Assembly: GCF_000024545.1 (NCBI RefSeq)
Contig: NC_013947.1
Coordinates: 5,828,001 to 5,892,000 of the forward strand
Direction of reading: 5' to 3'
DNA: 64,000 nt
Source of the DNA: Stackebrandtia nassauensis DSM 44728
Lineage (GTDB): Bacteria; Actinomycetota; Actinomycetes; Mycobacteriales; Micromonosporaceae
The notes under the pieces were generated by a model that searched no databases, was not told where the DNA came from, and was given only the letters and a program-made list of their open reading frames with translations. This document shows, one piece after another, positions 1 through 64,000 of the stretch (the first letter of the stretch is position 1; the number at the start of each line of letters is the position of its first letter). Both the position numbers and the translations under genes were made by a program.

Positions 1-285
1 GACGCGCTGGACGAGGCCGAGCTGAACGCCGAGGAGGCCACCGAGACCGGCGGCGGCGAGCAGCTCATCGAAACCGTCGACGGCGTCGGCACCAAGGCGT
101 ACTCGAACACCCGCAAGGCCGCCAAGGGCAGCAAGACCGTCGACTACACGCTGGTCTACTACCAGGACAACGCCTTCATCGAGACCCGGCTGTCGGTGTA
201 CAACGGCGCCGCCTCGCTGTCGGAGGTCAAGGGCTACACCAAGGCCGTCGCGCAGAAGTACATGGAGAACTGGGCCGCGGCCTAG
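1..285 (+). CDS. C-terminal part of an unidentified protein
   Basis: The frame is open from the window edge and ends at TAG 283-285, giving the last 94 residues of a longer protein. The tail is mixed alpha/beta-like and ends in a short amphipathic helix (YTKAVAQKYMENWAAA). It has no cysteine and no obvious membrane segment, so an exported or lipoprotein-type domain is possible but not shown. It converges on the secretion island and is separated from it by a strong terminator. I do not recognise the family. Confidence 0.75.
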   Translation, partial: DALDEAELNAEEATETGGGEQLIETVDGVGTKAYSNTRKAAKGSKTVDYTLVYYQDNAFIETRLSVYNGAASLSEVKGYTKAVAQKYMENWAAA

Positions 286-312
286 GTTCGCCGACGGCGA
301 CGTGACACGCGT

Positions 313-344
313 GAGGGGCCCGGCTCTTTCGAGCCGGGCCCCTC
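313..344. terminator. Bidirectional terminator hairpin
   Basis: A perfect 14-bp stem (313-326 with 331-344) encloses a TTTC loop. It lies between convergent stop codons at 285 and 355, so it can serve both genes. Confidence 0.85.
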
Positions 345-354
345 GTCGTCGTTG

Positions 355-2631
355 TCAGTGATCGCGGGTGGGTTCGCCGAACATCTGCTTCTCGATCGAG
401 GTCGCGTTGGCCCACACGTAGCGCTCCTTGGCGCCGACGCGCAGCATCGCGAACATGTCGTCGTAGAGCATCTGCAGCAGCCCCACCGTCTCGGCGTTGA
501 CGCGCAGCGCCGCCTGGGCGGCCGCGGCCTCGTCGGGGTTGATGCGTTGCAGCACCGTCAGATGGGCCTCCTCGACGGCCTGCGAGCCGTAGAGGGTGAG
601 CCGGGGCAGGATGGTCAGCTGGGTGCGCCACGGGCCCAGGATCGGCGTCGTGGAGGTGCCCTGTTCGCCGACGTCGTAGACGTACAGCGCCGGGGAGTGC
701 GGGTTCGCGTCCACGGTGACGGGACGGTCGCCGTGCAGCACGGCGAGCCGGTCCTCGCGGCCGGTGGCCGTGGGGCCCAAGCCTTCCCACACCTGCGGGC
801 GGGTGGTGCACACCGCGACCCGGGCGCCGACGGCCAGGGCGCGGAACACGACCAGCCGGGCGGCGAAGGCGCCGCCGACGACGGCCGCCTTGACGGCCTC
901 GGGGCGGAACAGCGGTGCCACCACGGGCTTCTGCTCGGCGTCGCGGCCCAGCACCAGCCCCGAGGGCGGCGCCGGGGTCACCATGAGTTCCAGCGCCTTG
1001 CTGCTGGCGTGGAAACCCTTGGGACGCAACGGGTCGACGGGACGTCCGATGGTGGGGACGACCGTGGGGGCGTCATCCAGGGACGGCAGACCGTACACGG
1101 TGCCCGAGGTCGGGGCGCCCGACAGCGGCCGCCCCATGGGGCCGCCGGAGAACGGTGAACCGGACACGGGTGGGCCGGAGAACGGGTTGCCCGACATGGG
1201 GACACCGGAGACCGGCGGACCCGAGAACGGGCTGCCGGAGATCGGTGGTCCCGAGATCGGCGGGCCGGAGACCGGACGGCCCGAGGGCGGCCCGGAGATC
1301 GGAGGGCCGGACACGGGACGGCCGGACGGCGGGCCGGAGATCGGGGCCCGGTTGCCGGTGGGCGGCAGCGCGGGGGTGCCGCCGGGGATCTTCCCGGTCG
1401 GACCCTCGCCGGCGCTGGCGGCCGGGGTGAACTGCGGCGGGCCCGACGGCGTCGAGGGCGGCACGCTCATGGGCGGCGGTGCCGGCCGCGCCGGGGGCTG
1501 CGGGGTGCCGGAGGTCGGGCTCGACGGCGGTGGTGGCGGGAACTGCGGGGCGCCCGAGGTCGGGGAGCTCGGCGCGACCGGCGGTGAGGTCGGTGCGGCC
1601 GGTGGGGGTGGCGCCTGCGACGCCGCCGGGGAGCTCGGTGCGGCCGCCGGGGAACTCGGAGCCGCGGCGGGCGGCGAGGTCGGGATCGCGGTCGTCGGCG
1701 GGGCCTGTGACGCCGCAGGAGAGCTCGGCGCGGCGGGCGGCGGTGCCTGCGGCGCGGCCGGGGAGCTGGGTGCCGCAGCGGGTGAGGTCGGGGTGGCGGA
1801 GCCCTGCGGCCGCTGCGGAGGCGGCGGTGGGGTCGCGGGCTTGGCGCCGCCCAACTTGCGCGTCTGCGCGCCGGGGACGTTCGCCGAGGGCGTGCGGGTG
1901 TCGGCGGGCGGCTGCTGCGGCTGCGCCGCCGGAGGCGGCGGGCTGGTGGGCTGGTTCGCGGGCGGCTGTCCGGCGGACGGCTGCTGACCCTGTGAGGGCG
2001 GCGGCACCGAGGCACTGGAGCGGTACGAGGTCGACGAACGCTGCCCCGAAGCGGGCGGCTGCCCCGCCGACGGCGGCGGCTGCTGACCCTGCGAAGGCGG
2101 CGGCACCGAAGCGCTGGAGCGGTAGGACGTCGACGAACGCTGCCCAGGAGACGATGGCGCCTGCGGCGGGGCCTGGCCCTGCGAGGGTGGCGGCACGGAA
2201 GCGCTGGAACGGTACGAGGTCGACGAACGCTGCCCCGAAGCGGGCGGCTGCCCCGCCGACGGCGGCGGCTGCTGACCCTGCGAAGGCGGCGGCACCGAAG
2301 CCGAGCCACGGGTCGCGGGACGCTGACCGGCCTGCGGGTACTGCTGCGTCGGCCCCTGGCCGGACGCCTGCGGGTTCGGTTGGGTCGGCTGCCCGGCGGC
2401 GGGCGGCGACTGCGGCGGCTGTCCCGGCGGCGGCACCGCGGCGCTGGAGCGGTACGGCGACTGGGGCGGCCGGGGCCCGCGGGGCGGGAACGGTCCGGGC
2501 GGCGGTGGCTTCGGCTGGTCGCCGCTCGGCGACTGCGGCCGGGCCGAACCTCGGTAGGAGGTGCGCGGTTCGCCGTTCTCGTCGCGCTCCTCGCCGTTGC
2601 CGCGCTGCTCGTCGTTGCCCTGCTGGCTCAT
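355..2631 (-). CDS. Proline-rich protein of the type VII secretion locus
   Basis: The ATG at 2631 is chosen because AGGAGG lies 5-10 nt upstream; a longer open frame to 2928 overlaps eccE and has no such signal. The product is 758 aa. Residues about 1-540 are low-complexity and rich in Pro, Ser and Gln, with near-identical repeats (SYRSSASVPPPSQGQ) and a second repeat type (ISGPPSGRPVSGPP). The last 200 or so residues look folded (from about LVLGRDAEQKPVV to the end), with no membrane segment or signal peptide. It follows eccE with a 157-nt gap and is the last gene of the minus-strand cluster. A cytoplasmic accessory role in type VII secretion is inferred from location only. The family is not recognised. 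Confidence 0.75.
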   Translation of the reverse strand: MSQQGNDEQRGNGEERDENGEPRTSYRGSARPQSPSGDQPKPPPPGPFPPRGPRPPQSPYRSSAAVPPPGQPPQSPPAAGQPTQPNPQASGQGPTQQYPQAGQRPATRGSASVPPPSQGQQPPPSAGQPPASGQRSSTSYRSSASVPPPSQGQAPPQAPSSPGQRSSTSYRSSASVPPPSQGQQPPPSAGQPPASGQRSSTSYRSSASVPPPSQGQQPSAGQPPANQPTSPPPPAAQPQQPPADTRTPSANVPGAQTRKLGGAKPATPPPPPQRPQGSATPTSPAAAPSSPAAPQAPPPAAPSSPAASQAPPTTAIPTSPPAAAPSSPAAAPSSPAASQAPPPPAAPTSPPVAPSSPTSGAPQFPPPPPSSPTSGTPQPPARPAPPPMSVPPSTPSGPPQFTPAASAGEGPTGKIPGGTPALPPTGNRAPISGPPSGRPVSGPPISGPPSGRPVSGPPISGPPISGSPFSGPPVSGVPMSGNPFSGPPVSGSPFSGGPMGRPLSGAPTSGTVYGLPSLDDAPTVVPTIGRPVDPLRPKGFHASSKALELMVTPAPPSGLVLGRDAEQKPVVAPLFRPEAVKAAVVGGAFAARLVVFRALAVGARVAVCTTRPQVWEGLGPTATGREDRLAVLHGDRPVTVDANPHSPALYVYDVGEQGTSTTPILGPWRTQLTILPRLTLYGSQAVEEAHLTVLQRINPDEAAAAQAALRVNAETVGLLQMLYDDMFAMLRVGAKERYVWANATSIEKQMFGEPTRDH
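1160..1345. repeat. In-gene tandem repeat, SGPPxSG type
   Basis: Short GC-rich repeats encode SGPPISGPP and SGRPVSGPP units inside the proline-rich protein. The units are degenerate and multiples of three, so copy-number change would keep the frame. Confidence 0.7.
1984..2310. repeat. In-gene tandem repeat of about 95 nt
   Basis: Three long and one partial copies encode the motif STSYRSSASVPPPSQGQ followed by a Gly/Pro/Gln linker. Copies near 2041-2110 and 2215-2300 are almost identical at the DNA level, which suggests recent duplication or gene conversion. Confidence 0.75.
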
Positions 2632-2788
2632 CGCGCGCCTCCTGTAGTCCGGACGGAGGCCGCGGCCTCGACGTCGCATTGCTGGCTTCGGGCCCGCTCG
2701 CCGACCGGGGTGAGGGCGGGGGCCGCGAAGCGCGGGGCATCGTGGAATCGCGCCGGGGCCGAAGCGACGGCGGCGCCACTGTGGTGGG

Positions 2789-4060
2789 TCATTGCGCCCC
2801 TCCCCCGGTGGGGGCGGAGGCGTAGGTCGCGGGGCCCTGCTCACCGTCGAGCCGCTCCAGCTTGGCGCCCAAAGATTCGGCGGCGCCTCGCACCCGCGCC
2901 TGTCCGGCGGCTGAGGTCTGGGCGTCACCGGTGATGCGGATCAGGCACTCGACCTCGACGCGGCGGCCGGTGGGGCGGCCGTCGGGGTCACGGGCCTCGA
3001 CGACGCCGGGCCGCAGGATGACCGAGGCGGTGTTGAACACGGCCGGGACCGCGGCGAGCACGTCGATGAGGTGGCGCAGCGTCCCCTCGTCGGTCGGGAA
3101 GCGCACCACCCGGTAGGTGACGTGCTGGAGGCCGTCGCCCTGCCACTGCGACCAGGATTCGCCGCAGCGGATCTGACCGGCCGGGATGTCGGTGCGCGAC
3201 AGGCCCAGCGACTCGCGCAGCGTGTCGCGCAGACCGTCGGCGTCCAGGACCCGGTTCTCGACGCCCGCGTTGCGCAGCAGCTTGCCGACCCGGCTGACGG
3301 TGACGGCCAGCGCCTTGTGGACGCCCTCGACGTCACCGCCGCGGTCGGCGGCGGCGTCCATCGCGTCCTCGGTGTTCATCCGGACCGCCAGCCAGCTGGT
3401 GTGGTGCACCACGGCGGGCAGTCCGCCCAGCAGTTCCTGGTACGACATGGAGGCGGGGCTGCCGTCGTGTCCGACCAGCCCGATCGGCACCGTGTGCCCG
3501 ACGACCTGGATGGCCGAGACCGGCACGCCGGACTCGGTGAACAGCCGCGCCAGCCGGTCCAGCGGGACCGGTTCGGTGACGCCGTCGACGCCGCCCATGG
3601 CCAGGGCCGCGAACCAGCCGCCCTCGTCGTGGCCGATGCCGATGTCGGTGTCGCGCTCGACGATGCCGACGATGCCCAGGTCGGGGGCGATGCCGTGCAG
3701 CGGCTCCTTGGACAGCCCGGCCTGACGCCGCCGTCCCGCCAGCCTGCGGCGCATCGGGATCGCCTGGTACAGCCAGACTCCACCGCCGCGCAGGAACGTC
3801 GGAATCAACAGCAGCAGGATGACGACGCCGCCGCCGATGTACCACGGCAGCGCCTGCTGCATCGTTTTGCCCATGTTGGCCGTGTACACCCCGGCGCCGA
3901 CGCCGATGGCGGCCTCGATCGCGAACAGGTGCAGAAGCGTGAACGGGCCCAGTCGGCCGTTGTTGCGGGCCGAGAAGGCCACCGGTTCCTCGGGACGCCG
4001 CCGTCTCTCGGCGACGACGGCGGTGCCGCGTGCCGGCGCTTGGTGCTGCACCATCGTCAT
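2789..4060 (-). CDS. eccE: Type VII secretion protein EccE
   Basis: The 423-aa product has two N-terminal membrane helices (about residues 40-60 and 70-90) followed by a cytosolic domain. This is the architecture of EccE, the peripheral subunit of the ESX/type VII inner-membrane complex. AGGAGG lies about 10 nt before the ATG at 4060; a second ATG two codons later is possible. It lies downstream of the mycosin gene, from which a small terminator separates it, and upstream of the proline-rich gene. The eccB, eccC and eccD genes are not in the window and may lie elsewhere. The call rests on architecture plus the mycosin neighbour. Confidence 0.82.
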   Translation of the reverse strand: MTMVQHQAPARGTAVVAERRRRPEEPVAFSARNNGRLGPFTLLHLFAIEAAIGVGAGVYTANMGKTMQQALPWYIGGGVVILLLLIPTFLRGGGVWLYQAIPMRRRLAGRRRQAGLSKEPLHGIAPDLGIVGIVERDTDIGIGHDEGGWFAALAMGGVDGVTEPVPLDRLARLFTESGVPVSAIQVVGHTVPIGLVGHDGSPASMSYQELLGGLPAVVHHTSWLAVRMNTEDAMDAAADRGGDVEGVHKALAVTVSRVGKLLRNAGVENRVLDADGLRDTLRESLGLSRTDIPAGQIRCGESWSQWQGDGLQHVTYRVVRFPTDEGTLRHLIDVLAAVPAVFNTASVILRPGVVEARDPDGRPTGRRVEVECLIRITGDAQTSAAGQARVRGAAESLGAKLERLDGEQGPATYASAPTGGGAQ

Positions 4061-4165
4061 GTGGGTGTGGCCTCCTGGCTGCGCGTCTGGTCGCCTGCGG
4101 CGCTGTGCCTTCAGTCGGACGGGGGTGTGTCGCGGTTAATCGTATGCGGACGATGCACCAAAAGC

Positions 4166-4184
4166 CAGCGGGGGAAACCCGCTG
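4166..4184 (-). terminator. Terminator after the mycosin gene
   Basis: A 7-bp stem (CAGCGGG with CCCGCTG) lies just after the mycosin stop. Reading the minus strand it is followed by GCTTTTG. It is short, so it may only attenuate transcription into eccE. Confidence 0.5.
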
Positions 4185-4185
4185 C

Positions 4186-5439
4186 CTACCGGCCGGGACG
4201 GTTTTGACCGTAAGGCGGCGTTTGTGGCGTGGGAGTGCCGCCCGGCGGCGTGTCCGTGACCCTCGGGAAGGTTCCGGTATCAGAAATCCGGGGCATGTTG
4301 CCGGTGTCGCCGGAGGCGACTGGAGGTGCTGTCGATATGCGCGGCATGGCTCCCGTATGGGACATTCCCGGCGCGGCGGGCGCGGCCAGCAGCGCGAGCC
4401 GGTGGGAGCGGTCGCGCAGCCGCACGATCAGCACCAGCGCCGCCAGGCCCAGGACGCCGAGAACGGCGATGAGGAGCGCCAGCGTGGTGTTGCCGCCGTC
4501 GAGGACACCACCGCTGGCGGCGCCACCCGAGGTTGTGGCGCCCGCCTTGAGCGCCTGGGTCGGGTTGACGATGCCGTAACCGAGCTCCTCGTCGAACTTT
4601 CCCCTACCGGAGGCGGTGTCCCGCACGGCGGTGATGAGCTCCTCGCCCTTGAGCTCGGGCTGCTTCTGCTTGACCAGCGCCATGGTGCCCGCGATGATCT
4701 GGGCGGCGAACGAGGTGTCGCTGCCGGTGCCGTACTCGCCGCCGGGCAGCGCCATCGGCAGGTCCTGGGACGGGGCGGCGATCGTGTCCGCGTCGCCCTC
4801 GCCGGGAACCGGGGTGTCGGTGGCCGCCGGCTTGCCGTCCTTGTCGGAGCCGACGGCGTTGACGATCCCCGCGTACGGGAGGGCGGAGTCGCCGGTGTCG
4901 CTGGCGGCGACCACGACCGGGATGCCCTTCTTGGCGGCCTTCTGCACCACGACGCGCAGCTTCTCGTCGGCTGGCGCCGACACCGCCACGGCGATGACGT
5001 CGACCTTCTTCTCGGTGAGGAACATGATGGCGTCGGCGACGAGCGCGCCCTGCCCGTCCTGCCGCGCACCGGCGATGTCGGCGGAGACGATCTCGGCCCC
5101 GGGCGCGACGCCCAGGACCCCGTCGCTCTCACCGTGGCCGCGACCTGCCAGGATCGCCGCGTCGGCGGTGCCGTTGCCGCCCTGCTCGTTCGTGGGCTGG
5201 CCGAACACCTCGCCCTCGACGACCACGTCCTCGAGGTCCGGGTGCGACGGGTCGATGCCGGAGTCCACCAGACCGATCCGCACGCCCTCGCCGGTGGCCT
5301 CCTTGTGGGCCTCGAGCAGGTCCAGTGTTGTCAGATACCACTGCCGGGCTCGGACGTCGTCCGCGTGCGCGGTGGCCGGTACGGCCAGGACGGTTCCGGA
5401 CGCGACCGCGAGCGCGGCGACAGCGCGAAGCACGCGCAT
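4186..5439 (-). CDS. mycP: Mycosin (type VII subtilisin-like protein), probably inactive
   Basis: The 417-aa protein has a signal peptide (residues 1-26), a subtilisin-like domain (about 30-300), a membrane helix (about 319-341) and a cytoplasmic Pro/Thr-rich tail. This is the layout of mycosins, which are anchored on the outer face of the membrane and stabilise the ESX complex. Asp59 (LVDSGID) and Ser243 (DTSFAAQ) sit in the catalytic motifs. The position of the catalytic His is Asn89 (GGNGTADAAILAG in place of the usual HGT motif), and the oxyanion-hole Asn is replaced by Asp181 (VVVAASDTGD). The family call is firm; loss of protease activity is inferred. A purine-rich GAGGAAG lies 11 nt before the ATG. 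Confidence 0.9.
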   Translation of the reverse strand: MRVLRAVAALAVASGTVLAVPATAHADDVRARQWYLTTLDLLEAHKEATGEGVRIGLVDSGIDPSHPDLEDVVVEGEVFGQPTNEQGGNGTADAAILAGRGHGESDGVLGVAPGAEIVSADIAGARQDGQGALVADAIMFLTEKKVDVIAVAVSAPADEKLRVVVQKAAKKGIPVVVAASDTGDSALPYAGIVNAVGSDKDGKPAATDTPVPGEGDADTIAAPSQDLPMALPGGEYGTGSDTSFAAQIIAGTMALVKQKQPELKGEELITAVRDTASGRGKFDEELGYGIVNPTQALKAGATTSGGAASGGVLDGGNTTLALLIAVLGVLGLAALVLIVRLRDRSHRLALLAAPAAPGMSHTGAMPRISTAPPVASGDTGNMPRISDTGTFPRVTDTPPGGTPTPQTPPYGQNRPGR

Positions 5440-5473
5440 CGGGCTACCAACTTCCTCTTTGTGAAACGCGAAA

Positions 5474-5515
5474 CGGCGTTGGGGCTAGACCACCTTAGCG
5501 GTTACCCCAACGCCG
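5474..5515 (-). terminator. Hairpin between substrate gene and mycosin gene
   Basis: An 11-bp perfect stem (5474-5484 with 5505-5515) has a 20-nt loop and only a weak T tract on the minus strand. It may terminate or attenuate the upstream substrate pair so that the machine and its cargo are expressed at different levels. Confidence 0.5.
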
Positions 5516-5534
5516 CACGCTGTCCTAAAACGGC

Positions 5535-7220
5535 CTACCAGTCGTCCCAGGAGTCGTCGATGTCCTTCTTCTTGCGCTTGACGGACTTCCCGGGACGCTC
5601 ACCGAAGACCGCCGGTCCGGCGGTGTGCTCGGCGTCCGTTTCCGGGGTGTAGCCGCGGATCACACCGGGCACCACGGTCTTGTCGACGTTGAACAGGTCG
5701 TCGAGCGGGCCGTCGCTTTCGATGGTCGCGGTGCGTTCCTCGTCGCGCCGACGAACCGTGCCGCGCGCGCCGCCCGCCGTCGGGGCGACCGCGGCCGGTG
5801 CGCCCGGCTGCTTGGCGCCGAGGATGACGCCGCGGCTCAGACCTTCGGCTCCGGTGCGGACCATGGGGGTCCGCACTCCGGCGCCCTGGTTGCCCGGGAG
5901 GTTCGCCGGACCGGCCATCTTGGAAGCCCGGGTTCCGAAGACGCCACGGGTGTCCATTCCGGCCTGTCCGACCCGGGAGGTCGGGTTCAGCATCGGGTTG
6001 GCGCGGGTTCCGGCCGTGGTGGGTGGCGGAACGTTCGGTCCGGTCATCGTGCGCTGGCCGATCACCGGCGGGCTCAGCGGCCGGACCGTCGGGTTCGGAC
6101 GCTGCGCGTTGGCGATGCTCGGGCCGGTCATGGTCCGGGCGTTCGGTCCCGGTCCGGGACCGACGGGTCCGCGCTGCCCGATGACCGGCGGCACGGTGCG
6201 TCCCGGCGGACGCGGCGCGGGAGGCGCCACGGTCGTCGGCGGCTTGGCCGTGATCGGCGGCCGCGTGGTGATCGGCGGCCGGGCCGTGATCGGCGGGCGC
6301 GTCGTCACCGGCGGTTTGGTGACCGGCGGCGGCGTCGGCTTGGCCGTGATCGGCGGCCGCGTGGTGATCGGCGGCTTGGCCACTGGCGGCGGCACCGGCG
6401 GCTTGGCCACCGGCGGCGGCGTCACGATCGGCGGCGGCACCACGGGGGGCGGCGTCACCGGAGGTGGCGTGACCGGCGGCGGGGTCACCGGGGGCGGCGC
6501 GACCGGCGGAGGCGGCGTCTGCAGCTCCGGCGCCGGGCGGTGCTCCGGCGGCGGAACCGGACGGGAGCCACCGGGGTCGGTACCACCGGGGTTACGGCCT
6601 CCGGAGCTGGAGTCCAGGCCCGGCCACGGCGGGGCCTCGCCCGGGTCCGGCACCGGCTCGTACTGGCTGAAGTCCTTCGGGTTCCACAGCTCCTTGAGGT
6701 ACGTGTCCTCCATGTTCTGGCCGTGCGTGTTGGCGGCCGCGCGGGCCGCCTCGTCGAAGGGCTTGCGCTTCTCGTTGTAGTCCTCGGCGGTGACGTTGTT
6801 GCCCTTGCCGAAGATCTGGCCGAGGTCGCCCAGGTCCTTGCTGTCGGCGTCCTCTTGCTTCTTCTGGTCCAGGCCGCCCTTGGCGGACTGCCACTTGGTG
6901 TTCTCGATGTCGACCAGGCGGCGGGTCTCGGTGGCGTCCTTGTGGATCTTGCGCCACGCGACGTCGTTTCCACTGGCGATCCGCTGAGCGTTCTCCATCG
7001 AGGCGATGGTGTTCTGCACCTCGAGGAAGTAACGGTCGGCGGCCTCGCCCTTCCAGGTCTTGCGGGCGGTCTCGAGGTCGGCCTTGAGGCCCTTGATCTG
7101 CTGGTCGAACAGCGACGCGGTCAGCTTCCAGCCGTCGGCCTGCTGATTCATCGTGTCGAGATGGTCGACACTCACCATGTCGTGGAGGTCTTCCACGTTC
7201 ATGGATTGGTAGTCGTTCAT
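5535..7220 (-). CDS. WXG100/PPE-like putative type VII substrate with Pro-rich stalk and shared C-terminal module
   Basis: The 561-aa protein starts after a strong GGAGGAGAG site. Residues 1-190 are predicted helical and contain a W-x-G turn (TWKGEA, W56 and G58) typical of the WXG100/PPE fold. Residues about 205-340 form a Pro/Thr-rich stalk (PPPVTPPPVT repeats). The C-terminal 220 residues carry PPVIGQR motifs, GVFGTRAS, RGVILGAK, a charged RRRDEE segment and HTAGPAVFG, and the chain ends DDSWDDW. The last part matches the gene at 8684-10300 segment for segment. It sits 25 nt downstream of a small helical partner and upstream of the mycosin and eccE, as ESX substrates do. Function beyond probable secretion is unknown. 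Confidence 0.8.
   Translation of the reverse strand: MNDYQSMNVEDLHDMVSVDHLDTMNQQADGWKLTASLFDQQIKGLKADLETARKTWKGEAADRYFLEVQNTIASMENAQRIASGNDVAWRKIHKDATETRRLVDIENTKWQSAKGGLDQKKQEDADSKDLGDLGQIFGKGNNVTAEDYNEKRKPFDEAARAAANTHGQNMEDTYLKELWNPKDFSQYEPVPDPGEAPPWPGLDSSSGGRNPGGTDPGGSRPVPPPEHRPAPELQTPPPPVAPPPVTPPPVTPPPVTPPPVVPPPIVTPPPVAKPPVPPPVAKPPITTRPPITAKPTPPPVTKPPVTTRPPITARPPITTRPPITAKPPTTVAPPAPRPPGRTVPPVIGQRGPVGPGPGPNARTMTGPSIANAQRPNPTVRPLSPPVIGQRTMTGPNVPPPTTAGTRANPMLNPTSRVGQAGMDTRGVFGTRASKMAGPANLPGNQGAGVRTPMVRTGAEGLSRGVILGAKQPGAPAAVAPTAGGARGTVRRRDEERTATIESDGPLDDLFNVDKTVVPGVIRGYTPETDAEHTAGPAVFGERPGKSVKRKKKDIDDSWDDW
6230..6530. repeat. In-gene Pro/Thr-rich repeat
   Basis: Degenerate 9-24 nt repeats encode PPPVTPPPV and KPPITTRPPITA units of the putative substrate's stalk. 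The opposite strand therefore has long open frames that I do not consider genes. Confidence 0.7.
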
Positions 7221-7245
7221 GTCTCTCCTCCTCTTCCCGACTCGA

Positions 7246-7806
7246 TTAGATGTTGGGCCGGTTCGAACCAGGGCCGGTGTTGTACGTGGGCGACCCCGGG
7301 GAATAGGTGTGGTCCACCGTGGTGGCGTTGTTCTTGTTCAGACCGGTCTTGGCTTCCAGGTCTTCGAGCGTCATCTTGTTCTGCGCGTCGATGCCGCCGA
7401 CCTCGTTGACGATGATGCGGGTCAGGCGGGACAGGCGGTCCATTCCGTCGCGGAAGGTCTTGAGCAGCTCGGCGTTGCCCTTCATCGACTCGGTGTGGTA
7501 GTTCGCGGCGTTGACCGCGTGCACCCAGCGCTTGTCGCGCGCGATGGGGTTGACCTCACCCTGCGCGGCGTCGTACTCGGTGTTGTTGGTCAACTGGCCT
7601 TTGATCAGTTCCACGTTCCGGTCGTAGTCACCGAGACGGCCCGCGAGGTTGTAACCCAGCGAGTAGATCGACGCCGACTCCATTTCCACGAACGTCGCCG
7701 CGTGCAGACTCGGGGTCGCACGGGGTCCGTAGACCGGGGCCTCGTAAGGCGCGCAGTCGTTGACATTGGTGTTGCAGGTCGGTGTCTCGTTGTTCGAGTC
7801 GTTCAT
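7246..7806 (-). CDS. Helical partner of the putative type VII substrate
   Basis: The 186-aa product is mostly helical from residue 35 to 150, followed by an Asn/Pro/Gly-rich tail. The N-terminus is polar and has two cysteines. The ATG at 7806 has GGAG 10 nt upstream; a TTG two codons earlier is possible. It is the first gene of a pair with the WXG/PPE-like gene 25 nt downstream, the arrangement seen for co-folded ESX substrate dimers. No W-x-G motif is clear, so the pairing is inferred from size, helicity and order. The 258 nt upstream (7807-8064) hold no gene I can support. Confidence 0.7.
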   Translation of the reverse strand: MNDSNNETPTCNTNVNDCAPYEAPVYGPRATPSLHAATFVEMESASIYSLGYNLAGRLGDYDRNVELIKGQLTNNTEYDAAQGEVNPIARDKRWVHAVNAANYHTESMKGNAELLKTFRDGMDRLSRLTRIIVNEVGGIDAQNKMTLEDLEAKTGLNKNNATTVDHTYSPGSPTYNTGPGSNRPNI

Positions 7807-8064
7807 CGTCAAAACGCTCCACGAAAGTTATGGCACGGCACGCCAGCGCCGTGAGGGAGTCCATCAGTGGTGCGCCTAGGCTAACCCAATTCGGGACTTT
7901 CGTCTCTCCCCGATTCGTGCCACAGGGGATATTTCGTTACGGAACCGCAACGGCACGCGTGGCATTCGGCCACATTGGGCCGGAGATCGCCTTCGCTTCG
8001 TGTGCGATGAGTCCGGCATGTAGTACTTGTGCGATATCCGATGATTGGCACTGAACGTCCCGTT

Positions 8065-8565
8065 ATGACCGAAACGCGATCCGCCACGCCGACGCTGAAC
8101 CGTTGGCGCCGACTGTCCCGGCGAGTGCTGCTGCCGCTGGCGGTGTTGGTGTTGCTCGCCGCCCTCGCGGTCACCGGATATGCCCGGTTCGCGGGCTCTC
8201 CGGCTTCGGCCGAGCGGCCGTTCCACTGGGACGGATCCACGGCCTACGTCGCCGGTGGACACACGCCCGGAACCTACACGACCTGCGAAATCACCCCGAA
8301 CAACGGCAAACCCCGGATCCTGAAGGTGCCCGGATCCTCCGGTGGCGTTTCGCTGGAGCCGTGGTTCAAGGGCACGGCCGAGATCACCTGTGGACGATCG
8401 GTCTTGGTAACGACCGGTATGCCTTCCAGTCTTTACCCGGTCGTCTCGCAGCAGGCATTCCTGGTGGGCATCGCGGCACTCGCGGTGTTGGCGTGGTGGT
8501 GCGGACGGATGCCCCGAGCCCGGTTATCCGCCGATGATCCCTTTTGTAGGAAATCTGTGGAGTGA
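8065..8565 (+). CDS. Small membrane protein with an external domain
   Basis: The 166-aa protein has a membrane helix near residues 20-42, an external stretch of about 85 residues with two cysteines (TTCEIT and ITCGRS) that could form a disulfide, and a second helix near 128-147. The start is uncertain: ATG 8065 gives a typical short basic N-terminus, but ATG 8041 is in frame and neither has a clear ribosome-binding site. It stands alone on the plus strand within the secretion island. The family is not recognised. Confidence 0.65.
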   Translation: MTETRSATPTLNRWRRLSRRVLLPLAVLVLLAALAVTGYARFAGSPASAERPFHWDGSTAYVAGGHTPGTYTTCEITPNNGKPRILKVPGSSGGVSLEPWFKGTAEITCGRSVLVTTGMPSSLYPVVSQQAFLVGIAALAVLAWWCGRMPRARLSADDPFCRKSVE

Positions 8566-8616
8566 TTGGGCACAGCGTCGATCCACCAGTCACTGTCCGT
8601 TGTCGACAACACACTC

Positions 8617-8660
8617 GTGCCGGGGTTCGCGGACGGGCAGGTCGTCGCGAACCCCGGCAC
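8617..8660. terminator. Bidirectional terminator hairpin
   Basis: A perfect 15-bp stem (8617-8631 with 8646-8660) with a 14-nt loop lies between convergent genes ending at 8565 and 8684. Confidence 0.75.
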
Positions 8661-8683
8661 GGTGAGGGGTGCCGAGAGTGGTC

Positions 8684-10300
8684 TCAGAACCAATCCGGGT
8701 CGGGTCGGCGGCGGGCGCCGAAGGCCACCGGGCCCGGATCGTGCGGGTGGTCGTCGGGATCGGGGTCGCGTGAGGTGACGACGGCCGGTCCGGGGTCGTG
8801 CACCGGCGGCGGTTTCGGCTCGCCGGTCAGCGGGACGACCGGGCCGGGATCGTGCACGGGTTCGGCGCCGGTGTAGCCGTTGGTGATGACGCCGCGGGTG
8901 GTGCCCTCGACGCTCCAGAACTCCACCAGCGGCCCGTCGCCGTACACCGGCTTTTCGTCGTCCTCGTCGCGCTTGCGTCCGGTCCGGGGCGGCAGGCCCG
9001 GTGCGCCCTTGGCGCCGCGGATCACGGCCCGGTTCAGCGCCTCGCCGCCGGACTTGGGACGGGCTATGCGCACGCCCGGCTGGCCCGGTTTGGCGGCGCT
9101 GGCGCGGCGGCCGAAGACGCCGTCCTCGCCGATGCCGGAGCGGCGGGTCGTGGGCACGCGGTTTCGAGCGCCGGGACGGCCGCCGATGACCGGCCGGTTC
9201 AGGCCGTTGACGGTGCGCGGAGCCGTGGACTTGGGCAGGTTGCCGGTCTTGCCGGAGCGCTGACCGATGACCGGCGGTACGGTGCGGCCCGGCATCCGGG
9301 GTCCGCCACCTCCGGACGGGGGCAACGGCGGTTTGGGCATCGGGACGCGCGGCGGTGCCGGTGGCAGCGGTGTCGGCAGCGGCGGAGCCGGGGTCGGTGT
9401 GGGTGGGCCGCCGGGGCCGGGGCCGGGACCGGGGACGGGTGTCGGCGCGGGTCCTGGGCTGGGGCCGGTCAGGATCGGTCCGTCGTCGTCCTCGTCGTCA
9501 TCGGGGTCGGGCTCGGGTTCCGGGTGAGGATCAGGTCCAGGTCCAGGGCCCGGTCCAGGACCGGGTCCGGGGTCAGGCCCGGGGCCAGGCCCAGGTCCGG
9601 GCTCGGGGTTCGGCTCGGGCTCGGGTTCCGGACTGGGGCTCGGATCGGAGTCGGTGTCGGTTCCGGGGCCGGGATCCGGCCCGGGGTCCGTGCCACCGCC
9701 GTCGCGCTCACCACTGAGGTCGGTGACCGTGGGGGCGGGCGTGGGTTCGGGCGGCATCTCCATACCGGCGAAGGCGATCTCGCAGACGTCCATCATGCTC
9801 GAGATCTCCTGGCGCGCCTCCTCGTCGAAGGGTTGCCGCAGTTCGGCTTCCGCGGGTGCCTCGCCCGGATCGGGGCCGTCGCCGTCGGAGTGGGCGTCGA
9901 CCTTCTTCGCGTGGGCGGCCAGCGCGATCTCGCGCGCCGCGAGCCAGCGGTCGTGGATGTTGTCCACATTGATCTGCGTGATCGTCACGTAGTCGGCCAT
10001 CGAGTCCCAGGCGGCGGCGTTGTTCCTCATGACCCGCGCCGCCTCGGCGAAGTTCTGTTTGCGGGACCCGAGTGCCGTCGCCGCCGCGGTGGCGGTCTCG
10101 GCGGTCCAGTTGTCCTCGATGTGCCGGATGTGGCCGTGCAGCCGTTCGGCCTCGTTGTCGTGCCGGTCGGCGATGCTCTGCCAGAAGTTCGCCTGGTGCC
10201 GCATCGATTCCGGGTTGTCCTTGCCGATCATCTCCCGGATCTGCTCGACGGTGCAGTTGTCGAAGCCGCCTCCGCCGCCCGCGGTGTCGTCCTTGTTCAT
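8684..10300 (-). CDS. Second WXG100/PPE-like putative type VII substrate with shared C-terminal module
   Basis: The 538-aa protein begins with about 185 helical residues containing a W-x-A turn (NWTAETA, W65). A stalk of Pro, Gly, Asp and Glu follows (DPGPGPGP repeats and an acidic DDDEDDD patch), then a Pro/Gly-rich linker. The C-terminal region has RTVPPVIGQR, RPVIGGR, DGVFGRRAS, ALNRAVIRGAKG and a charged RKRDEDDE segment, and closes with three HDPGP-type motifs. This order of motifs matches the C-terminus of the gene at 5535-7220. It follows its partner gene by 4 nt. Secretion is inferred; the function is unknown. Confidence 0.78.
   Translation of the reverse strand: MNKDDTAGGGGGFDNCTVEQIREMIGKDNPESMRHQANFWQSIADRHDNEAERLHGHIRHIEDNWTAETATAAATALGSRKQNFAEAARVMRNNAAAWDSMADYVTITQINVDNIHDRWLAAREIALAAHAKKVDAHSDGDGPDPGEAPAEAELRQPFDEEARQEISSMMDVCEIAFAGMEMPPEPTPAPTVTDLSGERDGGGTDPGPDPGPGTDTDSDPSPSPEPEPEPNPEPGPGPGPGPDPGPGPGPGPGPGPDPHPEPEPDPDDDEDDDGPILTGPSPGPAPTPVPGPGPGPGGPPTPTPAPPLPTPLPPAPPRVPMPKPPLPPSGGGGPRMPGRTVPPVIGQRSGKTGNLPKSTAPRTVNGLNRPVIGGRPGARNRVPTTRRSGIGEDGVFGRRASAAKPGQPGVRIARPKSGGEALNRAVIRGAKGAPGLPPRTGRKRDEDDEKPVYGDGPLVEFWSVEGTTRGVITNGYTGAEPVHDPGPVVPLTGEPKPPPVHDPGPAVVTSRDPDPDDHPHDPGPVAFGARRRPDPDWF
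9470..9700. repeat. In-gene PGPGP/PEPEP repeat
   Basis: Six-nucleotide Pro-Gly and Pro-Glu/Asp repeats form the stalk of the second substrate. The region is prone to slippage, and antisense frames stay open across it by composition. Confidence 0.7.
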
Positions 10301-10304
10301 CCCG

Positions 10305-10751
10305 CTAGTCCCCCTCGGAGTCGCCCGTGAACAGGTTCAGGCCGTCCCGCAGCAGCCCGCCGACGGAGTCGAGCGCTTCGGCGGCGGTCTCGTCGGCCGC
10401 GGACAGCGCCGCCCCGGCCAAACCGATCGCCCCGCCGACGGCCTCGCCCACCGCGACATGGTCGTCGGCGGCCCCGACGGCGCGCTCGAACGCAGCATTG
10501 TGGAACTTCATCATCTGCGCCGCCCGCGGGTTGCGGGGGTCGACGCCGAAGGTCGGCGCGGTGTCGAAACCCATGTCGCCGAACAACATCGCGCGCGCCT
10601 TGCCGATGTCGCCGCCGAAGGCGGTCGCGTCGGTGCGCATCGCCCGGGCCAGCTGCCGGACGTCGCCGTGGTCGAAGGCGAGGTCCCGGCCTTCCGAGAC
10701 GTAGGGCGATTCCGGTGGGGTCCACCGATCCTGTTCACGCGCCTGGCTCAT
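10305..10751 (-). CDS. Helical partner of the second putative type VII substrate
   Basis: The 148-aa product is largely helical from residue 25 on, with a Gly/Ala-rich stretch (EAVGGAIGLAGAALSAA) and an acidic end. GGAG lies 6 nt before the ATG at 10751, which decides against an in-frame ATG four codons upstream. Only 4 nt separate its stop from the next gene, so the two are probably translationally coupled and co-folded. No signal peptide is present, as expected for ESX-type proteins. Identification rests on arrangement, not on a recognised family. Confidence 0.72.
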   Translation of the reverse strand: MSQAREQDRWTPPESPYVSEGRDLAFDHGDVRQLARAMRTDATAFGGDIGKARAMLFGDMGFDTAPTFGVDPRNPRAAQMMKFHNAAFERAVGAADDHVAVGEAVGGAIGLAGAALSAADETAAEALDSVGGLLRDGLNLFTGDSEGD

Positions 10752-10842
10752 GTCCGTCTCCAATCGCGCCCGATGGCGTGGTCGATGCCGGAACTGTAGG
10801 AACGGCGGCGCACATGACGGCGCATACGCGGGTGCATATACG

Positions 10843-10876
10843 AAAAGGCCGCCGCACCAAGGAAAGTGCGGCGGCC
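10843..10876 (-). terminator. Rho-independent terminator of protease gene 1
   Basis: An 11-bp stem (10847-10857 with 10866-10876) has an 8-nt loop and a TTTT tract on the minus strand. Confidence 0.85.
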
Positions 10877-10908
10877 GGATCCGAAAGGAAGGGTCGGGCG
10901 GGTGGAAC

Positions 10909-11727
10909 CTAGGGCAGGGTTCCCAGAGCGGCGTTGATGTCGGCGTTCCAGAAGCTCACCTGGGCGTAGACGCCGGGCTTGCCCGGACGGGCGCAGCCCT
11001 CGCCCCAGCTGACGATGCCCACCTGGACGGGCTCTTCGCCCGCCATGTTGACCATCGGGCCACCGGAGTCGCCCTGGCAGGTGTCGATGCCGCCCTCGTC
11101 CATGAGGCCGGAGCAGATCTCGCCTTCGGCGTCCAGGTTGGAGTAGGCGCCCTGACAGGTCGCGTCGTCCACATAAGGTGCTTCGGCGTGCTGGAGGTAG
11201 TCGGCCTGCGGGCCGCCCTCGGAGGTGGCGCCCCAGCCCATCAGCTGGAAGTTCGGGCCCTCGTCGCTGGTGCCGTCGGTCGCGAGCTTGATGGTCTTCG
11301 CGTCGGCGATCGGTTCGGACAGCTTGATCAGGGCCCAGTCGCCACGGCCGTCGGAGGCGTAGGTCTCGGACTGGTGAATGTAGGCGGAGGTGCGTTCCTG
11401 GATGTCGGGGCTGTTGAGGTCGTTGGCGCCGTAGTAGGCGGTGACGCTCGTGTCCTCTCCGGTGCCGTCGACGCAGTGGGCGGCGGTCAGGACGACCTGG
11501 TCGGTGATCATGGAGCCGCCACAGCCCATGGACAGCCGGACCATCCACGGGTAGGCGCCTTCGGGGGCATCCTCGCCACCGACGACCTTGGTGCTGATGT
11601 CGCCTTTGTCCTCGCCGTAGGACGGTCCGTCGTCGGCCTGTGCCGGGAGCGTGGTCGCGACGATGGCGAAGGTTCCGGCCGCGAGCACGGCGCTCGCGGC
11701 TATGAGGGCTCTGGTTTTCTTGCGCAC
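10909..11727 (-). CDS. Secreted trypsin-like serine protease (S1), copy 1
   Basis: The 272-aa preproprotein has a signal peptide (about 1-31), a short propeptide and a mature chain starting at VVGGEDA (about residue 48). The catalytic triad is visible: His84 (LTAAHC), Asp130 (GDWALIKL) and Ser221 (QGDSGGP). Asp215, six residues before Ser221, predicts trypsin-like cleavage after Arg or Lys. It starts with GTG behind AAAGGAGA. It is a tandem paralogue of the next gene upstream, sharing leader, start region and promoter spacing. It probably hydrolyses external protein and could supply the peptide importers encoded further along. Confidence 0.93.
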   Translation of the reverse strand: MRKKTRALIAASAVLAAGTFAIVATTLPAQADDGPSYGEDKGDISTKVVGGEDAPEGAYPWMVRLSMGCGGSMITDQVVLTAAHCVDGTGEDTSVTAYYGANDLNSPDIQERTSAYIHQSETYASDGRGDWALIKLSEPIADAKTIKLATDGTSDEGPNFQLMGWGATSEGGPQADYLQHAEAPYVDDATCQGAYSNLDAEGEICSGLMDEGGIDTCQGDSGGPMVNMAGEEPVQVGIVSWGEGCARPGKPGVYAQVSFWNADINAALGTLP

Positions 11728-11784
11728 GAGAGTTCTCCTTTAGGGGTGCGCGTGAAGGGGCTCACGCGTCTCGTTACAAAGGAC

Positions 11785-11813
11785 AACTTAATCGAAAGAT
11801 GTAAGTAAAGCAA
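11785..11813 (-). promoter_or_regulatory. Promoter of protease gene 1
   Basis: On the minus strand TTGCTT and TAAGTT are separated by exactly 17 nt. The same layout precedes the paralogue at 12845-12873, which supports the call. Confidence 0.6.
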
Positions 11814-11884
11814 TACTAAGTACGCGCTACGTTCGGCCAGTTATTCAGAGTCTTCAGACTTTACGGAACACAACGGGCGCAACG

Positions 11885-11919
11885 AAAAACCGCCGCGAAC
11901 CTTTCGGCTCGCGGCGGCT
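11885..11919 (-). terminator. Rho-independent terminator of protease gene 2
   Basis: A 9-bp stem (11890-11898 with 11909-11917) is followed on the minus strand by GTTTTTCG. Confidence 0.82.
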
Positions 11920-11954
11920 TCGAATCCTAATGGGATAAAGCTTCGCCTGGTGGC

Positions 11955-12782
11955 TTAGCCTTCTTCCCCGCCACCGAACGCGTCGGCCGCGGCGTTGATG
12001 TCGGCGGCCAGGGTGCTCACCTGGGCGTAAACGCCGAACTTCTTGGGCTGCGCGCAGCCCTCGCCCCAGCTGACGATGCCGGTCTGGGTGAAGGTGCCGT
12101 CCTCAGCGACGACGCCCATCGGGCCACCGGAGTCGCCCTGGCAGGTGTCGATGCCGCCCTCGTCAAGACCGGCACACAGCATCGAGTCGGGGTCGAGCGA
12201 CTCGCCGTAGGCTTCCTTGCACTTCTCGTCGTCGACGCCCGGAACCTTGGCCTTCAGCAGCTCGTTGGACTGCTCGCCGCCCTCGGAGGTGGCGCCCCAT
12301 CCCATGATGGTCTGCTCTTCCAGGTCGACGCTGTCGTCCTCGGCCAGCTTGACCGGCTCGACGCCCTCGGCCGGAGCCTCGAGCTTCAGGACCGACCAGT
12401 CACCGGCCATCTCGATCGGCTTGCCGAAGTCGGGGTTCTGGGTGACCTCGGTGACCTTGATTTCCTTGATCTCAGGGTCGTCGAGCTTGTTGGTGCCGTA
12501 CTTGACGGTGAAGCCCTCGCTGCCGTCGGTGCAGTGCGCCGCGGTCAGCGCGACGTCCGGACGGATCAGCGAGGCGCCACAGGCGTCCTGGCCACCGATC
12601 GTCAGCCGCATCATGAACGGGAATTCGCCTTCTTCGGCGGGCTCGCCACCGACGACCTTTTCCTCAGGACCGTTGCTCTTGTCAGTGTCGGCGGCTAGTG
12701 CCGGGAGGGAGACGCCGACGGCGAGAGCGCCCGCCGCGAGGGCAGCGCCCACCGCGGCCAGCCGCTTTGTCTTCTTCTGCAC
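11955..12782 (-). CDS. Secreted trypsin-like serine protease (S1), copy 2
   Basis: The 275-aa product starts at GTG 12782 behind AAAGGAGA; the frame is open further upstream but without a start signal. It has a signal peptide (1-30), a short propeptide and a mature start at VVGGEPA. The triad is His83 (TAAHC), Asp128 (GDWSVLKL) and Ser218 (QGDSGGP), with Asp212 giving trypsin-like specificity. It is a diverged tandem copy of the protease at 10909-11727, more acidic overall and with a longer C-terminal tail. Each copy has its own terminator, so they are separate transcription units. Confidence 0.93.
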   Translation of the reverse strand: MQKKTKRLAAVGAALAAGALAVGVSLPALAADTDKSNGPEEKVVGGEPAEEGEFPFMMRLTIGGQDACGASLIRPDVALTAAHCTDGSEGFTVKYGTNKLDDPEIKEIKVTEVTQNPDFGKPIEMAGDWSVLKLEAPAEGVEPVKLAEDDSVDLEEQTIMGWGATSEGGEQSNELLKAKVPGVDDEKCKEAYGESLDPDSMLCAGLDEGGIDTCQGDSGGPMGVVAEDGTFTQTGIVSWGEGCAQPKKFGVYAQVSTLAADINAAADAFGGGEEG

Positions 12783-12844
12783 GAGAAGTTCTCCTTTGAA
12801 GGGGTGTGGCGGCGAGATGAATCGCACACCGGGGTTACCCGGCC

Positions 12845-12873
12845 AACATAAATGACATATCGGCGAGCGGCAA
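12845..12873 (-). promoter_or_regulatory. Promoter of protease gene 2
   Basis: On the minus strand TTGCCG and TATGTT are separated by 17 nt, about 60 nt before the GTG start. Confidence 0.6.
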
Positions 12874-12879
12874 TACCAG

Positions 12880-12907
12880 ATATGTATTAATGAAGATTTA
12901 TACATAT
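12880..12907. promoter_or_regulatory. AT-rich inverted repeat upstream of protease promoter 2
   Basis: ATATGTAT and ATACATAT are separated by 12 nt, just upstream of the -35 hexamer, in an unusually AT-rich patch for this genome. It is a candidate activator or repressor site. The rest of 12908-13021 holds no feature I can support. Confidence 0.45.
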
Positions 12908-13021
12908 GCCGCTACCGAGCGATAACCCACCGTGGCCGACAAAGGCCGCGATATCCCCACAACCCGACAAAGTGGTTCTTCCGGTATCCACAGGCGTCCC
13001 ACCATCCGGGACCGTCGTGAT

Positions 13022-13747
13022 CTACGGAGTCTCGTCTCCGCATTCCTTCAAATAGGCGCACGCGGACACGATGTGACTGACGGCCTCGTCCACGTCATCG
13101 GTCAGCAGCATCAGATCCAGGTCCTGCTCGGCGATCTTGCCGCCCTCGAGCATCCGGTCGCGCAGCCAGTCGATGAGGCCCTGCCAGTAGCTGACTCCCA
13201 TGAGCACCACCGGGAACCGGGTCACCTTCTTCGTCTGCACCAGCGTCAGCGCCTCGAACAGTTCGTCCAAAGTGCCGAAACCGCCGGGCAGCACACAGAA
13301 CGCCTGCGAGTACTTCACGAACATCGTCTTGCGGGCGAAGAAGTAACGGAAGTCCAGTCCGATGTCGATGTAGTCGTTGAGCTTCTGTTCAAAGGGGAGT
13401 TCGATTCCCAGTCCGATGGAGACACCACCGGCGCTGCGCGCACCCCGGTTCGCGGCCTCCATGATGCCGGGGCCACCCCCGGTGATCACACCGAAGTTGG
13501 CCTTGGCCAGCGCGGCCCCCAGCTGCTCCCCCAGCACGTACTCCTCGCTGCCGGGCTTGGTCCGGGCCGAACCGAACACCGACACCGCGGGCTCCAGATC
13601 CGACAGCGTCTCGAAGCCGTCCACGAACTCCGACAGGATGCGCAGCGCCCGCCAGGCGTCCCGCTGCTTCCACTCACCGCGGTGCACCGAGTCGAGCAGG
13701 TGGGCCTCGGAGGTGATCTTCGGGTTCGGGTTCGCGTTCGGCATCAT
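13022..13747 (-). CDS. LOG-family (TIGR00730) Rossmann-fold protein
   Basis: The 241-aa protein carries the two family motifs, [14 protein letters not shown] and [14 protein letters not shown], that form the nucleotide-binding and catalytic site of LOG enzymes. These hydrolyse nucleoside 5'-monophosphates to base and ribose phosphate; the natural substrate here is not known. Older annotations as lysine decarboxylase are not supported by the motifs. Its ATG overlaps the dapE stop (ATGA), so translation is coupled to dapE, an arrangement common in actinobacteria. Confidence 0.88.
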
Positions 13748-14820
13748 GTCGACTCTCCTGTCAGATAATCCCGCAAAGTATCAGCACATTGGACGATACG
13801 CTCGCACGAGACGTGCTCGTCCTTGGTGTGCGCCAGGTTGGGGTCGCCGGGGCCGTAGTTCACCGCCGGGATGCCCAGGGCCGAGAACCGGGCCACGTCG
13901 GTCCAGCCCAGTTTCGCCACCGGGGGCCGACCCAGGGTGTCGAGGAAGTCGCGGGCGGCGGGCGCCGACAGTCCCGGCGGCGCGGCCGGGGCGGAATCGG
14001 TGACGTCGATGTCGAAACCGGCGAAGATCTCGGCCACGTGCGCCCGGGCCTGGTCCTCGCTGCGGTCGGGCGCGAACCGGAAGGCGACCTCCACGACGCA
14101 TTCGTCGGGGATGACGTTTCCCGCCACCCCGCCCTGGATGCGCACCGCGTTGAGCCCCTCGCGGTACACGCAGCCGTCGATGTCGACGGTCCGGGCCTCG
14201 TACGCGCGCAACCGATCCAGGATGTCCCCGGCCTTGTGGACGGCGTTGTCGCCCAGCCAGCCGCGTGCCGCGTGGGCGCGTTTGCCGTGGGTGCGGACCT
14301 CGGCGCGCATCGTCCCCTGGCACCCGGCCTCCAGCTCGCCGTGGCTGGGCTCCAGCAGGAACGCCAGGTCGGCCTCGAGCAGGTGGCCGTGCGACTTCGC
14401 CAGCAGCCCCAGCCCGTTGCGGTCGCTCTCGATCTCCTCGCAGTCGTAGAAGATGAAACTCAGGTCGTGCGCGGGTTCGGTGAGGGTCGCCGCCAGATGC
14501 AGCGCGATCGCGGTGCCCGACTTCATGTCGGAGGTCCCGCAGCCGTACATGATGTCGCCCTCGGTACGGGACGGGAAGTTGTCGTGCAGCGGCACCGTGT
14601 CGGTGTGCCCGGCCAGCAGCACCCGACGGCCGCGGCCGAACTCGGTGCGGGCGCACACGACGTTGCCGATCCGCTCCACCGTCAGGTGCGCCCGGTGCCG
14701 CAGCGCGGCCTCGATGGCGTCGGTGATCTCCCGTTCGTCGCCGGAGACCGATTCGATGTCGACCAGGGCGCGGGTCAGGGCGACCGGGTCGGTGAGTTGG
14801 GCTTCAGTCAATACCACCAC
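13744..14820 (-). CDS. dapE: Succinyl-diaminopimelate desuccinylase
   Basis: This 358-aa M20-family metallohydrolase removes succinate from N-succinyl-LL-2,6-diaminopimelate in lysine and peptidoglycan synthesis. Metal-site motifs are visible: LAGHTDTVP, the GTSDMKSG segment and the YDCEEIES segment, with a late His ([10 protein letters not shown]). The GTG at 14820 is the first of two adjacent GTGs; I see no ribosome-binding site. It diverges from dapD across only 36 nt and is coupled to the LOG-family gene downstream. Confidence 0.93.
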
Positions 14821-14844
14821 GATCAGCCACGATACGCGGACCTT

Positions 14845-14857
14845 TACGGTATTGGCA
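14845..14857 (+). promoter_or_regulatory. -10 element of leaderless dapD
   Basis: TACGGT (14845-14850) lies 6 nt before the ATG and there is no ribosome-binding site, so transcription probably starts at the A of the start codon. Confidence 0.55.
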
Positions 14858-15780
14858 TGAGCGGTTACCTCACCACCGGTGCCTGGGGATCAGGCGTGGC
14901 CACCTATTCATCCTCGGGCGTGCTGCTGGACGCCTGGTTCGACCGGCTGGGGCTGGACGAGCCGGAGTCCGGGAGCGAACTGGCCGCCTCGCGGGACGAG
15001 CTCCGGGGCGTCGACATCAAGCCGATCGAGGTCCGCGTCGCCTCGCTGGAACAGGCGCCCGCCGACGCGGCCGACGCCTATCTACGGCTGCACCTGTTGT
15101 CCACCCGGCACATCCGGCCGCACCAGGCCAACCTGGACGGCATCTTCGGACTGCTGAGCAACAACGCCTGGACCGACCTGGGTCCGGTCGCGGCCGAGAA
15201 CCTAGACGCCGTGCGCCTCACCGCCCGCCGCAAGGGGCACCGGCTGCGGGTGGAGTCGGTGGACAAGTTCCCGCGCATGACCGACTACGTGATGCCCTCG
15301 GGGGTGCGCATCGCCGACGCATCCCGGGTGCGGCTGGGCGCGCACCTGGCCGAGGGCACGACGGTCATGCACGAGGGTTTCGTGAACTTCAACGCCGGAA
15401 CGCTGGGCAACTCCATGGTGGAGGGACGGATCGCGGGTGGCGTCGTCGTCGGCGACGGCAGCGACATCGGCGGCGGAGCGTCCATCATGGGCACCCTGTC
15501 GGGCGGCGGCAAGGAGGTCGTGTCCATCGGCGAGCGGTGCCTGCTGGGGGCCAACGCCGGGATCGGGATCTCACTGGGCGACGACTGCGTCGTGGCCGCG
15601 GGCTGCTACGTCACCGCCGGTTCGAAGGTGACGCTGCCGGACGGAGAGATCGTCAAGGCCCGCGAGCTGTCGGGTGTGGACAATCTGATGTTCTGGCAGA
15701 ACTCGGTGACCGGCGTCCTGGAGGCCAAGCAGCGCACCGGCTCCTGGGGTTCCCTGAACGCCGCGCTGCACAAGAACTAG
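14857..15780 (+). CDS. dapD: Tetrahydrodipicolinate N-succinyltransferase
   Basis: The 307-aa protein transfers succinate from succinyl-CoA to tetrahydrodipicolinate. The second half consists of hexapeptide repeats of a left-handed beta-helix (for example [19 protein letters not shown] and [14 protein letters not shown]), matching the actinobacterial DapD type. The start is the ATG that leaves an N-terminus of normal length; the frame is open much further upstream across dapE, which I treat as chance. Its stop shares bases with the dapC stop on the other strand. Confidence 0.95.
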
Positions 15781-16862
15781 GTCAGTTCGGCAAGGCGCGC
15801 GCAGGCCGCCTCGACGCCCGCGTCGGAGGCGGTCAGCGCGATGCGGACGTGTTCGCCGCCCGAGGGGCCGTAGAACTCGCCCGGCGCCACCACGATGCCC
15901 AGCTTCGCCAGCGCGGCCACCGTCTCCCAGCAGTCCTCGCCGCGGGTGGCCCACAGGTACAGGCCCGCGTGGGAGTGGTCGATGCGGAAACCGGCCGCGG
16001 TGAAGGCTTCCCGCAGTGACTCGCGACGACGGCGGTAGCGCTCGCGCTGTTCGGTCGCGTGGGTCTCGTCGGTCAGGGCCGCCGTCATCGCCGCCTGCAC
16101 CGGGGCGGGCACGATCATTCCGGCGTGCTTGCGCAGTTGCAGCAGGCCGTCGACGAGTTCCGGGTCGCCGGCCACGAAACCGGCCCGGTATCCGGCCAGG
16201 TTGGAGCGTTTGGACAGCGAGTGCACGGCCAGCAGGTTCGAGGTGTCGTCGCCGCACACGTCCGGGTGCAGGATCGACACCGGCTGCTTGTCCCAGCCCA
16301 GCGTCAGGTAGCACTCGTCCGAGACGACGGTGATGCCGCGCGAGCGGGCCCAGCCGACGATCTTGCGCAGCCGGGCCGCCGACAGCACCTCGCCGGTCGG
16401 GTTGGACGGGTAGTTGACCCACAGCAGCCGCAGCCGCGTCTCGGCGCCGAAACCGGGTTCGTCGACCCGCACGCACCGGGCCCCGGCCAGCCGGGCCCCG
16501 ATCTCGTAGGTCGGATAGGCCAGTTTCGGGATCGCCACGGTACTGCCGCCGCCCAGTCCGAGCAGTCCCGGCAGGCCCGCGACGAGTTCCTTGCTGCCGA
16601 TGGTCGGCAGCACCCGGAACTCGGCGCGGGCGCCGCAATGCTCACGGACCCAGTCGCCGATCGCACCCCGCAGCGCTTCGGTGCCCGCGGTGAGCGGGTA
16701 GCCGGGGGTGTCGGCCGCGCCGGTGAGGGCGTCGCGGATCAGTTCGGGCACCGGGTCCACGGGAGTGCCCATGGACAGGTTCACGGCGCCGCCGGGGTGG
16801 GCACGGGCCTTGTCGGCGAACGGCGCCAGCCGGTCCCAGGGGAACGGCGGCAGCGACTTCAT
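15777..16862 (-). CDS. dapC: Succinyldiaminopimelate transaminase
   Basis: This 361-aa class I/II PLP aminotransferase makes N-succinyl-LL-diaminopimelate. Visible motifs are NYPSNPTGE (substrate-binding Asn), [10 protein letters not shown] and [13 protein letters not shown], where the Lys of SLSK is the PLP ligand. The ATG at 16862 overlaps the ferredoxin stop (ATGA), which fixes the start. The ferredoxin-dapC pair matches the order known in mycobacteria (fdxC-dapC). The gene is convergent with dapD, and the two stop codons overlap in a CTAG, leaving no room for a terminator. Confidence 0.94.
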
Positions 16863-17179
16863 TCCGACTTGGCGGGCCGGGAGGCGACGAAGGTGGCGTC
16901 CTTCTCGATCTTGCCAACCTTGGAGGCGCCGCCGGGCGAGCCCAGCTCCTCGAAGAACTCGTAGTTGGCGCCGGTGTAGTCGCTCCACTCCTCCGGCACG
17001 TCGTCCTCGTAGAAGATCGCCTCGACAGGGCAAACCGGCTCGCACGCTCCACAGTCAACACACTCGTCCGGGTGGATGTAGAGCATCCGGTTGCCCTCAT
17101 AGATGCAGTCGACGGGGCATTCCTCAATGCACGCCTTGTCGAGCAAATCCACGCACGGCTCGGCGATGATGTAGGTCAC
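16859..17179 (-). CDS. fdxA: 7Fe ferredoxin (3Fe-4S/4Fe-4S)
   Basis: The 106-aa protein starts at GTG 17179 behind GGAAGGA, giving the family N-terminus MTYIIAEPC. C9, C17 and C21 with the following Pro fit a 3Fe-4S site, and C40, C43, C46 and C50 a 4Fe-4S site, with C25 completing the exchanged ligands usual in this family. A charged C-terminal extension of about 45 residues is typical of actinobacterial FdxA/FdxC. It is a soluble one-electron carrier; the partner is not known. It is coupled to dapC. Confidence 0.94.
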   Translation of the reverse strand: MTYIIAEPCVDLLDKACIEECPVDCIYEGNRMLYIHPDECVDCGACEPVCPVEAIFYEDDVPEEWSDYTGANYEFFEELGSPGGASKVGKIEKDATFVASRPAKSE

Positions 17180-17257
17180 GAGTCGTCCTTCCAAAGTTTT
17201 GCCAAGTTACGGCCACGGTTGTGCCGAGCAATCAGCCTAATCTGTAGGCCGTCTCAC

Positions 17258-17707
17258 CTAACGGCGGCCACGGCCGTAGTGCTGTTCGACGCGCTTGAGG
17301 TTCTTGCTGCGGTAGTCGACGCCGAAGGTCGTGACGATCATGAATCCGACGAAGGCGGCCACCACCCCGACACCGAAGAAGAACAGCAGTTCGGCCAGTA
17401 CCAGGCCGACTCCGGACGCGAACGGGTTGGCGCCCACGCACAGCGGGCCCAGGAACACCGCGGCGAAGGTACCCACGACCACGCCCAGGCCCACGTCGGC
17501 CACGGTGCGCTGCATGGGCGTCTTGACGCTCCACCAGGCCCCGGCCACCAGCGTGGTCAACGCCATCGCGCCGGTCGCCAGCGCCCCCACCAGCGACTGG
17601 TAGTTCGCCGTCACCGAGTCGACCGCCTCGGGGCTGACCAGTCGGCCGATCACGTTGGCGGCCAACATCAGCGCGGAAACGATCGCGACCGGGATCCAGC
17701 GTTTCAT
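17258..17707 (-). CDS. Four-helix membrane protein
   Basis: The 149-aa product has hydrophobic segments near residues 4-24, 42-62, 73-95 and 100-125, and a basic C-terminus (RSKNLKRVEQHYGRGRR) expected in the cytoplasm. GAGGAG lies before the ATG at 17707. It lies between mshB and the ferredoxin gene on the same strand. I recognise no family. Confidence 0.75.
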   Translation of the reverse strand: MKRWIPVAIVSALMLAANVIGRLVSPEAVDSVTANYQSLVGALATGAMALTTLVAGAWWSVKTPMQRTVADVGLGVVVGTFAAVFLGPLCVGANPFASGVGLVLAELLFFFGVGVVAAFVGFMIVTTFGVDYRSKNLKRVEQHYGRGRR

Positions 17708-17791
17708 TCGGGCTCCTCACGGACTTCTCGAGGCGGATTGCTTAGCCGAGTGTTTACCGGATGTGGGCAAGCCCACGCAAGCCGCTGATGG

Positions 17792-18238
17792 TCACGATTT
17801 CATAGCGGCTCGGGTGGGGCCGGTGACGATACGGTAACCCGATATCGCCACCGAGGCCGCGCCGCCGAGCAGCAGCGCCATACCGGGCCAGGCGTCGTGG
17901 ATGACCAGATCGCCCGCCGAGGTGGGAACCGTGCCGAGGATGACGATCACGAACCAGGTCAGGCTGGGCAGCAGCGCGAGGCTGCGCAGCCGCACCAGCC
18001 ACAGCGCCAGCCGGGGCAGCGACAGGTTGACGGCCACGGCGAGCACCGCCGCCACCGGCACGTAGACGCCGCCGAGGGTGAACGGCACCAGGAACGCCTC
18101 CACGACGGCGAAGACGACCGCCGCGGCGGTCACGACGACGGCACCGGCCGCGCGCACCACATACTCCAGCGGGGACGGTCCCGCCACCTCGTCGTCGGTC
18201 ACCGGGCGATCGTAGTGCTTGGGGCCCACCGGGAGCAC
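17792..18238 (-). CDS. Membrane protein following mshB
   Basis: The 148-aa protein has four hydrophobic segments (about 27-50, 55-75, 86-105 and 112-135). The GTG at 18238 is chosen because AAGGA sits 6 nt upstream; a GTG at 18202 is an alternative. It starts 22 nt after the mshB stop and is probably co-transcribed. In Mycobacterium tuberculosis mshB is also followed by a small membrane protein gene (Rv1171), so the linkage looks conserved. Function unknown. Confidence 0.78.
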   Translation of the reverse strand: MLPVGPKHYDRPVTDDEVAGPSPLEYVVRAAGAVVVTAAAVVFAVVEAFLVPFTLGGVYVPVAAVLAVAVNLSLPRLALWLVRLRSLALLPSLTWFVIVILGTVPTSAGDLVIHDAWPGMALLLGGAASVAISGYRIVTGPTRAAMKS

Positions 18239-18260
18239 GCCCGGTCCTTCACCGACGGCC

Positions 18261-19151
18261 TCAGGCGAAAAGGTCGGTCTCCCAGCCGGTCTCGGGGTCG
18301 GCCGGGCCGCGCTTGCCGTCGACGAGGATGTAGTGCTCGGTGGTGGTGGCGTCCACGCCGACCTTGGCGGCCATGACGGCCAGCCAGTTGTCGGGCGGGA
18401 TCTGGGTGGCGTGTGCCCGGACCGAGGCGAGTTTGGCCTCGCCGAAGCCCTTGCCCTGGATCACGGTGGTCACCTCGGAGTCGTCGACGCCGAAGGGCAG
18501 GTCGTCGACCGACGTCACGCCCTCGAAGGGATTGTCGTCCGACTGCGAGAACTCCTCGAACATGGTGGCCAGGGCGCTCTTGGGGACGGTGGTCCAGTAG
18601 AACTTGGACACCTTGTGGGCCTCGCCCAGTTCGGGACGGAAGTCGGCGTCGGCGGCCAGTTCGGCGGCCTTGACGCTCACCCGGTGCGCCTGGATGTGGT
18701 CGGGGTGGCCGTAGAAACCGTTGGGGTCGTAGGTGACCAGCACCTGCGGCCGCAGTTCCCGCAGGATCGCGACCAGGTGTGCCGCGGCCTCGGTGAGGTC
18801 GGCGCCCCAGAACGCCCGCGGGTGCTTGTTGGCGGGGGTGTCCATCATGCCGCTGTCGCGGTAGGCGCCCGGACCGCCGAGCATGCGCCGGTCGGCCACG
18901 CCCAGGGCGTCACAGGACATGTGCCATTCGTGCAGCCGCCAGCCGCCCAGCTGGTCGGCCTCGGCCGCGGCGAGCTGCGACAGTTCCGGGACGTGGATCT
19001 CGCCCTCCTCGCCGAGCGTGCAGGTCACGAGGGTGACGTGCGTGTCGGGGTCGGCGGCGTAGTAGGCCATGGTGGCGCCGGTGCCGATCGTCTCGTCGTC
19101 GGGGTGGGCGTGGACGAATACGACCCGGTTGGGCGGCAGGGTGTCGGTCAT
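18261..19151 (-). CDS. mshB: Mycothiol biosynthesis deacetylase MshB
   Basis: The 296-aa LmbE-like zinc hydrolase deacetylates GlcNAc-Ins to GlcN-Ins, the third step of mycothiol synthesis. The zinc motif AHPDDET is at residues 15-21 and the second ligand region is [10 protein letters not shown]. The length matches MshB; the related mycothiol conjugate amidase Mca is similar but I prefer MshB from the context with the membrane protein downstream. TACCGT lies 6 nt before the ATG and no ribosome-binding site is seen. Confidence 0.9.
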
Positions 19152-19157
19152 GGGGCA

Positions 19158-19163
19158 ACGGTA
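19158..19163 (-). promoter_or_regulatory. -10 element of leaderless mshB
   Basis: TACCGT on the minus strand, 6 nt before the ATG at 19151. Confidence 0.5.
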
Positions 19164-19183
19164 GTCGCGGGTGGGGACATAAA

Positions 19184-19215
19184 GAGCTCCCCGTGGCGCA
19201 GGCCACGGGGAGCTC
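19184..19215 (-). terminator. Terminator of the first peptide-importer operon
   Basis: A perfect 14-bp stem (19184-19197 with 19202-19215) with a 4-nt loop is followed on the minus strand by TTTATG. It lies directly after the binding-protein gene. Confidence 0.88.
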
Positions 19216-19232
19216 GGGTTGAGCTGGACGAC

Positions 19233-20981
19233 TTACGACTTGACGAAGACGTCGGTGAACGAGGTGGTACCAGTGGTGTTGGTCGAGTAGAGACCGCCCA
19301 CCTTGGAACCGTGCATCGCGAAGGTCTTGCTGTAGTACAGCGGGACCATCGGCATGTACTCCTCCAGGATCTTCTTGTCGAGATCCATGTAGGCCTTGTT
19401 CTGCTCCTCGGGGTCGGTCATGTTCATGACCTTGTCGATCTGGTCGTTGACCTCTTTTTCGTCGAACCAGATGTTGTTGACGTTGCCCGGGTCGTCAGTG
19501 ATGGTGCGGCCGTCGTAGATCGGCTGCAGCACGCTGTAACCGGTGGGCCAGTCAGCACCCCAGTTCTTCATGTACAGGTCGTACTTGTTCTCCTGCGGGT
19601 CGCTCAGGATCGACGGAGCCTCGGTCTCGCTCAGCTCCTTGATCTTCAGCTCGATGCCGACCTCTTTGAGCTGGTCCTGCAGCGAGGAGGCGATCTTCTT
19701 GTTGGCGGGGCTGGCACGGTAGGCGTACGTCAGCGACTTGACGTCCTTGCCCTTGAGCAGCTCCTTGGCCTTCTTCTTGTCGCCCTTCGGACCCTTGTAC
19801 ATGTCCATCTGGTCTTCGTAACCGGCGACGGTCGGGCTCAGGGTCGTCGAGGCGGGCGTGGCCTGGCTCGATCCACCCGTGGCCTTGACGATGGCCTCCT
19901 TGTCGACCGCGTACGCCAGCGCCTTGCGGACGTCGGGGTCCTTGATCTTCATGTTGTTGATGCCCATCCAGTACACGAAGATGCCCGGGACGTTCTCGAC
20001 CCGCTTCATCAGTTCCTTGTCCTTGACGATCTCAGGGACCTGGTTGATGTCGACCGTGTCGGTCATCGACGTGGCGTCCGCGCCCTTGTCGGCACGCAGC
20101 GCGTCAGTGGTGGCCTTGTGGTTGTCACCGAAGTTCACCTTGAAGGTGTCGACGTACTGGTGACGGATCGGGTCGGTCTTGGGGTCCCAGTTCTCGTTCT
20201 TGACGAGGGTGACGCCCTTGTTCTCGCTCCACTTGCCCTCGAACTTGTACGGGCCCGAGGAGAACGGCTTGAAGTCGTAGTCGGCCGGGTTCTTGGCCTC
20301 CTTCTTCTCCGGCAGCGGAGAAGTGACGCTCATGGCCGCCATGTACGGCAGGTCGCAGTGCGGGGAGCTCAGCTCGAAGGTGATCTTGTTGTCACCGTCG
20401 ACCTTGATGCCCGGAGCGCGGGAACCCTTGTCCTTGAACGGGCCCTTGTACTTCTCGGCACCCTTCAGCCAGCCACGGAAGTAGGACGAGGGACCGTCCT
20501 GCAGTCGGCTGTCGAAGGTCGAGGAGATCGCGTAGGCGATGTCGTCGGCCTTGATCGGCGAACCGTCCTCGTACTTCAGGCCGTCCTTGAGCTCGTATTC
20601 CCAGGCCTTGCAGTCGCCGAGGTCCTTACCGGGACCGGTGGCGAGGTCGCCGACGACCTTGGTCTCCTCGCCCATCACCCGGTAGCTGGTCAGCTGACGG
20701 GAGAACAGGCGGCCGATCTCAAGGGTGTTGACGTAGTAGGTCTGACGAGGGTCAAGGTGGTCGAAGGTCGTGGGGGCCAGATAGGTGGCCTCCCCGCCTG
20801 TCTGGGCACCCTTGACCTCGCTGGCCGGACCCTCGGAATCCTTGGCATCCTTGCTGATGACAGCGGGCTTGACCTCGAAGTCCTTGGTGCCTTCGTCCTT
20901 CCCGCCTTCATTCGAGCTACAGGCGGCGACGGTGCTCACCATCAAGGCGAGTACACCGACTGTCGCCAGTGACTTTCTCAT
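19233..20981 (-). CDS. Peptide ABC importer, substrate-binding lipoprotein (system 1)
   Basis: The 582-aa protein has a lipoprotein signal with lipobox VAAC (Cys21), a charged linker, and an SBP family 5 domain (from about residue 55) that binds oligopeptides outside the membrane. AGGAG precedes the ATG. It is the last gene of a permease-permease-ATPase-ATPase-binding protein cluster on the minus strand. The 142 nt between it and the ATPase gene could hold a promoter of its own. Ligand specificity cannot be read from the sequence. Confidence 0.92.
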   Translation of the reverse strand: MRKSLATVGVLALMVSTVAACSSNEGGKDEGTKDFEVKPAVISKDAKDSEGPASEVKGAQTGGEATYLAPTTFDHLDPRQTYYVNTLEIGRLFSRQLTSYRVMGEETKVVGDLATGPGKDLGDCKAWEYELKDGLKYEDGSPIKADDIAYAISSTFDSRLQDGPSSYFRGWLKGAEKYKGPFKDKGSRAPGIKVDGDNKITFELSSPHCDLPYMAAMSVTSPLPEKKEAKNPADYDFKPFSSGPYKFEGKWSENKGVTLVKNENWDPKTDPIRHQYVDTFKVNFGDNHKATTDALRADKGADATSMTDTVDINQVPEIVKDKELMKRVENVPGIFVYWMGINNMKIKDPDVRKALAYAVDKEAIVKATGGSSQATPASTTLSPTVAGYEDQMDMYKGPKGDKKKAKELLKGKDVKSLTYAYRASPANKKIASSLQDQLKEVGIELKIKELSETEAPSILSDPQENKYDLYMKNWGADWPTGYSVLQPIYDGRTITDDPGNVNNIWFDEKEVNDQIDKVMNMTDPEEQNKAYMDLDKKILEEYMPMVPLYYSKTFAMHGSKVGGLYSTNTTGTTSFTDVFVKS

Positions 20982-21123
20982 AGAGAACTCCTATACAGAC
21001 AGTCGAGGAGCCATCGCCTCGCGGGCGTCTGGGGTAGCGACCTCGAACTAATTGGATTCATCGTAATGAACGAGATGTAGATCGCAGGCACGTTCTGATA
21101 ACGGCCGTATTGCGATCTCATGC

Positions 21124-22191
21124 TTATTCCATTGAGCCCTCCACCGTGCCGGAGTTCGTGGATTCCGGGCCGTGTACCTCCGGGAAATGGCAGGCAGCGA
21201 CGGCTCCGGTTCCTACTTTCTGCAGCGGAGGCTCAGTGGTGGCACAGATGTCCTGTGCCTTCCAGCAACGGGTCCGGAACCGGCAACCCGAGGGCGGGTT
21301 CAACGGGGTCGGGACGTCGCCGGTCAGTTTCATTCGGGTCTCACCCTTGGCGCCCAGACGGGTCACGTCCGGAACCGCCGACAGCAACGCCTTGGTGTAA
21401 GGGTGCGAGGGGGTGTCGTAGATCTGGTGGCGGTCGCCGATCTCGGCGACCTTGCCCAGGTACATCACGGCGATGCGGTCACAGAAGTGCCGCACCACGC
21501 TCAGGTCGTGGGCGATGAACACGAACGACAGGTCGAGTTCGCGCTGGAGTTCGCGCAGCAGGTTGATGACCTGCGCCTGAATCGACACGTCCAGGGCGGA
21601 GACCGGTTCGTCGGCGATGACGAGCTTGGGCTTGAGCGCCAGCGACCGGGCGATGCCGATGCGCTGCCGCTGTCCGCCGGAGAACTCGTGCGGGTAGCGG
21701 TTGTAGTGCTCGGGGTTGAGACCCACCAGCTCCATCAACTCACGCACTCGGGCCTTGATGCCGCCGGGCGGTTCGATGTTGTTGACCACCAGCGGCGTCG
21801 CGATGATCTTGCCGACGGTGTGGCGCGGGTTCAGCGACGCGTACGGGTCCTGGAAGATGATCTGGAGGTCCTGCCGCAGTTTGCGCAGGTCCTGGCCCTT
21901 GAGCTTGGTGATGTCGCGGCCCTCGAACCGCAGGCTGCCCGCGGTGGGTTCCAGCAGCCGCACCAGCATCCGACCGGTCGTGGTCTTGCCGCAACCCGAC
22001 TCGCCGACCAGGCCCAGCGACTCACCCTTGTGGACAACGAAGTTGACGTCGTCGACGGCGCGTACCTTGGCCTTGGAGGCCAGCAGCCCGCGTCGCACCT
22101 CGAAGTGCTTGGTCAGGCCGGAGACCTCCATCAGCGGGGCGGAGCCACTCGCGTCGGTCGTGGCGACCGTGGGGTTCTGCATCGCGCTCAT
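21124..22191 (-). CDS. Peptide ABC importer, ATPase OppF/DppF type (system 1)
   Basis: The 355-aa ATPase has Walker A GESGCGKTT, signature [16 protein letters not shown], Walker B KLVIADEP followed by VSALD, and the C-terminal oligopeptide-transporter extension with CRFRTRC and a later pair of Cys that may hold an iron-sulfur cluster as in related proteins. Its ATG overlaps the stop of the upstream ATPase (ATGA). It pairs with that ATPase to drive import. Confidence 0.94.
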   Translation of the reverse strand: MSAMQNPTVATTDASGSAPLMEVSGLTKHFEVRRGLLASKAKVRAVDDVNFVVHKGESLGLVGESGCGKTTTGRMLVRLLEPTAGSLRFEGRDITKLKGQDLRKLRQDLQIIFQDPYASLNPRHTVGKIIATPLVVNNIEPPGGIKARVRELMELVGLNPEHYNRYPHEFSGGQRQRIGIARSLALKPKLVIADEPVSALDVSIQAQVINLLRELQRELDLSFVFIAHDLSVVRHFCDRIAVMYLGKVAEIGDRHQIYDTPSHPYTKALLSAVPDVTRLGAKGETRMKLTGDVPTPLNPPSGCRFRTRCWKAQDICATTEPPLQKVGTGAVAACHFPEVHGPESTNSGTVEGSME

Positions 22192-23231
22192 ACCGCTTCC
22201 ACCTTCCGAACCTCGGATTCCATGATTCTGCGCCGGGTGGCCTCCGGCAGATGGCAGGCCGACTCGTGCTCGGGCTCGCCACTGATCCCCAGCAGCTTCG
22301 GCACCTCGACCTCACAGGCGGTCTGCGGGCCGAGCGCGTACACGCAGCGGGGGTGGAAGGCGCATCCGGACGGGACGTTGAGCAGGCTCGGCGGGTTGCC
22401 GGGGATCGGCTTGAGGTCCTCACCGGCGTCGCCCTTCAGGGTGGGCACCGAGTTGAGCAGACCCCAGGTGTAGGGGTGCTGCGGCTGGGCCATGACGTTG
22501 AGGGCGGTGCCGGTCTCGACGACCTTGCCGCCGTACATGACCACGATCCGGTCGGCGATGTCGCTGATGACCCCCAGGTCGTGGGTGATCATGATGATCG
22601 CCGAGTTGAACTCCTTCTGCAGGTCCGCCAGCAGGTCCAGGATCTGTCCCTGGACGGTGACGTCCAACGCGGTGGTCGGCTCGTCGGCGATGATCAGCCG
22701 CGGGTTGTTGACCAGCGACATCGCGATCATGGCCCGCTGCCGCATACCGCCGGAGAACTCGTGCGGGTACTGCGAGAACCGCTTGTCGGGCTGCGGGATG
22801 CCGACCCGGTCGAGCATCTCGATGGCGCGCTTCTTGGCGGTCGCCTTGGACACGTCGTGGTGCAGCCGGTACGCCTCGACGATCTGCTTGCCGATCGAGT
22901 AGTACGGGTGCAGCGCGGTCAGCGCGTCCTGGAAGATCATCGAGACCTTCTGGCCGCGCATCCGGCGCTGCTTCTCCTCGTTGAGCGACAGGATGTCGGT
23001 GCCGTCGACGAAGATCTTGCCGGAGATGTTGGCGCGCTTGGGATCGTGCAGTCCCAGCAACGCCATGCCCGTGACGCTCTTGCCCGAGCCGGACTCACCG
23101 ACGACACCGAGGGTCTCGCCCTCGGAGACGGTGTAGGAGACGCCGTCGACGGCCTTGACGATGCCGTCCTCGGTCTTGAAGTGGACCTTCAAGTCCTCAA
23201 TGCTCAGATAGGGATTCGTGTCATTCGACAT
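22188..23231 (-). CDS. Peptide ABC importer, ATPase OppD/DppD type (system 1)
   Basis: The 347-aa ATPase has Walker [11 protein letters not shown], signature SGGMRQRAMIAMSLV and Walker B RLIIADEP with TTALD. The C-terminal extension includes CAFHPRC and a further Cys pair. It lies 17 nt after the OppB-type permease gene and is coupled to the second ATPase. Confidence 0.94.
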   Translation of the reverse strand: MSNDTNPYLSIEDLKVHFKTEDGIVKAVDGVSYTVSEGETLGVVGESGSGKSVTGMALLGLHDPKRANISGKIFVDGTDILSLNEEKQRRMRGQKVSMIFQDALTALHPYYSIGKQIVEAYRLHHDVSKATAKKRAIEMLDRVGIPQPDKRFSQYPHEFSGGMRQRAMIAMSLVNNPRLIIADEPTTALDVTVQGQILDLLADLQKEFNSAIIMITHDLGVISDIADRIVVMYGGKVVETGTALNVMAQPQHPYTWGLLNSVPTLKGDAGEDLKPIPGNPPSLLNVPSGCAFHPRCVYALGPQTACEVEVPKLLGISGEPEHESACHLPEATRRRIMESEVRKVEAV

Positions 23232-23248
23232 GGGAGGCTCCTTAACCG

Positions 23249-24244
23249 CTAGCTCAGCCGGACTCGGGGGTCGATGACCGCGTACAGGAAGTCGACGACC
23301 ATCGTCATGACGACGATGAACACCGAGGCGATCAGCACGGTGGCCATGACGATGGGCAGGTTCAGGATGCGCACCGAGTCGACGGCCTGCAGTCCCAGTC
23401 CCCTGAGCCCGAACACGGTCTCGGTGATGGCGGCACCGCCCAGCAGGTAACCGAGGTTCATACCCGACATGGTCACCACCGGGGTGATGGAGGCGCGCAG
23501 CGCGTGTTTGCGGTGCACCTTCGACTTGCTGAGTCCCTTGGCCCGCGCGGTTCGCACGAAGTCTTCGGACAATGTCTCCAGCATGGTTGCTCGCATCATC
23601 CGGGCCTCACCGGCGAAGCCGATGAGCGCCAGCGACAGCCACGGCAGGATGAGCGCCGTGAACCAGGCGAGCGGATTCTCCGTCAACGGTTCGTAGACGT
23701 TGGCTGGCCTGGTGAATATCCCGGTGGAGTACACGAAGACCAAGAGCAGCAACGCGCCCAGCAGGTACACCGGCATCGAGGCGCCGACCAGGGTGGAGCC
23801 GACGGCCAGTTTGTCGATGACGGTGCCGCGCCGCAAGGCGGCGATGATGCCTATGACGATCCCCAGCAACGTCTGGATTATCCAGGCGCCGATGGCGATG
23901 GACAGCGTGATCGGCAGGGCGTCCTTGATGAGGCCCCACACCGACTCGTCGGTGAAGAAGGAGTAGCCGAAGCACGGGGCCGCGCACTCCTTGGCGAACT
24001 GGCCCTCGCCCATGGTGCGGCCGGTGAAGATGCCGCCCATGTACTCGGCGTACTGGGTGGTGAGCGGCTGGTCGAGGCCGAGGGCTTCCTCTGTGGCCTT
24101 GACCTGTTCCGCCGTACAGTCCTTGGCGCACATCAGTTGTGCGGGGTTGGACGGCAGGGCGAAGAACAACGCGAAGGTGATCACGCTGATGGTGAACAGA
24201 GTCAGCACCGCCAGCAGCGACCGCCGGACGATGAAGCGAATCAT
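23249..24244 (-). CDS. Peptide ABC importer, permease OppB/DppB type (system 1)
   Basis: The 331-aa permease has an N-terminal helix (about 9-31), a long external loop with several Cys, and five further helices. The EAA-like loop (RTARAKGLSKSKVHRKHALR) that docks the ATPases is clear. Order within the operon is permease C, permease B, then the ATPases. Confidence 0.93.
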   Translation of the reverse strand: MIRFIVRRSLLAVLTLFTISVITFALFFALPSNPAQLMCAKDCTAEQVKATEEALGLDQPLTTQYAEYMGGIFTGRTMGEGQFAKECAAPCFGYSFFTDESVWGLIKDALPITLSIAIGAWIIQTLLGIVIGIIAALRRGTVIDKLAVGSTLVGASMPVYLLGALLLLVFVYSTGIFTRPANVYEPLTENPLAWFTALILPWLSLALIGFAGEARMMRATMLETLSEDFVRTARAKGLSKSKVHRKHALRASITPVVTMSGMNLGYLLGGAAITETVFGLRGLGLQAVDSVRILNLPIVMATVLIASVFIVVMTMVVDFLYAVIDPRVRLS

Positions 24245-24276
24245 TGTTGTCTCCTGGTATGGACTGGGACGGTGGA

Positions 24277-25350
24277 CTACCGGCTGGACTTCGGGTCGAG
24301 CGCGTCACGCACCGCGTCCCCCAGCAGGTTGAAGGCGAGCACCATGAGGAACAGGGTTCCGCCGACGACGGCGAAGTAGAACCACATCCCGTCGCCCTCG
24401 AGGACCGAGATCGCGTCACCCAGGTCGACGCCGAGGTCCGGGGTGGGTTCGGGAATACCGATACCCAGGAAGGACAGTGCCGCCTCGGCGGTCACCAGCT
24501 GCGGCACCATCAGCGAGAAGGTCACGAGGATCGGCGCCCACACGTTGGGCAGGATCTGTTTGAAGATGATGTGCCCGTTGCCGGCTCCGGCGGCGCGGGC
24601 GGCTTCCACGAACTCGCGTTCCCGCAGCGAGATCACCTGACCTCGCACCAGCCGGGCGCTTCCCATCCAGCCGAAGAACACGAACAGGAAGATGAGCAGC
24701 CCGCCCACCAGGATCGGGCCGGGGGTCTCACCCTCGCCCGCGATGGTGGTTCCGGCGACCGGGATGAAGGCCAGACCGAAGATCAGGAACGGCAGCGCCA
24801 TGGCGACGTCGGTGATCCAGCCGAGGGCCGCGTCGACCTTGCGGCCGAAGAACCCGGCGATGGCGCCGACGAGCGCGCCCAGCGCGATCGTCACGATGGT
24901 GGCGATGATCGCGATGGTCAGCGAGGTCCGCAGCCCGTAGACGACCCGGATGAACACGTCGCGTCCGGTGTTGGGCTGGATGCCGAACCAGTGGTCGCCG
25001 CTGACGCCGTTGAGCAGTCCGAGCGGACGGGAGTCCAGGTCCAGCAGGTCCGGGTTGTTCTTGGTCGGCGAGTGGCCGTAGATCATCTCGATGATCGGCG
25101 CCCCGTAGGCGACGATGAACATAAGTGCCACGATGATTCCGGCGGTCATCGCGGTCTTGTCGCGCTTCAGCCGCTGCCAGGCCAGTTGCCCGGGGGATCG
25201 GCCGATGATCTCTTTGGGTTCGTCCGGGTCGGGGTCGCCGTTCATCGTCAGCGTTGCCTCGCCCACCTGAACGTTGCCTATCGGCGCACCGGGATCGTGA
25301 GCCCGTGTCGTGCCCACATCGACCCCAGTGCTCGCCGCATCATCGCTCAT
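24277..25350 (-). CDS. Peptide ABC importer, permease OppC/DppC type (system 1)
   Basis: The 357-aa permease has a cytoplasmic tail of about 60 residues, a helix near 66-88, an external loop and five helices. The docking loop is EAARAAGAGNGHIIFKQILP. It is the first gene of its operon, downstream of a 356-nt intergenic region. Confidence 0.93.
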   Translation of the reverse strand: MSDDAASTGVDVGTTRAHDPGAPIGNVQVGEATLTMNGDPDPDEPKEIIGRSPGQLAWQRLKRDKTAMTAGIIVALMFIVAYGAPIIEMIYGHSPTKNNPDLLDLDSRPLGLLNGVSGDHWFGIQPNTGRDVFIRVVYGLRTSLTIAIIATIVTIALGALVGAIAGFFGRKVDAALGWITDVAMALPFLIFGLAFIPVAGTTIAGEGETPGPILVGGLLIFLFVFFGWMGSARLVRGQVISLREREFVEAARAAGAGNGHIIFKQILPNVWAPILVTFSLMVPQLVTAEAALSFLGIGIPEPTPDLGVDLGDAISVLEGDGMWFYFAVVGGTLFLMVLAFNLLGDAVRDALDPKSSR

Positions 25351-25706
25351 GGGCCCTACCGCACCTTTCCAAGCTTTCGGGGATAGCCAGAAGTTTTCGA
25401 CGCGCAGTGAACATCACCACGTGATCTGCCAGACAGTTCGCGCGCCTGCGGAAGACCGTACTTCGGCAAGCGGTGACCTGCGGCACCAAAAGCCATCGGA
25501 CGCATAACAACTCGGCCACAGTTGGGCGCACGTTCGTGGAAACTCCGGCAAATAGTAGGAATCGGGCCGGTCATACTATCCCAGATCCCCACAAAACGGA
25601 CAGGTAGTGGCTGGGATATTCACTTGCCACAACCGCTTTATGGATGCTTGTCTGAAACGCTGAATTCAGCGTTTCGGACAGAACTGTCAACCCATTTTAA
25701 TGAACA
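25351..25706. other. Intergenic region between the two importer operons
   Basis: This region is more AT-rich than its surroundings and has no supported gene. It should hold the promoter of system 1 and the end of the system 2 transcript. On the minus strand TTGACA (25684-25689) leads into a 32-bp palindrome; a smaller inverted repeat (TTAATG-AA-CATTAA) spans 25697-25710 at the end of the system 2 gene. I see no classical terminator. Confidence 0.5.
25649..25680. promoter_or_regulatory. 32-bp palindrome, candidate operator
   Basis: TGTC-T-GAAACGCTGAA is followed by its complement with one mismatch, centred on GAATTC, with no spacer. It lacks a T tract, so an operator is more likely than a terminator. 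It sits between a possible -35 (TTGACA on the minus strand) and the system 1 permease genes. Confidence 0.5.
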
Positions 25707-26807
25707 TTAAGCGTCATGCAGGACGTTTCGCGGCGCCGCGAAGTGACAGGCGTTCGGGTGATTTGCTCCGGGCCGGATCTGAAGCGGCGGCTGTTCGTCG
25801 CGGCATATGTCGGGAACCTGTTCGACCAGCGGTGTTTCGGCCTTCTGCTCGGCAGTGACCGTTTTCGCCCATTCCTGACGGGCTTTGAAGCAGCGGGTGC
25901 GGAACCGGCAGCCCGAGGGCGGGTTCGCCGGGGACGGCACGTCGCCCTCCAGGATGATCTCGGCCTTGTGTTCACGCGCCTTGGGGTCCGGCACCGGAAC
26001 CGCCGACAGCAACGCCTGCGTGTACGGGTGCATCGGCGACTCATAGATCTCGTCCTCGGTACCCAGCTCGACGACCTTGCCCAGGTACATCACGGCCACG
26101 CGCTCGGCGATGTGCCGCACCACGCTCAGGTCGTGGGCGATGAAGATATAGGAAAGACCCAGCTCGTCCTGAAGCTCTTCCAGCAGGTTGATGACCTGAC
26201 CCTGGATCGACACGTCCAACGCCGACACCGGCTCGTCGCAGATGAGGATCTCCGGCTTCAACGCCAACGCCCGCGCGATGCCGATGCGCTGCCGCTGCCC
26301 ACCGGAGAACTGGTGCGGGTACCGGTTGATGTGGTCCGGGTTGAGGCCGACGGTGTCCAAGAGGTCCTGCACGGCCTTGCGCCTGCCGGTCTTGGGTACC
26401 ACGTCGGGGTGGATGACGAAGGGTTCGCCGATGATGTCGCCGACGGTCATGCGCGGGTTCAGCGACGTGTACGGGTCCTGGAACACCATCTGCACGTTGC
26501 GCCGCAACCGATGCAGACCCTGGCGGCCCAGCCCGACCACGTCCTCGCCGCGGATCCGGATCGATCCGCCGGTGGGCTTCTCCAGTCCGACCAGCATTTT
26601 GGCCAGAGTGGACTTTCCGCAGCCCGACTCCCCCACCACGCCCAGCGTCTCGCCGCGCCCCAACGAGAGTGAGACACCGTCGACGGCCTTGACCGCGCCG
26701 ACCTTCTTCTTGAACACGATCCCGGTGCGGATCGGGAAGTGCTTCACCAGATCCTTGACCTCCAGGACCGGTGCCCCGCCCGAGGCGACGGTTGCGGGAT
26801 CAGACAT
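25707..26807 (-). CDS. Peptide ABC importer, ATPase OppF/DppF type (system 2)
   Basis: The 366-aa ATPase has Walker [10 protein letters not shown], signature [16 protein letters not shown] and Walker B EILICDEP with VSALD. It is a paralogue of the gene at 21124-22191. Its start overlaps the upstream ATPase gene by 8 nt, so the two are coupled. It is the last gene of its operon. Confidence 0.94.
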
Positions 26808-27861
26808 CGTTCTTGACCTCCTGGGCGAAGTAGCAGGCGGCCGTGCGGCCCGGATCCACCGGCGCCAGCGGCGGGACGGCCCGGGTGCACATGTCCTGGG
26901 CGTAGTGGCAGCGCGGCGCGAAGGCGCAGCCGGGCGGGATGTTCGTCAGCACCGGCGGTAGACCCGCGATGACCTCCAGCCGCTGTCCCTTGACGTCCAG
27001 GCGCGGAATCGAACGCAACAGCGCCTTCGTATACGGGTGGGCCGGCGCTTCGAAGATCTCGTCGATCCCGGCCTGCTCGACCGCGCGGCCCGCGTACATG
27101 ACGGTCACGTCGTCGGCGACGTCGGCGACCACACCCAGGTCGTGGGTGATGAGGATCAGCCCCATGTTCCGTTCGGCCTGGATGTCGCCCAGCAGCCGCA
27201 TGATCTGGGCCTGCACCGTCACGTCCAGCGCGGTCGTGGGTTCGTCGGCGATCAGGATCTCGGGGTCGAGTGCCAGGGCCATCGCGATCATGACGCGCTG
27301 CCGCATACCGCCGGAGAACTGGTGCGGGTACTCGTCGACGCGCTGCCGCGCGGCCGGGATCCGCACCAGGTCGAGCAGTTCGATCGCCCGGCGTTTCGCC
27401 TCCGCGCGAGATGTTCCTCTGTGGACACGGAACAGTTCGCCGAGCTGGTAGCCGACCGTCCACACCGGGTTCAAAGCGGACAGCGCGTCCTGGAACACCA
27501 TCGCGATGTGGTTGGCCCGCACCCGGCGCATGTCCTTTGGCTTGAGCTTCAACAGGTCCACGCCTCGGAACAACACCCGGCCACCGGCCACCTTGGCCGG
27601 TGGGATGTCGAGGATGCCCATGATGGCCTGCGAGGTGACACTCTTGCCGGAGCCCGACTCGCCGACGATCGCCATCGTGCGGCACTCGTCGAGGGTGAAG
27701 TCGACACCGTTGACGGCCTTGGCGATGCCCTCGCGAGTGTGGAACTCCACCTGTAGCTGTTCCACCGTCAACAGTGGGGCATCGGAGTCGTAGCCGGGGA
27801 GGTCGGCCACGAACGAGTCACCGGCGGCGTCGGCACTCCACGTGGATTCCTCAGTGCTCAT
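26800..27861 (-). CDS. Peptide ABC importer, ATPase OppD/DppD type (system 2)
   Basis: The 353-aa ATPase has Walker [11 protein letters not shown], signature [16 protein letters not shown] and Walker B EILIADEP with TTALD. An N-terminal extension of about 30 acidic residues is not present in the system 1 paralogue. It starts 9 nt after the permease gene. Confidence 0.94.
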
Positions 27862-27870
27862 GGGCCCTCC

Positions 27871-28800
27871 CTAACGCAGCTTCGGGTCGAGGGCGTCGCG
27901 GATCGCGTCGCCGAGCAGGACGAAGGACAGCACCGTCGCCACGAGGAAGATGCTGGGGATGATCAGCAGCATCGGGTTGGTCACGAAGATGTCGCTGGCC
28001 TTGGAGATCATGATGCCCCAGCTGATGGCCGGGGGCCGGACACCGATGCCCAGAAAGGACAGTGTCGCCTCGGCCGAGATCATGCCCGCGATGCTCAGCG
28101 GGATGAGCGACATGACCGGGGCGACGGCGTTGGGAAGGATGTGGCGGAACATGATCCGGCGGTTGGACGCGCCCAGCGACTTCGCCGCCTGGACGTAGTC
28201 CAGACCGCGCGACTCGATGACGCTGGCGCGGATCAGCCGCATCGTGCTGGTCCAGCCGAAGAAGATCAGCGTGATGACGGCGGGCAGGATCGCGGCCAGG
28301 TTGGCGCTGACGAACGGGATCTCGACGTTGCGGAACATGCTCAGCATGAGCAGCGCGCCCAGCAGGAACGGGATCGAGTTGAAGGTGTCGACGGCCCGGG
28401 AGAAGACCGCGTCCAGCCAGCCGCCGTAGTAACCGGCGAGGATGCCGACCAGACCGCCGATGATCAGGGTGCCGATCACCACCATCAGCGACAGCTTTAT
28501 GGACGGTCCGGCGCCGTAGATGGTCTGCGCGTAGTAGTCACAGCCGTCCGGGCTGAAACCGAAGGGGTGACCCGGTTCCGGGGGCGCCTTGACCTTGGCG
28601 ATGCGGCAGACCTCGGGGTCGACGCTGGTGAACAGCCACGGGAAGAACGCGATCAGCAGGATCGGGACGATGATGACCACCGACAGGATCACGGTGGGAC
28701 GCTTGCGCAGATCCCGCACGGCGTCGCCGAACAGGCTCGCGGGCTTGGCGACCTTGGGGGTCTCGGTCACCGCCTCTTCGATCGCGGACACATCACTCAT
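27871..28800 (-). CDS. Peptide ABC importer, permease OppC/DppC type (system 2)
   Basis: The 309-aa permease has a helix near 35-57, an external loop with two Cys, and five helices. The docking loop is YVQAAKSLGASNRRIMFRHI. It overlaps the OppB-type gene by 8 nt. Confidence 0.93.
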   Translation of the reverse strand: MSDVSAIEEAVTETPKVAKPASLFGDAVRDLRKRPTVILSVVIIVPILLIAFFPWLFTSVDPEVCRIAKVKAPPEPGHPFGFSPDGCDYYAQTIYGAGPSIKLSLMVVIGTLIIGGLVGILAGYYGGWLDAVFSRAVDTFNSIPFLLGALLMLSMFRNVEIPFVSANLAAILPAVITLIFFGWTSTMRLIRASVIESRGLDYVQAAKSLGASNRRIMFRHILPNAVAPVMSLIPLSIAGMISAEATLSFLGIGVRPPAISWGIMISKASDIFVTNPMLLIIPSIFLVATVLSFVLLGDAIRDALDPKLR

Positions 28801-29797
28801 AGCGGATCCTCGGGTCGAGCACGGCGTACATGAGGTCGATGATCAAGGTGACGATCATGTAGCAGATGGACAGAATGGCGACGACCGCGATCACGACCGG
28901 AAGGTCGTTCTCCCGGGTGGCCCGCCAGGCGAGCCCGCCCATGCCGGGGATGCTGTAGACGCCCTCGGTGATGACCGCCCCGCCCAGCGCCTCGGCGAGC
29001 GTGAAGCCCACCAGCGTCACCACCGGGATCAGCGAGTTGCGCAGTGTGTGGGCGATGACGACCCGGGTCGGCTTGAGCCCCTTGGCCTTGGCGGTGCGCA
29101 CGTAGTCGGCGCGCAGGTTCTCCAGCATGCTGGTCCGCGACAGCCGGGTGATGCCCGCGATACCGAAGGCCCCCAACACGAGTCCGGGCACCAACAACGA
29201 CAGGAACGGCTGGTACGGGTCGTAGGACGGTTGGAAGATCACCGCCAGGAAACTGTCCCGCCCGAAGGTGTCGCGGGCCCAGTTGCCCAGCCAGACACCG
29301 ACGACCTTCTGGGTCAGCACCAGCAGCAGGAACGTCGGCACCGCGATCATCGCGACGGTGCCCAGTTTGGTCAGGTGGTCGAAGAACTTCCCGCGCCGCA
29401 ACGCCGCCAGCACCCCGGCGGTGACACCGAACAGGATCCACACGGCGGTGGAGATCGCGAACAGCGTCAACGTCGGCGGGATCGCCTGCGCGATCAACGA
29501 GGACACCTCGGTGCCCTGGAAGTCGGTGCCGAAGTCGAAGGTGGCCCAGTCGCCCAACCGCTTGCCGAACATCGTCAGGCAGGGGTTGCCCAACTGATCC
29601 AGACAGGCGTCGTCGAGTCCGAAGCGCTTCTCCACCGCGGCCAGCTGTTCCGGGGACGGGGACTTGTTGCCGAAGAAGGTGCGGGCCGGGTTGCCGTTGA
29701 GCTGAATCGCCAGCGACAGCAGGTAATGCAGCAGGAAGAGCACGAGGCCGAAGGTCAGCACCGCCTGCAACAGGCGGCGAATCACGTAGCGCCCCAT
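28793..29797 (-). CDS. Peptide ABC importer, permease OppB/DppB type (system 2)
   Basis: The 334-aa permease has an N-terminal helix (about 8-30), a long external loop with two Cys, and five helices. The docking loop is RTAKAKGLKPTRVVIAHTLR. It lies 82 nt after the binding-protein gene, with a stem-loop in the gap. Confidence 0.93.
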   Translation of the reverse strand: MGRYVIRRLLQAVLTFGLVLFLLHYLLSLAIQLNGNPARTFFGNKSPSPEQLAAVEKRFGLDDACLDQLGNPCLTMFGKRLGDWATFDFGTDFQGTEVSSLIAQAIPPTLTLFAISTAVWILFGVTAGVLAALRRGKFFDHLTKLGTVAMIAVPTFLLLVLTQKVVGVWLGNWARDTFGRDSFLAVIFQPSYDPYQPFLSLLVPGLVLGAFGIAGITRLSRTSMLENLRADYVRTAKAKGLKPTRVVIAHTLRNSLIPVVTLVGFTLAEALGGAVITEGVYSIPGMGGLAWRATRENDLPVVIAVVAILSICYMIVTLIIDLMYAVLDPRIRYE

Positions 29798-29827
29798 GTG
29801 GGGGCCTCCCGTTTCACGTTAAATGGG

Positions 29828-29871
29828 GCTCCGCCTGGTCCTGTCCACGAGGGACGTGAACCAGGCGGAGC
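29828..29871 (-). terminator. Stem-loop between binding-protein and permease genes
   Basis: A perfect 12-bp stem (29828-29839 with 29860-29871) contains an inner GTCC/GGAC stem. The T tract after it on the minus strand is weak (CCCCATTT), so partial termination or protection of the binding-protein mRNA is likely. Confidence 0.65.
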
Positions 29872-29879
29872 ACGATGGA

Positions 29880-31466
29880 CTATTCGGTCAGCTTCAGCTT
29901 GTAGATGTCGAAGCCGCCCAGGATCGGGTTGCGCTTGTACGTCTTGGTGTCGACCCGGTCGCCCAGCAGTGTGGCGGTCGACTCGATCCAGATCGGAGCC
30001 AGTGGCGGGTCGTCCGCCAGCATCTCCTCGGCCTCCTGGTACTTCAGTTCCGCGGCGTCGAGGTCCTTGGCGGTGTCGCCCGCCTGCAGGGCCGCCTCGA
30101 AGTCCTTGTTGTAGTAACCGAAGTTGTTCTCGGGACCGTTGCCGTACAGCGGCGCCAGGTAGTCCTCGTTGAGCGGGTAGTCGGGAACCCAGCCGCTCAG
30201 GTACGGACCGGTGATCTCGTGGTCGGTCCGCTTCTGCAGGAAGTCGGCCCACTCCAGCGACTCCAGTTCGTACTCGAGTCCCAGGTTGTCCTTGATCATG
30301 TCGCCGAGTTTCTTGGTGTAGTCCTCACCCGGTCCCGGCGTCGTCCACAGCACCACCTTCTCGTCCTGCGGGAAGTCGGTGGAGTCCAACAGCTTCTTGG
30401 CCTCCTTCTTGTTGAAGACGCAGGTGTCGCCGCAGGTGTCGGCCTTGTAGCCCGGGATGATCGGCGGGGTCCACGAGTTGGCGGTCTCGTAGCGGCCCTG
30501 GAAGGTGCCCTTGATGTAGGCGTCGCGGTCGATCGCCATCGAGAACGCCTTGCGGACGTCGGGGTCCTTGTAGTTCTTGTCGTTGGACGGGAAGGCCATG
30601 CCCCAGGTGTTGGCGGTCTTCTCCTGGATGATGTCGTCGCCGTACTCCTGTTTGGCCTCTTCGTACTTCTCCGACGGGATGCCCGAGATGTCGATCTTCC
30701 CGGCCTCGAAGTCCGGGTAGGCGGTGGAGTCACCGGTGTAGATCTTGAAGAAGGTCTTCTTGATGTTGGGCTTCTCGCCCTTGAAGGCCTTCCACTGCTT
30801 GACGGTGATGGACTCCTTGTGCTTCCACTTACCGTCCATCTCGTACGGTCCATTGCCGATCGGCTTGTCGTTGCAGGCCTTGATGTCCTCAAGGCACGCG
30901 TCGGCGACCGGCGCGAACACCTGGTAGCCCAGTGTCACAGGGAAACCCACGAACTCGTTGGTCAGCGTGACCTCGAGGGTGGTGTCGTCCTTGGCCTTGA
31001 GGCCGGACATCTCCTTGGACTTGGGCTTCTCACCCTGAACGTCCTCGAAGCCCGCGATCTTGGAGAAGAAACCGGCGCCGGTGTTGGCGTTGGCGCCGTA
31101 GGCGGCGAAGTTCCACGACTTCACGAAGGTGTCGGCGGTGATCTTCTCGCCGTTCTGGAACTCCCAGCCCTCCTGGATCTTGATGGTCCAGGTCTTGGAG
31201 TCCTTGGACTGCGGCTCGCTCTCGGCGATGACCGGCTTGAGTGATCCGTCCGGGTTGTAGGTGTAGAGACCGACGTAGAGACGCTCCAATACGGCGGCGC
31301 CCTCGGACTCCGTCGTGTTCGCCGGTATCAAGCTCTTGGGTTCGTCGATGCCCAGGCGCAGTTCGCCGGACTCGGCACTTCCGCCGCCACCGCTGCTGCA
31401 TGCCGTCAGGCCCAAACCGGCCACGACGAGAGCGGTAGCCGCGGCGATGACGCGTGATTTACGCAC
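29880..31466 (-). CDS. Peptide ABC importer, substrate-binding lipoprotein (system 2)
   Basis: The 528-aa protein has a lipoprotein signal with lipobox LTAC (Cys23), a Gly/Ser linker and an SBP family 5 domain. The GTG at 31466 is chosen because GAGGAG lies 8 nt upstream; a GTG two codons earlier would leave only 2 nt. As first gene of the operon and followed by a stem-loop, it is probably made in excess over the permeases. The peptide specificity is unknown. Confidence 0.92.
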   Translation of the reverse strand: MRKSRVIAAATALVVAGLGLTACSSGGGGSAESGELRLGIDEPKSLIPANTTESEGAAVLERLYVGLYTYNPDGSLKPVIAESEPQSKDSKTWTIKIQEGWEFQNGEKITADTFVKSWNFAAYGANANTGAGFFSKIAGFEDVQGEKPKSKEMSGLKAKDDTTLEVTLTNEFVGFPVTLGYQVFAPVADACLEDIKACNDKPIGNGPYEMDGKWKHKESITVKQWKAFKGEKPNIKKTFFKIYTGDSTAYPDFEAGKIDISGIPSEKYEEAKQEYGDDIIQEKTANTWGMAFPSNDKNYKDPDVRKAFSMAIDRDAYIKGTFQGRYETANSWTPPIIPGYKADTCGDTCVFNKKEAKKLLDSTDFPQDEKVVLWTTPGPGEDYTKKLGDMIKDNLGLEYELESLEWADFLQKRTDHEITGPYLSGWVPDYPLNEDYLAPLYGNGPENNFGYYNKDFEAALQAGDTAKDLDAAELKYQEAEEMLADDPPLAPIWIESTATLLGDRVDTKTYKRNPILGGFDIYKLKLTE

Positions 31467-31891
31467 CGTCACGTCTCCTCGATATCTAGTTCTTAATGGA
31501 CTCGCCGGGTAGGGCCCTACCGGTGGAAACGTGCCGGTTCACACCGTCTTCCCAGCAGCAAACGTCCGTGCAGCGTGAGTTAATCAGAAAACTCCTGACA
31601 CCGCAGCCAACACGCCCCACAAAGCGGAGATTCGCCACAGGCTAGGCGCGGGAGCGATCAAGCGCAAGTGAGGTCGATCATTCCGGGGAACTCTTAGGCT
31701 GCCCTAAGTGGCATGCTGGACGGGCTTGACGGCAGGGCGAACTCGACCGTTCGGCGGAGGGATATATTCTGCGGGCCGCAGTAACCATGCGAGCCCGATA
31801 CGCGCGTGCCCGAAAACCGGTCGGCCCATCGACCACCTTGGAAAGCGCGGGTATGGGACTCCCCAATGCCGCGCGAGGGAGCGCACCAAGG
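31467..31891. other. Divergent intergenic region between importer 2 and sdhCAB
   Basis: Promoters for both directions should lie here. On the plus strand TATATTCT near 31763-31770 is a candidate -10 for sdhC. An inverted repeat CTTAGG-N4-CCTAAG lies at 31693-31708. I see no small gene. An in-frame ATG at 31853 with GGAAAG upstream is an alternative sdhC start. Confidence 0.45.
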
Positions 31892-32704
31892 ATGACATCC
31901 ACAATCGAGACCCCGGGCAAGGCCCGGGCCGCGATCTCGAAACGCCATTTGCGAACCGACAACTGGTGGCTGACGCCACTGCTGACGTTTCTGGGACTCG
32001 CCGGTTTTCTCATCTACGCGACCGTCCGACTTTTCGTCGACGGTTATTACTGGTCTCCGGAACAGAGCTACCTGGCACCGTTCTATTCGCCGTGTCTGGC
32101 CACGACGTGTACCGAGGGTTCCAGCCACTTCCTGGGCCAGCCGTTCGATCTGTCGGCGCTGCCGTCCTGGGTGAGCCCGGCGATGATCATCCTGATCCTG
32201 CCCGGCGGTTTCCGCGCCACCTGCTACTACTACCGCAAGTCCTACTACCGGTCGTTCTGGGTGTCGCCGCCCGCATGCGCCGTCCCTGATGGACACAAGA
32301 AGTACACCGGCGAGACCCGGTTCCCGCTGATCTTCCAGAACGTGCACCGCTACTTCTTCTACGCGGCGGTCCTGGTGGGCGCGGTGCTGACCTACGACGC
32401 GGGCATCGCCTTCTTCGACCAGGCCGGTGACTTCCGCGTCGGTGTCGGCACCGTGATCCTGGTACTCAACGCGATCGCCATCTGGGCGTACACCCTCGGC
32501 TGCCACTCGTGCCGCAACATCGTCGGCGGCAGGCTGACCCACTTCTCCAAGCACCCGATCCGGTACTGGCTGTGGACGCAAGTGTCCAAACTCAACAAAC
32601 GCCATCAGTTCTGGGCCTGGGTCTCCATGTTCTCCGTGGTGATCGCCGACGCCTACGTGTGGATGGTTTCCGCGGGCGTCTTCACCGATCTGACCATCAT
32701 CTAG
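31892..32704 (+). CDS. sdhC: Succinate dehydrogenase membrane anchor, Sdh1 type
   Basis: The 270-aa protein has about five membrane helices and anchors the complex for quinone reduction. It lies 16 nt before sdhA. Length, Cys-rich loops and gene order match mycobacterial Sdh1 (Rv0249c-Rv0247c) rather than the small two-helix SdhC/SdhD pair. Mycobacterial Sdh1 is known to carry a membrane-embedded Rieske-type cluster; here GCHSCRN (C204, H205, C207) and C111/C129 are candidate ligands, which I infer. AGGGAG lies 10 nt before this ATG; ATG 31853 is an alternative. Confidence 0.85.
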   Translation: MTSTIETPGKARAAISKRHLRTDNWWLTPLLTFLGLAGFLIYATVRLFVDGYYWSPEQSYLAPFYSPCLATTCTEGSSHFLGQPFDLSALPSWVSPAMIILILPGGFRATCYYYRKSYYRSFWVSPPACAVPDGHKKYTGETRFPLIFQNVHRYFFYAAVLVGAVLTYDAGIAFFDQAGDFRVGVGTVILVLNAIAIWAYTLGCHSCRNIVGGRLTHFSKHPIRYWLWTQVSKLNKRHQFWAWVSMFSVVIADAYVWMVSAGVFTDLTII

Positions 32705-32720
32705 GGAGTGGGAGAAAACA

Positions 32721-34646
32721 GTGTCTGAAATTCAACGCCACTCCTTCGACGTCCTCGTCATCGGCGCCGGTGGCGCCGGTCTGCGGGCCGCGATCGAGTC
32801 CCGGCTGGCGGGTAAGAAGACCGCCATCATCTCCAAGTCCCTGTTCGGCAAGGCCCACACCGTCATGGCCGAGGGCGGCGCGGCCGCCGCGATGGGCAAC
32901 GTCAACTCCAAGGACAACTGGAAGGTCCACTTCCGCGACACCATGCGGGGCGGGAAGTTCCTCAACCACTTCCGGATGGCCGAACTGCACGCCAAGGAGG
33001 CGCCGCAGCGCATCTGGGAGCTGGAGACCTACGGTGCCCTGTTCGACCGCACCAAGGACGGCAAGATCTCGCAGCGCAACTTCGGCGGGCACGAGTACCC
33101 GCGGCTGGCGCACGTGGGTGACCGCACCGGTCTGGAGCTGATCCGCACCCTGCAGCAGAAGATCGTCTCACTGCAACAGGACGACAAGAAGAACTCCGGC
33201 AGCTACGAGGCCAAACTCCAGGTCTTCGCCGAGACCACCATCACCGAGCTGATGCTGGACGGCGACCGGGTCGCGGGCGCCTTCGGCTACCGCCGCGACA
33301 ACGGCGAGTTCCTGCTGTTCGAGGCGCCCGCGGTCATCCTGGCCACCGGCGGCGTCGGCAAGTCCTTCAAGGTCACCTCCAACTCCTGGGAGTACACAGG
33401 AGACGGTCACGCGCTGGCGCTGCGCGCCGGTGGCTCACTGGTCAACATGGAGTTCGTCCAGTTCCACCCCACCGGAATGGTGTGGCCGCCCTCGGTCAAG
33501 GGGATCCTGGTCACCGAGTCGGTGCGCGGCGACGGCGGCGTGCTTCGCAACAGCGACGGCAAGCGGTTCATGTTCGACTACATCCCGGACGTGTTCAAGG
33601 CGCAGTACGCCGACAACGAGGCCGAGGCCGACCGCTGGTACGACGACCAGGAGAACAACCGCAGGCCCCCGGAGCTGCTGCCCCGCGACGAGGTGGCCCG
33701 TTCGATCAACTCCGAGGTCAAGGCCGGACGCGGTTCACCGCGCGGCGGCGTCTTCCTGGACGTGTCGACCCGGCTCAAGCCCGAGGAGATCATCAAGCGG
33801 CTGCCGTCGATGCACCACCAGTTCAAGGAACTGGCCGATGTGGACATCACCAAGGAGCCGATGGAGGTCGGTCCCACCTGTCACTACGTGATGGGCGGTG
33901 TCGAGGTCGACCCCGACACCCAGCAGTCCAAGGTGGCGGGTCTGTTCGCGGCCGGTGAGGTCTCCGGCGGCATGCACGGCTCCAACCGGCTGGGCGGCAA
34001 CTCGCTGTCCGACCTGCTGGTGTTCGGCAAGCGCGCCGGTGAGCACGCGTCGAAGTACCTCGACGCGCTGGACGAGCGCCCGCGGGTGTCCGATGCGGAC
34101 TCCGCGACGGTCGCGGCGGCCGCCGAGGCGGTGCTGGTGGCGGAGCTTCCCGACGACGCCGAGGACCCCTACGCGTTGCAGGCCGAACTGCAGCAGGTGA
34201 TGAACGACCTGGTCGGCATCATCCGCCGGGCCGGGGAGCTGGAAGAGGCTCTGGTCAAACTGGACGACCTGAAGAAGCGGGTCAAGAACGTCAAGGCCAT
34301 CGGCGGCCGCGCCTACAACCCCGGCTGGCACCTGGCGCTGGACCTGCGCAACATGGTCATCGTGTCGGAGTGCATCGCCAAGGCGGCGCTGGAGCGATCG
34401 GAGTCGCGCGGCGGGCACACCCGTGAGGACGCGCCCGGCATGGATCCGTCCTGGCGCAAGGTGAACCTGGTGTGCACGCTGCCGGGTCCCGACGTCGCGC
34501 TGAAGCGGCAGCCGCTGCCGTCGATGCCCGAGGAGCTGTTGGCGCTGTTCGAGCGCTCGGAGCTGGCCAAGTACATGACCAACGAGGAACTGGAACGCTA
34601 CGACGCCGCCGTCAGCGGCTCGGCGAAGGACGGTGACGAGGAATGA
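32721..34646 (+). CDS. sdhA: Succinate dehydrogenase flavoprotein subunit
   Basis: The 641-aa protein has an N-terminal FAD motif (VIGAGGAGLRAAIES), the HTVMAEGGAAAAMGN segment around the flavin-linking His, and catalytic segments (FHPTGMV, RGDGGVLRN, HYVMGGVEVD). It oxidises succinate to fumarate at the cytoplasmic face. The GTG start has GGGAG upstream. Several features match the mycobacterial Sdh1 flavoprotein, including the GNVNSKDNWKVHF region. Confidence 0.95.
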   Translation: MSEIQRHSFDVLVIGAGGAGLRAAIESRLAGKKTAIISKSLFGKAHTVMAEGGAAAAMGNVNSKDNWKVHFRDTMRGGKFLNHFRMAELHAKEAPQRIWELETYGALFDRTKDGKISQRNFGGHEYPRLAHVGDRTGLELIRTLQQKIVSLQQDDKKNSGSYEAKLQVFAETTITELMLDGDRVAGAFGYRRDNGEFLLFEAPAVILATGGVGKSFKVTSNSWEYTGDGHALALRAGGSLVNMEFVQFHPTGMVWPPSVKGILVTESVRGDGGVLRNSDGKRFMFDYIPDVFKAQYADNEAEADRWYDDQENNRRPPELLPRDEVARSINSEVKAGRGSPRGGVFLDVSTRLKPEEIIKRLPSMHHQFKELADVDITKEPMEVGPTCHYVMGGVEVDPDTQQSKVAGLFAAGEVSGGMHGSNRLGGNSLSDLLVFGKRAGEHASKYLDALDERPRVSDADSATVAAAAEAVLVAELPDDAEDPYALQAELQQVMNDLVGIIRRAGELEEALVKLDDLKKRVKNVKAIGGRAYNPGWHLALDLRNMVIVSECIAKAALERSESRGGHTREDAPGMDPSWRKVNLVCTLPGPDVALKRQPLPSMPEELLALFERSELAKYMTNEELERYDAAVSGSAKDGDEE

Positions 34647-35407
34647 GCACACAGCGCCATTTCCGCGTGTGGCGCGGAGACGACGAGGGCGGTGAACTGA
34701 CCGACTTCACCGTCGAGGTCAACGAGGGTGAGGTCGTCCTGGACGTCATCCACCGGCTGCAGGCCACCCAGGCCCCGGACCTGGCGGTCCGCTGGAACTG
34801 CAAGGCCGGCAAGTGCGGTTCGTGTTCGGCCGAGATCAACGGCCGTCCCCGGCTGCTGTGCATGACCCGGATGAACCTGTTCGGCGACGACGAGACCATC
34901 ACCGTCACCCCGGTGCGGACCTTCCCGGTGATCCGGGACCTGGTCACCGACGTGTCGTACAACTACGACAAGGCGCGCGCGATGCCCGCCTTCGCGCCCC
35001 CGTCCGATCTGGAGCCCGGCGAGTACCGGATGCAGCAGGTCGACGTGGAGCGCTCGCAGGAGTTCCGCAAGTGCATCGAGTGCTTCCTGTGCCAGAACAC
35101 CTGCCACGTGGTGCGCGACCATGAGGAGAACAAGCCGGACTTCTCCGGGCCGCGCATGTTCATCCGGGCCGCCGAGCTGGACATGCACCCGCTGGACGAG
35201 CGCGACGACCGCAAGGAACTCGCGCAGGCCGAGCAGGGTCTGGGCTACTGCAACATCACCAAGTGCTGCACCGAGGTCTGCCCCGAGCACATCAAGATCA
35301 CCGACAACGCGATCATCCCGATGAAGGAACGCGTCGTCGACCGCAAGTACGACCCGGTCACCTGGCTGGGCCGCAAGATCTTCCGCCGGGATCAGGTCAA
35401 GCACTAG
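34643..35407 (+). CDS. sdhB: Succinate dehydrogenase iron-sulfur subunit
   Basis: The 254-aa protein has a [2Fe-2S] domain (CKAGKCGSCSAEI with a later C), followed by CIECFLCQNTC and CNITKCCTEVCP for the [4Fe-4S] and [3Fe-4S] clusters. Its ATG overlaps the sdhA stop (ATGA). It passes electrons from FAD to the membrane subunit. Confidence 0.95.
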   Translation: MSTQRHFRVWRGDDEGGELTDFTVEVNEGEVVLDVIHRLQATQAPDLAVRWNCKAGKCGSCSAEINGRPRLLCMTRMNLFGDDETITVTPVRTFPVIRDLVTDVSYNYDKARAMPAFAPPSDLEPGEYRMQQVDVERSQEFRKCIECFLCQNTCHVVRDHEENKPDFSGPRMFIRAAELDMHPLDERDDRKELAQAEQGLGYCNITKCCTEVCPEHIKITDNAIIPMKERVVDRKYDPVTWLGRKIFRRDQVKH

Positions 35408-35412
35408 CCACG

Positions 35413-35456
35413 ACGAGAAAAGCCGCGACGCTGTTCGGCGTCGCGGCTTTTCTCGT
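35413..35456. terminator. Bidirectional terminator between sdhB and exporter
   Basis: A perfect 19-bp stem (35413-35431 with 35438-35456) includes an A-run and T-run, and lies between convergent stops at 35407 and 35464. Confidence 0.92.
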
Positions 35457-35463
35457 TGTGGTC

Positions 35464-36972
35464 CTAGTGTCCGGCGCCCTCGGGCGCTTCCTCGGGCTTG
35501 CGCACGAAGAACGCGGCGATGACGGCCAGTACCGAGGTGATGATGCCGACGAAGAACGCCGCCCGCACGCCCTCGGTCAGGGCGGTGGCCTCACTGGCGC
35601 CGCCCGCTGTGGACGCGGCGACCTGGATCGCCATCACGGTCACGAACAGGGCGGTACCGGCGGCACCGGCGACCTGCTGCGAGGTGGCCAGGATGGCGCT
35701 GCCGTGCGGGACCAGGTCGGGACGAACCGAACCCAGCCCGGCGGTGAACAGCGGCGTCATCAGCGCGGCCAGTCCGGCGCTGAGCAGCATGTGCCCGGCC
35801 AGCAGCGAGTACGGCGAGGTGTCTTCGCCCACAAAGGTCAGAAGCACCATGATGACGGTCATGATGAGCGCACCGGGAACCAGCAGCACCCGGGGACCGA
35901 AGCGGTCGAAGATGCGTCCGACGATCGGCCCCATCAGGCCCATCACCAGCCCGCCCGGCAGCAACAGCAAGCCAGTGAACAGCGGACTGAGTTCGAGCAC
36001 CTTCTGGGTGTAGATCGGCAGCAGGATGACGGTGCCGAACAGCGTCCCCATGCTGATCATGATCATGCCGATCGAGACGCTGAAGTTCATCGACTTGAAG
36101 GTGCGCAGGTCCAGCAGCGCGCGGTCCTCCCGTTGCAACCGAATCTGGCGCAGCACGAACACGACCAGCGACACCAGGCCGACGCCCAGCGCGATCCACA
36201 TCGGCATCGGCGACGGCTGCGCGCCACCGTCGGTGCCGCCCTCGGCGCCGCCACCGATCTGGCTCAGACCGTAGAGCAGGCCGCCGAAGCCCAGCGCCGA
36301 CAGCACCACCGAGAACACGTCGATCGGCACCCGCTTGGGTTCACCGACGTTCTCGATGCGCAGGTACCCGATGTACGTGGCCACCAGCGCGATCGGCAGG
36401 ATCAGCAGGAACATCCACCGCCAGTCCAGCACGCTGAGGATGACGCCGGAGATCGTCGGGCCGATGGCGGGCGCCACCGAGATGACGATCGAGATGTTGC
36501 CCATCATCTTCCCGCGCTCGGCGGCGGGCACCAGCGTCATGATCGTGTTCATCAACAGCGGGATGATCACGGCGGTACCGCAGGCCTGCAGGATCCGTCC
36601 GGCCAGCAGCACCTCGAAGCCGGGCGCGGACGCGGCGGTCAGGGTCCCCAGCGAGAAGAACCCCATCGCGCCCATGAAGATCGGCCGGGTGTTGAAGCGC
36701 TGCAACAAGAACCCGGTGATCGGGATCACCACGGCCATGGTCAGCATGAACGCCGTGGTGAGCCACTGCGCGGTCCGGGCCACGACGTTCAGGTCGTCCA
36801 TGAGCTCGCTCAGGGCCACCGCCATGATGGTCTCGTTGAGGATCATGACGAAGGCGGCGGACAACAGCAGCCAGATCACCCGACGGGCACGCTTGCCGGT
36901 GGGTTTGGCCGCCTCCACCGCCGGGGCTTCTAGGGTCGCCACACCGCTTTTCTCGTACGCGGAGTCGGTCAC
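35464..36972 (-). CDS. MFS drug exporter, DHA2 (14-TM) family
   Basis: The 502-aa protein has about 14 hydrophobic segments and the DHA2 motifs: NETIMAVALSELMDDL in helix 1, the RPIFMGAMGFF loop, and GPTISGVILSVLDWRWMF in helix 5. It is a proton-driven exporter of the EmrB/QacA type; the substrate cannot be read from the sequence. The GTG start has GAGAGGA 6 nt upstream. The opposite strand is open over long stretches by composition only. No regulator gene is adjacent. Confidence 0.9.
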   Translation of the reverse strand: MTDSAYEKSGVATLEAPAVEAAKPTGKRARRVIWLLLSAAFVMILNETIMAVALSELMDDLNVVARTAQWLTTAFMLTMAVVIPITGFLLQRFNTRPIFMGAMGFFSLGTLTAASAPGFEVLLAGRILQACGTAVIIPLLMNTIMTLVPAAERGKMMGNISIVISVAPAIGPTISGVILSVLDWRWMFLLILPIALVATYIGYLRIENVGEPKRVPIDVFSVVLSALGFGGLLYGLSQIGGGAEGGTDGGAQPSPMPMWIALGVGLVSLVVFVLRQIRLQREDRALLDLRTFKSMNFSVSIGMIMISMGTLFGTVILLPIYTQKVLELSPLFTGLLLLPGGLVMGLMGPIVGRIFDRFGPRVLLVPGALIMTVIMVLLTFVGEDTSPYSLLAGHMLLSAGLAALMTPLFTAGLGSVRPDLVPHGSAILATSQQVAGAAGTALFVTVMAIQVAASTAGGASEATALTEGVRAAFFVGIITSVLAVIAAFFVRKPEEAPEGAGH

Positions 36973-37187
36973 GGAGATTCCTCTCGGGCTTCAGCACAAG
37001 CGAAGGGGGGTCAACAACGATGAACACGGCGCGTAAGGTTTGGGTCCCGTGACAGGCCCGGTCTGCGTCCTTGCCGGTCCTGAATGCGCTGTGTGTCAAG
37101 ATCTTCCCAATACGCTACTCGCGCCACATCGGTGCGGCCAGTCCCAGTTGCCCCGGACACACTAGTCACGGCCCCACATCGACTGCT

Positions 37188-37193
37188 TAGGAT
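37188..37193 (+). promoter_or_regulatory. -10 element of leaderless ychF
   Basis: TAGGAT lies 6 nt before the ATG at 37200, with no ribosome-binding site. Confidence 0.55.
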
Positions 37194-37199
37194 CGATCC

Positions 37200-38276
37200 A
37201 TGCCTTCACTGACCATCGGTATCGTCGGGCTGCCCAACGTCGGCAAGTCGACCCTGTTCAACGCGCTGACGCGGGCCGACATCCTGGCCGCCAACTATCC
37301 TTTCGCGACGATTGAACCCAACACCGGCGTGGTGGGCGTCCCCGACGCCCGGCTGGGCAAACTCGCGGCCATGTTCGACTCCCAGAAGGTACTGCCCGCC
37401 ACCGTCACGTTCGTCGACATCGCGGGTCTGGTCAAGGGCGCCAGCGAGGGCCTGGGCAAGGGCAACAAGTTCCTGGCCAACATCCGCGAGGCCAACGCGA
37501 TCTGCCAGGTCGTCCGGGTCTTCTCCGACGACAACGTCACCCACGTCGACGGCCGTGTCTCCCCGGGCGACGACATCGAGACCATCAACACCGAACTCAT
37601 CCTGGCCGACCTCCAAACCATCGACAAAGCCCTCCCCCGGCTCGAAAAAGAAGCCAGGATGGACAAGTCCAAGCAGCCCAAGATCGAGGCCATCAAGGCC
37701 GCCCGCGAAGTCCTCGACAACGGCCGCACCGTCTTCGCCGCCGGTCTCGACACCGAACCCCTCTACGACCTCCACCTGCTCACGGCCAAACCCTTCCTCT
37801 ACGTCTTCAACGTCGACGAATCCCAGGTCGGCGACGAAGAGCTCGCGGCCAAACTCAAGGCCCTGGTGGCCCCGGCCGACGCGGTCCTCCTCGACGCGAA
37901 GTTCGAATCCGAACTGGTCGACCTCGACGAGGAAGAGGCCCTCGAACTCCTCCAGTCCACCGGCCAACAAGAACCCGGCCTGGACCGCCTGGCCCACATC
38001 GGCTTCCACACCCTCGGCCTCCAGACCTACCTGACCGCCGGACCCAAGGAAGCCCGAGCCTGGACCATCCTCCAGGGCGCCACGGCCCCGGAAGCGGCCG
38101 GCGAGATCCACACCGACTTCCAGCGCGGCTTCATCAAGGCCGAGATCGTCTCCTTCGACGACCTCATGGAAGCCGGCTCGATGACCGCGGCCAAATCCGC
38201 TGGCAAGGTCCGCATGGAGGGCAAGGACTACACCATGCGCGACGGCGACGTAGTGGAGTTCCGCTTCAACGTCTGA
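37200..38276 (+). CDS. ychF: Redox-regulated ATPase/GTPase YchF
   Basis: The 358-aa Obg-family protein has G1 GLPNVGKST, G3 DIAGLVKGAS, a G4-like NVDE in place of the usual NKxD (typical of YchF, which prefers ATP) and a C-terminal TGS domain. It associates with ribosomes. Codon choice shifts from about 37600 on, with more GAA, AAA, CAA and CTC than in the first third. Confidence 0.95.
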   Translation: MPSLTIGIVGLPNVGKSTLFNALTRADILAANYPFATIEPNTGVVGVPDARLGKLAAMFDSQKVLPATVTFVDIAGLVKGASEGLGKGNKFLANIREANAICQVVRVFSDDNVTHVDGRVSPGDDIETINTELILADLQTIDKALPRLEKEARMDKSKQPKIEAIKAAREVLDNGRTVFAAGLDTEPLYDLHLLTAKPFLYVFNVDESQVGDEELAAKLKALVAPADAVLLDAKFESELVDLDEEEALELLQSTGQQEPGLDRLAHIGFHTLGLQTYLTAGPKEARAWTILQGATAPEAAGEIHTDFQRGFIKAEIVSFDDLMEAGSMTAAKSAGKVRMEGKDYTMRDGDVVEFRFNV

Positions 38277-38348
38277 GTGCCCTGGATTTCCGCTGTCCCA
38301 TCTGCGACATGTCATCTCCGGGACCGGTCCCGGACGCTAGATTCGACA

Positions 38349-38369
38349 CTTCTCGTGGCACACGAGAAG
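38349..38369. promoter_or_regulatory. Palindrome before the DUF4185 gene
   Basis: CTTCTCGTG and CACGAGAAG flank a GCA spacer, ending 4 nt before the AAGGAGA site. It could be an operator or a 5'-UTR hairpin that gates translation. Confidence 0.5.
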
Positions 38370-38385
38370 AAAAAAGGAGAATCAC

Positions 38386-39555
38386 TTGCGTTCCGGCGAA
38401 AACAACGCATCGTCAACGTCCAACCTCTTTGGACGCAAGATGAAACGGTCCACACTGCTGAAGGCTGGCCTGGGTGCCGTCGGCGGTGCCGCGGTACTGG
38501 GCGGAGGCGCTCTCGCGTACGCCTCCGGGGACAGCAGCGGGAAGAAGGAAACCCGTGCCGGGGTCACGGTCAAGAAGATCGCCGACCTCACCGGCAACGA
38601 CAACACGATCAAGTTCGGTGTCAACGGCACCGACCTGGGAATTCCCGTGGTGACACCGCAGGGCAAGAACCTGTACATCTTCGGGGACAGTTACGAGGGG
38701 CCCAAGCCGACGCCGGAGGACGCCAACTGGCGTTCCCCCATCGGTTTGTTCAGCGGCACGACGGATCTGCCCTCCGGGCTGGTCTTCGACGGCGCCATCG
38801 GCGGCGAGGTCGCGCGTCAGTTGTGGGACTACCAGCACAACAACGGGGAGTTCTCCACTGTGCTGCCGTCCGACATCATCACCATCGGCGACACCATGTT
38901 CCTTCAGGTCATGGTGCACGGCGAGAAACTGGGCGACGTCCTGCGTTCGGAGATCTGGTCGTCCAAGGACGAGGGTGAGTCCTGGCAGGACACCCAGGCG
39001 CGTTGGGCCGGTGACGTCCACGGTGGCCGGATGCAGCAGTTGACCTGGGCCCTGGACGACGACGACATGGTCTATGTCTTCTCCAGCCGGTTCGACCGCT
39101 CCGTGGGCTTCATCCTGCACCGGGTCCACAAGGACGCCATCGCCGACACCAACGCCTACGAGTGGTGGGGCTGGGACGAGGGCACCAAGAAGTGGGACTG
39201 GAACATCGGCACTCCCGGCGAGGTGTGGACCCAGCCCACCGGCGAGATGTGCCTGCGCCGTCTTGAGGGCAAGTGGGTGATGACCTGGTTCAACGCCAGC
39301 CAGGGCAAGGAGAGCATTGACGGCCTCGTGTTCGACAAGCCCAATGACGACCTCACCAAGGCCCACCACAAGCAGCTCATCCTCAACACCCCCTGGGGTC
39401 AGGAGGACGACTCGCACGTCGCGCAGCTGTACGGCGGCTACATCATTCCCGGCTCGACCATCAACGACCTGCACCTGGTCGTGAGCCAGTGGAAGACCGA
39501 CGACCACTCGGTGTACCGCTCGATGCAGCACCGGGTGCAGGGCTTGGCCGACTGA
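38386..39555 (+). CDS. Exported DUF4185 protein (possible GH183 endo-D-arabinofuranase)
   Basis: The 389-aa protein starts at TTG 38386, 5 nt after a strong AAGGAGA; ATG 38440 is the next in-frame start. The N-terminus has KRSTLLKAGLGAVGGAA, a Tat-like signal with Lys-Arg in place of Arg-Arg. Residues about 50-385 match DUF4185 (YIFGDSYEG, GLFSGTTD, DVHGGRMQQLTW, PGEVWTQPTGEMCLRRLEG), a five-bladed propeller. Some DUF4185 proteins are now classed as GH183 endo-D-arabinofuranases; activity here is inferred. It is preceded by a palindrome and has its own terminator. Confidence 0.82.
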   Translation: MRSGENNASSTSNLFGRKMKRSTLLKAGLGAVGGAAVLGGGALAYASGDSSGKKETRAGVTVKKIADLTGNDNTIKFGVNGTDLGIPVVTPQGKNLYIFGDSYEGPKPTPEDANWRSPIGLFSGTTDLPSGLVFDGAIGGEVARQLWDYQHNNGEFSTVLPSDIITIGDTMFLQVMVHGEKLGDVLRSEIWSSKDEGESWQDTQARWAGDVHGGRMQQLTWALDDDDMVYVFSSRFDRSVGFILHRVHKDAIADTNAYEWWGWDEGTKKWDWNIGTPGEVWTQPTGEMCLRRLEGKWVMTWFNASQGKESIDGLVFDKPNDDLTKAHHKQLILNTPWGQEDDSHVAQLYGGYIIPGSTINDLHLVVSQWKTDDHSVYRSMQHRVQGLAD

Positions 39556-39570
39556 GCTGAGAAACCACCG

Positions 39571-39604
39571 ATCCGGCCATCGACTTCGTCGTCGATGGCC
39601 GGAT
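39571..39604 (+). terminator. Terminator of the DUF4185 gene
   Basis: A perfect 14-bp stem (39571-39584 with 39591-39604) with a TTCGTC loop follows the stop codon by 15 nt. Confidence 0.78.
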
Positions 39605-39641
39605 ACTCGTACACCTATTTATCTATGGTGAGGATTTGGGT

Positions 39642-40184
39642 GTGCTGACCGACTACCTGCGCGACGCGCTGTTCACAGCGGCCTGGTTCGGCTTGATGAC
39701 CGGCGTGTGGCTGGGCTGGGCCCAGGAGGATCCCCCGAGACGGTGGCGCGGCTGGCTGGGGGCGGGGTCGGTGCTCGGGATCGCCTGCGCCCTGGGGTTT
39801 GGGGCCGCGACCGGTTTGAACTGGGGCCTGGATTCGGCTCTGGAGGGGAAGTACCAGTGGTTCGGGGTACTGGTCACCGTCGAGGTGGTGCTCGCCGGAG
39901 GTGGTTGCTGGTGGCTGGCTCGGACGAGACGGTCCCGCTGGATGGCGTGGTGGGTGGCGGTGGTGGTGGCAGCGCATTTCCTGCCGTTGGGGTGGATGCT
40001 CGACGACGCCTCGATCGCGGTGGCGGGTGTGGTGCAACTGGTGGCCTTGGGCGCGCTGGTGCCTCGGTTGCGGCGGACGAAGCGGACTACGAGTGCGCTG
40101 GTGGGCGCGGTCATGGGCGGAACGTTGCTGGCCTACGCGCTCATCACCGCCGCCGTCACGCTCCCGGTCCTACTGTCCTCATGA
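39642..40184 (+). CDS. Membrane protein
   Basis: The 180-aa protein has about six hydrophobic segments and a basic loop (RTRRSRW and RLRRTKRT). GTG 39642 is chosen because GAGG sits 8 nt upstream; TTG 39636 is possible. It converges on the two-component operon. I recognise no family. Confidence 0.72.
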   Translation: MLTDYLRDALFTAAWFGLMTGVWLGWAQEDPPRRWRGWLGAGSVLGIACALGFGAATGLNWGLDSALEGKYQWFGVLVTVEVVLAGGGCWWLARTRRSRWMAWWVAVVVAAHFLPLGWMLDDASIAVAGVVQLVALGALVPRLRRTKRTTSALVGAVMGGTLLAYALITAAVTLPVLLSS

Positions 40185-40230
40185 GTCACCGCCCGAGGGG
40201 CGCCGAAGCGCTGTCCTCGGGCGGTCGCGG

Positions 40231-41775
40231 CTACCGGGATCCGTCGCAGTCGACCGGTTCGGTGCCTGACGCGGTCTCGCCGACCAGGGTGGCGGCGTTG
40301 TGGCGGCTCAGGTTCCAGGTCAGCACGGTCTCGTCGCTGTAGTCGGGGGCCATCAGGCTGAGCACGCATGCGCGGTCGGCCTCGGACAGGGCGGCGAACT
40401 CCGGGACGGCGTCGGCCGACAGTCCGGCCAGGTAGTTGAGGTCGAGTTCGGCGCCGTGCTGGTGCCGGTCGATGTTGTACCGGGCGATGAGCGCGTCGGG
40501 GTTGACCAGCGCCAGTCCCAAAAGCATCGCGACACCGGACGCCAGCACCGCCCGGGGCAGCCAACTGGCCTTCAGTCGCCAGCCGCAGGCCAGCACCATT
40601 CCGAAGACCGCCGCGACCCACAGTTCGACGGCCAGTACCCACACCCGCAGCCGGGTGAGGCCGTAGGCGTCGGCGTACAGGTTCATCCGGTAGATCGCCG
40701 AGGCCACCACGACCAGGGCCAGCACGCACAGCGTGCCCAGCAGCAGCCGGACCCACAGCCGGTCGACGCGTTCGGCGCGCGGTGCCTTCCAGGCCGCGAC
40801 CGCGATGACCAGCAGGGTCAGCATGGTCACCGCCGACAGCTGCCAGAATCCGGTGCGGGCGTACTCGGCGTAGGTGAGTCCCGCCGTGCGCAGCACGTAG
40901 TCCTCGCCGCCGAAGAACGCGGTGGCCTGCACGGTCAGGAAGGCCGCGAACAGGGCGCACAGCAGGCCCAGCGGGATCGCCCATTCGACGCGGGACGCGG
41001 GCCGGGTGGTGGTCGGCAGCGGGTCGTCGAAGCGGGGCGCGGTGGTGGCGATGTAGCCCCACAGGCACAGCGCCCCGAACAGCAGACCGCCGACGATCAT
41101 CCGGCCGGTGGTGGTGTCGTCGAAGGGTTCGGGCAGCAGCCGGTTCACCAGCCCGGCGAAGGTGGGATCGGCGGCGGCGAACAGGGTGCCGAAGACCAGC
41201 AGCAGTGCTCCGGAGATGACGGCCACCCGCACCAGCTTGCCCAGTTCGCCGAAGCCGCGGCCCGCCATTCCCAGCAGGCCCCGGAAGGTCCACAGTGTGC
41301 CGCCGCCGATGGCCAGCGGCATCGCGACGCCGCCCAGGATCATCCCGCCGAACCGGCGGGGCGGCACCAGCACGAGGGTGGTCAGGCCGAGCGCGGCCAG
41401 CACGCACAGCGTGTCGAGCCAGTCGGCGTCGCGCAGCGCCACGACGCTCCACAGTGCGCAGACCATGGCGGCGCCGACCGCCTTCGCTGACCGTTGCTCC
41501 CCTCCGGCAACGGTCAGCGGCAGCAGCACCAGCGCCATGCCGGTCAGGGCGAGGCCGACACCGACGCCGGCGGTCGAGTCCGCCACGATGGCGAAGGCAC
41601 CGAAGACCGCGACGACGGCGGCCGACAGCAGGAACCGCCACGAGGCACCGGCGGCGGTGCCCCGCCACCAGGAGCCGAGGCTCACCGGCCCGGGCAGCCG
41701 CACCAGCGGCATCGGTGGGGTCACCGGCGCGGGCAGCGTGGCCGCCGCGTCGGGATGGGGTTCGGGTTCGTTCAT
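40231..41775 (-). CDS. DUF4173 membrane protein from an internal start
   Basis: Within the kinase frame, GAGGAGG (41784-41790 on the minus strand) sits 8 nt before ATG 41775. Translation from there gives a 514-aa protein with a Pro-rich N-terminus, about twelve hydrophobic segments and a soluble end (from NPDALIARYNIDRH). The site would be expected if the kinase and this gene were once separate. The two models, fusion and internal start, are not exclusive. Function of DUF4173 proteins is unknown. Confidence 0.65.
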   Translation of the reverse strand: MNEPEPHPDAAATLPAPVTPPMPLVRLPGPVSLGSWWRGTAAGASWRFLLSAAVVAVFGAFAIVADSTAGVGVGLALTGMALVLLPLTVAGGEQRSAKAVGAAMVCALWSVVALRDADWLDTLCVLAALGLTTLVLVPPRRFGGMILGGVAMPLAIGGGTLWTFRGLLGMAGRGFGELGKLVRVAVISGALLLVFGTLFAAADPTFAGLVNRLLPEPFDDTTTGRMIVGGLLFGALCLWGYIATTAPRFDDPLPTTTRPASRVEWAIPLGLLCALFAAFLTVQATAFFGGEDYVLRTAGLTYAEYARTGFWQLSAVTMLTLLVIAVAAWKAPRAERVDRLWVRLLLGTLCVLALVVVASAIYRMNLYADAYGLTRLRVWVLAVELWVAAVFGMVLACGWRLKASWLPRAVLASGVAMLLGLALVNPDALIARYNIDRHQHGAELDLNYLAGLSADAVPEFAALSEADRACVLSLMAPDYSDETVLTWNLSRHNAATLVGETASGTEPVDCDGSR

Positions 41776-42804
41776 CGAAATTCCCTCCTCTTTGGATTCC
41801 AGGGGTAGCCGGACGCGGATGACGGCGCCCGGGCTGGCTTCGGTCACCTCGATGCCGCCGCCGTGCAGTTCGACGATCCAGCGGGCGATCGCCAGACCGA
41901 GGCCGGTGCCGCCGTCGCGAGTGGAGCGTTCGCCGCGGGTGAAGCGCTCGAAGATGCGGGCGCGGTCGGCCGGGGCGATGCCGGGGCCCTCGTCGGCGAC
42001 CTCCAGCAGCAGGCAGTCGTCGCGGTGCCGGGCGGTGACGGAAACGGTGCCGCCGGGTCGGTTGTGCCGCACCGCGTTGGCCAGCAGGTTGGCCATGACC
42101 TGGTGCAGCCGTTCCACGTCGGCGTAGCCGCAAAGCCCCTCGGGCACGTCGACGTGGGTGTCGATGTCGCTGTGGAAGGTGGCCTCGGCGATAGCGTCGT
42201 CCACAAAAGACCGAACGTCGAAGCCGGTGCGCCGCAACGGTGTGTCACCGGCGTCGAGCCGCGAGACGTCCAGCAGTTCGGTCACCAGCCGCCCCAGCCG
42301 TTCGGTCTGGGCGACCGCCGCCGAAAGACTCTGCGTACTGGGTTTGGCCACCCCGTCGGCGAGGTTCTCCAGCATCGCCTGCAAGGCCGCGATCGGGGTG
42401 CGCAGTTCGTGCGAGACGTTGGCGACCAGTTCGCGGCGTTGCCCGTCGGCGGCGGCCAGGTCGGCGGCCATCCGGTTGAACGCCTCGGCGAGCCGGCCCA
42501 CCTCGTCGTGGGAGGTGGCGCGCACCCGCACCGAGTAGTCGCCCCGGGCCATGGCCTGGGCGGCGGCGGTCATCTGCCGCAACGGCGAGGTCATGCCGTG
42601 CGCCAGCACCTGCGACGTGAGCAGCGCGACCAACGCCGCGGTGAACGTGGTCTTGGGCGGCATCATGCCCAGGCCGTACCACAGCACGGCGCCACCGGCG
42701 GCTCCCGAGCCCAGCAGCAGGATCGCCAGTTTCAGTTTGATCGAACCGATGAAGTCCAGCGGACGGGGCAGCAGGTCGAACCAGGAGCGCAGCCGGTCGG
42801 TCAT
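40231..42804 (-). CDS. Sensor histidine kinase reading in frame into a DUF4173 membrane domain
   Basis: A single 857-aa frame has no stop between two normally separate parts. Residues 1-343 form a histidine kinase: two membrane helices (about 24-45 and 52-70), a HAMP region, the H-box with His132 (VSHELRTP), and N, G1 and G2 boxes (HQVMANLLANAVRHN, DEGPGIA, GTGLGLAI). Residues 344-857 form a DUF4173-type protein with about a dozen membrane helices and a cytosolic tail. The junction reads ESKEEGISMNEPEP. A ribosome-binding site and ATG lie inside it, so a separate DUF4173 protein can also be made. The ATG at 42804 overlaps the response-regulator stop. Confidence 0.8.
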   Translation of the reverse strand: MTDRLRSWFDLLPRPLDFIGSIKLKLAILLLGSGAAGGAVLWYGLGMMPPKTTFTAALVALLTSQVLAHGMTSPLRQMTAAAQAMARGDYSVRVRATSHDEVGRLAEAFNRMAADLAAADGQRRELVANVSHELRTPIAALQAMLENLADGVAKPSTQSLSAAVAQTERLGRLVTELLDVSRLDAGDTPLRRTGFDVRSFVDDAIAEATFHSDIDTHVDVPEGLCGYADVERLHQVMANLLANAVRHNRPGGTVSVTARHRDDCLLLEVADEGPGIAPADRARIFERFTRGERSTRDGGTGLGLAIARWIVELHGGGIEVTEASPGAVIRVRLPLESKEEGISMNEPEPHPDAAATLPAPVTPPMPLVRLPGPVSLGSWWRGTAAGASWRFLLSAAVVAVFGAFAIVADSTAGVGVGLALTGMALVLLPLTVAGGEQRSAKAVGAAMVCALWSVVALRDADWLDTLCVLAALGLTTLVLVPPRRFGGMILGGVAMPLAIGGGTLWTFRGLLGMAGRGFGELGKLVRVAVISGALLLVFGTLFAAADPTFAGLVNRLLPEPFDDTTTGRMIVGGLLFGALCLWGYIATTAPRFDDPLPTTTRPASRVEWAIPLGLLCALFAAFLTVQATAFFGGEDYVLRTAGLTYAEYARTGFWQLSAVTMLTLLVIAVAAWKAPRAERVDRLWVRLLLGTLCVLALVVVASAIYRMNLYADAYGLTRLRVWVLAVELWVAAVFGMVLACGWRLKASWLPRAVLASGVAMLLGLALVNPDALIARYNIDRHQHGAELDLNYLAGLSADAVPEFAALSEADRACVLSLMAPDYSDETVLTWNLSRHNAATLVGETASGTEPVDCDGSR

Positions 42805-43505
42805 GACGCCGCCGCCCAGGCGTAGCCGACACCGTGGACGGTGCGGATGACCTCGGCGCCCAGTTTGCGGCGCAGGGCCTTGACGTGACTGTCGACGGTG
42901 CGGGTGCCGCCGCCGTCGGCCCATTTCCACACCTGGGCCAGCAGTTGTTCGCGGGACAGCACCGCCTGCGGGTGTTCGGTCAGGTACACCAGCAGGTCGA
43001 ACTCGGTCGCCGTCAGGTGCACCTCCTCGTCGCCGCGGTGCACCAGCCGGGCGGCCCGGTCGACGCGCAGGTCGCCGAACCGCAGCACCGGCTCGGCGGG
43101 CGGTGGGGCACTGAGCCGGTCGACGCGCCGCAAGAGCGCGCTCACCCGGGCGGTCAGTTCGCGCATGCTGAACGGTTTGGTGAGGTAGTCGTCGGCGCCG
43201 ACGCCCAGGCCGACGAGCATGTCGGTCTCGTCGTCGCGGGCGGTGAGGATGAGCACCGGCACCGGCCGACGCGCCTGCACCCGGCGGCACACTTCCAGGC
43301 CGTCGAAACCGGGCAGCATCACGTCCAGCACGATCAGGTCGGGGAGGAACGCGGCGTCGGCCGCGACCGCGGCCGGGCCGTCGGCGGCGATCTCCACCCG
43401 GTGTCCTTCCGAACGCAGCCGGGCGGCCACCGAGGCGGCGATGGTGGGTTCGTCCTCGACGACGAGGATCCGGCGCCCCTGCTCACTGGGTCTGTTCGCT
43501 GTCAC
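42801..43505 (-). CDS. OmpR/PhoB-type response regulator
   Basis: The 234-aa protein has a receiver domain with acidic pocket E17/D18, phospho-acceptor Asp61 (LDVMLPGFDG) and Lys in DYLTKPF, and a winged-helix DNA-binding domain (about 130-230, ending in RTVHGVGYAW). It is coupled to the kinase by ATGA. TAAGTT lies 7 nt before the GTG start, with no ribosome-binding site. Target genes probably include its own operon, by inference. Confidence 0.94.
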   Translation of the reverse strand: MTANRPSEQGRRILVVEDEPTIAASVAARLRSEGHRVEIAADGPAAVAADAAFLPDLIVLDVMLPGFDGLEVCRRVQARRPVPVLILTARDDETDMLVGLGVGADDYLTKPFSMRELTARVSALLRRVDRLSAPPPAEPVLRFGDLRVDRAARLVHRGDEEVHLTATEFDLLVYLTEHPQAVLSREQLLAQVWKWADGGGTRTVDSHVKALRRKLGAEVIRTVHGVGYAWAAAS

Positions 43506-43604
43506 ACCAGTGAACTTAGTGAGCCGGGATGGAGAAATCGCGCTCGGAATGTGAAGGAGTTGTGGAGGTTCGACCGCGAGGGTCGACGCCGGGGCGGTGA
43601 GTGG

Positions 43605-43976
43605 TTACCGGGAGTCGCGGCGGCGGTTCCACCATGCCCGGAGGGCGCCGGTGGGGGTGTCGGCGTGCGGGGTGGACCGCGGGCCGCGGGAGGTGATGCC
43701 GGCGATGTGTTGGTAGGCGTCCTCGACGCGGGCGGCGAAGTTGACCTCGGACAGGGTCACGCCGTCGGTTCCGGCCACCGCGATGCGGGTCTGGCCGTCG
43801 CTGCGGCTGACGTCGGGGCGCTGTTCGAAGGCGTCGGCGTAGATCTTGATCCATTCGGTCAAGCTGGCGTGCTGGCTCTCGTCCAGGGTCAGGACCCTGC
43901 TCATGCGGGTATCGTCGGTGCTCCAGCCGTCGAGCTGCCGTAGGGCGTCTTGTAGCAAGTCTTCGCCTCTTGTCAT
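43605..43976 (-). CDS. Possible degenerate pterin-4a-carbinolamine dehydratase-like protein
   Basis: The 123-aa protein has a segment GVTLSEVNFAARVEDAY that resembles the GxTxxDxxxAxxID end of pterin-4a-carbinolamine dehydratases. The usual HHP catalytic motif would fall at QRPDV, so both His are absent. The C-terminus is basic (AWWNRRRDSR). AGAGG lies 6 nt before the ATG. If the match is right, it is a non-catalytic relative; it may equally be an unrelated small protein. Confidence 0.5.
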   Translation of the reverse strand: MTRGEDLLQDALRQLDGWSTDDTRMSRVLTLDESQHASLTEWIKIYADAFEQRPDVSRSDGQTRIAVAGTDGVTLSEVNFAARVEDAYQHIAGITSRGPRSTPHADTPTGALRAWWNRRRDSR

Positions 43977-44302
43977 CTCACACCTCTGTGGGCGGCGACT
44001 CGACCAACTGGGGTCTTACCGGGGCGTGGCCAAATCGACGCCGCATCTTTACCTTGGGGTGTCGCCAGTCTGTCCCGTCGAGGCCGGACTGTCCAGCCTC
44101 GCAAAACGGACACTTCGGATATTTGAGATTTCAAGGCATCGTTTTTGCGGTATATGGGTCTCCAGCGGCCCAGTTCTGCCCGCTCGGGGGATCCTTGGCA
44201 GTACAAACAGCGGCCGGGCTAGGGCCAAATGGTGCGTTCTACTGTGGTGGGTGGGGCTAAAATGACAGGCGCGAAGTCGCACCCGAGCGTTACCTTGAGG
44301 CC
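43977..44302. other. Divergent intergenic region, lower GC
   Basis: This 326-nt region is AT-richer than its neighbours and holds no gene I can support. TAAAAT at 44258-44263 and TACCTT at 44291-44296 are candidate -10 elements for the exporter operon; the second is 6 nt before its GTG start. Confidence 0.45.
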
Positions 44303-46117
44303 GTGACGTCTCAGCCCTCCGCCCAGAAATCCGAGACCAAACCACCCGATGAACCCGAGCCGCCCCAGCGGCGGCACGCGCTGTCCAGCCTGTGGCGGCT
44401 GCGACATTATCTGAGGCCCTACCGGGGACGCATGATCGCCATGTTCACGCTGGCCCTCGCCGCCACGGGGGCGGCGCTGGTCGTGCCGTGGCTGATCCAG
44501 CGCGTCATCGACGGGCCGATCACCGGCGGCGACACCTCCGGGGTGTGGCTTTTGGGCGGCGCGATCGCCGTCTTCGGTTTCGCCGAGGCCGTCATCATCT
44601 GGATCCGCCGGTTCATCCAGGCGAAGGTGGCGCTCGGCCTGGAGGCCGACATGCGCGCCGATCTCTACGCCCACATGCAGAAGCTGCACGCGGGGTTCCA
44701 CGACCGCTGGCAGACCGGGCAGTTGCTGGCCCGGGCCACCGCCGACCTGGGTTCGATGCGCCGGTTCATGGCCTGGGGCCTGATCTTCGGCGCGATGAGC
44801 CTGGTGACCTTCGCGGCCGTGACCGTTCAGCTGGTCGCCCTGAACTGGCAGCTGGGGCTGCTGGTGGCCGCCTCGGCGGTACCGCTGTTCTTCACCGCCC
44901 GCAACTTCGCCCGCGCCTATATCGTCGCCTCGCGGCAGATGCAGGACCAGCAGGGCGAGGTGGCCTCGATCGCCGAGCAGGCCGCGCAGGGCATCCGGGT
45001 CATCAAGGCCTTCGGACGCGCCCCGCACATGGAGCGGCTGTTCGGCGTCGAGGCGGTGCGACTGCGCGACGTGTCGGTGGCGCGGATGGACATCGCCGCG
45101 CGTTCGTGGGCGACCTTCAACGTGATCCCCAACGCGACGCTGGCGATCGTGCTGGTCGGCGGCGCCATCGCGGTGGCGCACCAGCAGCTGACCATCGGCG
45201 GGCTGGTCGCCTTCGTGAGCCTGCAGCTGATGCTGGTGTGGCCGGTGGAGGCGCTGGGCTGGATCATCGCCAACGGCAACGAGGCGATGACCGCCGCCGA
45301 CCGGGTCAAGGACGTCTTCGACACCGAACCGGCGATCGCCGACGCGCCCGGGGCGGTGGCCGTGGCGCGCGCCGAGACCCGCGGCCACGTCCGGTTCGAG
45401 GGTGTTTCCTTTGCCTACGAGGGCGTCGCGGAGCCGGTGCTCGACGGGGTGGACCTGGAGGTGCGGCCCGGGGAGACGCTGGCGATCGCGGGGGTGACCG
45501 GCAGCGGGAAGACCACGCTGGTGTCGCTGGTCCCCCGCCTGTACGACGTGACCGGCGGCAGGGTGACCATCGACGGCACCGACATCCGCGACCTGAGCCT
45601 GGCCAGCCTGCGCAGCGTCGTGGCCACGGCCTTCGAGGATCCGACGCTGTTCTCGATGAGCGTGCGGGAGAACCTGACGCTGGGACGCGCCGAGTCCACC
45701 GACGCCGAGGTCGCCGAGGCGCTGCGGGTCGCGCAGGCCGAGTTCGTCCACGACCTGCCCTACGGCCTGGACACCCGGATCGGTGAGCAGGGACTGTCGC
45801 TGTCGGGCGGCCAGCGGCAGCGGCTCGCGCTGGCCCGGGCGGTGCTGGTCAAACCCGCCGTGCTGGTGCTCGACGATCCACTGTCGGCACTGGACGTCCA
45901 CACCGAGGAGCTGGTGGAACGCGCGCTGGCCAGTGTCCTCAAGGGCACGACGGCGCTGATCGTCGTGCACCGTCCCTCGACGGTCATGCTGGCCGACCGG
46001 GTGGCGCTGTTGGCCGAGGGCCGCATCGCCGCCATCGGCAGCCACAGTGAACTGCTGGAGACGGTGCCCGCCTACGCGCAGGTGCTGTCGGCCGAGTCCG
46101 AGGAGATGGCGGCATGA
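44303..46117 (+). CDS. ABC exporter half-transporter A (degenerate Walker B)
   Basis: The 604-aa protein has six membrane helices (about 40-310) and one ATPase domain. Walker A is GVTGSGKTT and the signature LSGGQRQRLALARAVL. Walker B is VLVLDDPLSALD, so the catalytic Glu is Asp, while the H-loop His is kept (VVHRPST). Together with its partner this is the pattern of heterodimeric exporters with one weak ATP site. The GTG start has TACCTT 6 nt upstream. It overlaps the partner gene by 4 nt. Substrate unknown. Confidence 0.93.
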   Translation: MTSQPSAQKSETKPPDEPEPPQRRHALSSLWRLRHYLRPYRGRMIAMFTLALAATGAALVVPWLIQRVIDGPITGGDTSGVWLLGGAIAVFGFAEAVIIWIRRFIQAKVALGLEADMRADLYAHMQKLHAGFHDRWQTGQLLARATADLGSMRRFMAWGLIFGAMSLVTFAAVTVQLVALNWQLGLLVAASAVPLFFTARNFARAYIVASRQMQDQQGEVASIAEQAAQGIRVIKAFGRAPHMERLFGVEAVRLRDVSVARMDIAARSWATFNVIPNATLAIVLVGGAIAVAHQQLTIGGLVAFVSLQLMLVWPVEALGWIIANGNEAMTAADRVKDVFDTEPAIADAPGAVAVARAETRGHVRFEGVSFAYEGVAEPVLDGVDLEVRPGETLAIAGVTGSGKTTLVSLVPRLYDVTGGRVTIDGTDIRDLSLASLRSVVATAFEDPTLFSMSVRENLTLGRAESTDAEVAEALRVAQAEFVHDLPYGLDTRIGEQGLSLSGGQRQRLALARAVLVKPAVLVLDDPLSALDVHTEELVERALASVLKGTTALIVVHRPSTVMLADRVALLAEGRIAAIGSHSELLETVPAYAQVLSAESEEMAA

Positions 46118-47958
46118 GCACGAACACCGCTACCCGGTCCTGGCGCGGCAAGGCCGAGGACGACGAGGAACGCACCACCGCCGAGTCCGGCGACGCCGCC
46201 TCGGTGAAGAACCTGCGCGGCCGCAGCCGGGCGCTGCTGGGTTCACTGCTGCGACCGCACCGGACCCGGATCTTCGGGATCATCGCGTTGCTGCTGTTGA
46301 TGAGCGGCGCGAACCTGGCCGGGCCGTACCTGGTGCAGCTGGGCATCGACTCCGGTATCCCGCCGCTGGTCGACGGCGGCGACTACACCGTCATCGCCTG
46401 GGTCGGCGTCGGCTTCGTCGTCGTGACCATCGTGGACTATCTGGCCACCCGCGGCGACGTCTCGCTGACCGGCAAGGTCAGCCAGGAACTGCTGCTGGAC
46501 CTGCGGCAGCGGGTGTTCCGGCACTTCAACCGGCTGTCGGTGAACTTCCACGAGCGCTTCACCTCGGGACGGGTCGTGGCCCGGATGACGTCCGACATGG
46601 ACGCTATCCGGGAACTGTCCGACAACGGCGTCCACGACCTGGTGCTGTCGGTCCTGAACGTGGTGGCGATCGCGGGCATCATGCTGTGGATGGACACCGA
46701 GCTGGCCCTGGTGGCGCTGTTGTCCTTCCCGGTCATGGCGGTGCTGGCCAACTGGTTCCGCAAGTACTCCACTGTGGTCTACCGACGGACCCGTGAGACC
46801 ATCGCGCTGGTCATCGTCTACTTCGTGGAGTCGATGGGCGGCGTGCGCGCGGTGCAGTCCTACCGCCGCGAACCCCGCAACCAGCACATCTTCGACGGCC
46901 TCAACGCCGACAACCGCGACGCCAACATCAACGGCCACCGCGCCGCGGCGCTGTTCGCCGCCGGTACCAAGGGCATCGGCAACGTGTGCGTGGCCGTGGT
47001 GCTGGTGTACGGCGGGTTCCTGGTCATGGAGGGCCAGACCCAGATCGGTGTGCTGGCGGCGTTCCTGTTGTACCTGCGGCGGTTCTACGAACCGATGCAG
47101 GAACTGACGATGTTCTACAACACGCTGCAGTCGGCCACCGCGGCGCTGGAGAAGCTGGCCGGGGTGCTCGACGAGGAACCCGACGTCGCCGAACCCCGCG
47201 AACCGACCCCGCTTCCCCAGGCCCGCGGCCAGATCGACTTCACCGGCGTGGGTTTCTCCTACCGCACCGGCACCGTGGTGCTGCCCGAGTTCGACCTGCG
47301 CATCCCGGCGGGCCAGACGGTCGCGATCGTCGGCGCCACCGGCGCGGGCAAGACCACGGTGGCCAAGCTGGTGGCGCGCTTCTACGACCCGGTCGAGGGC
47401 GTGGTGAGCCTGGACGGCGTCGACCTGCGGCGGTTGGCCCAGACCGATCTGCGCCGCGCCATCGCCATGGTCACCCAGGAGAACTTCCTGTTCAACGGGA
47501 CCGTCGGCGAGAACATCGCCTTCGGCCGTCCCGACGCCAGCCGCGCCGACGTTCGGACAGCGGCCCGGGCGATCGGCGCCGACGAGTTCATCGCGGCGCT
47601 GCCCGACGGCTACGACACCGACGTGCGCAAACGCGGCGGCCGGCTGTCGGCGGGACAGCGTCAGCTGGTCGCCTTCGCCCGTGCCTTCCTCGCCGACCCC
47701 CGGGTGCTGATCCTGGACGAGGCGACCTCCTCGCTGGACATCCCCAGCGAACGGCTGGTCCAGCGCGCGCTGCGCACCATCCTGGCCGACCGGACCGCCA
47801 TCATCATCGCCCACCGGCTGTCGACGGTGGAGATCGCGGACCGGGTGCTGGTCATGGAAGCGGGCCGCGTCGTCGAGGACGGCCCGCCCCAGACCCTGAT
47901 CGAGAACAGCGGGCAGTACGCCCGGCTGCACGAGCAGTGGCAGGACAGTCTGGTGTGA
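46114..47958 (+). CDS. ABC exporter half-transporter B (canonical Walker B)
   Basis: The 614-aa protein has an N-terminal acidic extension of about 30 residues, six membrane helices and an ATPase domain with Walker A GATGAGKTT, Walker B VLILDEATSSLD and H-loop IIAHRLST. Its signature is LSAGQRQLVAFARAF, with Ala in place of the second Gly position, so it completes the weak site with subunit A. ATGA overlap couples the two genes. Confidence 0.93.
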   Translation: MSTNTATRSWRGKAEDDEERTTAESGDAASVKNLRGRSRALLGSLLRPHRTRIFGIIALLLLMSGANLAGPYLVQLGIDSGIPPLVDGGDYTVIAWVGVGFVVVTIVDYLATRGDVSLTGKVSQELLLDLRQRVFRHFNRLSVNFHERFTSGRVVARMTSDMDAIRELSDNGVHDLVLSVLNVVAIAGIMLWMDTELALVALLSFPVMAVLANWFRKYSTVVYRRTRETIALVIVYFVESMGGVRAVQSYRREPRNQHIFDGLNADNRDANINGHRAAALFAAGTKGIGNVCVAVVLVYGGFLVMEGQTQIGVLAAFLLYLRRFYEPMQELTMFYNTLQSATAALEKLAGVLDEEPDVAEPREPTPLPQARGQIDFTGVGFSYRTGTVVLPEFDLRIPAGQTVAIVGATGAGKTTVAKLVARFYDPVEGVVSLDGVDLRRLAQTDLRRAIAMVTQENFLFNGTVGENIAFGRPDASRADVRTAARAIGADEFIAALPDGYDTDVRKRGGRLSAGQRQLVAFARAFLADPRVLILDEATSSLDIPSERLVQRALRTILADRTAIIIAHRLSTVEIADRVLVMEAGRVVEDGPPQTLIENSGQYARLHEQWQDSLV

Positions 47959-47964
47959 CGCCCG

Positions 47965-48192
47965 TCAGGGGGATTCGCCGCCGCCGACCACGAAGTCGCC
48001 GCGATCCGTTTGGGTCGCCCCTTTCTGCTGGTCGGCCTTGGCCACCGAGAACGAGGGCTTGCCCGGTTCCGGGTGGTCCATGGGGGCGAACTTCGTGGTG
48101 CGGTCACGTCGGCGCAGCCGCATGATCAGCACGATCGCGCCCACGATCGCCCCTAGTCCGAACAGGATCCCCGTAATATCAACTATCGACAT
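47965..48192 (-). CDS. Small single-helix membrane protein
   Basis: The 75-aa protein has one membrane helix (about 4-25) and a basic, then polar cytoplasmic tail. ATG 48192 is chosen because TACCAT lies 6 nt upstream, the leaderless pattern seen in neighbours. It converges on the exporter with 6 nt between stops. I recognise no family. Confidence 0.65.
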   Translation of the reverse strand: MSIVDITGILFGLGAIVGAIVLIMRLRRRDRTTKFAPMDHPEPGKPSFSVAKADQQKGATQTDRGDFVVGGGESP

Positions 48193-48227
48193 CCACCAAT
48201 GGTAACGGCGCCTTCGGAATTCGCTCC

Positions 48228-48857
48228 TCACCGCCGCACTCGCGCCGTCCTGCGGCGGCGCTTGCGCCACAGCACCAGGCCGGTGAGGGTGACCGCGCCG
48301 ACCAGGATCAGCGCCGGGCCCAGACCGACGGAGTCGGCGAGCAGCTCGGCCACGACCCAGGTGTCGGAGTTGGGGTCGAGGATCAGCACCCCGATCAGCA
48401 CCATCGACACGAGGATGACCACCGCCAGCACCAGCGTGCGGGCCCAGCCGCGCAGCTTCAGCTTGTCCTGCACGATGTTCCCGGCCTTGATGATCTTGCG
48501 TACCCGCAGTATCCGCAGCGTGCTGACACTGTAGACGATGCGCAGCAGTTGCGCCGGGCCCAGCGAATAGACCACCGCGGGCAGCGTCACCACGATGATC
48601 AGACACAGCCACCAGTTGCGCCGCAGCCACCGGAATTTGTTCTCCGACAGGACGAACAGGACGGCGAATTCCATCCACATCAGAGCGCCGGAGCACAGGT
48701 TTATGACACTTCCCGCCGTCGCCCAGGTTCCCGGTCCCCACAGTGACAGCAGAACCCCTGGTACGGAGGCGATAGCGGCGATGAGGACCGGCATCGCGAG
48801 AACGCGTTCGGCGCGTTCGTAGCGGGTTTCCACCCGTTCGGCGATCGGGTCTGACAT
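48228..48857 (-). CDS. Voltage-sensor-like membrane protein
   Basis: The 209-aa protein has about six hydrophobic segments. One of them, LLRIVYSVSTLRILRVRK, has regularly spaced Arg as in the S4 helix of voltage-gated channels. No potassium selectivity motif (TVGYG type) follows, so it is a channel-like or sensor-only protein. The end is very basic (WRKRRRRTARVRR). ATG 48857 has TACCGT 7 nt upstream. It diverges from the AfsR-like gene. Confidence 0.75.
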   Translation of the reverse strand: MSDPIAERVETRYERAERVLAMPVLIAAIASVPGVLLSLWGPGTWATAGSVINLCSGALMWMEFAVLFVLSENKFRWLRRNWWLCLIIVVTLPAVVYSLGPAQLLRIVYSVSTLRILRVRKIIKAGNIVQDKLKLRGWARTLVLAVVILVSMVLIGVLILDPNSDTWVVAELLADSVGLGPALILVGAVTLTGLVLWRKRRRRTARVRR

Positions 48858-48878
48858 TTCGGGGACGGTACCCACGAC

Positions 48879-48901
48879 GATTCTTGATAGATTCAAGAAT
48901 C
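48879..48901. promoter_or_regulatory. Inverted repeat between voltage-sensor-like and AfsR-like genes
   Basis: GATTCTTGA and TCAAGAATC are separated by 5 nt, a perfect 9-bp dyad in the 62-nt divergent region. A dimeric regulator here could control both genes. Confidence 0.65.
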
Positions 48902-48919
48902 GATCAAAGCGGATTTCAG

Positions 48920-51811
48920 ATGGGAATTTCCGTGACCGCCCCGTTGCGTTTTCAACTGCTGGGACCGGTCCGCGCCTGGCGGGACGGTGAGGAACTTCGA
49001 CTCGGTTCGCCGCAGCAGCGGCTGGTGCTCGTCCGGCTGCTGATCGGCGAGGGCCGTCCGGTGTCCATCGACCAGCTTTCCGCCACTCTGTGGCGCGACG
49101 ATCCGCCGCCCGCGGCCCGCAGCACGGTGCGCACCTACCTGTCCCGGCTGCGTTCGGTACTGGGCGCGGGGATCATCGACTCCCGCGAGCACTGGTATTC
49201 GCTGCGGGTCGGCGAGGTGGACGCGTGGCGGTTCGCCGCGCTGCTGCGCGAGGCCGAGGCCACCCCGGACCGCGACCGGGCCCGGCGGCTGTTGAGCCAG
49301 GCTCTCGACCTGTGCCAGGACATCCCGCTGGCCGAGCTGCCGGGCGAATGGGCACGCGCGCAACGCATTCGGCTCGAGGAGGAACGCGACCGGGCCGTGG
49401 AACGACGGGCCCGCCTCGACCTGGACTTCGGACGGCCCGCCGACGCCGCCGCCGCGCTGGCACGGTTGTGCGCCGAGTATCCGCTGCGGGAGCGGCCGCA
49501 TCAGCTGCTGATGCTCGCGCTGTACCGGGACGGCCGCAAGGCCGAGGCGCTGACCGTCCACAACGACCTGCGCCGCCGGCTCGCCGAGCAGCTGGGCATC
49601 GATCCCGGCGACGAGACCGCCGAGCTGCACCGGCGGATACTGCGGGCCGACCCGGAACTGGCGGCACCCCCACCGATCGCGGCCCCCGACGCCGAACCGC
49701 CGCGTCGCGGCCCGGCCCAGCTGCTGGCCGACATTCCCGACTTCACCGGCCGCGACGACGTCGTCAGGGAACTGACCGCGCTGCTCACCGAGGAACGCGA
49801 CGCGGCCCCGGTCGTGGTCGTCACGGGCATCGGCGGCGCCGGTAAGACCACATTGGCCACTCACGTCGGCCATCGGGTGGCCGCCGACTTCCCCGACGGT
49901 CAGCTGTACGTCGACCTGCGCGGCGCCGACGAGGTTCCGCATGAGCCGCTGGCGGCCCAGCGGGGCATGCTGCGGTCGCTGGGCGTCAGCACCGAGGACA
50001 TCCCGGCCGCCGAGGACGAATGCGCCGCGCTCTTCAGGTCCACTATGGCCAGCAAACGGTTGTTGTTGTTGCTGGACAACGCCGCCGACACCGCGCAGGT
50101 CCGGGCGCTGCTGCCCGGTGCGGCCGGGTGCGCGGCGATCGTCACCGCGCGGTCCACGCTCACCGGTCTCACCGGCGCGCGTTACGTCCGCCTGTCCGCC
50201 CTGGAACCCGGCGAGGCGGTGACGTTGCTGCGGCGGGTGGTGGGCACCGAACGCGTCGACGCCGAGTCCGCCGAGGCGCTGAACGTGGTGACCGCCTGCG
50301 GTTCGCTGCCGCTGGCCGTGCGGATCGCCGCCGCGCGCCTGGTCGCCAGACCGCAGTGGACGGTCGGGCAGTTCGCCGAGCGGGTGCGCGACGAACAGCG
50401 GCGGCTGGCCGAACTGCGGGCCGGTGACCTGGCGGTCGAAGCGGCCTTCGCGCTCAGCTACCGGCAACTGGACGAGCAGCACGCGCACGCGTTCCGGCTG
50501 TTGACCGTCCCGGACGCCCCCGAACTGGCGCTGGCCACGGCAGCGGCGGTGCTGGGACGCGGCGAACTCGACACCGAGGGCCTCGCCGAGGACCTCGTCG
50601 ACCTGAACCTGCTGGAATCCCCCGCCTACCGGCGCTACCGGATGCACGACCTGACCCGGCTGTTCGGACGCGGCAAGACCGATGCGGCCGAACGCGACGC
50701 GGCGCTGCGCCGACTCGCCGACTACTACGTGGCCACCGCCTACAACGGACGCCGGGCGGTCGAGTCCGACGGCCGTGTCATCAACGGGGTGCTGCCCACC
50801 GCATCGGAAGGCACCGGCTTCGCGTCGGCGGCCGAGGCGGAACGCTGGCTCGACACCGAGACCGACGCGCTGCTGCTCACCCTGCGGCAACTCGCCCGAC
50901 AGCTGCCTGCCGCCGTCCGGCTCGCGGGCGATCTGCTGCGCGTCATCGCCAACGTGCACATCATCTCCAGCCCAAGACGCGGCGACCTGTTCGCCGCCGC
51001 CGGGGCGATAGCGGCGGCGGCCCGGACGCACGGGGACGCGTTCACCGAGGGGCGGGCCCTGCTGCAACAGGCGGACTGCCACCTGGCGGAGGCGCGCTTC
51101 ACCGAGGCGAAAGCGCTGGCGACCACCGCCCTGGAGCTGGCCGAGCGAAGCGGCGACGGCTACGGCCACGCCTCGTCCCAGGCCTGCCTCGGCGTGACCG
51201 CCTTCTACGCCGACGACGATCCGGAGGCGGCGGTCAAGCTGTTCTCGGCCGCCTATGAGGGTTTCAGCGCCCTGTCGGTCGGGGCCGAGGCCGGAAAACT
51301 GCTGGCGACCCGGGCCCGGATCCTGTTGCGGCTGGGGCGCCGGACCGAGGCGGTCGCCGACGCCGTCGAGGCCGTCGCGCGGCTGCGCGAGCACGGTGTC
51401 GGCACCGCCCTGGCGGACGGGCTCTACCAGCTGGGCACGATCCGGCAGTCGATCGGCGACCTGGACGCGGCCGTCGCGTCGCTCACCGAGTCACTGGAAC
51501 TGCACCGCGCGCTTCGCCGCAACGTCCATGAGGGACTGTCCCTGTACCGGCTGGCCGAGGCCGAGCTGGGACGCGGGGATGCCCGGACGGCCCACCGCCA
51601 CGCCGAGGCGGCGATCGCGAAGTTCACCGACATCGGCGACCAATGGGGACGGCACTCCGCCGAGGTCGTGCTGGGCCGGATCCTGTTGGCCACCAACGAA
51701 CCCGCGCGGGCCCGCGAACTGATCGGCAACGCCGCGACCGGCCTCGAAGCCCTCGGACGCGACACCGAGGCCGCCGAAGCCCGCGCGATACTCGACGATC
51801 AGTCGCCCTGA
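48920..51811 (+). CDS. AfsR/SARP-type regulator with NB-ARC and TPR domains
   Basis: The 963-aa protein has an OmpR-like winged helix (about 5-95), a BTAD domain (about 100-245), an NB-ARC ATPase (P-loop TGIGGAGKTT near residue 305, then LLLLLDNAAD) and C-terminal TPR-like repeats (about 690-960). This is the AfsR layout: an activator of secondary metabolism or stress genes that uses ATP-driven oligomerisation. ATG 48920 is used; an in-frame TTG at 48884 lies within the inverted repeat. Its end overlaps the convergent membrane-protein gene by 13 nt. Confidence 0.9.
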   Translation: MGISVTAPLRFQLLGPVRAWRDGEELRLGSPQQRLVLVRLLIGEGRPVSIDQLSATLWRDDPPPAARSTVRTYLSRLRSVLGAGIIDSREHWYSLRVGEVDAWRFAALLREAEATPDRDRARRLLSQALDLCQDIPLAELPGEWARAQRIRLEEERDRAVERRARLDLDFGRPADAAAALARLCAEYPLRERPHQLLMLALYRDGRKAEALTVHNDLRRRLAEQLGIDPGDETAELHRRILRADPELAAPPPIAAPDAEPPRRGPAQLLADIPDFTGRDDVVRELTALLTEERDAAPVVVVTGIGGAGKTTLATHVGHRVAADFPDGQLYVDLRGADEVPHEPLAAQRGMLRSLGVSTEDIPAAEDECAALFRSTMASKRLLLLLDNAADTAQVRALLPGAAGCAAIVTARSTLTGLTGARYVRLSALEPGEAVTLLRRVVGTERVDAESAEALNVVTACGSLPLAVRIAAARLVARPQWTVGQFAERVRDEQRRLAELRAGDLAVEAAFALSYRQLDEQHAHAFRLLTVPDAPELALATAAAVLGRGELDTEGLAEDLVDLNLLESPAYRRYRMHDLTRLFGRGKTDAAERDAALRRLADYYVATAYNGRRAVESDGRVINGVLPTASEGTGFASAAEAERWLDTETDALLLTLRQLARQLPAAVRLAGDLLRVIANVHIISSPRRGDLFAAAGAIAAAARTHGDAFTEGRALLQQADCHLAEARFTEAKALATTALELAERSGDGYGHASSQACLGVTAFYADDDPEAAVKLFSAAYEGFSALSVGAEAGKLLATRARILLRLGRRTEAVADAVEAVARLREHGVGTALADGLYQLGTIRQSIGDLDAAVASLTESLELHRALRRNVHEGLSLYRLAEAELGRGDARTAHRHAEAAIAKFTDIGDQWGRHSAEVVLGRILLATNEPARARELIGNAATGLEALGRDTEAAEARAILDDQSP

Positions 51812-52839
51812 TCCTTGTCCTTGTCCTTCTTCTCGGCGGCGTCCTCCGCCAGGCACGCCTGGCTCGCGGCCTCCATGTCCGCGCCGCCGGGACTCATCAT
51901 CACGTAGTCCAATGTGATGTTGTCGCCCACCGGCAGGAAGTGCGCCTGCTGTAGCCCCACGTCGTACAGGGCGTATCCGGCCTCCGAGGTACCCAGCAGC
52001 AGCATGGTCGCGCCGTCGTACAGGCACTTGTCGTCGCGCTGCACCACGACCCACTGGTCCTGGAATCCGACGGCGTTGAGCAGCGCGCTCTCGGCCCCCT
52101 GGGTGGCCACCAGGTTGGCCTCCTCGCTCACGGTGCCCGCCAACGAGAATCCGATGGTGACGCCCGCCAGCGCACCGCAGATCACCCGCCTGGTGAACCG
52201 TCCCACGGGACTGCGCGACAGCATCCGCATCGGCACCACGAACGCCACCGCGCCCAACAGCAGAGCCAGTCCCAGGTTGAGCGCGAGGTTGTCGCCACTC
52301 GCGCCGAAGACGAAGTTCAGCAACAGCGGCATCAGCGCCCAGTACAGCACCACGCAGACCACGGCGAGCACTCCCGCCGGGATCCACGGGTTGGCGCGGA
52401 TCCTGCGGCCCAGGGCACCGTGCCGGTCACCGGCGATCCGCTGGAACAGCCACCGGATCGACACGTAGATCCCGATGACCGGCAGCGCCAACAGGACCAG
52501 CAGCACCAGGGTGTACAGCAGACGTCCGAACAGGACACCCTGGTCGATACCGGCCTGCTCGGGGTTGACGCCGAAGGTGCCGTACAGGTACTGCATCGAG
52601 ATGTACAGGACGGCGTACAGCGCGATCGCCAGCGGCATCACCAGATCGCCGAGCTGGTCGAGGAACTCGAAGACGGTTGACTTGACGTCGCCGTTCTCCG
52701 CGTCCGGTTCGGTCTCGGCCTCGTCGGTGTCGCGTGGGGGTTCGGGTTCGGCCACCGCGGCCCAGTCCGGCGGTCGCACGGGTATCGCGGCGGTGCCCTG
52801 GGCGGGCGGATACGGGGACTGCCCCTGGGGGTTTCGCAT
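51799..52839 (-). CDS. Membrane protein with C-terminal extracellular domain
   Basis: The 346-aa protein has a Pro/Glu-rich cytoplasmic N-terminus (about 1-65), five or six hydrophobic segments (about 66-240) and a final domain with two Cys and a Lys/Asp-rich end. AAGGA precedes the ATG at 52839. Its 5' part overlaps the extended reading frame of the SARP gene upstream by 202 nt. Family unknown. Confidence 0.8.
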   Translation of the reverse strand: MRNPQGQSPYPPAQGTAAIPVRPPDWAAVAEPEPPRDTDEAETEPDAENGDVKSTVFEFLDQLGDLVMPLAIALYAVLYISMQYLYGTFGVNPEQAGIDQGVLFGRLLYTLVLLVLLALPVIGIYVSIRWLFQRIAGDRHGALGRRIRANPWIPAGVLAVVCVVLYWALMPLLLNFVFGASGDNLALNLGLALLLGAVAFVVPMRMLSRSPVGRFTRRVICGALAGVTIGFSLAGTVSEEANLVATQGAESALLNAVGFQDQWVVVQRDDKCLYDGATMLLLGTSEAGYALYDVGLQQAHFLPVGDNITLDYVMMSPGGADMEAASQACLAEDAAEKKDKDKDQGD

Positions 52840-53654
52840 CGGTGTGGTTCCTTAGTACGGGGTGATAAGCAGGCGATGGCGTGGGTCTCGGGACCGTCGA
52901 GCGTTCGGTCCCCACGCAGGATGTTCAGGTGGGTGCGGCGCAGCCGCGGCCCGGGATCGACGCCGTAGCTGTCGGCCAGTCGTTCTCGGATCCCCTGGTA
53001 GACCGCCAGTGCGTCGGCTTGGCGTCCACAGCGGTACAGCGCCACCATCGCGAGGTCGTGGCAGCATTCGCGCAGCGGATGGGCGTCCATGAGGCCGAGC
53101 AGTTCGGGCAGCGCCTCACGATGCCGTCCACAGTCCAGTTCGGCGGACAGTCGCGCCTCCAGCGTCGTCAGCCGACGCTCCATCCACTGGGTACGGACCC
53201 GCTCGGCGGTGCCACCACCGATGCCGCACAGCGGCGTGCCGGTGAACCGGGATTCCGCGTACCGCAACAACTCGACCGCCCGGTACGGGTCAGTCCCGCC
53301 GCCGGCACGGCCCACGGCGTTCTCGAACTCGGTCACGTCCACGATGGTGTCGCCGGGAAACCGCAGCGCGTAGCCGCCGCTCCACAACAGCACCTCGCGT
53401 CCGGTCCCGGCGCGGTCGAACTCGCCGCGCAGCGACGAGACGTAGGTGCGCAACGCGTGCTCGGCGCGGGTCGGGGAATCGTTCCCCCACACCCAGTCGA
53501 CGAGTTCGTCGATGCTGAGCACCCGGCCGTCGCCGAGCAGCAGCGCCGCCAGCACCGCGCGCGGCCGGGGTCCGCCCAGCCGCAGTTCGCGGTCACCGCG
53601 CCAGGCGCGGACCGGGCCGAGCACGTTGACGCGCAACGGTTGTGGTGTGGTCAT
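52638..53654 (-). CDS. SARP-type regulator with displaced stop codon
   Basis: The first 255 or so residues are a clear small SARP: winged helix (about 5-95) plus BTAD domain (about 100-250, ending THLNILRGD). After that the frame runs another 80 residues of Pro/Arg-rich sequence through the start of the next gene. A shift of one base near 52880 would give the end LLITPY and stop at 52852, 12 nt before the next ATG. I read this as a recent 1-nt change or a sequencing error. The regulator domains look intact. The direct repeats at 53715-53743 lie about 60 nt upstream of the ATG. Confidence 0.78.
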   Translation of the reverse strand: MTTPQPLRVNVLGPVRAWRGDRELRLGGPRPRAVLAALLLGDGRVLSIDELVDWVWGNDSPTRAEHALRTYVSSLRGEFDRAGTGREVLLWSGGYALRFPGDTIVDVTEFENAVGRAGGGTDPYRAVELLRYAESRFTGTPLCGIGGGTAERVRTQWMERRLTTLEARLSAELDCGRHREALPELLGLMDAHPLRECCHDLAMVALYRCGRQADALAVYQGIRERLADSYGVDPGPRLRRTHLNILRGDRTLDGPETHAIACLSPRTKEPHRCETPRGSPRIRPPRAPPRYPCDRRTGPRWPNPNPHATPTRPRPNRTRRTATSSQPSSSSSTSSAIW

Positions 53655-53714
53655 GAGACTCTTCGCTCCCGTATCGGGTTTCGTGTGAACGCGATACAGG
53701 GTGTCCGGGACCGG

Positions 53715-53743
53715 TTGACGCCGGGATTGACGAATCGTTGACG
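53715..53743. promoter_or_regulatory. Direct repeats upstream of the SARP gene
   Basis: Three TTGACG repeats start at 53715, 53727 and 53738, that is 12 and 11 bp apart; two are extended to GTTGACGCCGGG. SARP proteins bind direct repeats at one-helix-turn spacing, so this is a good candidate autoregulatory site. Confidence 0.6.
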
Positions 53744-53748
53744 CCGGG

Positions 53749-54435
53749 TCAGTCCTTCTCGAACGGCAGCACGTCGGTGAGGTAGTCGATGAGCGCTTCG
53801 GGGTTGCGGCTCTGGGTCAGCACCCGCCCCGGCCCGGTGAACTCGTACACCAGGCCCTCCCCGGACTTGCGGGACTGCATGGTCTTGCCCTCCACCGCGC
53901 GGCGCAGCGAGTGCCCGACGGTCTCCTCGTAGGCCACCACGTGTCCGTTGTCGATGACGATGGTCTCGCCCGGATCCAGTGCGTAGGAGTCGATCGCGCC
54001 GTAGCAACCCAACACCAGCTGCCCCTGCCCCTGAGCCCGCACCAAGAACGCCCCCTCACCCCCGATGAGGTTCTTCATGCCGCCCCACTTGGTCTGGATC
54101 TCGACCTCGCCGTTGGAAGCGATCCACGAACCCTTCGCGATCATCAGCGCCGCCTCGGGCCGCACCGGCACCACGGCGACGTCACCGGGCAGGCTGTGCG
54201 CCAGATCCACCCAGCCGCCGAACTCGGGCGCGGTGTACGTGGTGGTGTAAAGGTTCTCGTCGGTGAGCATCTTGCGGGCCAGGCCCCGCATCAGTCCACC
54301 CTCGACCTTGGCGGCCAGGGCGACGCCGTGGCTGGTGGCGAGCATGGCACCGGCCTCGACCCGGATCTGCTCCCCCGCCTCCAGGTGGCACCGGACCACG
54401 GCGAACGAGCCGGGGTGACGGACGTCGGATTTCAT
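53749..54435 (-). CDS. AIM24-family (TIGR00266) protein
   Basis: The 228-aa protein is a beta-rich single domain with the family pattern (VEAGAMLATS near the start, YTAPEFGGWVDLAHSLPGDV, GGEGAFLVRAQGQGQLVLGCYG and VEGKTMQSRKSGEGLVYEFTGPGRVLTQSRNP split along the chain). AAGGAG precedes the ATG. Family members are common in bacteria and are of unknown function. It sits between the SARP gene and the glycine-rich proteins on the same strand. Confidence 0.88.
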   Translation of the reverse strand: MKSDVRHPGSFAVVRCHLEAGEQIRVEAGAMLATSHGVALAAKVEGGLMRGLARKMLTDENLYTTTYTAPEFGGWVDLAHSLPGDVAVVPVRPEAALMIAKGSWIASNGEVEIQTKWGGMKNLIGGEGAFLVRAQGQGQLVLGCYGAIDSYALDPGETIVIDNGHVVAYEETVGHSLRRAVEGKTMQSRKSGEGLVYEFTGPGRVLTQSRNPEALIDYLTDVLPFEKD

Positions 54436-54526
54436 GGTTTCTCCTTGTCTCCGTCGCGCGAATCGCGACGGAGCAAGGGTTTCCGGGTGACGTCAGGGTT
54501 CGATCAAACGGCGTTCAAAGCGCGGA

Positions 54527-54844
54527 TCAGGAACCGCCGCCCCCGCCACCACCGCCGTCTCCGCCGCCGCCACCTCCGCCGGAGTCGCCACCGCCACCCC
54601 AACCACCGGCACCACCCCAGTCACCGCCACCGCCCGACGAGCCGGAATCCCCGCCGAACCAGCCGCCGCCCGACGAACTGGAATCCGAACCGTATGTGGT
54701 GGGCGGGATGTAGGTGTGGGACGTGCCGCCACGGCGTCGAGTCGTATTGCCGCCCTTCCGCACCGCGTAGGACACCAGCGCGACGGTGAGGCCGACACCC
54801 AGCATGAGGACGAGGACGAGGACAAAAGTTTGAGCGACTTCCAT
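54527..54844 (-). CDS. Glycine-rich single-helix membrane protein
   Basis: The 105-aa protein has one membrane helix (about 5-28), a short basic stretch (RKGGNTTRRRGG) and a tail of Gly, Ser and Trp repeats. TACAGT lies 6 nt before the ATG. It is a paralogue of the broken gene at 54913-55208, with a nearly identical tail at the DNA level. Confidence 0.7.
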   Translation of the reverse strand: MEVAQTFVLVLVLMLGVGLTVALVSYAVRKGGNTTRRRGGTSHTYIPPTTYGSDSSSSGGGWFGGDSGSSGGGGDWGGAGGWGGGGDSGGGGGGGDGGGGGGGGS

Positions 54845-55020
54845 ACCATCACTGTACTAAAGCGACGCAAACCCGGTATGCGACAAGCAAACCGCCACTT
54901 TCGTCCTTTTTGTCAGGAACCGCCGCCACCGCCGCCGTCTCCCCCACCGCCGCCTCCGCCGGAGTCGCCACCGCCACCCCAACCACCGGCACCGCCCCAG
55001 CCACCACCGGAGTCACCCCG
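54529..55020. repeat. Duplicated Gly-rich tail sequence
   Basis: About 110 nt encoding the Gly/Asp/Trp-rich tail occur at 54529-54645 and again at 54914-55020, sharing long exact stretches. The pair can recombine or slip, which may explain the frameshift in the second copy. Confidence 0.65.
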
Positions 55021-55208
55021 CCGCCGAACCAGCCGCCCCCGGAATCGCCGGAGGAACTGCCACTGTCCGTTGTGCTCCCGCTGCCGTAGTTCGTATAGGA
55101 CGAACCGCCCCGGCCGCGCCGATTCGCGCTTCGCACCAGAACCAGCATGAAGAGTGCGCCGAGCAACGTAAGGGCCAGGCACATCACGCTCACAGATACA
55201 TCTCGCAT
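54913..55208 (-). pseudogene. Frameshifted paralogue of the Gly-rich membrane protein
   Basis: From ATG 55208 (TACCGT 6 nt upstream) the first 64 residues match the paralogue's layout: membrane helix, NRRGRGG basic stretch and GDSGGGWFGGG. The frame then slips at a GGGG run near 55022; the expected tail (GDSGGGWGGAGG and so on, ending GGGGGS) continues in the next frame to a stop at 54913. Without a shift the protein would carry an unrelated 54-residue tail ending at 54849. A one-base deletion or a sequencing error explains it. Confidence 0.6.
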
Positions 55209-55276
55209 CGTGCAACGGTACTGACACAGCAGGTCAGGAATCCCGTTCCCGGCAGGGGAACGGCACGATCTGGGGG

Positions 55277-56017
55277 TCAGAAACCGCCGCCGAAATCGCC
55301 ACCGCCGAAGTCCCCGCCACCGAAATCGCCGCCACCGGCGTAGTCGCCGCCGCTGCCGTAGTCCGAGGCCCCGTCGGCGTAACCGTCCGCGTAAGCGCCG
55401 TCGACGGCACCGGTGCCGAAACCGGGCGAGATCAAGGCATCGAAGACCATCATGGAGCCGATTCCCCAGGCACCGGCCACCAGTGCGGTCTTCCACCACG
55501 GTTCGGAGTACCAGCCGCCCGGCACCGGACGGCCCTTGACCATGCCACCCGGGTAGTAGTGCCGGGCGTCGTCGGTGGGGGTCGGGCTGGCCACGTAACG
55601 GTGGCCGTCCACATCGGCCTCCATGCGTTCGGTGACGGAACCCGCCCGCAACTGGCCCGAGGTCCGCGGGATGTGCGGGCCCGCGTCCAGCCCCATCGCC
55701 AGCCGGGCGGCCTTCACGTACTGAAGCCCCTCGATGGCGGTGTCGGCGGCGAGTTCGTACTGCCGACGCGACTGCGCCCGCTCCAGCTGGGCACCGGCGG
55801 CGGTGTAACGCTCGCTCGCGTCCACAAGGGCCTGTTTGGCGGCGGGGTTGTCGCCGTCGGCCACCAGGTTCAGCGTCTGTCCGCCCAGCCGCTCGTACCA
55901 GCGCTGGGCCTCCTCCCGCGAATCGGCCAGGCGACGATCGGCCTTCTTCTTCGCCTGGAAAGCCAGAAGACCGACAAGTATCGCGCCCAGCGCCAGCAGG
56001 ACGATCATGACCGCCAT
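55277..56017 (-). CDS. Membrane-anchored protein with coiled-coil and Gly-rich tail
   Basis: The 246-aa protein has a membrane helix (2-20), a helical, coiled-coil-prone segment (about 23-105), a hydrophobic stretch (about 178-200) and a C-terminal tail of Gly/Tyr/Asp/Phe repeats ending GGGDFGGGF. The tail resembles those of the two small Gly-rich proteins beside it. TAGTGT lies 6 nt before the ATG at 56017. Function unknown. Confidence 0.75.
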   Translation of the reverse strand: MAVMIVLLALGAILVGLLAFQAKKKADRRLADSREEAQRWYERLGGQTLNLVADGDNPAAKQALVDASERYTAAGAQLERAQSRRQYELAADTAIEGLQYVKAARLAMGLDAGPHIPRTSGQLRAGSVTERMEADVDGHRYVASPTPTDDARHYYPGGMVKGRPVPGGWYSEPWWKTALVAGAWGIGSMMVFDALISPGFGTGAVDGAYADGYADGASDYGSGGDYAGGGDFGGGDFGGGDFGGGF

Positions 56018-56023
56018 GGATCA

Positions 56024-56065
56024 ACACTACCGCCGGTTTTCGGGTTCCCTCACAACCCGTAGCCT
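56024..56065. promoter_or_regulatory. Back-to-back -10 elements of two leaderless genes
   Basis: TAGTGT on the minus strand (56024-56029) and TAGCCT on the plus strand (56060-56065) each lie 6 nt before a start codon, in a gap of only 54 nt. The two RNA polymerase sites must overlap. Confidence 0.5.
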
Positions 56066-56071
56066 GGCGGC

Positions 56072-57208
56072 ATGGATTATGTGCTCATCGCCATCGTCTG
56101 TCTGGCCGCGGGGGCGGCGGCGGGGTGGTTCGCGGCCCGGGCACGTTCGGCCACCGAGAACGCGGCCCTGTCGGCCCGTCTGGACGCCGCCCGCGACAAC
56201 GAGACCCGGCTGGAGCAGTCACTGCGGGCCGTCACCGCCGACGCCACCGCGCAGTCGAAGACGGCGCTCAACGAACTGCTGCATCCACTGCGGGAGTCGC
56301 TGCACCGCTACGAACAGCACGTCGGCGAGGTGGAGCGGGCGCGGCTGGCGGCCTACACCGAGCTGCGGACCCAGGTGTCACGAATGTCGGACACCAGCGA
56401 CGCGCTGCGGACCCAGACCGGGCAGCTGCTGTCGGCCTTGCGCACCCCGCAGGTGCGGGGCCGGTGGGGCGAACACCAGTTGCGGCGCATCGTGGAGGCG
56501 TCCGGGATGCTGGAGCACTGCGACTTCACCGAACAGACCACGGCGTCCATCGAGGACCAGACAGTGCGGCCGGACCTCGTGGTGAAGCTGGCGGGCGGCA
56601 AGCACGTCGTCGTGGACGCCAAGGCGCCGTTCAACGCCTATCTGGACGCGCTGGAGACCGCCGACGAGACGGTGCGCGACGGCCAGCTCGACATGCACGC
56701 CAAGCAGTTGCGCGCCCACGTCAACCAGCTGTCCAAGAAGGAGTACTGGCGGGCCTTCGACAGCACCCCGGAGTTCGTGGTGCTGTTCGTCCCGGCCGAC
56801 ACCTTCCTGGACGCCGCGCTCAAACGCGACCCGAACCTGCTGGAGTACGCCTTCGCGCGCGACATCGTGCTGGCCACCCCGGCGACCCTGATCGCGCTGC
56901 TGCGCACGATCGCCTACTCGTGGCGGCAGGAGGCGCTGGCCAAGGGTGCCGCCCAGGTACACGCGCTCGGCAAGGAGATGTACTCGCGGCTGGCGACCAT
57001 GGGCGGTCATCTGTCCAAACTGGGCACGTCGCTGTCGGGCGCGGTGACCGCGTACAACGCCACCCTCGGCTCGCTGGAGTCGCGGGTCATGGTCAGCGCC
57101 CGCAAGTTCGCCGAACTGGGCATCTCCTCCGAGGAACTGCCCGAGATGGACCAGATCGAGGTCACCGCGCGCCAGGTGCAGCACGAAGCGCTGCGAAGCG
57201 ACGGCTGA
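56072..57208 (+). CDS. rmuC: DNA recombination protein RmuC
   Basis: The 378-aa protein has an N-terminal membrane helix (about 2-22), a coiled coil (about 30-120) and the RmuC nuclease-like domain (RGRWGEHQLRRIVEASGM, then VVDAKAPFNAYLDA and ATPATLIALLRTIAY). RmuC proteins limit DNA inversions and belong to the PD-(D/E)XK-like group. Length is normal. The ATG has TAGCCT 6 nt upstream. Confidence 0.93.
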   Translation: MDYVLIAIVCLAAGAAAGWFAARARSATENAALSARLDAARDNETRLEQSLRAVTADATAQSKTALNELLHPLRESLHRYEQHVGEVERARLAAYTELRTQVSRMSDTSDALRTQTGQLLSALRTPQVRGRWGEHQLRRIVEASGMLEHCDFTEQTTASIEDQTVRPDLVVKLAGGKHVVVDAKAPFNAYLDALETADETVRDGQLDMHAKQLRAHVNQLSKKEYWRAFDSTPEFVVLFVPADTFLDAALKRDPNLLEYAFARDIVLATPATLIALLRTIAYSWRQEALAKGAAQVHALGKEMYSRLATMGGHLSKLGTSLSGAVTAYNATLGSLESRVMVSARKFAELGISSEELPEMDQIEVTARQVQHEALRSDG

Positions 57209-57218
57209 ACCGCGTCGG

Positions 57219-57413
57219 TCAGGAGGTCTTCCGGCCGCGCACCCCGATCACGATGAGCACGAGACCGACCAGCGCGATGATCGGACCCAGGATCGCCCAC
57301 AGGGTCACGCCGGTCATCGGGCTTCCGGTCAGGTAACCCAGACCCTGCACGGTGAACACGGTGCCGAACACGGCGAGCAGCGCGCCGGGAATTATGTACC
57401 ACAACGACTTCAT
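57219..57413 (-). CDS. Small two-helix membrane protein
   Basis: The 64-aa protein has helices at about 5-28 and 37-58 and a basic end (RGRKTS). It lies convergent to rmuC with 10 nt between stops. No ribosome-binding site is clear. I recognise no family. Confidence 0.62.
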   Translation of the reverse strand: MKSLWYIIPGALLAVFGTVFTVQGLGYLTGSPMTGVTLWAILGPIIALVGLVLIVIGVRGRKTS

Positions 57414-57481
57414 TGCCCAAGTCTGACGCGTTCGACCGGTATGCGCTCGCCTCGTAAGGGATCCGAAAGCTTTGGCCCGGA

Positions 57482-58459
57482 CTACGCCGAGGCCTGCGCG
57501 GCTTCCTTGGCCTTCATGTCGCGAACCAGTTCACGCGGCAGCGAGAAGGTCAGCTTCTCCTTGACCGACTCCACCTCGGCGACGTCGGTGAAACCGCGCT
57601 CGGCCAGGAACTCCAGCACGCCGGTCACCAGGTCGTCCGGAACCGAGGCACCGGAGGTGACGCCGACGGTGGTGGCGCCCTCCAGCCAGGACTCCTGGAT
57701 CTCGTGGGCGTAGTCGACGAGGTAGCCCGCGCGGGAACCGGCCTGCAACGCCACTTCCACCAGCCGCACCGAGTTGGACGAGTTGGTGGAACCGACGACG
57801 AGCATGACGTCGCAGTCGTCGGCGATCTCCTTGACGACCTGCTGCCGGTTCTGGGTGGCGTAGCAGATGTCGTCGCTGGGCGGCGACTGCAACAGCGGGA
57901 ACCGCTGCCGCAGCCCGTCGACGGTGTCCATGGTCTCGTCGACCGACAGCGTGGTCTGGGACAGCCACACCACCTTGTTCTCGTCGCGCACCTTGACGTT
58001 CTTGACGTCCTCGGGGCCGTCGACCAGGGTGATGTTCTCCGGCGCCTCGCCGGTGGTGCCGATGACCTCCTCGTGCCCATCGTGTCCGATGAGGAGGATG
58101 TCGTAGTCCTGGGCGGCGAACCGCCGCGCCTCCGAGTGCACCTTCGTCACCAGCGGACAGGTCGCGTCGATGGCCTTCAGGTCGCGCTGCTTGGCCTGCT
58201 CGTGCACCTCGGGGGCGACGCCGTGCGCGGAGAACACCACGATCGATCCCGGCGGGACCTCGTCGTTCTCCTCCACGAAGATCGCACCGGCCTCCTCGAG
58301 CGTCGCCACGACGTGTTTGTTGTGGACGATCTGCTTGCGGACGTAGACCGGCGGCCCGTAGAGCTCCAGCGCCTTCTCCACGGTTTCCACGGCGCGGTCG
58401 ACGCCGGCGCAGTAACCCCGGGGTTTGGCGAGCAGGACACGTTTGGCAGCGGCTGACAT
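57482..58459 (-). CDS. ispH: 4-hydroxy-3-methylbut-2-enyl diphosphate reductase
   Basis: The 325-aa LytB/IspH enzyme makes IPP and DMAPP in the last step of the MEP pathway. The three cluster-binding Cys are in [22 protein letters not shown] and a later site (the [11 protein letters not shown] region). The catalytic Glu region and SSNSVRL phosphate-binding motif are present. ATG 58459 (MSAAAK) is chosen because TACCAT lies 7 nt upstream; ATG 58468 is in frame. It diverges from xseA. Confidence 0.93.
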
Positions 58460-58466
58460 GGGCTCC

Positions 58467-58543
58467 ATGGTACGGACGCACCCCACGCGAAGTCCTGCGG
58501 CCGTGAGCGCACTAACACCGATGTCACCGGCAGCGCCTATGCT
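58467..58543. promoter_or_regulatory. Divergent leaderless promoters of ispH and xseA
   Basis: TACCAT (58467-58472, minus) and TATGCT (58538-58543, plus) each lie 7 nt before their start codon, in a 91-nt gap with no ribosome-binding site on either side. Confidence 0.5.
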
Positions 58544-58550
58544 GTCGCAC

Positions 58551-59783
58551 GTGACTCAGCCCGAACTCGCCGCGGCCACCGGCCCCTCCACCCCCGAGTC
58601 ACCCTGGCCGGTGCGGGTGGTCAGCCACAAGATCGGCGAGTGGATCTCCCGGTTGGGCGCGGTGTGGGCCGAGGGCCAGATCACCCAGATCAGCCGCCGC
58701 CCCGGCGCCGGTTTCGTGTTCCTGACGCTGCGCGACCCGGCCGCCGAGGTGAGCCTGACGGTCGTGACCACCCGAAACGTCGTGGACGCGTGTGATCCGC
58801 CACTGCGCGACGGCGCCCGGGTCATCGTGCACGGCAAACCCGACTGGTACCCCGGCCGCGGCACCCTGTCGCTGCGGGCCACCGAGATCCGCCAGGTCGG
58901 CCTGGGCGAACTGCTGGCCCGGCTGGAGAAACTCAAGAAGCTACTGGCCGCCGAGGGCCTGTTCGCCCCGGAACGCAAGCGCCCACTGCCGTTCCTGCCC
59001 CGCCGCATCGGCCTCATCACCGGCCGCGCCTCAGCGGCTGAACGCGACGTCCTGGAGAACGCCAAGACCCGGCTGCCCTCGGCCGACTTCGAGGTCCGCG
59101 AAGTCCCGGTACAAGGCCCGCAGGCGGTGCCCAAGGTCCTGGAGGCCCTGGCCGAACTGGACGCCGACCCCGCCGTCGAGGTGATCATCCTGGCGCGCGG
59201 CGGCGGCAGCGTCGAGGACCTGCTCCCGTTCTCCGACGAGACCCTGTGCCGCGCCGTCTTCGCGGCCAAGACCCCGATCGTGTCGGCGATCGGCCACGAA
59301 CCCGACAACCCGCTCGTCGACTTCGTCGCCGACGTCCGCTGCTCCACCCCCACCGACGCGGGCAAACGCGTCGTCCCGGACTTCGCCGAGGAACGACGCG
59401 GCATCGACCAGGCCCGCCACCGGCTCCGCCAGGCCCTGGGCGGCAAGATCGACCGCGAATCCCAGGCGCTGGCCGCCATGCGTTCCCGCCCCTGCCTGGC
59501 CCAACCGTCCCGCATCATCGACGACCGCCAGGACGAGATCACCCACGCCCGCGACCGGATCCGCCGCGCCTTCACGGCCCGGCTCGACAAGGCCGCTCAC
59601 GACGTCACCAGCCTGCGGGGCCACCTGCGCGCCCTGTCCCCGCAGGGCACCCTCGACCGCGGCTACGCCATCGTCCGCCGCGCCGACGGCGCGGTCGTGC
59701 GCGCCGACACCGAAGTCACCGCGTCGGAGGACCTGCGCGTCCGCCTGGCCCGCGGCGAACTGACCGTCATCGTGAAGGAGTAG
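58551..59783 (+). CDS. xseA: Exodeoxyribonuclease VII large subunit
   Basis: The 410-aa protein has an N-terminal OB fold (about 20-115) and the XseA catalytic domain with [13 protein letters not shown] and [18 protein letters not shown], then the family's conserved [20 protein letters not shown] 58551 gives the normal length; the frame is open upstream but overlaps ispH. A coiled-coil region (about 280-370) binds the small subunit. xseB follows after 3 nt. Confidence 0.94.
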
Positions 59784-59786
59784 ACA

Positions 59787-59987
59787 ATGGACGACGAAGC
59801 TCTCGACTACGAGGCCGCCCGCGCCGAGCTGGTGTCCGTCGTCGAACGTCTCGAAGCAGGCGGCACCACGTTGGAGGACTCGCTGGCCCTGTGGGAGCGG
59901 GGCGAGAAGCTCGCCGACCTGTGCCAGTCCAAGCTGGACGGCGCCCGTGCCCGTCTCGACAAGGCCACCGAATCCCGCGAAGCCTAG
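59787..59987 (+). CDS. xseB: Exodeoxyribonuclease VII small subunit
   Basis: The 66-aa helical hairpin protein has the family pattern YEAARAELVSVVERLEAGGTTLEDSLALWERGE split over its length. GAAGGAG lies 8 nt before the ATG. Several copies coat the coiled coil of XseA. Confidence 0.94.
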   Translation: MDDEALDYEAARAELVSVVERLEAGGTTLEDSLALWERGEKLADLCQSKLDGARARLDKATESREA

Positions 59988-59990
59988 CGC

Positions 59991-60755
59991 CTAGGCTCCG
60001 ATGAGGAGGGAGCCGCCGGTCGCGTCGATGAACTGGCCGGTGACCCAGCGGGCCTTGTCGGAGGCGATGAATCCGACGACCTCGGCGACGTCGTCGACCT
60101 CGCCGACCCGTTTGAACACCGACCAGGCGGCTCCGGCCTCGCGGCCTTCGGGGCTGTCACGCAGCCAGGAGGCGTTCATGTCGGTGTCGATGACGCCGGG
60201 GCCGACGCTGTTGACCGTGATGTCGCGGGGGCCCAGTTGGGCGGCGAGGGAACGGGTGAAGGAGTCCAGGGCGGCCTTGGTCATGGCGTAGGCGGGGTCG
60301 TTCTTCCAGGTGGCGTGGGAGGCGCCGGAGGAGATGTTGATGATGCGGCCGCCGTCGCGCAGCAGCGGCAGTGCTTTTTGGACGGTGAAGAACGGGGCTT
60401 TGAGGTTCAGGTCCATGACGGCGTCGTAGCCCTCGGGGGTGGCGGTGTCGACCGAGCCGGGGCCGTTGGTTCCGGCGTTGTTGACCAGGATGTCCAGGTG
60501 GGGTTCGTCGGCGTAGGGCTTGACCCCTTCGGTGAAGGCGGCGAACAGTGCGTCGACGTCGCCGGGTACGCCGAGTCGAGCGCCGACGGTGAAGGCCCGG
60601 CCGCCGGCGGCTTCGATGGCCGCGACGGTTTCCTTGGCCGCCGTCTCGTTGCTGCCGTAGTGGACGCCGACCACGACGCCGTCGGCGGCCAGCCGCTCGG
60701 CGATGCCGCGTCCGATTCCCCTGCTGCCGCCGGTGACGAGGGCGATGCGGTTCAT
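59991..60755 (-). CDS. Short-chain dehydrogenase/reductase
   Basis: The 254-aa classical SDR has the cofactor motif TGGSRGIGRGIA (residues 8-19), NNAG, the catalytic Ser (INISSG), and YAMTK (Tyr and Lys). A small residue rather than Asp follows the second strand (VGVHYGSNE), which fits NADP(H). GAGGAA precedes the ATG at 60755. It diverges from a TetR gene with shared operator candidates and is probably regulated by it. Substrate unknown. Confidence 0.92.
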   Translation of the reverse strand: MNRIALVTGGSRGIGRGIAERLAADGVVVGVHYGSNETAAKETVAAIEAAGGRAFTVGARLGVPGDVDALFAAFTEGVKPYADEPHLDILVNNAGTNGPGSVDTATPEGYDAVMDLNLKAPFFTVQKALPLLRDGGRIINISSGASHATWKNDPAYAMTKAALDSFTRSLAAQLGPRDITVNSVGPGVIDTDMNASWLRDSPEGREAGAAWSVFKRVGEVDDVAEVVGFIASDKARWVTGQFIDATGGSLLIGA

Positions 60756-60771
60756 GACTTCCTCATTTCTG

Positions 60772-60824
60772 TAGTGATCGTTACGGAAGTACGGTAACAC
60801 ATTATTTAGTGATCGCTATAGAAT
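60772..60824. promoter_or_regulatory. Twin operators in the SDR/TetR gap
   Basis: TAGTGATCGTTA (60772-60783) and TAGTGATCGCTA (60807-60818) are 35 bp apart and each is a near-palindrome around GATC. TAGAAT (60819-60824) is a -10 hexamer 7 nt before the TetR ATG, touching the second site. The TetR protein probably represses both genes. Confidence 0.65.
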
Positions 60825-60831
60825 GGGGGGT

Positions 60832-61416
60832 ATGACGACGACGAGACGGGGCCGGCCGCGTTCCTTCGACCGGGATGCCGCGCTGGGGCGAGCGCTGGAT
60901 GCCTTTTGGCGCCACGGTTACGAGGGCACGTCGATGGCCACCCTGACCGAGGCCATGGGGCTCAACCCGCCGAGCGTCTACGCCGCCTTCGGCGGCAAGC
61001 GTGAGTTGTTCGACGCGGTGGTCGCGCACTACCAGGAGGAGAAGCGGGAGCTCATGGCCTCGGCGCTGTCCGAGTCGGGGAGCGCTCGCGAGGCCGTGGC
61101 GCGGCTGCTGCGGGTGTTGGCCGACGACTACACCGACAGGTCGCATCCTCCCGGCTGTCTGGTGATCTCGGCGGCGGTCAACTGCTCCCCCGCCGCGTCC
61201 GAGGTCGAGGCGAGCCTGCGGGCGCATCGGGAGGCGTCCAAGCGGGCCATCGCCGAGCGGATCGCCGTCGACCATCCCGCGCGAGCCGAGGCCCTGGCGC
61301 TGTATGTGGCGGCGGTGGTGCAGGGCATGTCGACGCAGGCCCGCGACGGCGCCACCCGCGAGCAGTTGCGCGGGCTCGCCGACACGGCGATGCTGGCCTG
61401 GCCCGACGGCGACTGA
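60832..61416 (+). CDS. TetR-family regulator
   Basis: The 194-aa protein has an N-terminal helix-turn-helix (about 10-55: ALDAFWRHGYEGTSMATLTEAM then NPPSVYAAFGGKRELFDAV across the recognition helix) and a variable ligand-binding domain with Cys residues (PPGCLVISAAVNCSP). ATG 60832 is chosen over 60823 because of the -10 spacing. It diverges from the SDR gene. Confidence 0.92.
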   Translation: MTTTRRGRPRSFDRDAALGRALDAFWRHGYEGTSMATLTEAMGLNPPSVYAAFGGKRELFDAVVAHYQEEKRELMASALSESGSAREAVARLLRVLADDYTDRSHPPGCLVISAAVNCSPAASEVEASLRAHREASKRAIAERIAVDHPARAEALALYVAAVVQGMSTQARDGATREQLRGLADTAMLAWPDGD

Positions 61417-61435
61417 CCGCCGGGCCGAAACGGGG

Positions 61436-62284
61436 TCACTCGTGTTTGCGGGTCACGGCCTCGTGCCCGGTCATGGCGATGACCGGTTGTCCCGACTCCT
61501 CGGCCCACTCGCCGCAGGCGCCGCCGCCCTCGGCGACGGTCAGCTCCAGCGGGGTGCCGTCCATGCGCAGCGCCGGGTGGTAGTACTGCGCGACCTGGGT
61601 GGCCTCGGCCTGGATGTAGTGCCCGATCAGGGCGCGCCGGAACCGGTCGGCCGAGGTGTTCGGGTGGCTGCCGTGCACCACCGAACCGTTGAAGAACAAC
61701 ACGTCGCCGGGCTTCATGTGGACCGCGTCGACGCGCTGTTCGGCCAGCAGCGGCACCGTCACGTCGGTGAAGCTCAGCCGGGTGTCGGCCTTCGCGGTGC
61801 ACAGCATCGGCCAGTCCTGGCTGCCGGGGACGACCTTCATGCAGCCGTTCTCCTCGTCGGTGTCGTCCAGCGCCATCCAGGCCGCGACGCAGGTTCCCGG
61901 TTCGGCGCGTAGGTAGAAGTTGTCCTGGTGCAGGGCCTGGCCCCGGGAACCGGCCGGTTTGAAGTACAGCATCGACTGCACCGCGTACGGTTCCGCGCCG
62001 AGCAGCTCCGACAGCTGCCGCGCCAGCCGGGGGTCCAGCAGCCAGTCCCGCGTCGTGTCGTCCCAGCGGTGCATCTGGGCCATGCGGGGGTAGCGGCGCA
62101 ACGGATCGCGGCTGCTGGCCTTCACGCCGACGAGGTCGTCGGGCAGCGGGCCCCGCCGCCGCAGCGCCATGTAGTGCTCGCGCAGCCGGTCGACCTCGGC
62201 GCCGGAGAACAGTCCCGACACCACAACATATCCATCCTCGTCGAATCGTTGTTTGTATGATCGACTCACGGTCGTCTGGGTCAT
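61436..62284 (-). CDS. Phytanoyl-CoA dioxygenase (PhyH) family protein
   Basis: The 282-aa protein is an iron/2-oxoglutarate-dependent oxygenase of the PhyH family. The iron ligands are visible as HQDNFYL (His-x-Asp) and the His in VVHGSHPNTS; an Arg in RFRRALIGHY probably binds 2-oxoglutarate. GGAGG lies 7 nt before the ATG. The adjacent divergent AraC-type gene suggests control by a small ligand. The hydroxylated substrate cannot be read; ectoine and secondary-metabolite hydroxylases also belong here. Confidence 0.88.
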   Translation of the reverse strand: MTQTTVSRSYKQRFDEDGYVVVSGLFSGAEVDRLREHYMALRRRGPLPDDLVGVKASSRDPLRRYPRMAQMHRWDDTTRDWLLDPRLARQLSELLGAEPYAVQSMLYFKPAGSRGQALHQDNFYLRAEPGTCVAAWMALDDTDEENGCMKVVPGSQDWPMLCTAKADTRLSFTDVTVPLLAEQRVDAVHMKPGDVLFFNGSVVHGSHPNTSADRFRRALIGHYIQAEATQVAQYYHPALRMDGTPLELTVAEGGGACGEWAEESGQPVIAMTGHEAVTRKHE

Positions 62285-62377
62285 GTCCGCACCTCCGGTG
62301 ATGGTTTCTGCTGTTGTCCCACGTCCACCATCGCCAACCGGGCATCATTCGGACAGGCGAAAACGACGCGAGGTGTT

Positions 62378-63769
62378 GTGTTTTTGACTCATCCACCGTC
62401 CGCACTCATCGACGGCTCGCCCCGGCTGCGGCTACGGTCGCCGCCCACGTACTGGCGCTGTGAACCGTCCTGGGTGTGGCAGGCGCGGCCGCTGACCGAC
62501 CATCTGCTGTGGCATGTGCACGACGGCGCCGGGGAGCTGCGGCTCGACGACAGGCACGTGCGGCTGCGGCCGGGGTTCTGCGCGGTGTTCGCGCCCGGCG
62601 ACGCGCCGGTGGCCACCCACGATCCGCGACATCCGCTGCTGGTCTTCGGCATGCACTTCACCGCCACGGGCTTCGACGGCGATCTGGTCCCCGAGCAACG
62701 CTGGTGCCGGTTGTGGGACCAGGAGTTCGCCGTCCGGCTGGCGCGGCACTGCGACTACGCCCACCGACGCGGCGACGACCTCGGGCAGCGGCAGGCGGTG
62801 CTCGGCCTGGAACAGTTCCTCTGTCTATTGTGGGATAACGTGACGCGTCCAGCTCCCGGCCCCGGGGACGCCGCCGTCGAGGACATCGCCCGGGCGGTCC
62901 GGCAGGAACCCAGCCGCGACTGGACCGTCGCGACGCTCGCCAAGCGGGCCAACCTTTCCCGTGCCCAGTTCACCCGCCGCTTCACCGCCCACACCGGCTA
63001 CTCCCCCGCGCGGTACGTGATCCGGGCCCGGCTCGACCGGGCCCGGCAGCTGTTGACCGAGACCAACATGTCCGTCGGCCAGGTCGCCGCCACCCTGGGG
63101 TACCCCGACGTCGGTTATTTCAGTCGCCAGTACAAAGTCCACACCGGTTCCTCACCCAGTAGGGATCGCGGTGGCGGCGAAACTTCCGTAGATTGGTTAA
63201 TGCGGGTACCAACAGTGCCGTTGTCCCCTAACATCCAGGGGCGATCAGACTATAGGAGCCGCAGCGTGATCACGGAATACCAAGCGCCCAACGGCTTCGC
63301 CACCATCCCCAGACAACGGTCCCTTCGAGAACACCCCCTGATCGCCGCGTTGTTGTCCCTCGAACTCGATCCCCGTGACTACGTCATCTTCGGCAGCGGG
63401 CCGCTGCTGGCCCACGGGTTGCGCGCGGACGTCGCCGACCTGGACGTCGTCGCCCGAGGACGGGCCTGGCACCGGGCACTGCGGATGTCCGGCTACTCCA
63501 TCGATCTGGGACCGCACAGCTTCGAGCTCATGCTGCGGTTCTTCGGCGGCGGCGTCGAGATCTCCGCCTACTGGACCGACACCAGCTGGGACGTCGACGC
63601 GCTCATCGACACCGCCGAGATCATCGACGGACTCCGGTTCGCCGCGCTGCGGGATGTGCTGGAGTACAAGCGAACCCTCGATCGCGCCAAGGACCGCGCC
63701 GATGTCGCCGCCCTGGAGCGACACCTGTCCACGGCGGAAGAACTCGAACCGGTGCTGTGCGCGGCCTGA
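62378..63769 (+). CDS. AraC-family regulator, frame continuing into a nucleotidyltransferase-like domain
   Basis: Residues 1-150 form a cupin-like sensor (DHLLWHVHDGAGELR, FCAVFAPGDAP) and 165-270 the double helix-turn-helix AraC domain (LAKRANLSRAQFTRRF and VAATLGYPDVGYFSRQYK). The normal end would be near SPSRDR, but there is no stop: about 30 residues of unconserved-looking sequence lead into the next domain. GTG 62378 has GAGG upstream. It diverges from the PhyH gene, which it probably activates. Whether the protein really includes the last 167 residues is open. Confidence 0.78.
   Translation: MFLTHPPSALIDGSPRLRLRSPPTYWRCEPSWVWQARPLTDHLLWHVHDGAGELRLDDRHVRLRPGFCAVFAPGDAPVATHDPRHPLLVFGMHFTATGFDGDLVPEQRWCRLWDQEFAVRLARHCDYAHRRGDDLGQRQAVLGLEQFLCLLWDNVTRPAPGPGDAAVEDIARAVRQEPSRDWTVATLAKRANLSRAQFTRRFTAHTGYSPARYVIRARLDRARQLLTETNMSVGQVAATLGYPDVGYFSRQYKVHTGSSPSRDRGGGETSVDWLMRVPTVPLSPNIQGRSDYRSRSVITEYQAPNGFATIPRQRSLREHPLIAALLSLELDPRDYVIFGSGPLLAHGLRADVADLDVVARGRAWHRALRMSGYSIDLGPHSFELMLRFFGGGVEISAYWTDTSWDVDALIDTAEIIDGLRFAALRDVLEYKRTLDRAKDRADVAALERHLSTAEELEPVLCAA
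63266..63769 (+). CDS. Nucleotidyltransferase-like protein from an internal start
   Basis: AGGAG (63254-63258) lies 7 nt before GTG 63266, giving a 167-aa protein. It has the pattern GSGPLLAHGLR followed by DLDVV, like the GS-x(n)-D-x-D metal site of the nucleotidyltransferase fold. A HEPN or kinase partner is not seen. I think a separate protein from this start is more likely than a fusion, because the linker to the AraC domain looks like translated intergenic DNA. Confidence 0.65.
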   Translation: MITEYQAPNGFATIPRQRSLREHPLIAALLSLELDPRDYVIFGSGPLLAHGLRADVADLDVVARGRAWHRALRMSGYSIDLGPHSFELMLRFFGGGVEISAYWTDTSWDVDALIDTAEIIDGLRFAALRDVLEYKRTLDRAKDRADVAALERHLSTAEELEPVLCAA

Positions 63770-63772
63770 GTG

Positions 63773-64000
63773 CTACAGCCCCAGCGAGCGGGCGGCGGCT
63801 TCGACGTCCACCGGGATCGTCTGCGGCTGCGGTGCCGTGGTCACGGCCCAGTCCGGGTCCTTGAGGCCGTGGCCGGTGACGGTGCACACCACTGTGGATC
63901 CGGCGGCCACGGTGCCGTCGGTGACCGCCGTCAGCAGTCCGGCGACGCTGGCGGCCGAGGCCAGCTCGACGAAGACGCCCTCGGAGCGGGCCAGCAGCAG
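63773..64000 (-). CDS. thrC: Threonine synthase, C-terminal part
   Basis: The last 75 residues are in the window and run off its end. The sequence ([17 protein letters not shown], then [15 protein letters not shown]) is the C-terminal end of PLP-dependent threonine synthase, which converts O-phosphohomoserine to threonine. The stop lies 3 nt after the convergent gene's stop. Confidence 0.9.

Follow-up and report, generated by a model that had tools for sequence, protein, structure and literature searches.

The window that we analyzed is a stretch of 64,000 nucleotides from Stackebrandtia nassauensis DSM 44728 (NC_013947.1, positions 5,828,001 to 5,892,000). On its minus strand lie eccE (2789 to 4060), the mycosin gene mycP (4186 to 5439), and the genes for two large proteins, P0002 (5535 to 7220; 561 aa) and P0003 (8684 to 10300; 538 aa). 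Each of the latter directly follows a small partner gene, at 7246 to 7812 (188 aa) for P0002 and at 10305 to 10763 (152 aa) for P0003. The P0003 partner gene adjoins a gene for a trypsin-like protease (10909 to 11727), and a second such gene lies at 11955 to 12905, both on the same strand. A preliminary description had picked out the two large reading frames as putative type VII substrates with a common C-terminal module, and we found both frames, and the partner gene ahead of each, where it had placed them.

The type VII setting that had been proposed was borne out by the adjacent EccE and mycosin genes, the WXG/PPE-type N-domains, and the partner genes. EccE matched TIGR03923 over the cut-off (E 1.2e-35) as well as PF11203 and aligned at 54.7% with the EccE of genome G029. 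EccE and MycP are the ESX core genes beside P0002 and P0003; at the G029 and G010 loci, EccC is present too, and in G085 (locus L183), a partner and a substrate lie inside a mycP-eccB-esx run. We aligned 24 partners, those of 23 of the 25 family members described below and that of L090, and found that the Asp of a YxxxD/E-type motif was present in all 24 and a Tyr or Phe in 15. The two partners in the window have no aromatic residue at that position: the motif is VxxxD (near the C terminus) in the P0002 partner and LxxxD in the P0003 partner. We concluded that P0002 and P0003 probably belong to an actinobacterial type VII (ESX) system, each as the large subunit of a partner/PPE-type pair that would be exported.

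P0002 consists of a helical N-domain (aa 1 to 189; 6654 to 7220), a Pro/Thr stalk (aa 190 to 340; 6201 to 6653; 38% Pro over aa 171 to 344), and a tail (aa 341 to 561; 5538 to 6200). P0003 has a Pro/Gly/Asp stalk and a tail at aa 339 to 538 (8687 to 9286). Arg is enriched in both tails, with 21 in 223 tail residues versus 16 in the preceding 338 in P0002 and 23 in 200 versus 15 in 338 in P0003. An AlphaFold model of P0002, built on four sequences, gave a PPE-type fold, and its N-domain matched PPE chains by structure comparison. PF00823 (PPE) had no match in P0002 and scored 14.8 bits in P0003 against a gathering cut-off of 26. TIGR03930 scored 21.6 bits (E 1.8e-4) and 15.9 bits, respectively, below its cut-off of 44.85 bits. 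Neither N terminus carries Pro-Pro-Glu; W-K-G is present at residues 56 to 58 of the P0002 N-domain and absent from that of P0003, and both proteins are much longer than the ~100 residues expected of the WXG100 family.

The pairs resemble mycobacterial PE/PPE pairs (PF00823; PPE41, PPE15) in the modeled N-domain fold, in the small partner just upstream with its acidic YxxxD-like position, and in the variable C-terminal part. In contrast to those pairs, P0002 and P0003 lack the Pro-Pro-Glu start and end in a disordered motif tail. The ESX-1 proteins EspB, EspA/EspC, and EspE/EspF with EspL also have a WXG/PPE-type large subunit, and the fold comparison of the P0002 model listed EspB structures among its matches. 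EspB is a single polypeptide (PMC9811218), whereas the P0002 and P0003 pairs are split into two genes. EspL is described as YbaB-type and as stabilizing EspE, EspF, and EspH (PMC6319747), and a YbaB-like gene lies near many members of the tail family.

As had been noted, the C-terminal motifs occur in the same order in the two proteins. P0002 has RTVPPVIGQR at residue 341, PVIGQR at 385, and GVFGTRAS at 426, then SRGVILGAK, RRRDEE, and FNVDKTVVPGVIRG, with PGVIRGYT at 518 and HTAGPAVFG at 532. P0003 has RTVPPVIGQR at 339, PVIGGR at 370, and GVFGRRAS at 394, then NRAVIRGAK, RKRDED, RGVITNGYT, and three copies of HDPGP. The tails gave a local alignment score of 189 versus 53.2 ± 9.5 (maximum, 102) in 2,000 shuffles. 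Without the identical first 10 residues, the score was 158 versus 51.5 ± 8.9, and none of the 2,000 shuffles reached it. Composition alone, which had been named as the explanation that would undo the claim, is ruled out by these shuffles. When aligned by segment, the tails were 40% identical (z 12.7) and the N-domains 24% identical (z 13.5), and the stalks, previously called different, were no more alike than expected by chance (z 0.2). Homology extends to the N-domains, so the two are diverged paralogues and not unrelated proteins with a common tail.

The tail also held up as undescribed. No Pfam or NCBIfam model matched the tail of P0002 or P0003; a literature search whose coverage mostly excluded subscription papers and preprints found no description, and among the matches listed for the motif strings, none concerned secretion as judged by title or abstract. 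The idea that it is a folded module fared less well. In the shallow AlphaFold alignment of four sequences, a weak basis, residues 339 to 561 of P0002 had pLDDT values below 50 throughout, with a single 5-residue low-confidence helix at 506 to 510. With the tail predicted to be disordered, the "module" is, on this model, a string of short motifs and not a domain.

The paralogue pair stood, but the tail is not restricted to it. The same genome has at least 11 full family genes and one tail-only open reading frame, and our table holds 25 members across six genomes; genome counts are lower bounds, with up to 10, 54, 26, or 17 candidates scored per genome depending on the search. Outside the table are L090 (gene runs off its contig), L182 and L184 (substrates run off contig ends), and L183. 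A match in G013 (L010; two-row profile, E 3.8e-4) was dropped because it falls among other coding frames. The family-tail profile (A5, whose alignment omits L049) had no match in G002, of the same genus; a generic tail ending APPVVG lies in the stretch around EccE there. All 25 members have the tail, although individual motifs are missing in some, and the motifs are recognizable in three genera and, with L183, a fourth. Stalks range from ~50 to 260 residues, with limits set by a loose pattern that was wrong for L006, which we remeasured. Homologues without the N-domain and away from type VII loci had been named as a second refuting observation. We found that 13 of the 25 members do lie away from ecc or mycP genes, yet 24 have a recognizable helical N-domain, by a profile trained on 16 members that found 8 of the 9 held out (L082 had no match). 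Of those 13, 10 have a YbaB/EspL-like gene nearby (5 of the 10 trained the model); the SARP and YbaB references for the neighbor count were drawn from part of the counted loci. At one more of the 13, L087, a YbaB/EspL-like part is fused to the tail protein (scored below the cut-off by Pfam); the YbaB calls of our model at L082 and L035 were unconfirmed by Pfam.

The last tail motif, [W/F]-x(5-8)-[V/A]-P-x-V-[I/L]-G, reaches beyond the family. It ends WXG/PPE-type proteins at other loci, beyond the genus; in these generic tails, it is the sole motif and comes behind an acidic stretch. Among these proteins are some from other actinobacteria that end WLTEDE..W....APPV[I/L]G. They have the final W...P.V[I/L]G element in common with our family but carry it once, on an acidic lead, and lack the PVIGxR series and the HDPGP end. 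The motif also recurs in an acidic protein of 72 to 117 aa beside eccC or esx genes. Ten of the 121 family genomes have this small protein, and in every one of them it is encoded at an eccC or esx locus (by position only in G100). The S. nassauensis copy is at 742 kb of the genome (L177, 13965 to 14318). Among the matches listed in the class sample, there were none outside the Stackebrandtia genome studied here (at least 1 of 296 genomes). No signal peptide was seen in it, and one copy had no Pfam family match. Profiles of the family tail (A5), generic tails (A8), and small protein (A10) aligned through the same W...P.V[I/L]G columns, and in all three comparisons the score exceeded that of every one of 150 column shuffles. 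The HH-suite probabilities are low (9, 68, and 50%) and the shared element, chosen after it had been seen, is short, so the likeness may be one of convergence.

In the S. nassauensis genome, the generic-tail matches listed (at least four) all have an EccE no more than 4 kb away. In a survey, the element was present in 7 of the 343 genes from 24 EccE loci, hand-picked from the stronger matches and two of them shortened by contig ends, versus 0 of 240 in 15 arbitrarily placed control regions; neither set is random, and 1 of the 7 is probably a methionine aminopeptidase. With a looser P.V[I/L/M] pattern, the counts were 9 of 343 versus 3 of 240; for a WL-acidic pattern (27 of 343 versus 16 of 240), there was no enrichment. 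We regard the survey as weak support.

Taken together, these data lead us to propose, with a probability of roughly 40%, that the tail faces the secretion machinery as a docking string of exported PPE-type pairs and that the stalk is mainly a spacer. According to this model, a shared receptor would read the [W/F]...P.V[I/L]G element while the pair is still cytosolic, the best candidates being the EccC ATPase and an EspL/YbaB-like chaperone. Upstream PVIGxR copies would add avidity or specificity, and the role of the small acidic protein would be to occupy, prime, or gate the receptor. A spacer role would explain the large divergence of the stalks between paralogues. The model is supported by paralogue tails that are kept while the stalks are often at chance: in the pairs P0002/P0003, P0003/L011, P0003/L031, L011/L031, and L030/L032, the tails are 40 to 45% identical and the N-domains 24 to 31%. 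It is weakened by the orthologues of three Stackebrandtia genomes, in which the tail (54 to 56%) is no better kept than the N-domain (55 to 56%) or the stalk (61 to 62%), by the lack of the aromatic residue in the window partners, and by the members away from ecc and mycP genes. The recurrence of the last motif hints at a common recognition tag. A broader version, which we consider doubtful, is that this motif is a C-terminal recognition code for type VII secretion in actinobacteria, placed on the disordered ends of PPE/WXG-type substrates. The small acidic protein, as a mimic of substrates, would then gate or prime the receptor, and the Stackebrandtia tail family would have multiplied the code as its PVIGxR series.

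Alternatively, the tail could act after export, as an Arg-rich disordered string that anchors the substrate at the cell surface or drives oligomerization, with the stalk spanning the wall. An Arg-rich tail behind a long, Pro-rich stalk fits this, and each of the 14 members that we checked has three to seven motifs of the V[I/L/F/M] type, a number that would be suited to multivalent binding. However, members with a stalk of about 50 residues retain the tail, generic tails carry the last motif alone behind an acidic stretch, and the same motif stands in a small protein beside eccC with no visible signal peptide. The last of these would point to binding or a checkpoint more than to an anchor. Judging from the sequences, we favor recognition of the tail by the secretion machinery or its chaperones and think a surface role rather unlikely.

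A further alternative is a processing region. The window mycosin resembles other mycosins (MycP; TIGR03921) in gene position, subtilase domain (PF00082), and, as read, a signal-peptide-like start and a C-terminal hydrophobic stretch, although it scores below the TIGR03921 cut-off (E 1.4e-35). Unlike them, it has Asn in place of the catalytic His (GNGT versus (G/D/T)HGT in five relatives outside the four-locus group); Asp and Ser are kept, the triad is incomplete, and we predict a pseudoprotease. All four EccE-adjacent Stackebrandtia mycosins have lost the His and three the Ser; the mycosins of G029, G010, and three further loci keep all three residues. A natural pseudo-mycosin is plausible because the protease activity of MycP1 is dispensable for ESX-1 secretion (PMC5082899). 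Both trypsin-like proteases of the window (PF00089, E 4e-50 and 5e-49) have the His, Asp, Ser, and DTCQGDSGGP, and by eye the product of 10909 to 11727 has a signal-peptide-like start. All four Stackebrandtia loci have an Arg/Lys-type trypsin gene, whereas a scan of 22 further loci, G029 and G010 among them, found none; at L012, a small opposite-strand open reading frame lies between protease and partner. A dead mycosin might thus have been replaced in Stackebrandtia by an exported Arg/Lys-specific protease that cuts after the PVIGxR arginines, in line with the Arg enrichment of the tail. We consider this improbable. In all five reads, the core mycosin near eccB retains the His, and the three reads that extend far enough (L177, L179, and L183) also show the GTS serine, so a mycosin is still available to the system. 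Loci without such a trypsin nearby carry these tail motifs too, the four related loci are in effect a single evolutionary event, and the protease gene, separated from the partner at L012, may be a chance neighbor.

We disfavor, as very improbable, a functionless low-complexity remnant whose likeness reflects recent gene conversion or common descent, since motifs recognizable over four genera and tails that stay alike where several pairs of paralogue stalks are at chance outweigh the biased composition, the missing motifs, and the equal conservation of stalk and tail in orthologues.

The four Stackebrandtia loci amount to a natural experiment in which a mycosin has lost catalytic residues, its neighbors are kept, and an Arg/Lys-type protease found only there among the 26 loci lies nearby. 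To our knowledge, little is known about how type VII systems outside mycobacteria choose their PPE-type substrates. A short C-terminal element common to such proteins of several families and to a small protein encoded next to the ATPase would offer a docking signal that experiments could test.

Both P0002 (window 5535-7220, 561 aa) and P0003 (window 8684-10300, 538 aa) were found as minus-strand ORFs where the preliminary description had placed them, and all of the motifs that it listed are common to the two tails in the same order (last 221 residues of P0002 and last 200 of P0003). Local alignment of the tails scored 189 versus 53.2 ± 9.5 for 2,000 shuffles; after removal of the ten identical residues at the start, the score was 158 versus 51.5 ± 8.9 and was reached in 0 of 2,000 shuffles. 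In a three-segment alignment, we found a z-score of 13.5 for the N-domains (24% identity), 0.2 for the stalks, and 12.7 for the tails (40% identity). By these values, the proposed conservation of the tail past a diverging stalk holds for the two paralogues, with the N-domain kept as well. The orthologues speak against it: in three other Stackebrandtia, likeness was roughly equal in the N-domain (55 to 56%), stalk (61 to 62%), and tail (54 to 56%), and the P0002 stalk matched the orthologue stalks above chance (z, 3.6 to 8.3).

The best account of these proteins is a family of PPE-type type VII substrates with a predicted disordered multi-motif tail. A 16-row tail profile (A5; threshold, E ≤ 1e-3) gave at least 12 matches in the same genome, namely 11 full genes and a 60-residue ORF holding the last part of the tail only (L081:9294-9476, minus strand, 5.07 Mb). 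A YbaB-like gene lies close to this ORF, for which a remnant and an adapter are candidate readings. The tail was found in at least 6 of 61 sampled genomes, and EccE is present in all 6 of these and in 44 of the 61. Our table has 25 full-length members, drawn from six genomes; the named relatives among same-genus loci were S. albiflava and Ca. S. excrementipullorum. A loose PVIGxR-type pattern was present in 25 of 25, while the remaining tail motifs are absent from some rows, and part of the table's pattern matches are due to chance. An N-domain profile trained on 16 members recovered 7 of the 9 held-out N-domains at E < 1e-3; one more (L086) was picked up in the second round, and that of L082 gave no match in two rounds. 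The top first-round score among 180 shuffled sequences was 10.8 bits.

We scanned 7 kb on either side of the 25 members, where sequence was available. Both EccE and mycosin genes adjoin 7 members (including P0002 and P0003, which share one locus), a mycosin gene alone adjoins another 5, and the remaining 13 have neither next to them. By our own profile, a YbaB-like gene lies near 10 of the 13 distant members (the profile was built on five of these ten genes) and, among the 12 mycosin-linked members, near 1. In an eleventh distant member (L087:8291-10003, genome G001), a YbaB/EspL-like domain is fused to the tail protein (hhalign E, 7.5e-8). The Pfam YbaB model scored above its cutoff in the five training genes and below it in the L087 fusion; it did not confirm the own-profile calls at L082 and L035. 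EspL of ESX-1 is a YbaB-type protein that stabilizes EspE, EspF, and EspH (PMC6319747). SARP-type regulators carrying a BTAD domain were near 6 of the 13 distant members and 0 of the 12 mycosin-linked ones. The SARP/AfsR-type regulators at L011, L030, L031, L032, L087, and L088 have BTAD and mostly NB-ARC and TPR domains too. Proteins of 320 to 434 aa that adjoin several pairs (L030:7315-8427, L079:11404-12366, L081:7746-8798, L082:7829-8893, and L088:6064-7368) are candidate exported effectors; that of L030 matches WXG100 weakly, and the other four had no notable Pfam match.

The window has eccE and mycP and lacks eccC; in this genome, EccC is matched over its full length at 413, 713, 737, and 1046 kb (L132 is a partial second listing of the 737-kb gene, not a separate copy). 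The 737-kb locus (L177:3585-14318; 731 to 742 kb) contains, as read, a mycosin gene, eccB, an esx pair, eccD, eccC, and the gene of the small acidic protein that carries the tail motif, and none of the genome's five EccE matches falls there. Its EccC is the closest to that of genome G029 (62.5% versus ≤51% for other full-length copies), as is the window EccE to the G029 EccE (54.7% versus ≤38.8%). Since both are closest to genes that G029 keeps in one cluster, the window and the 737-kb locus are, judging from these identities, probably the two halves of a split ESX system. Downstream of eccE, the window has a Pro-rich ORF (355-2928, minus strand) with repeated RSSTSYRSSASVPPPSQGQ-like units; in genome G010, eccE is followed by a Pro-rich protein whose end is similar.

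The last element of the tail, [W/F]-x(5-8)-[V/A]-P-x-V-[I/L]-G, also occurs outside the family. At other loci, PPE-like proteins terminate in TWLTEDE..W.....APPV[I/L]G, and W...P.V[I/L] was found near the C terminus in 7 of 343 genes at 24 EccE loci, spread over 6 loci (one is probably methionine aminopeptidase), versus 0 of 240 in 15 control regions. A looser pattern gave 9/343 versus 3/240, and a WL-acidic pattern was not enriched (27/343 versus 16/240). Because loci and patterns were picked after the motif was seen, this survey is suggestive only. An 8-row profile of generic WXG/PPE-type tails (A8) matched at least 35 of 296 genomes class-wide, and all four matches in this genome are no more than 4 kb from an EccE gene. 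An acidic protein of 72 to 117 residues carries LW.....A[L/V]PPV[I/L/F]GR. We found it in 10 of 121 genomes of the bacterial family, all five Stackebrandtia among them, and in each of the 10 it is encoded at eccC or esx genes (in G100 by position only); the profile of this protein (A10) matched at least 1 of the 296 class genomes, this one. The three profiles aligned in the same columns (A5-A8: E, 0.0036, probability, 9%; A10-A8: E, 4.6e-5, 68%; A10-A5: E, 1.7e-4, 50%), and 0 of 150 column shuffles attained the score of any pair. The shared element could reflect common descent or convergence.

The mycosin beside EccE (window 4186-5439, minus strand) has GNGT at the catalytic His position and lacks the His. 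Its Stackebrandtia orthologues at L012, L013, and L014 have GTGT there and have lost the Ser too. All three catalytic residues are kept in the mycosins of G029, G010, L036, L037, and L089; of the core-locus mycosins, all 5 that were read retain the His, and the three reads long enough to show it also retain the GTS serine. MycP1 activity is not needed for secretion in mycobacteria (PMC5082899). Two trypsin-type protease genes (window 10909-11727 and 11955-12905, minus strand) lie near the partner gene, the small gene preceding a tail gene. Such a gene was present at 4 of 4 EccE-linked Stackebrandtia loci (at L012, with one small opposite-strand ORF in between) and at 0 of 22 other loci scanned. 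These genes encode His, Asp, Ser, and the D-x-C-Q-G-D-S-G-G-P pocket. This pocket confers Arg/Lys specificity. As the four loci share ancestry, the mycosin residue loss and the trypsin-type gene count as one correlated event.

For the role of the tail, we tentatively favor a model in which either the secretion machinery or a chaperone would read it before the protein is exported (probability, about 0.42), against which the likeness among orthologues and the looser survey patterns weigh. Putative retention at the surface by the tail is less likely, and putative processing of the tail is less likely still. These genes sit in a type VII setting, and every step of the account beyond that is a proposal based on computation.
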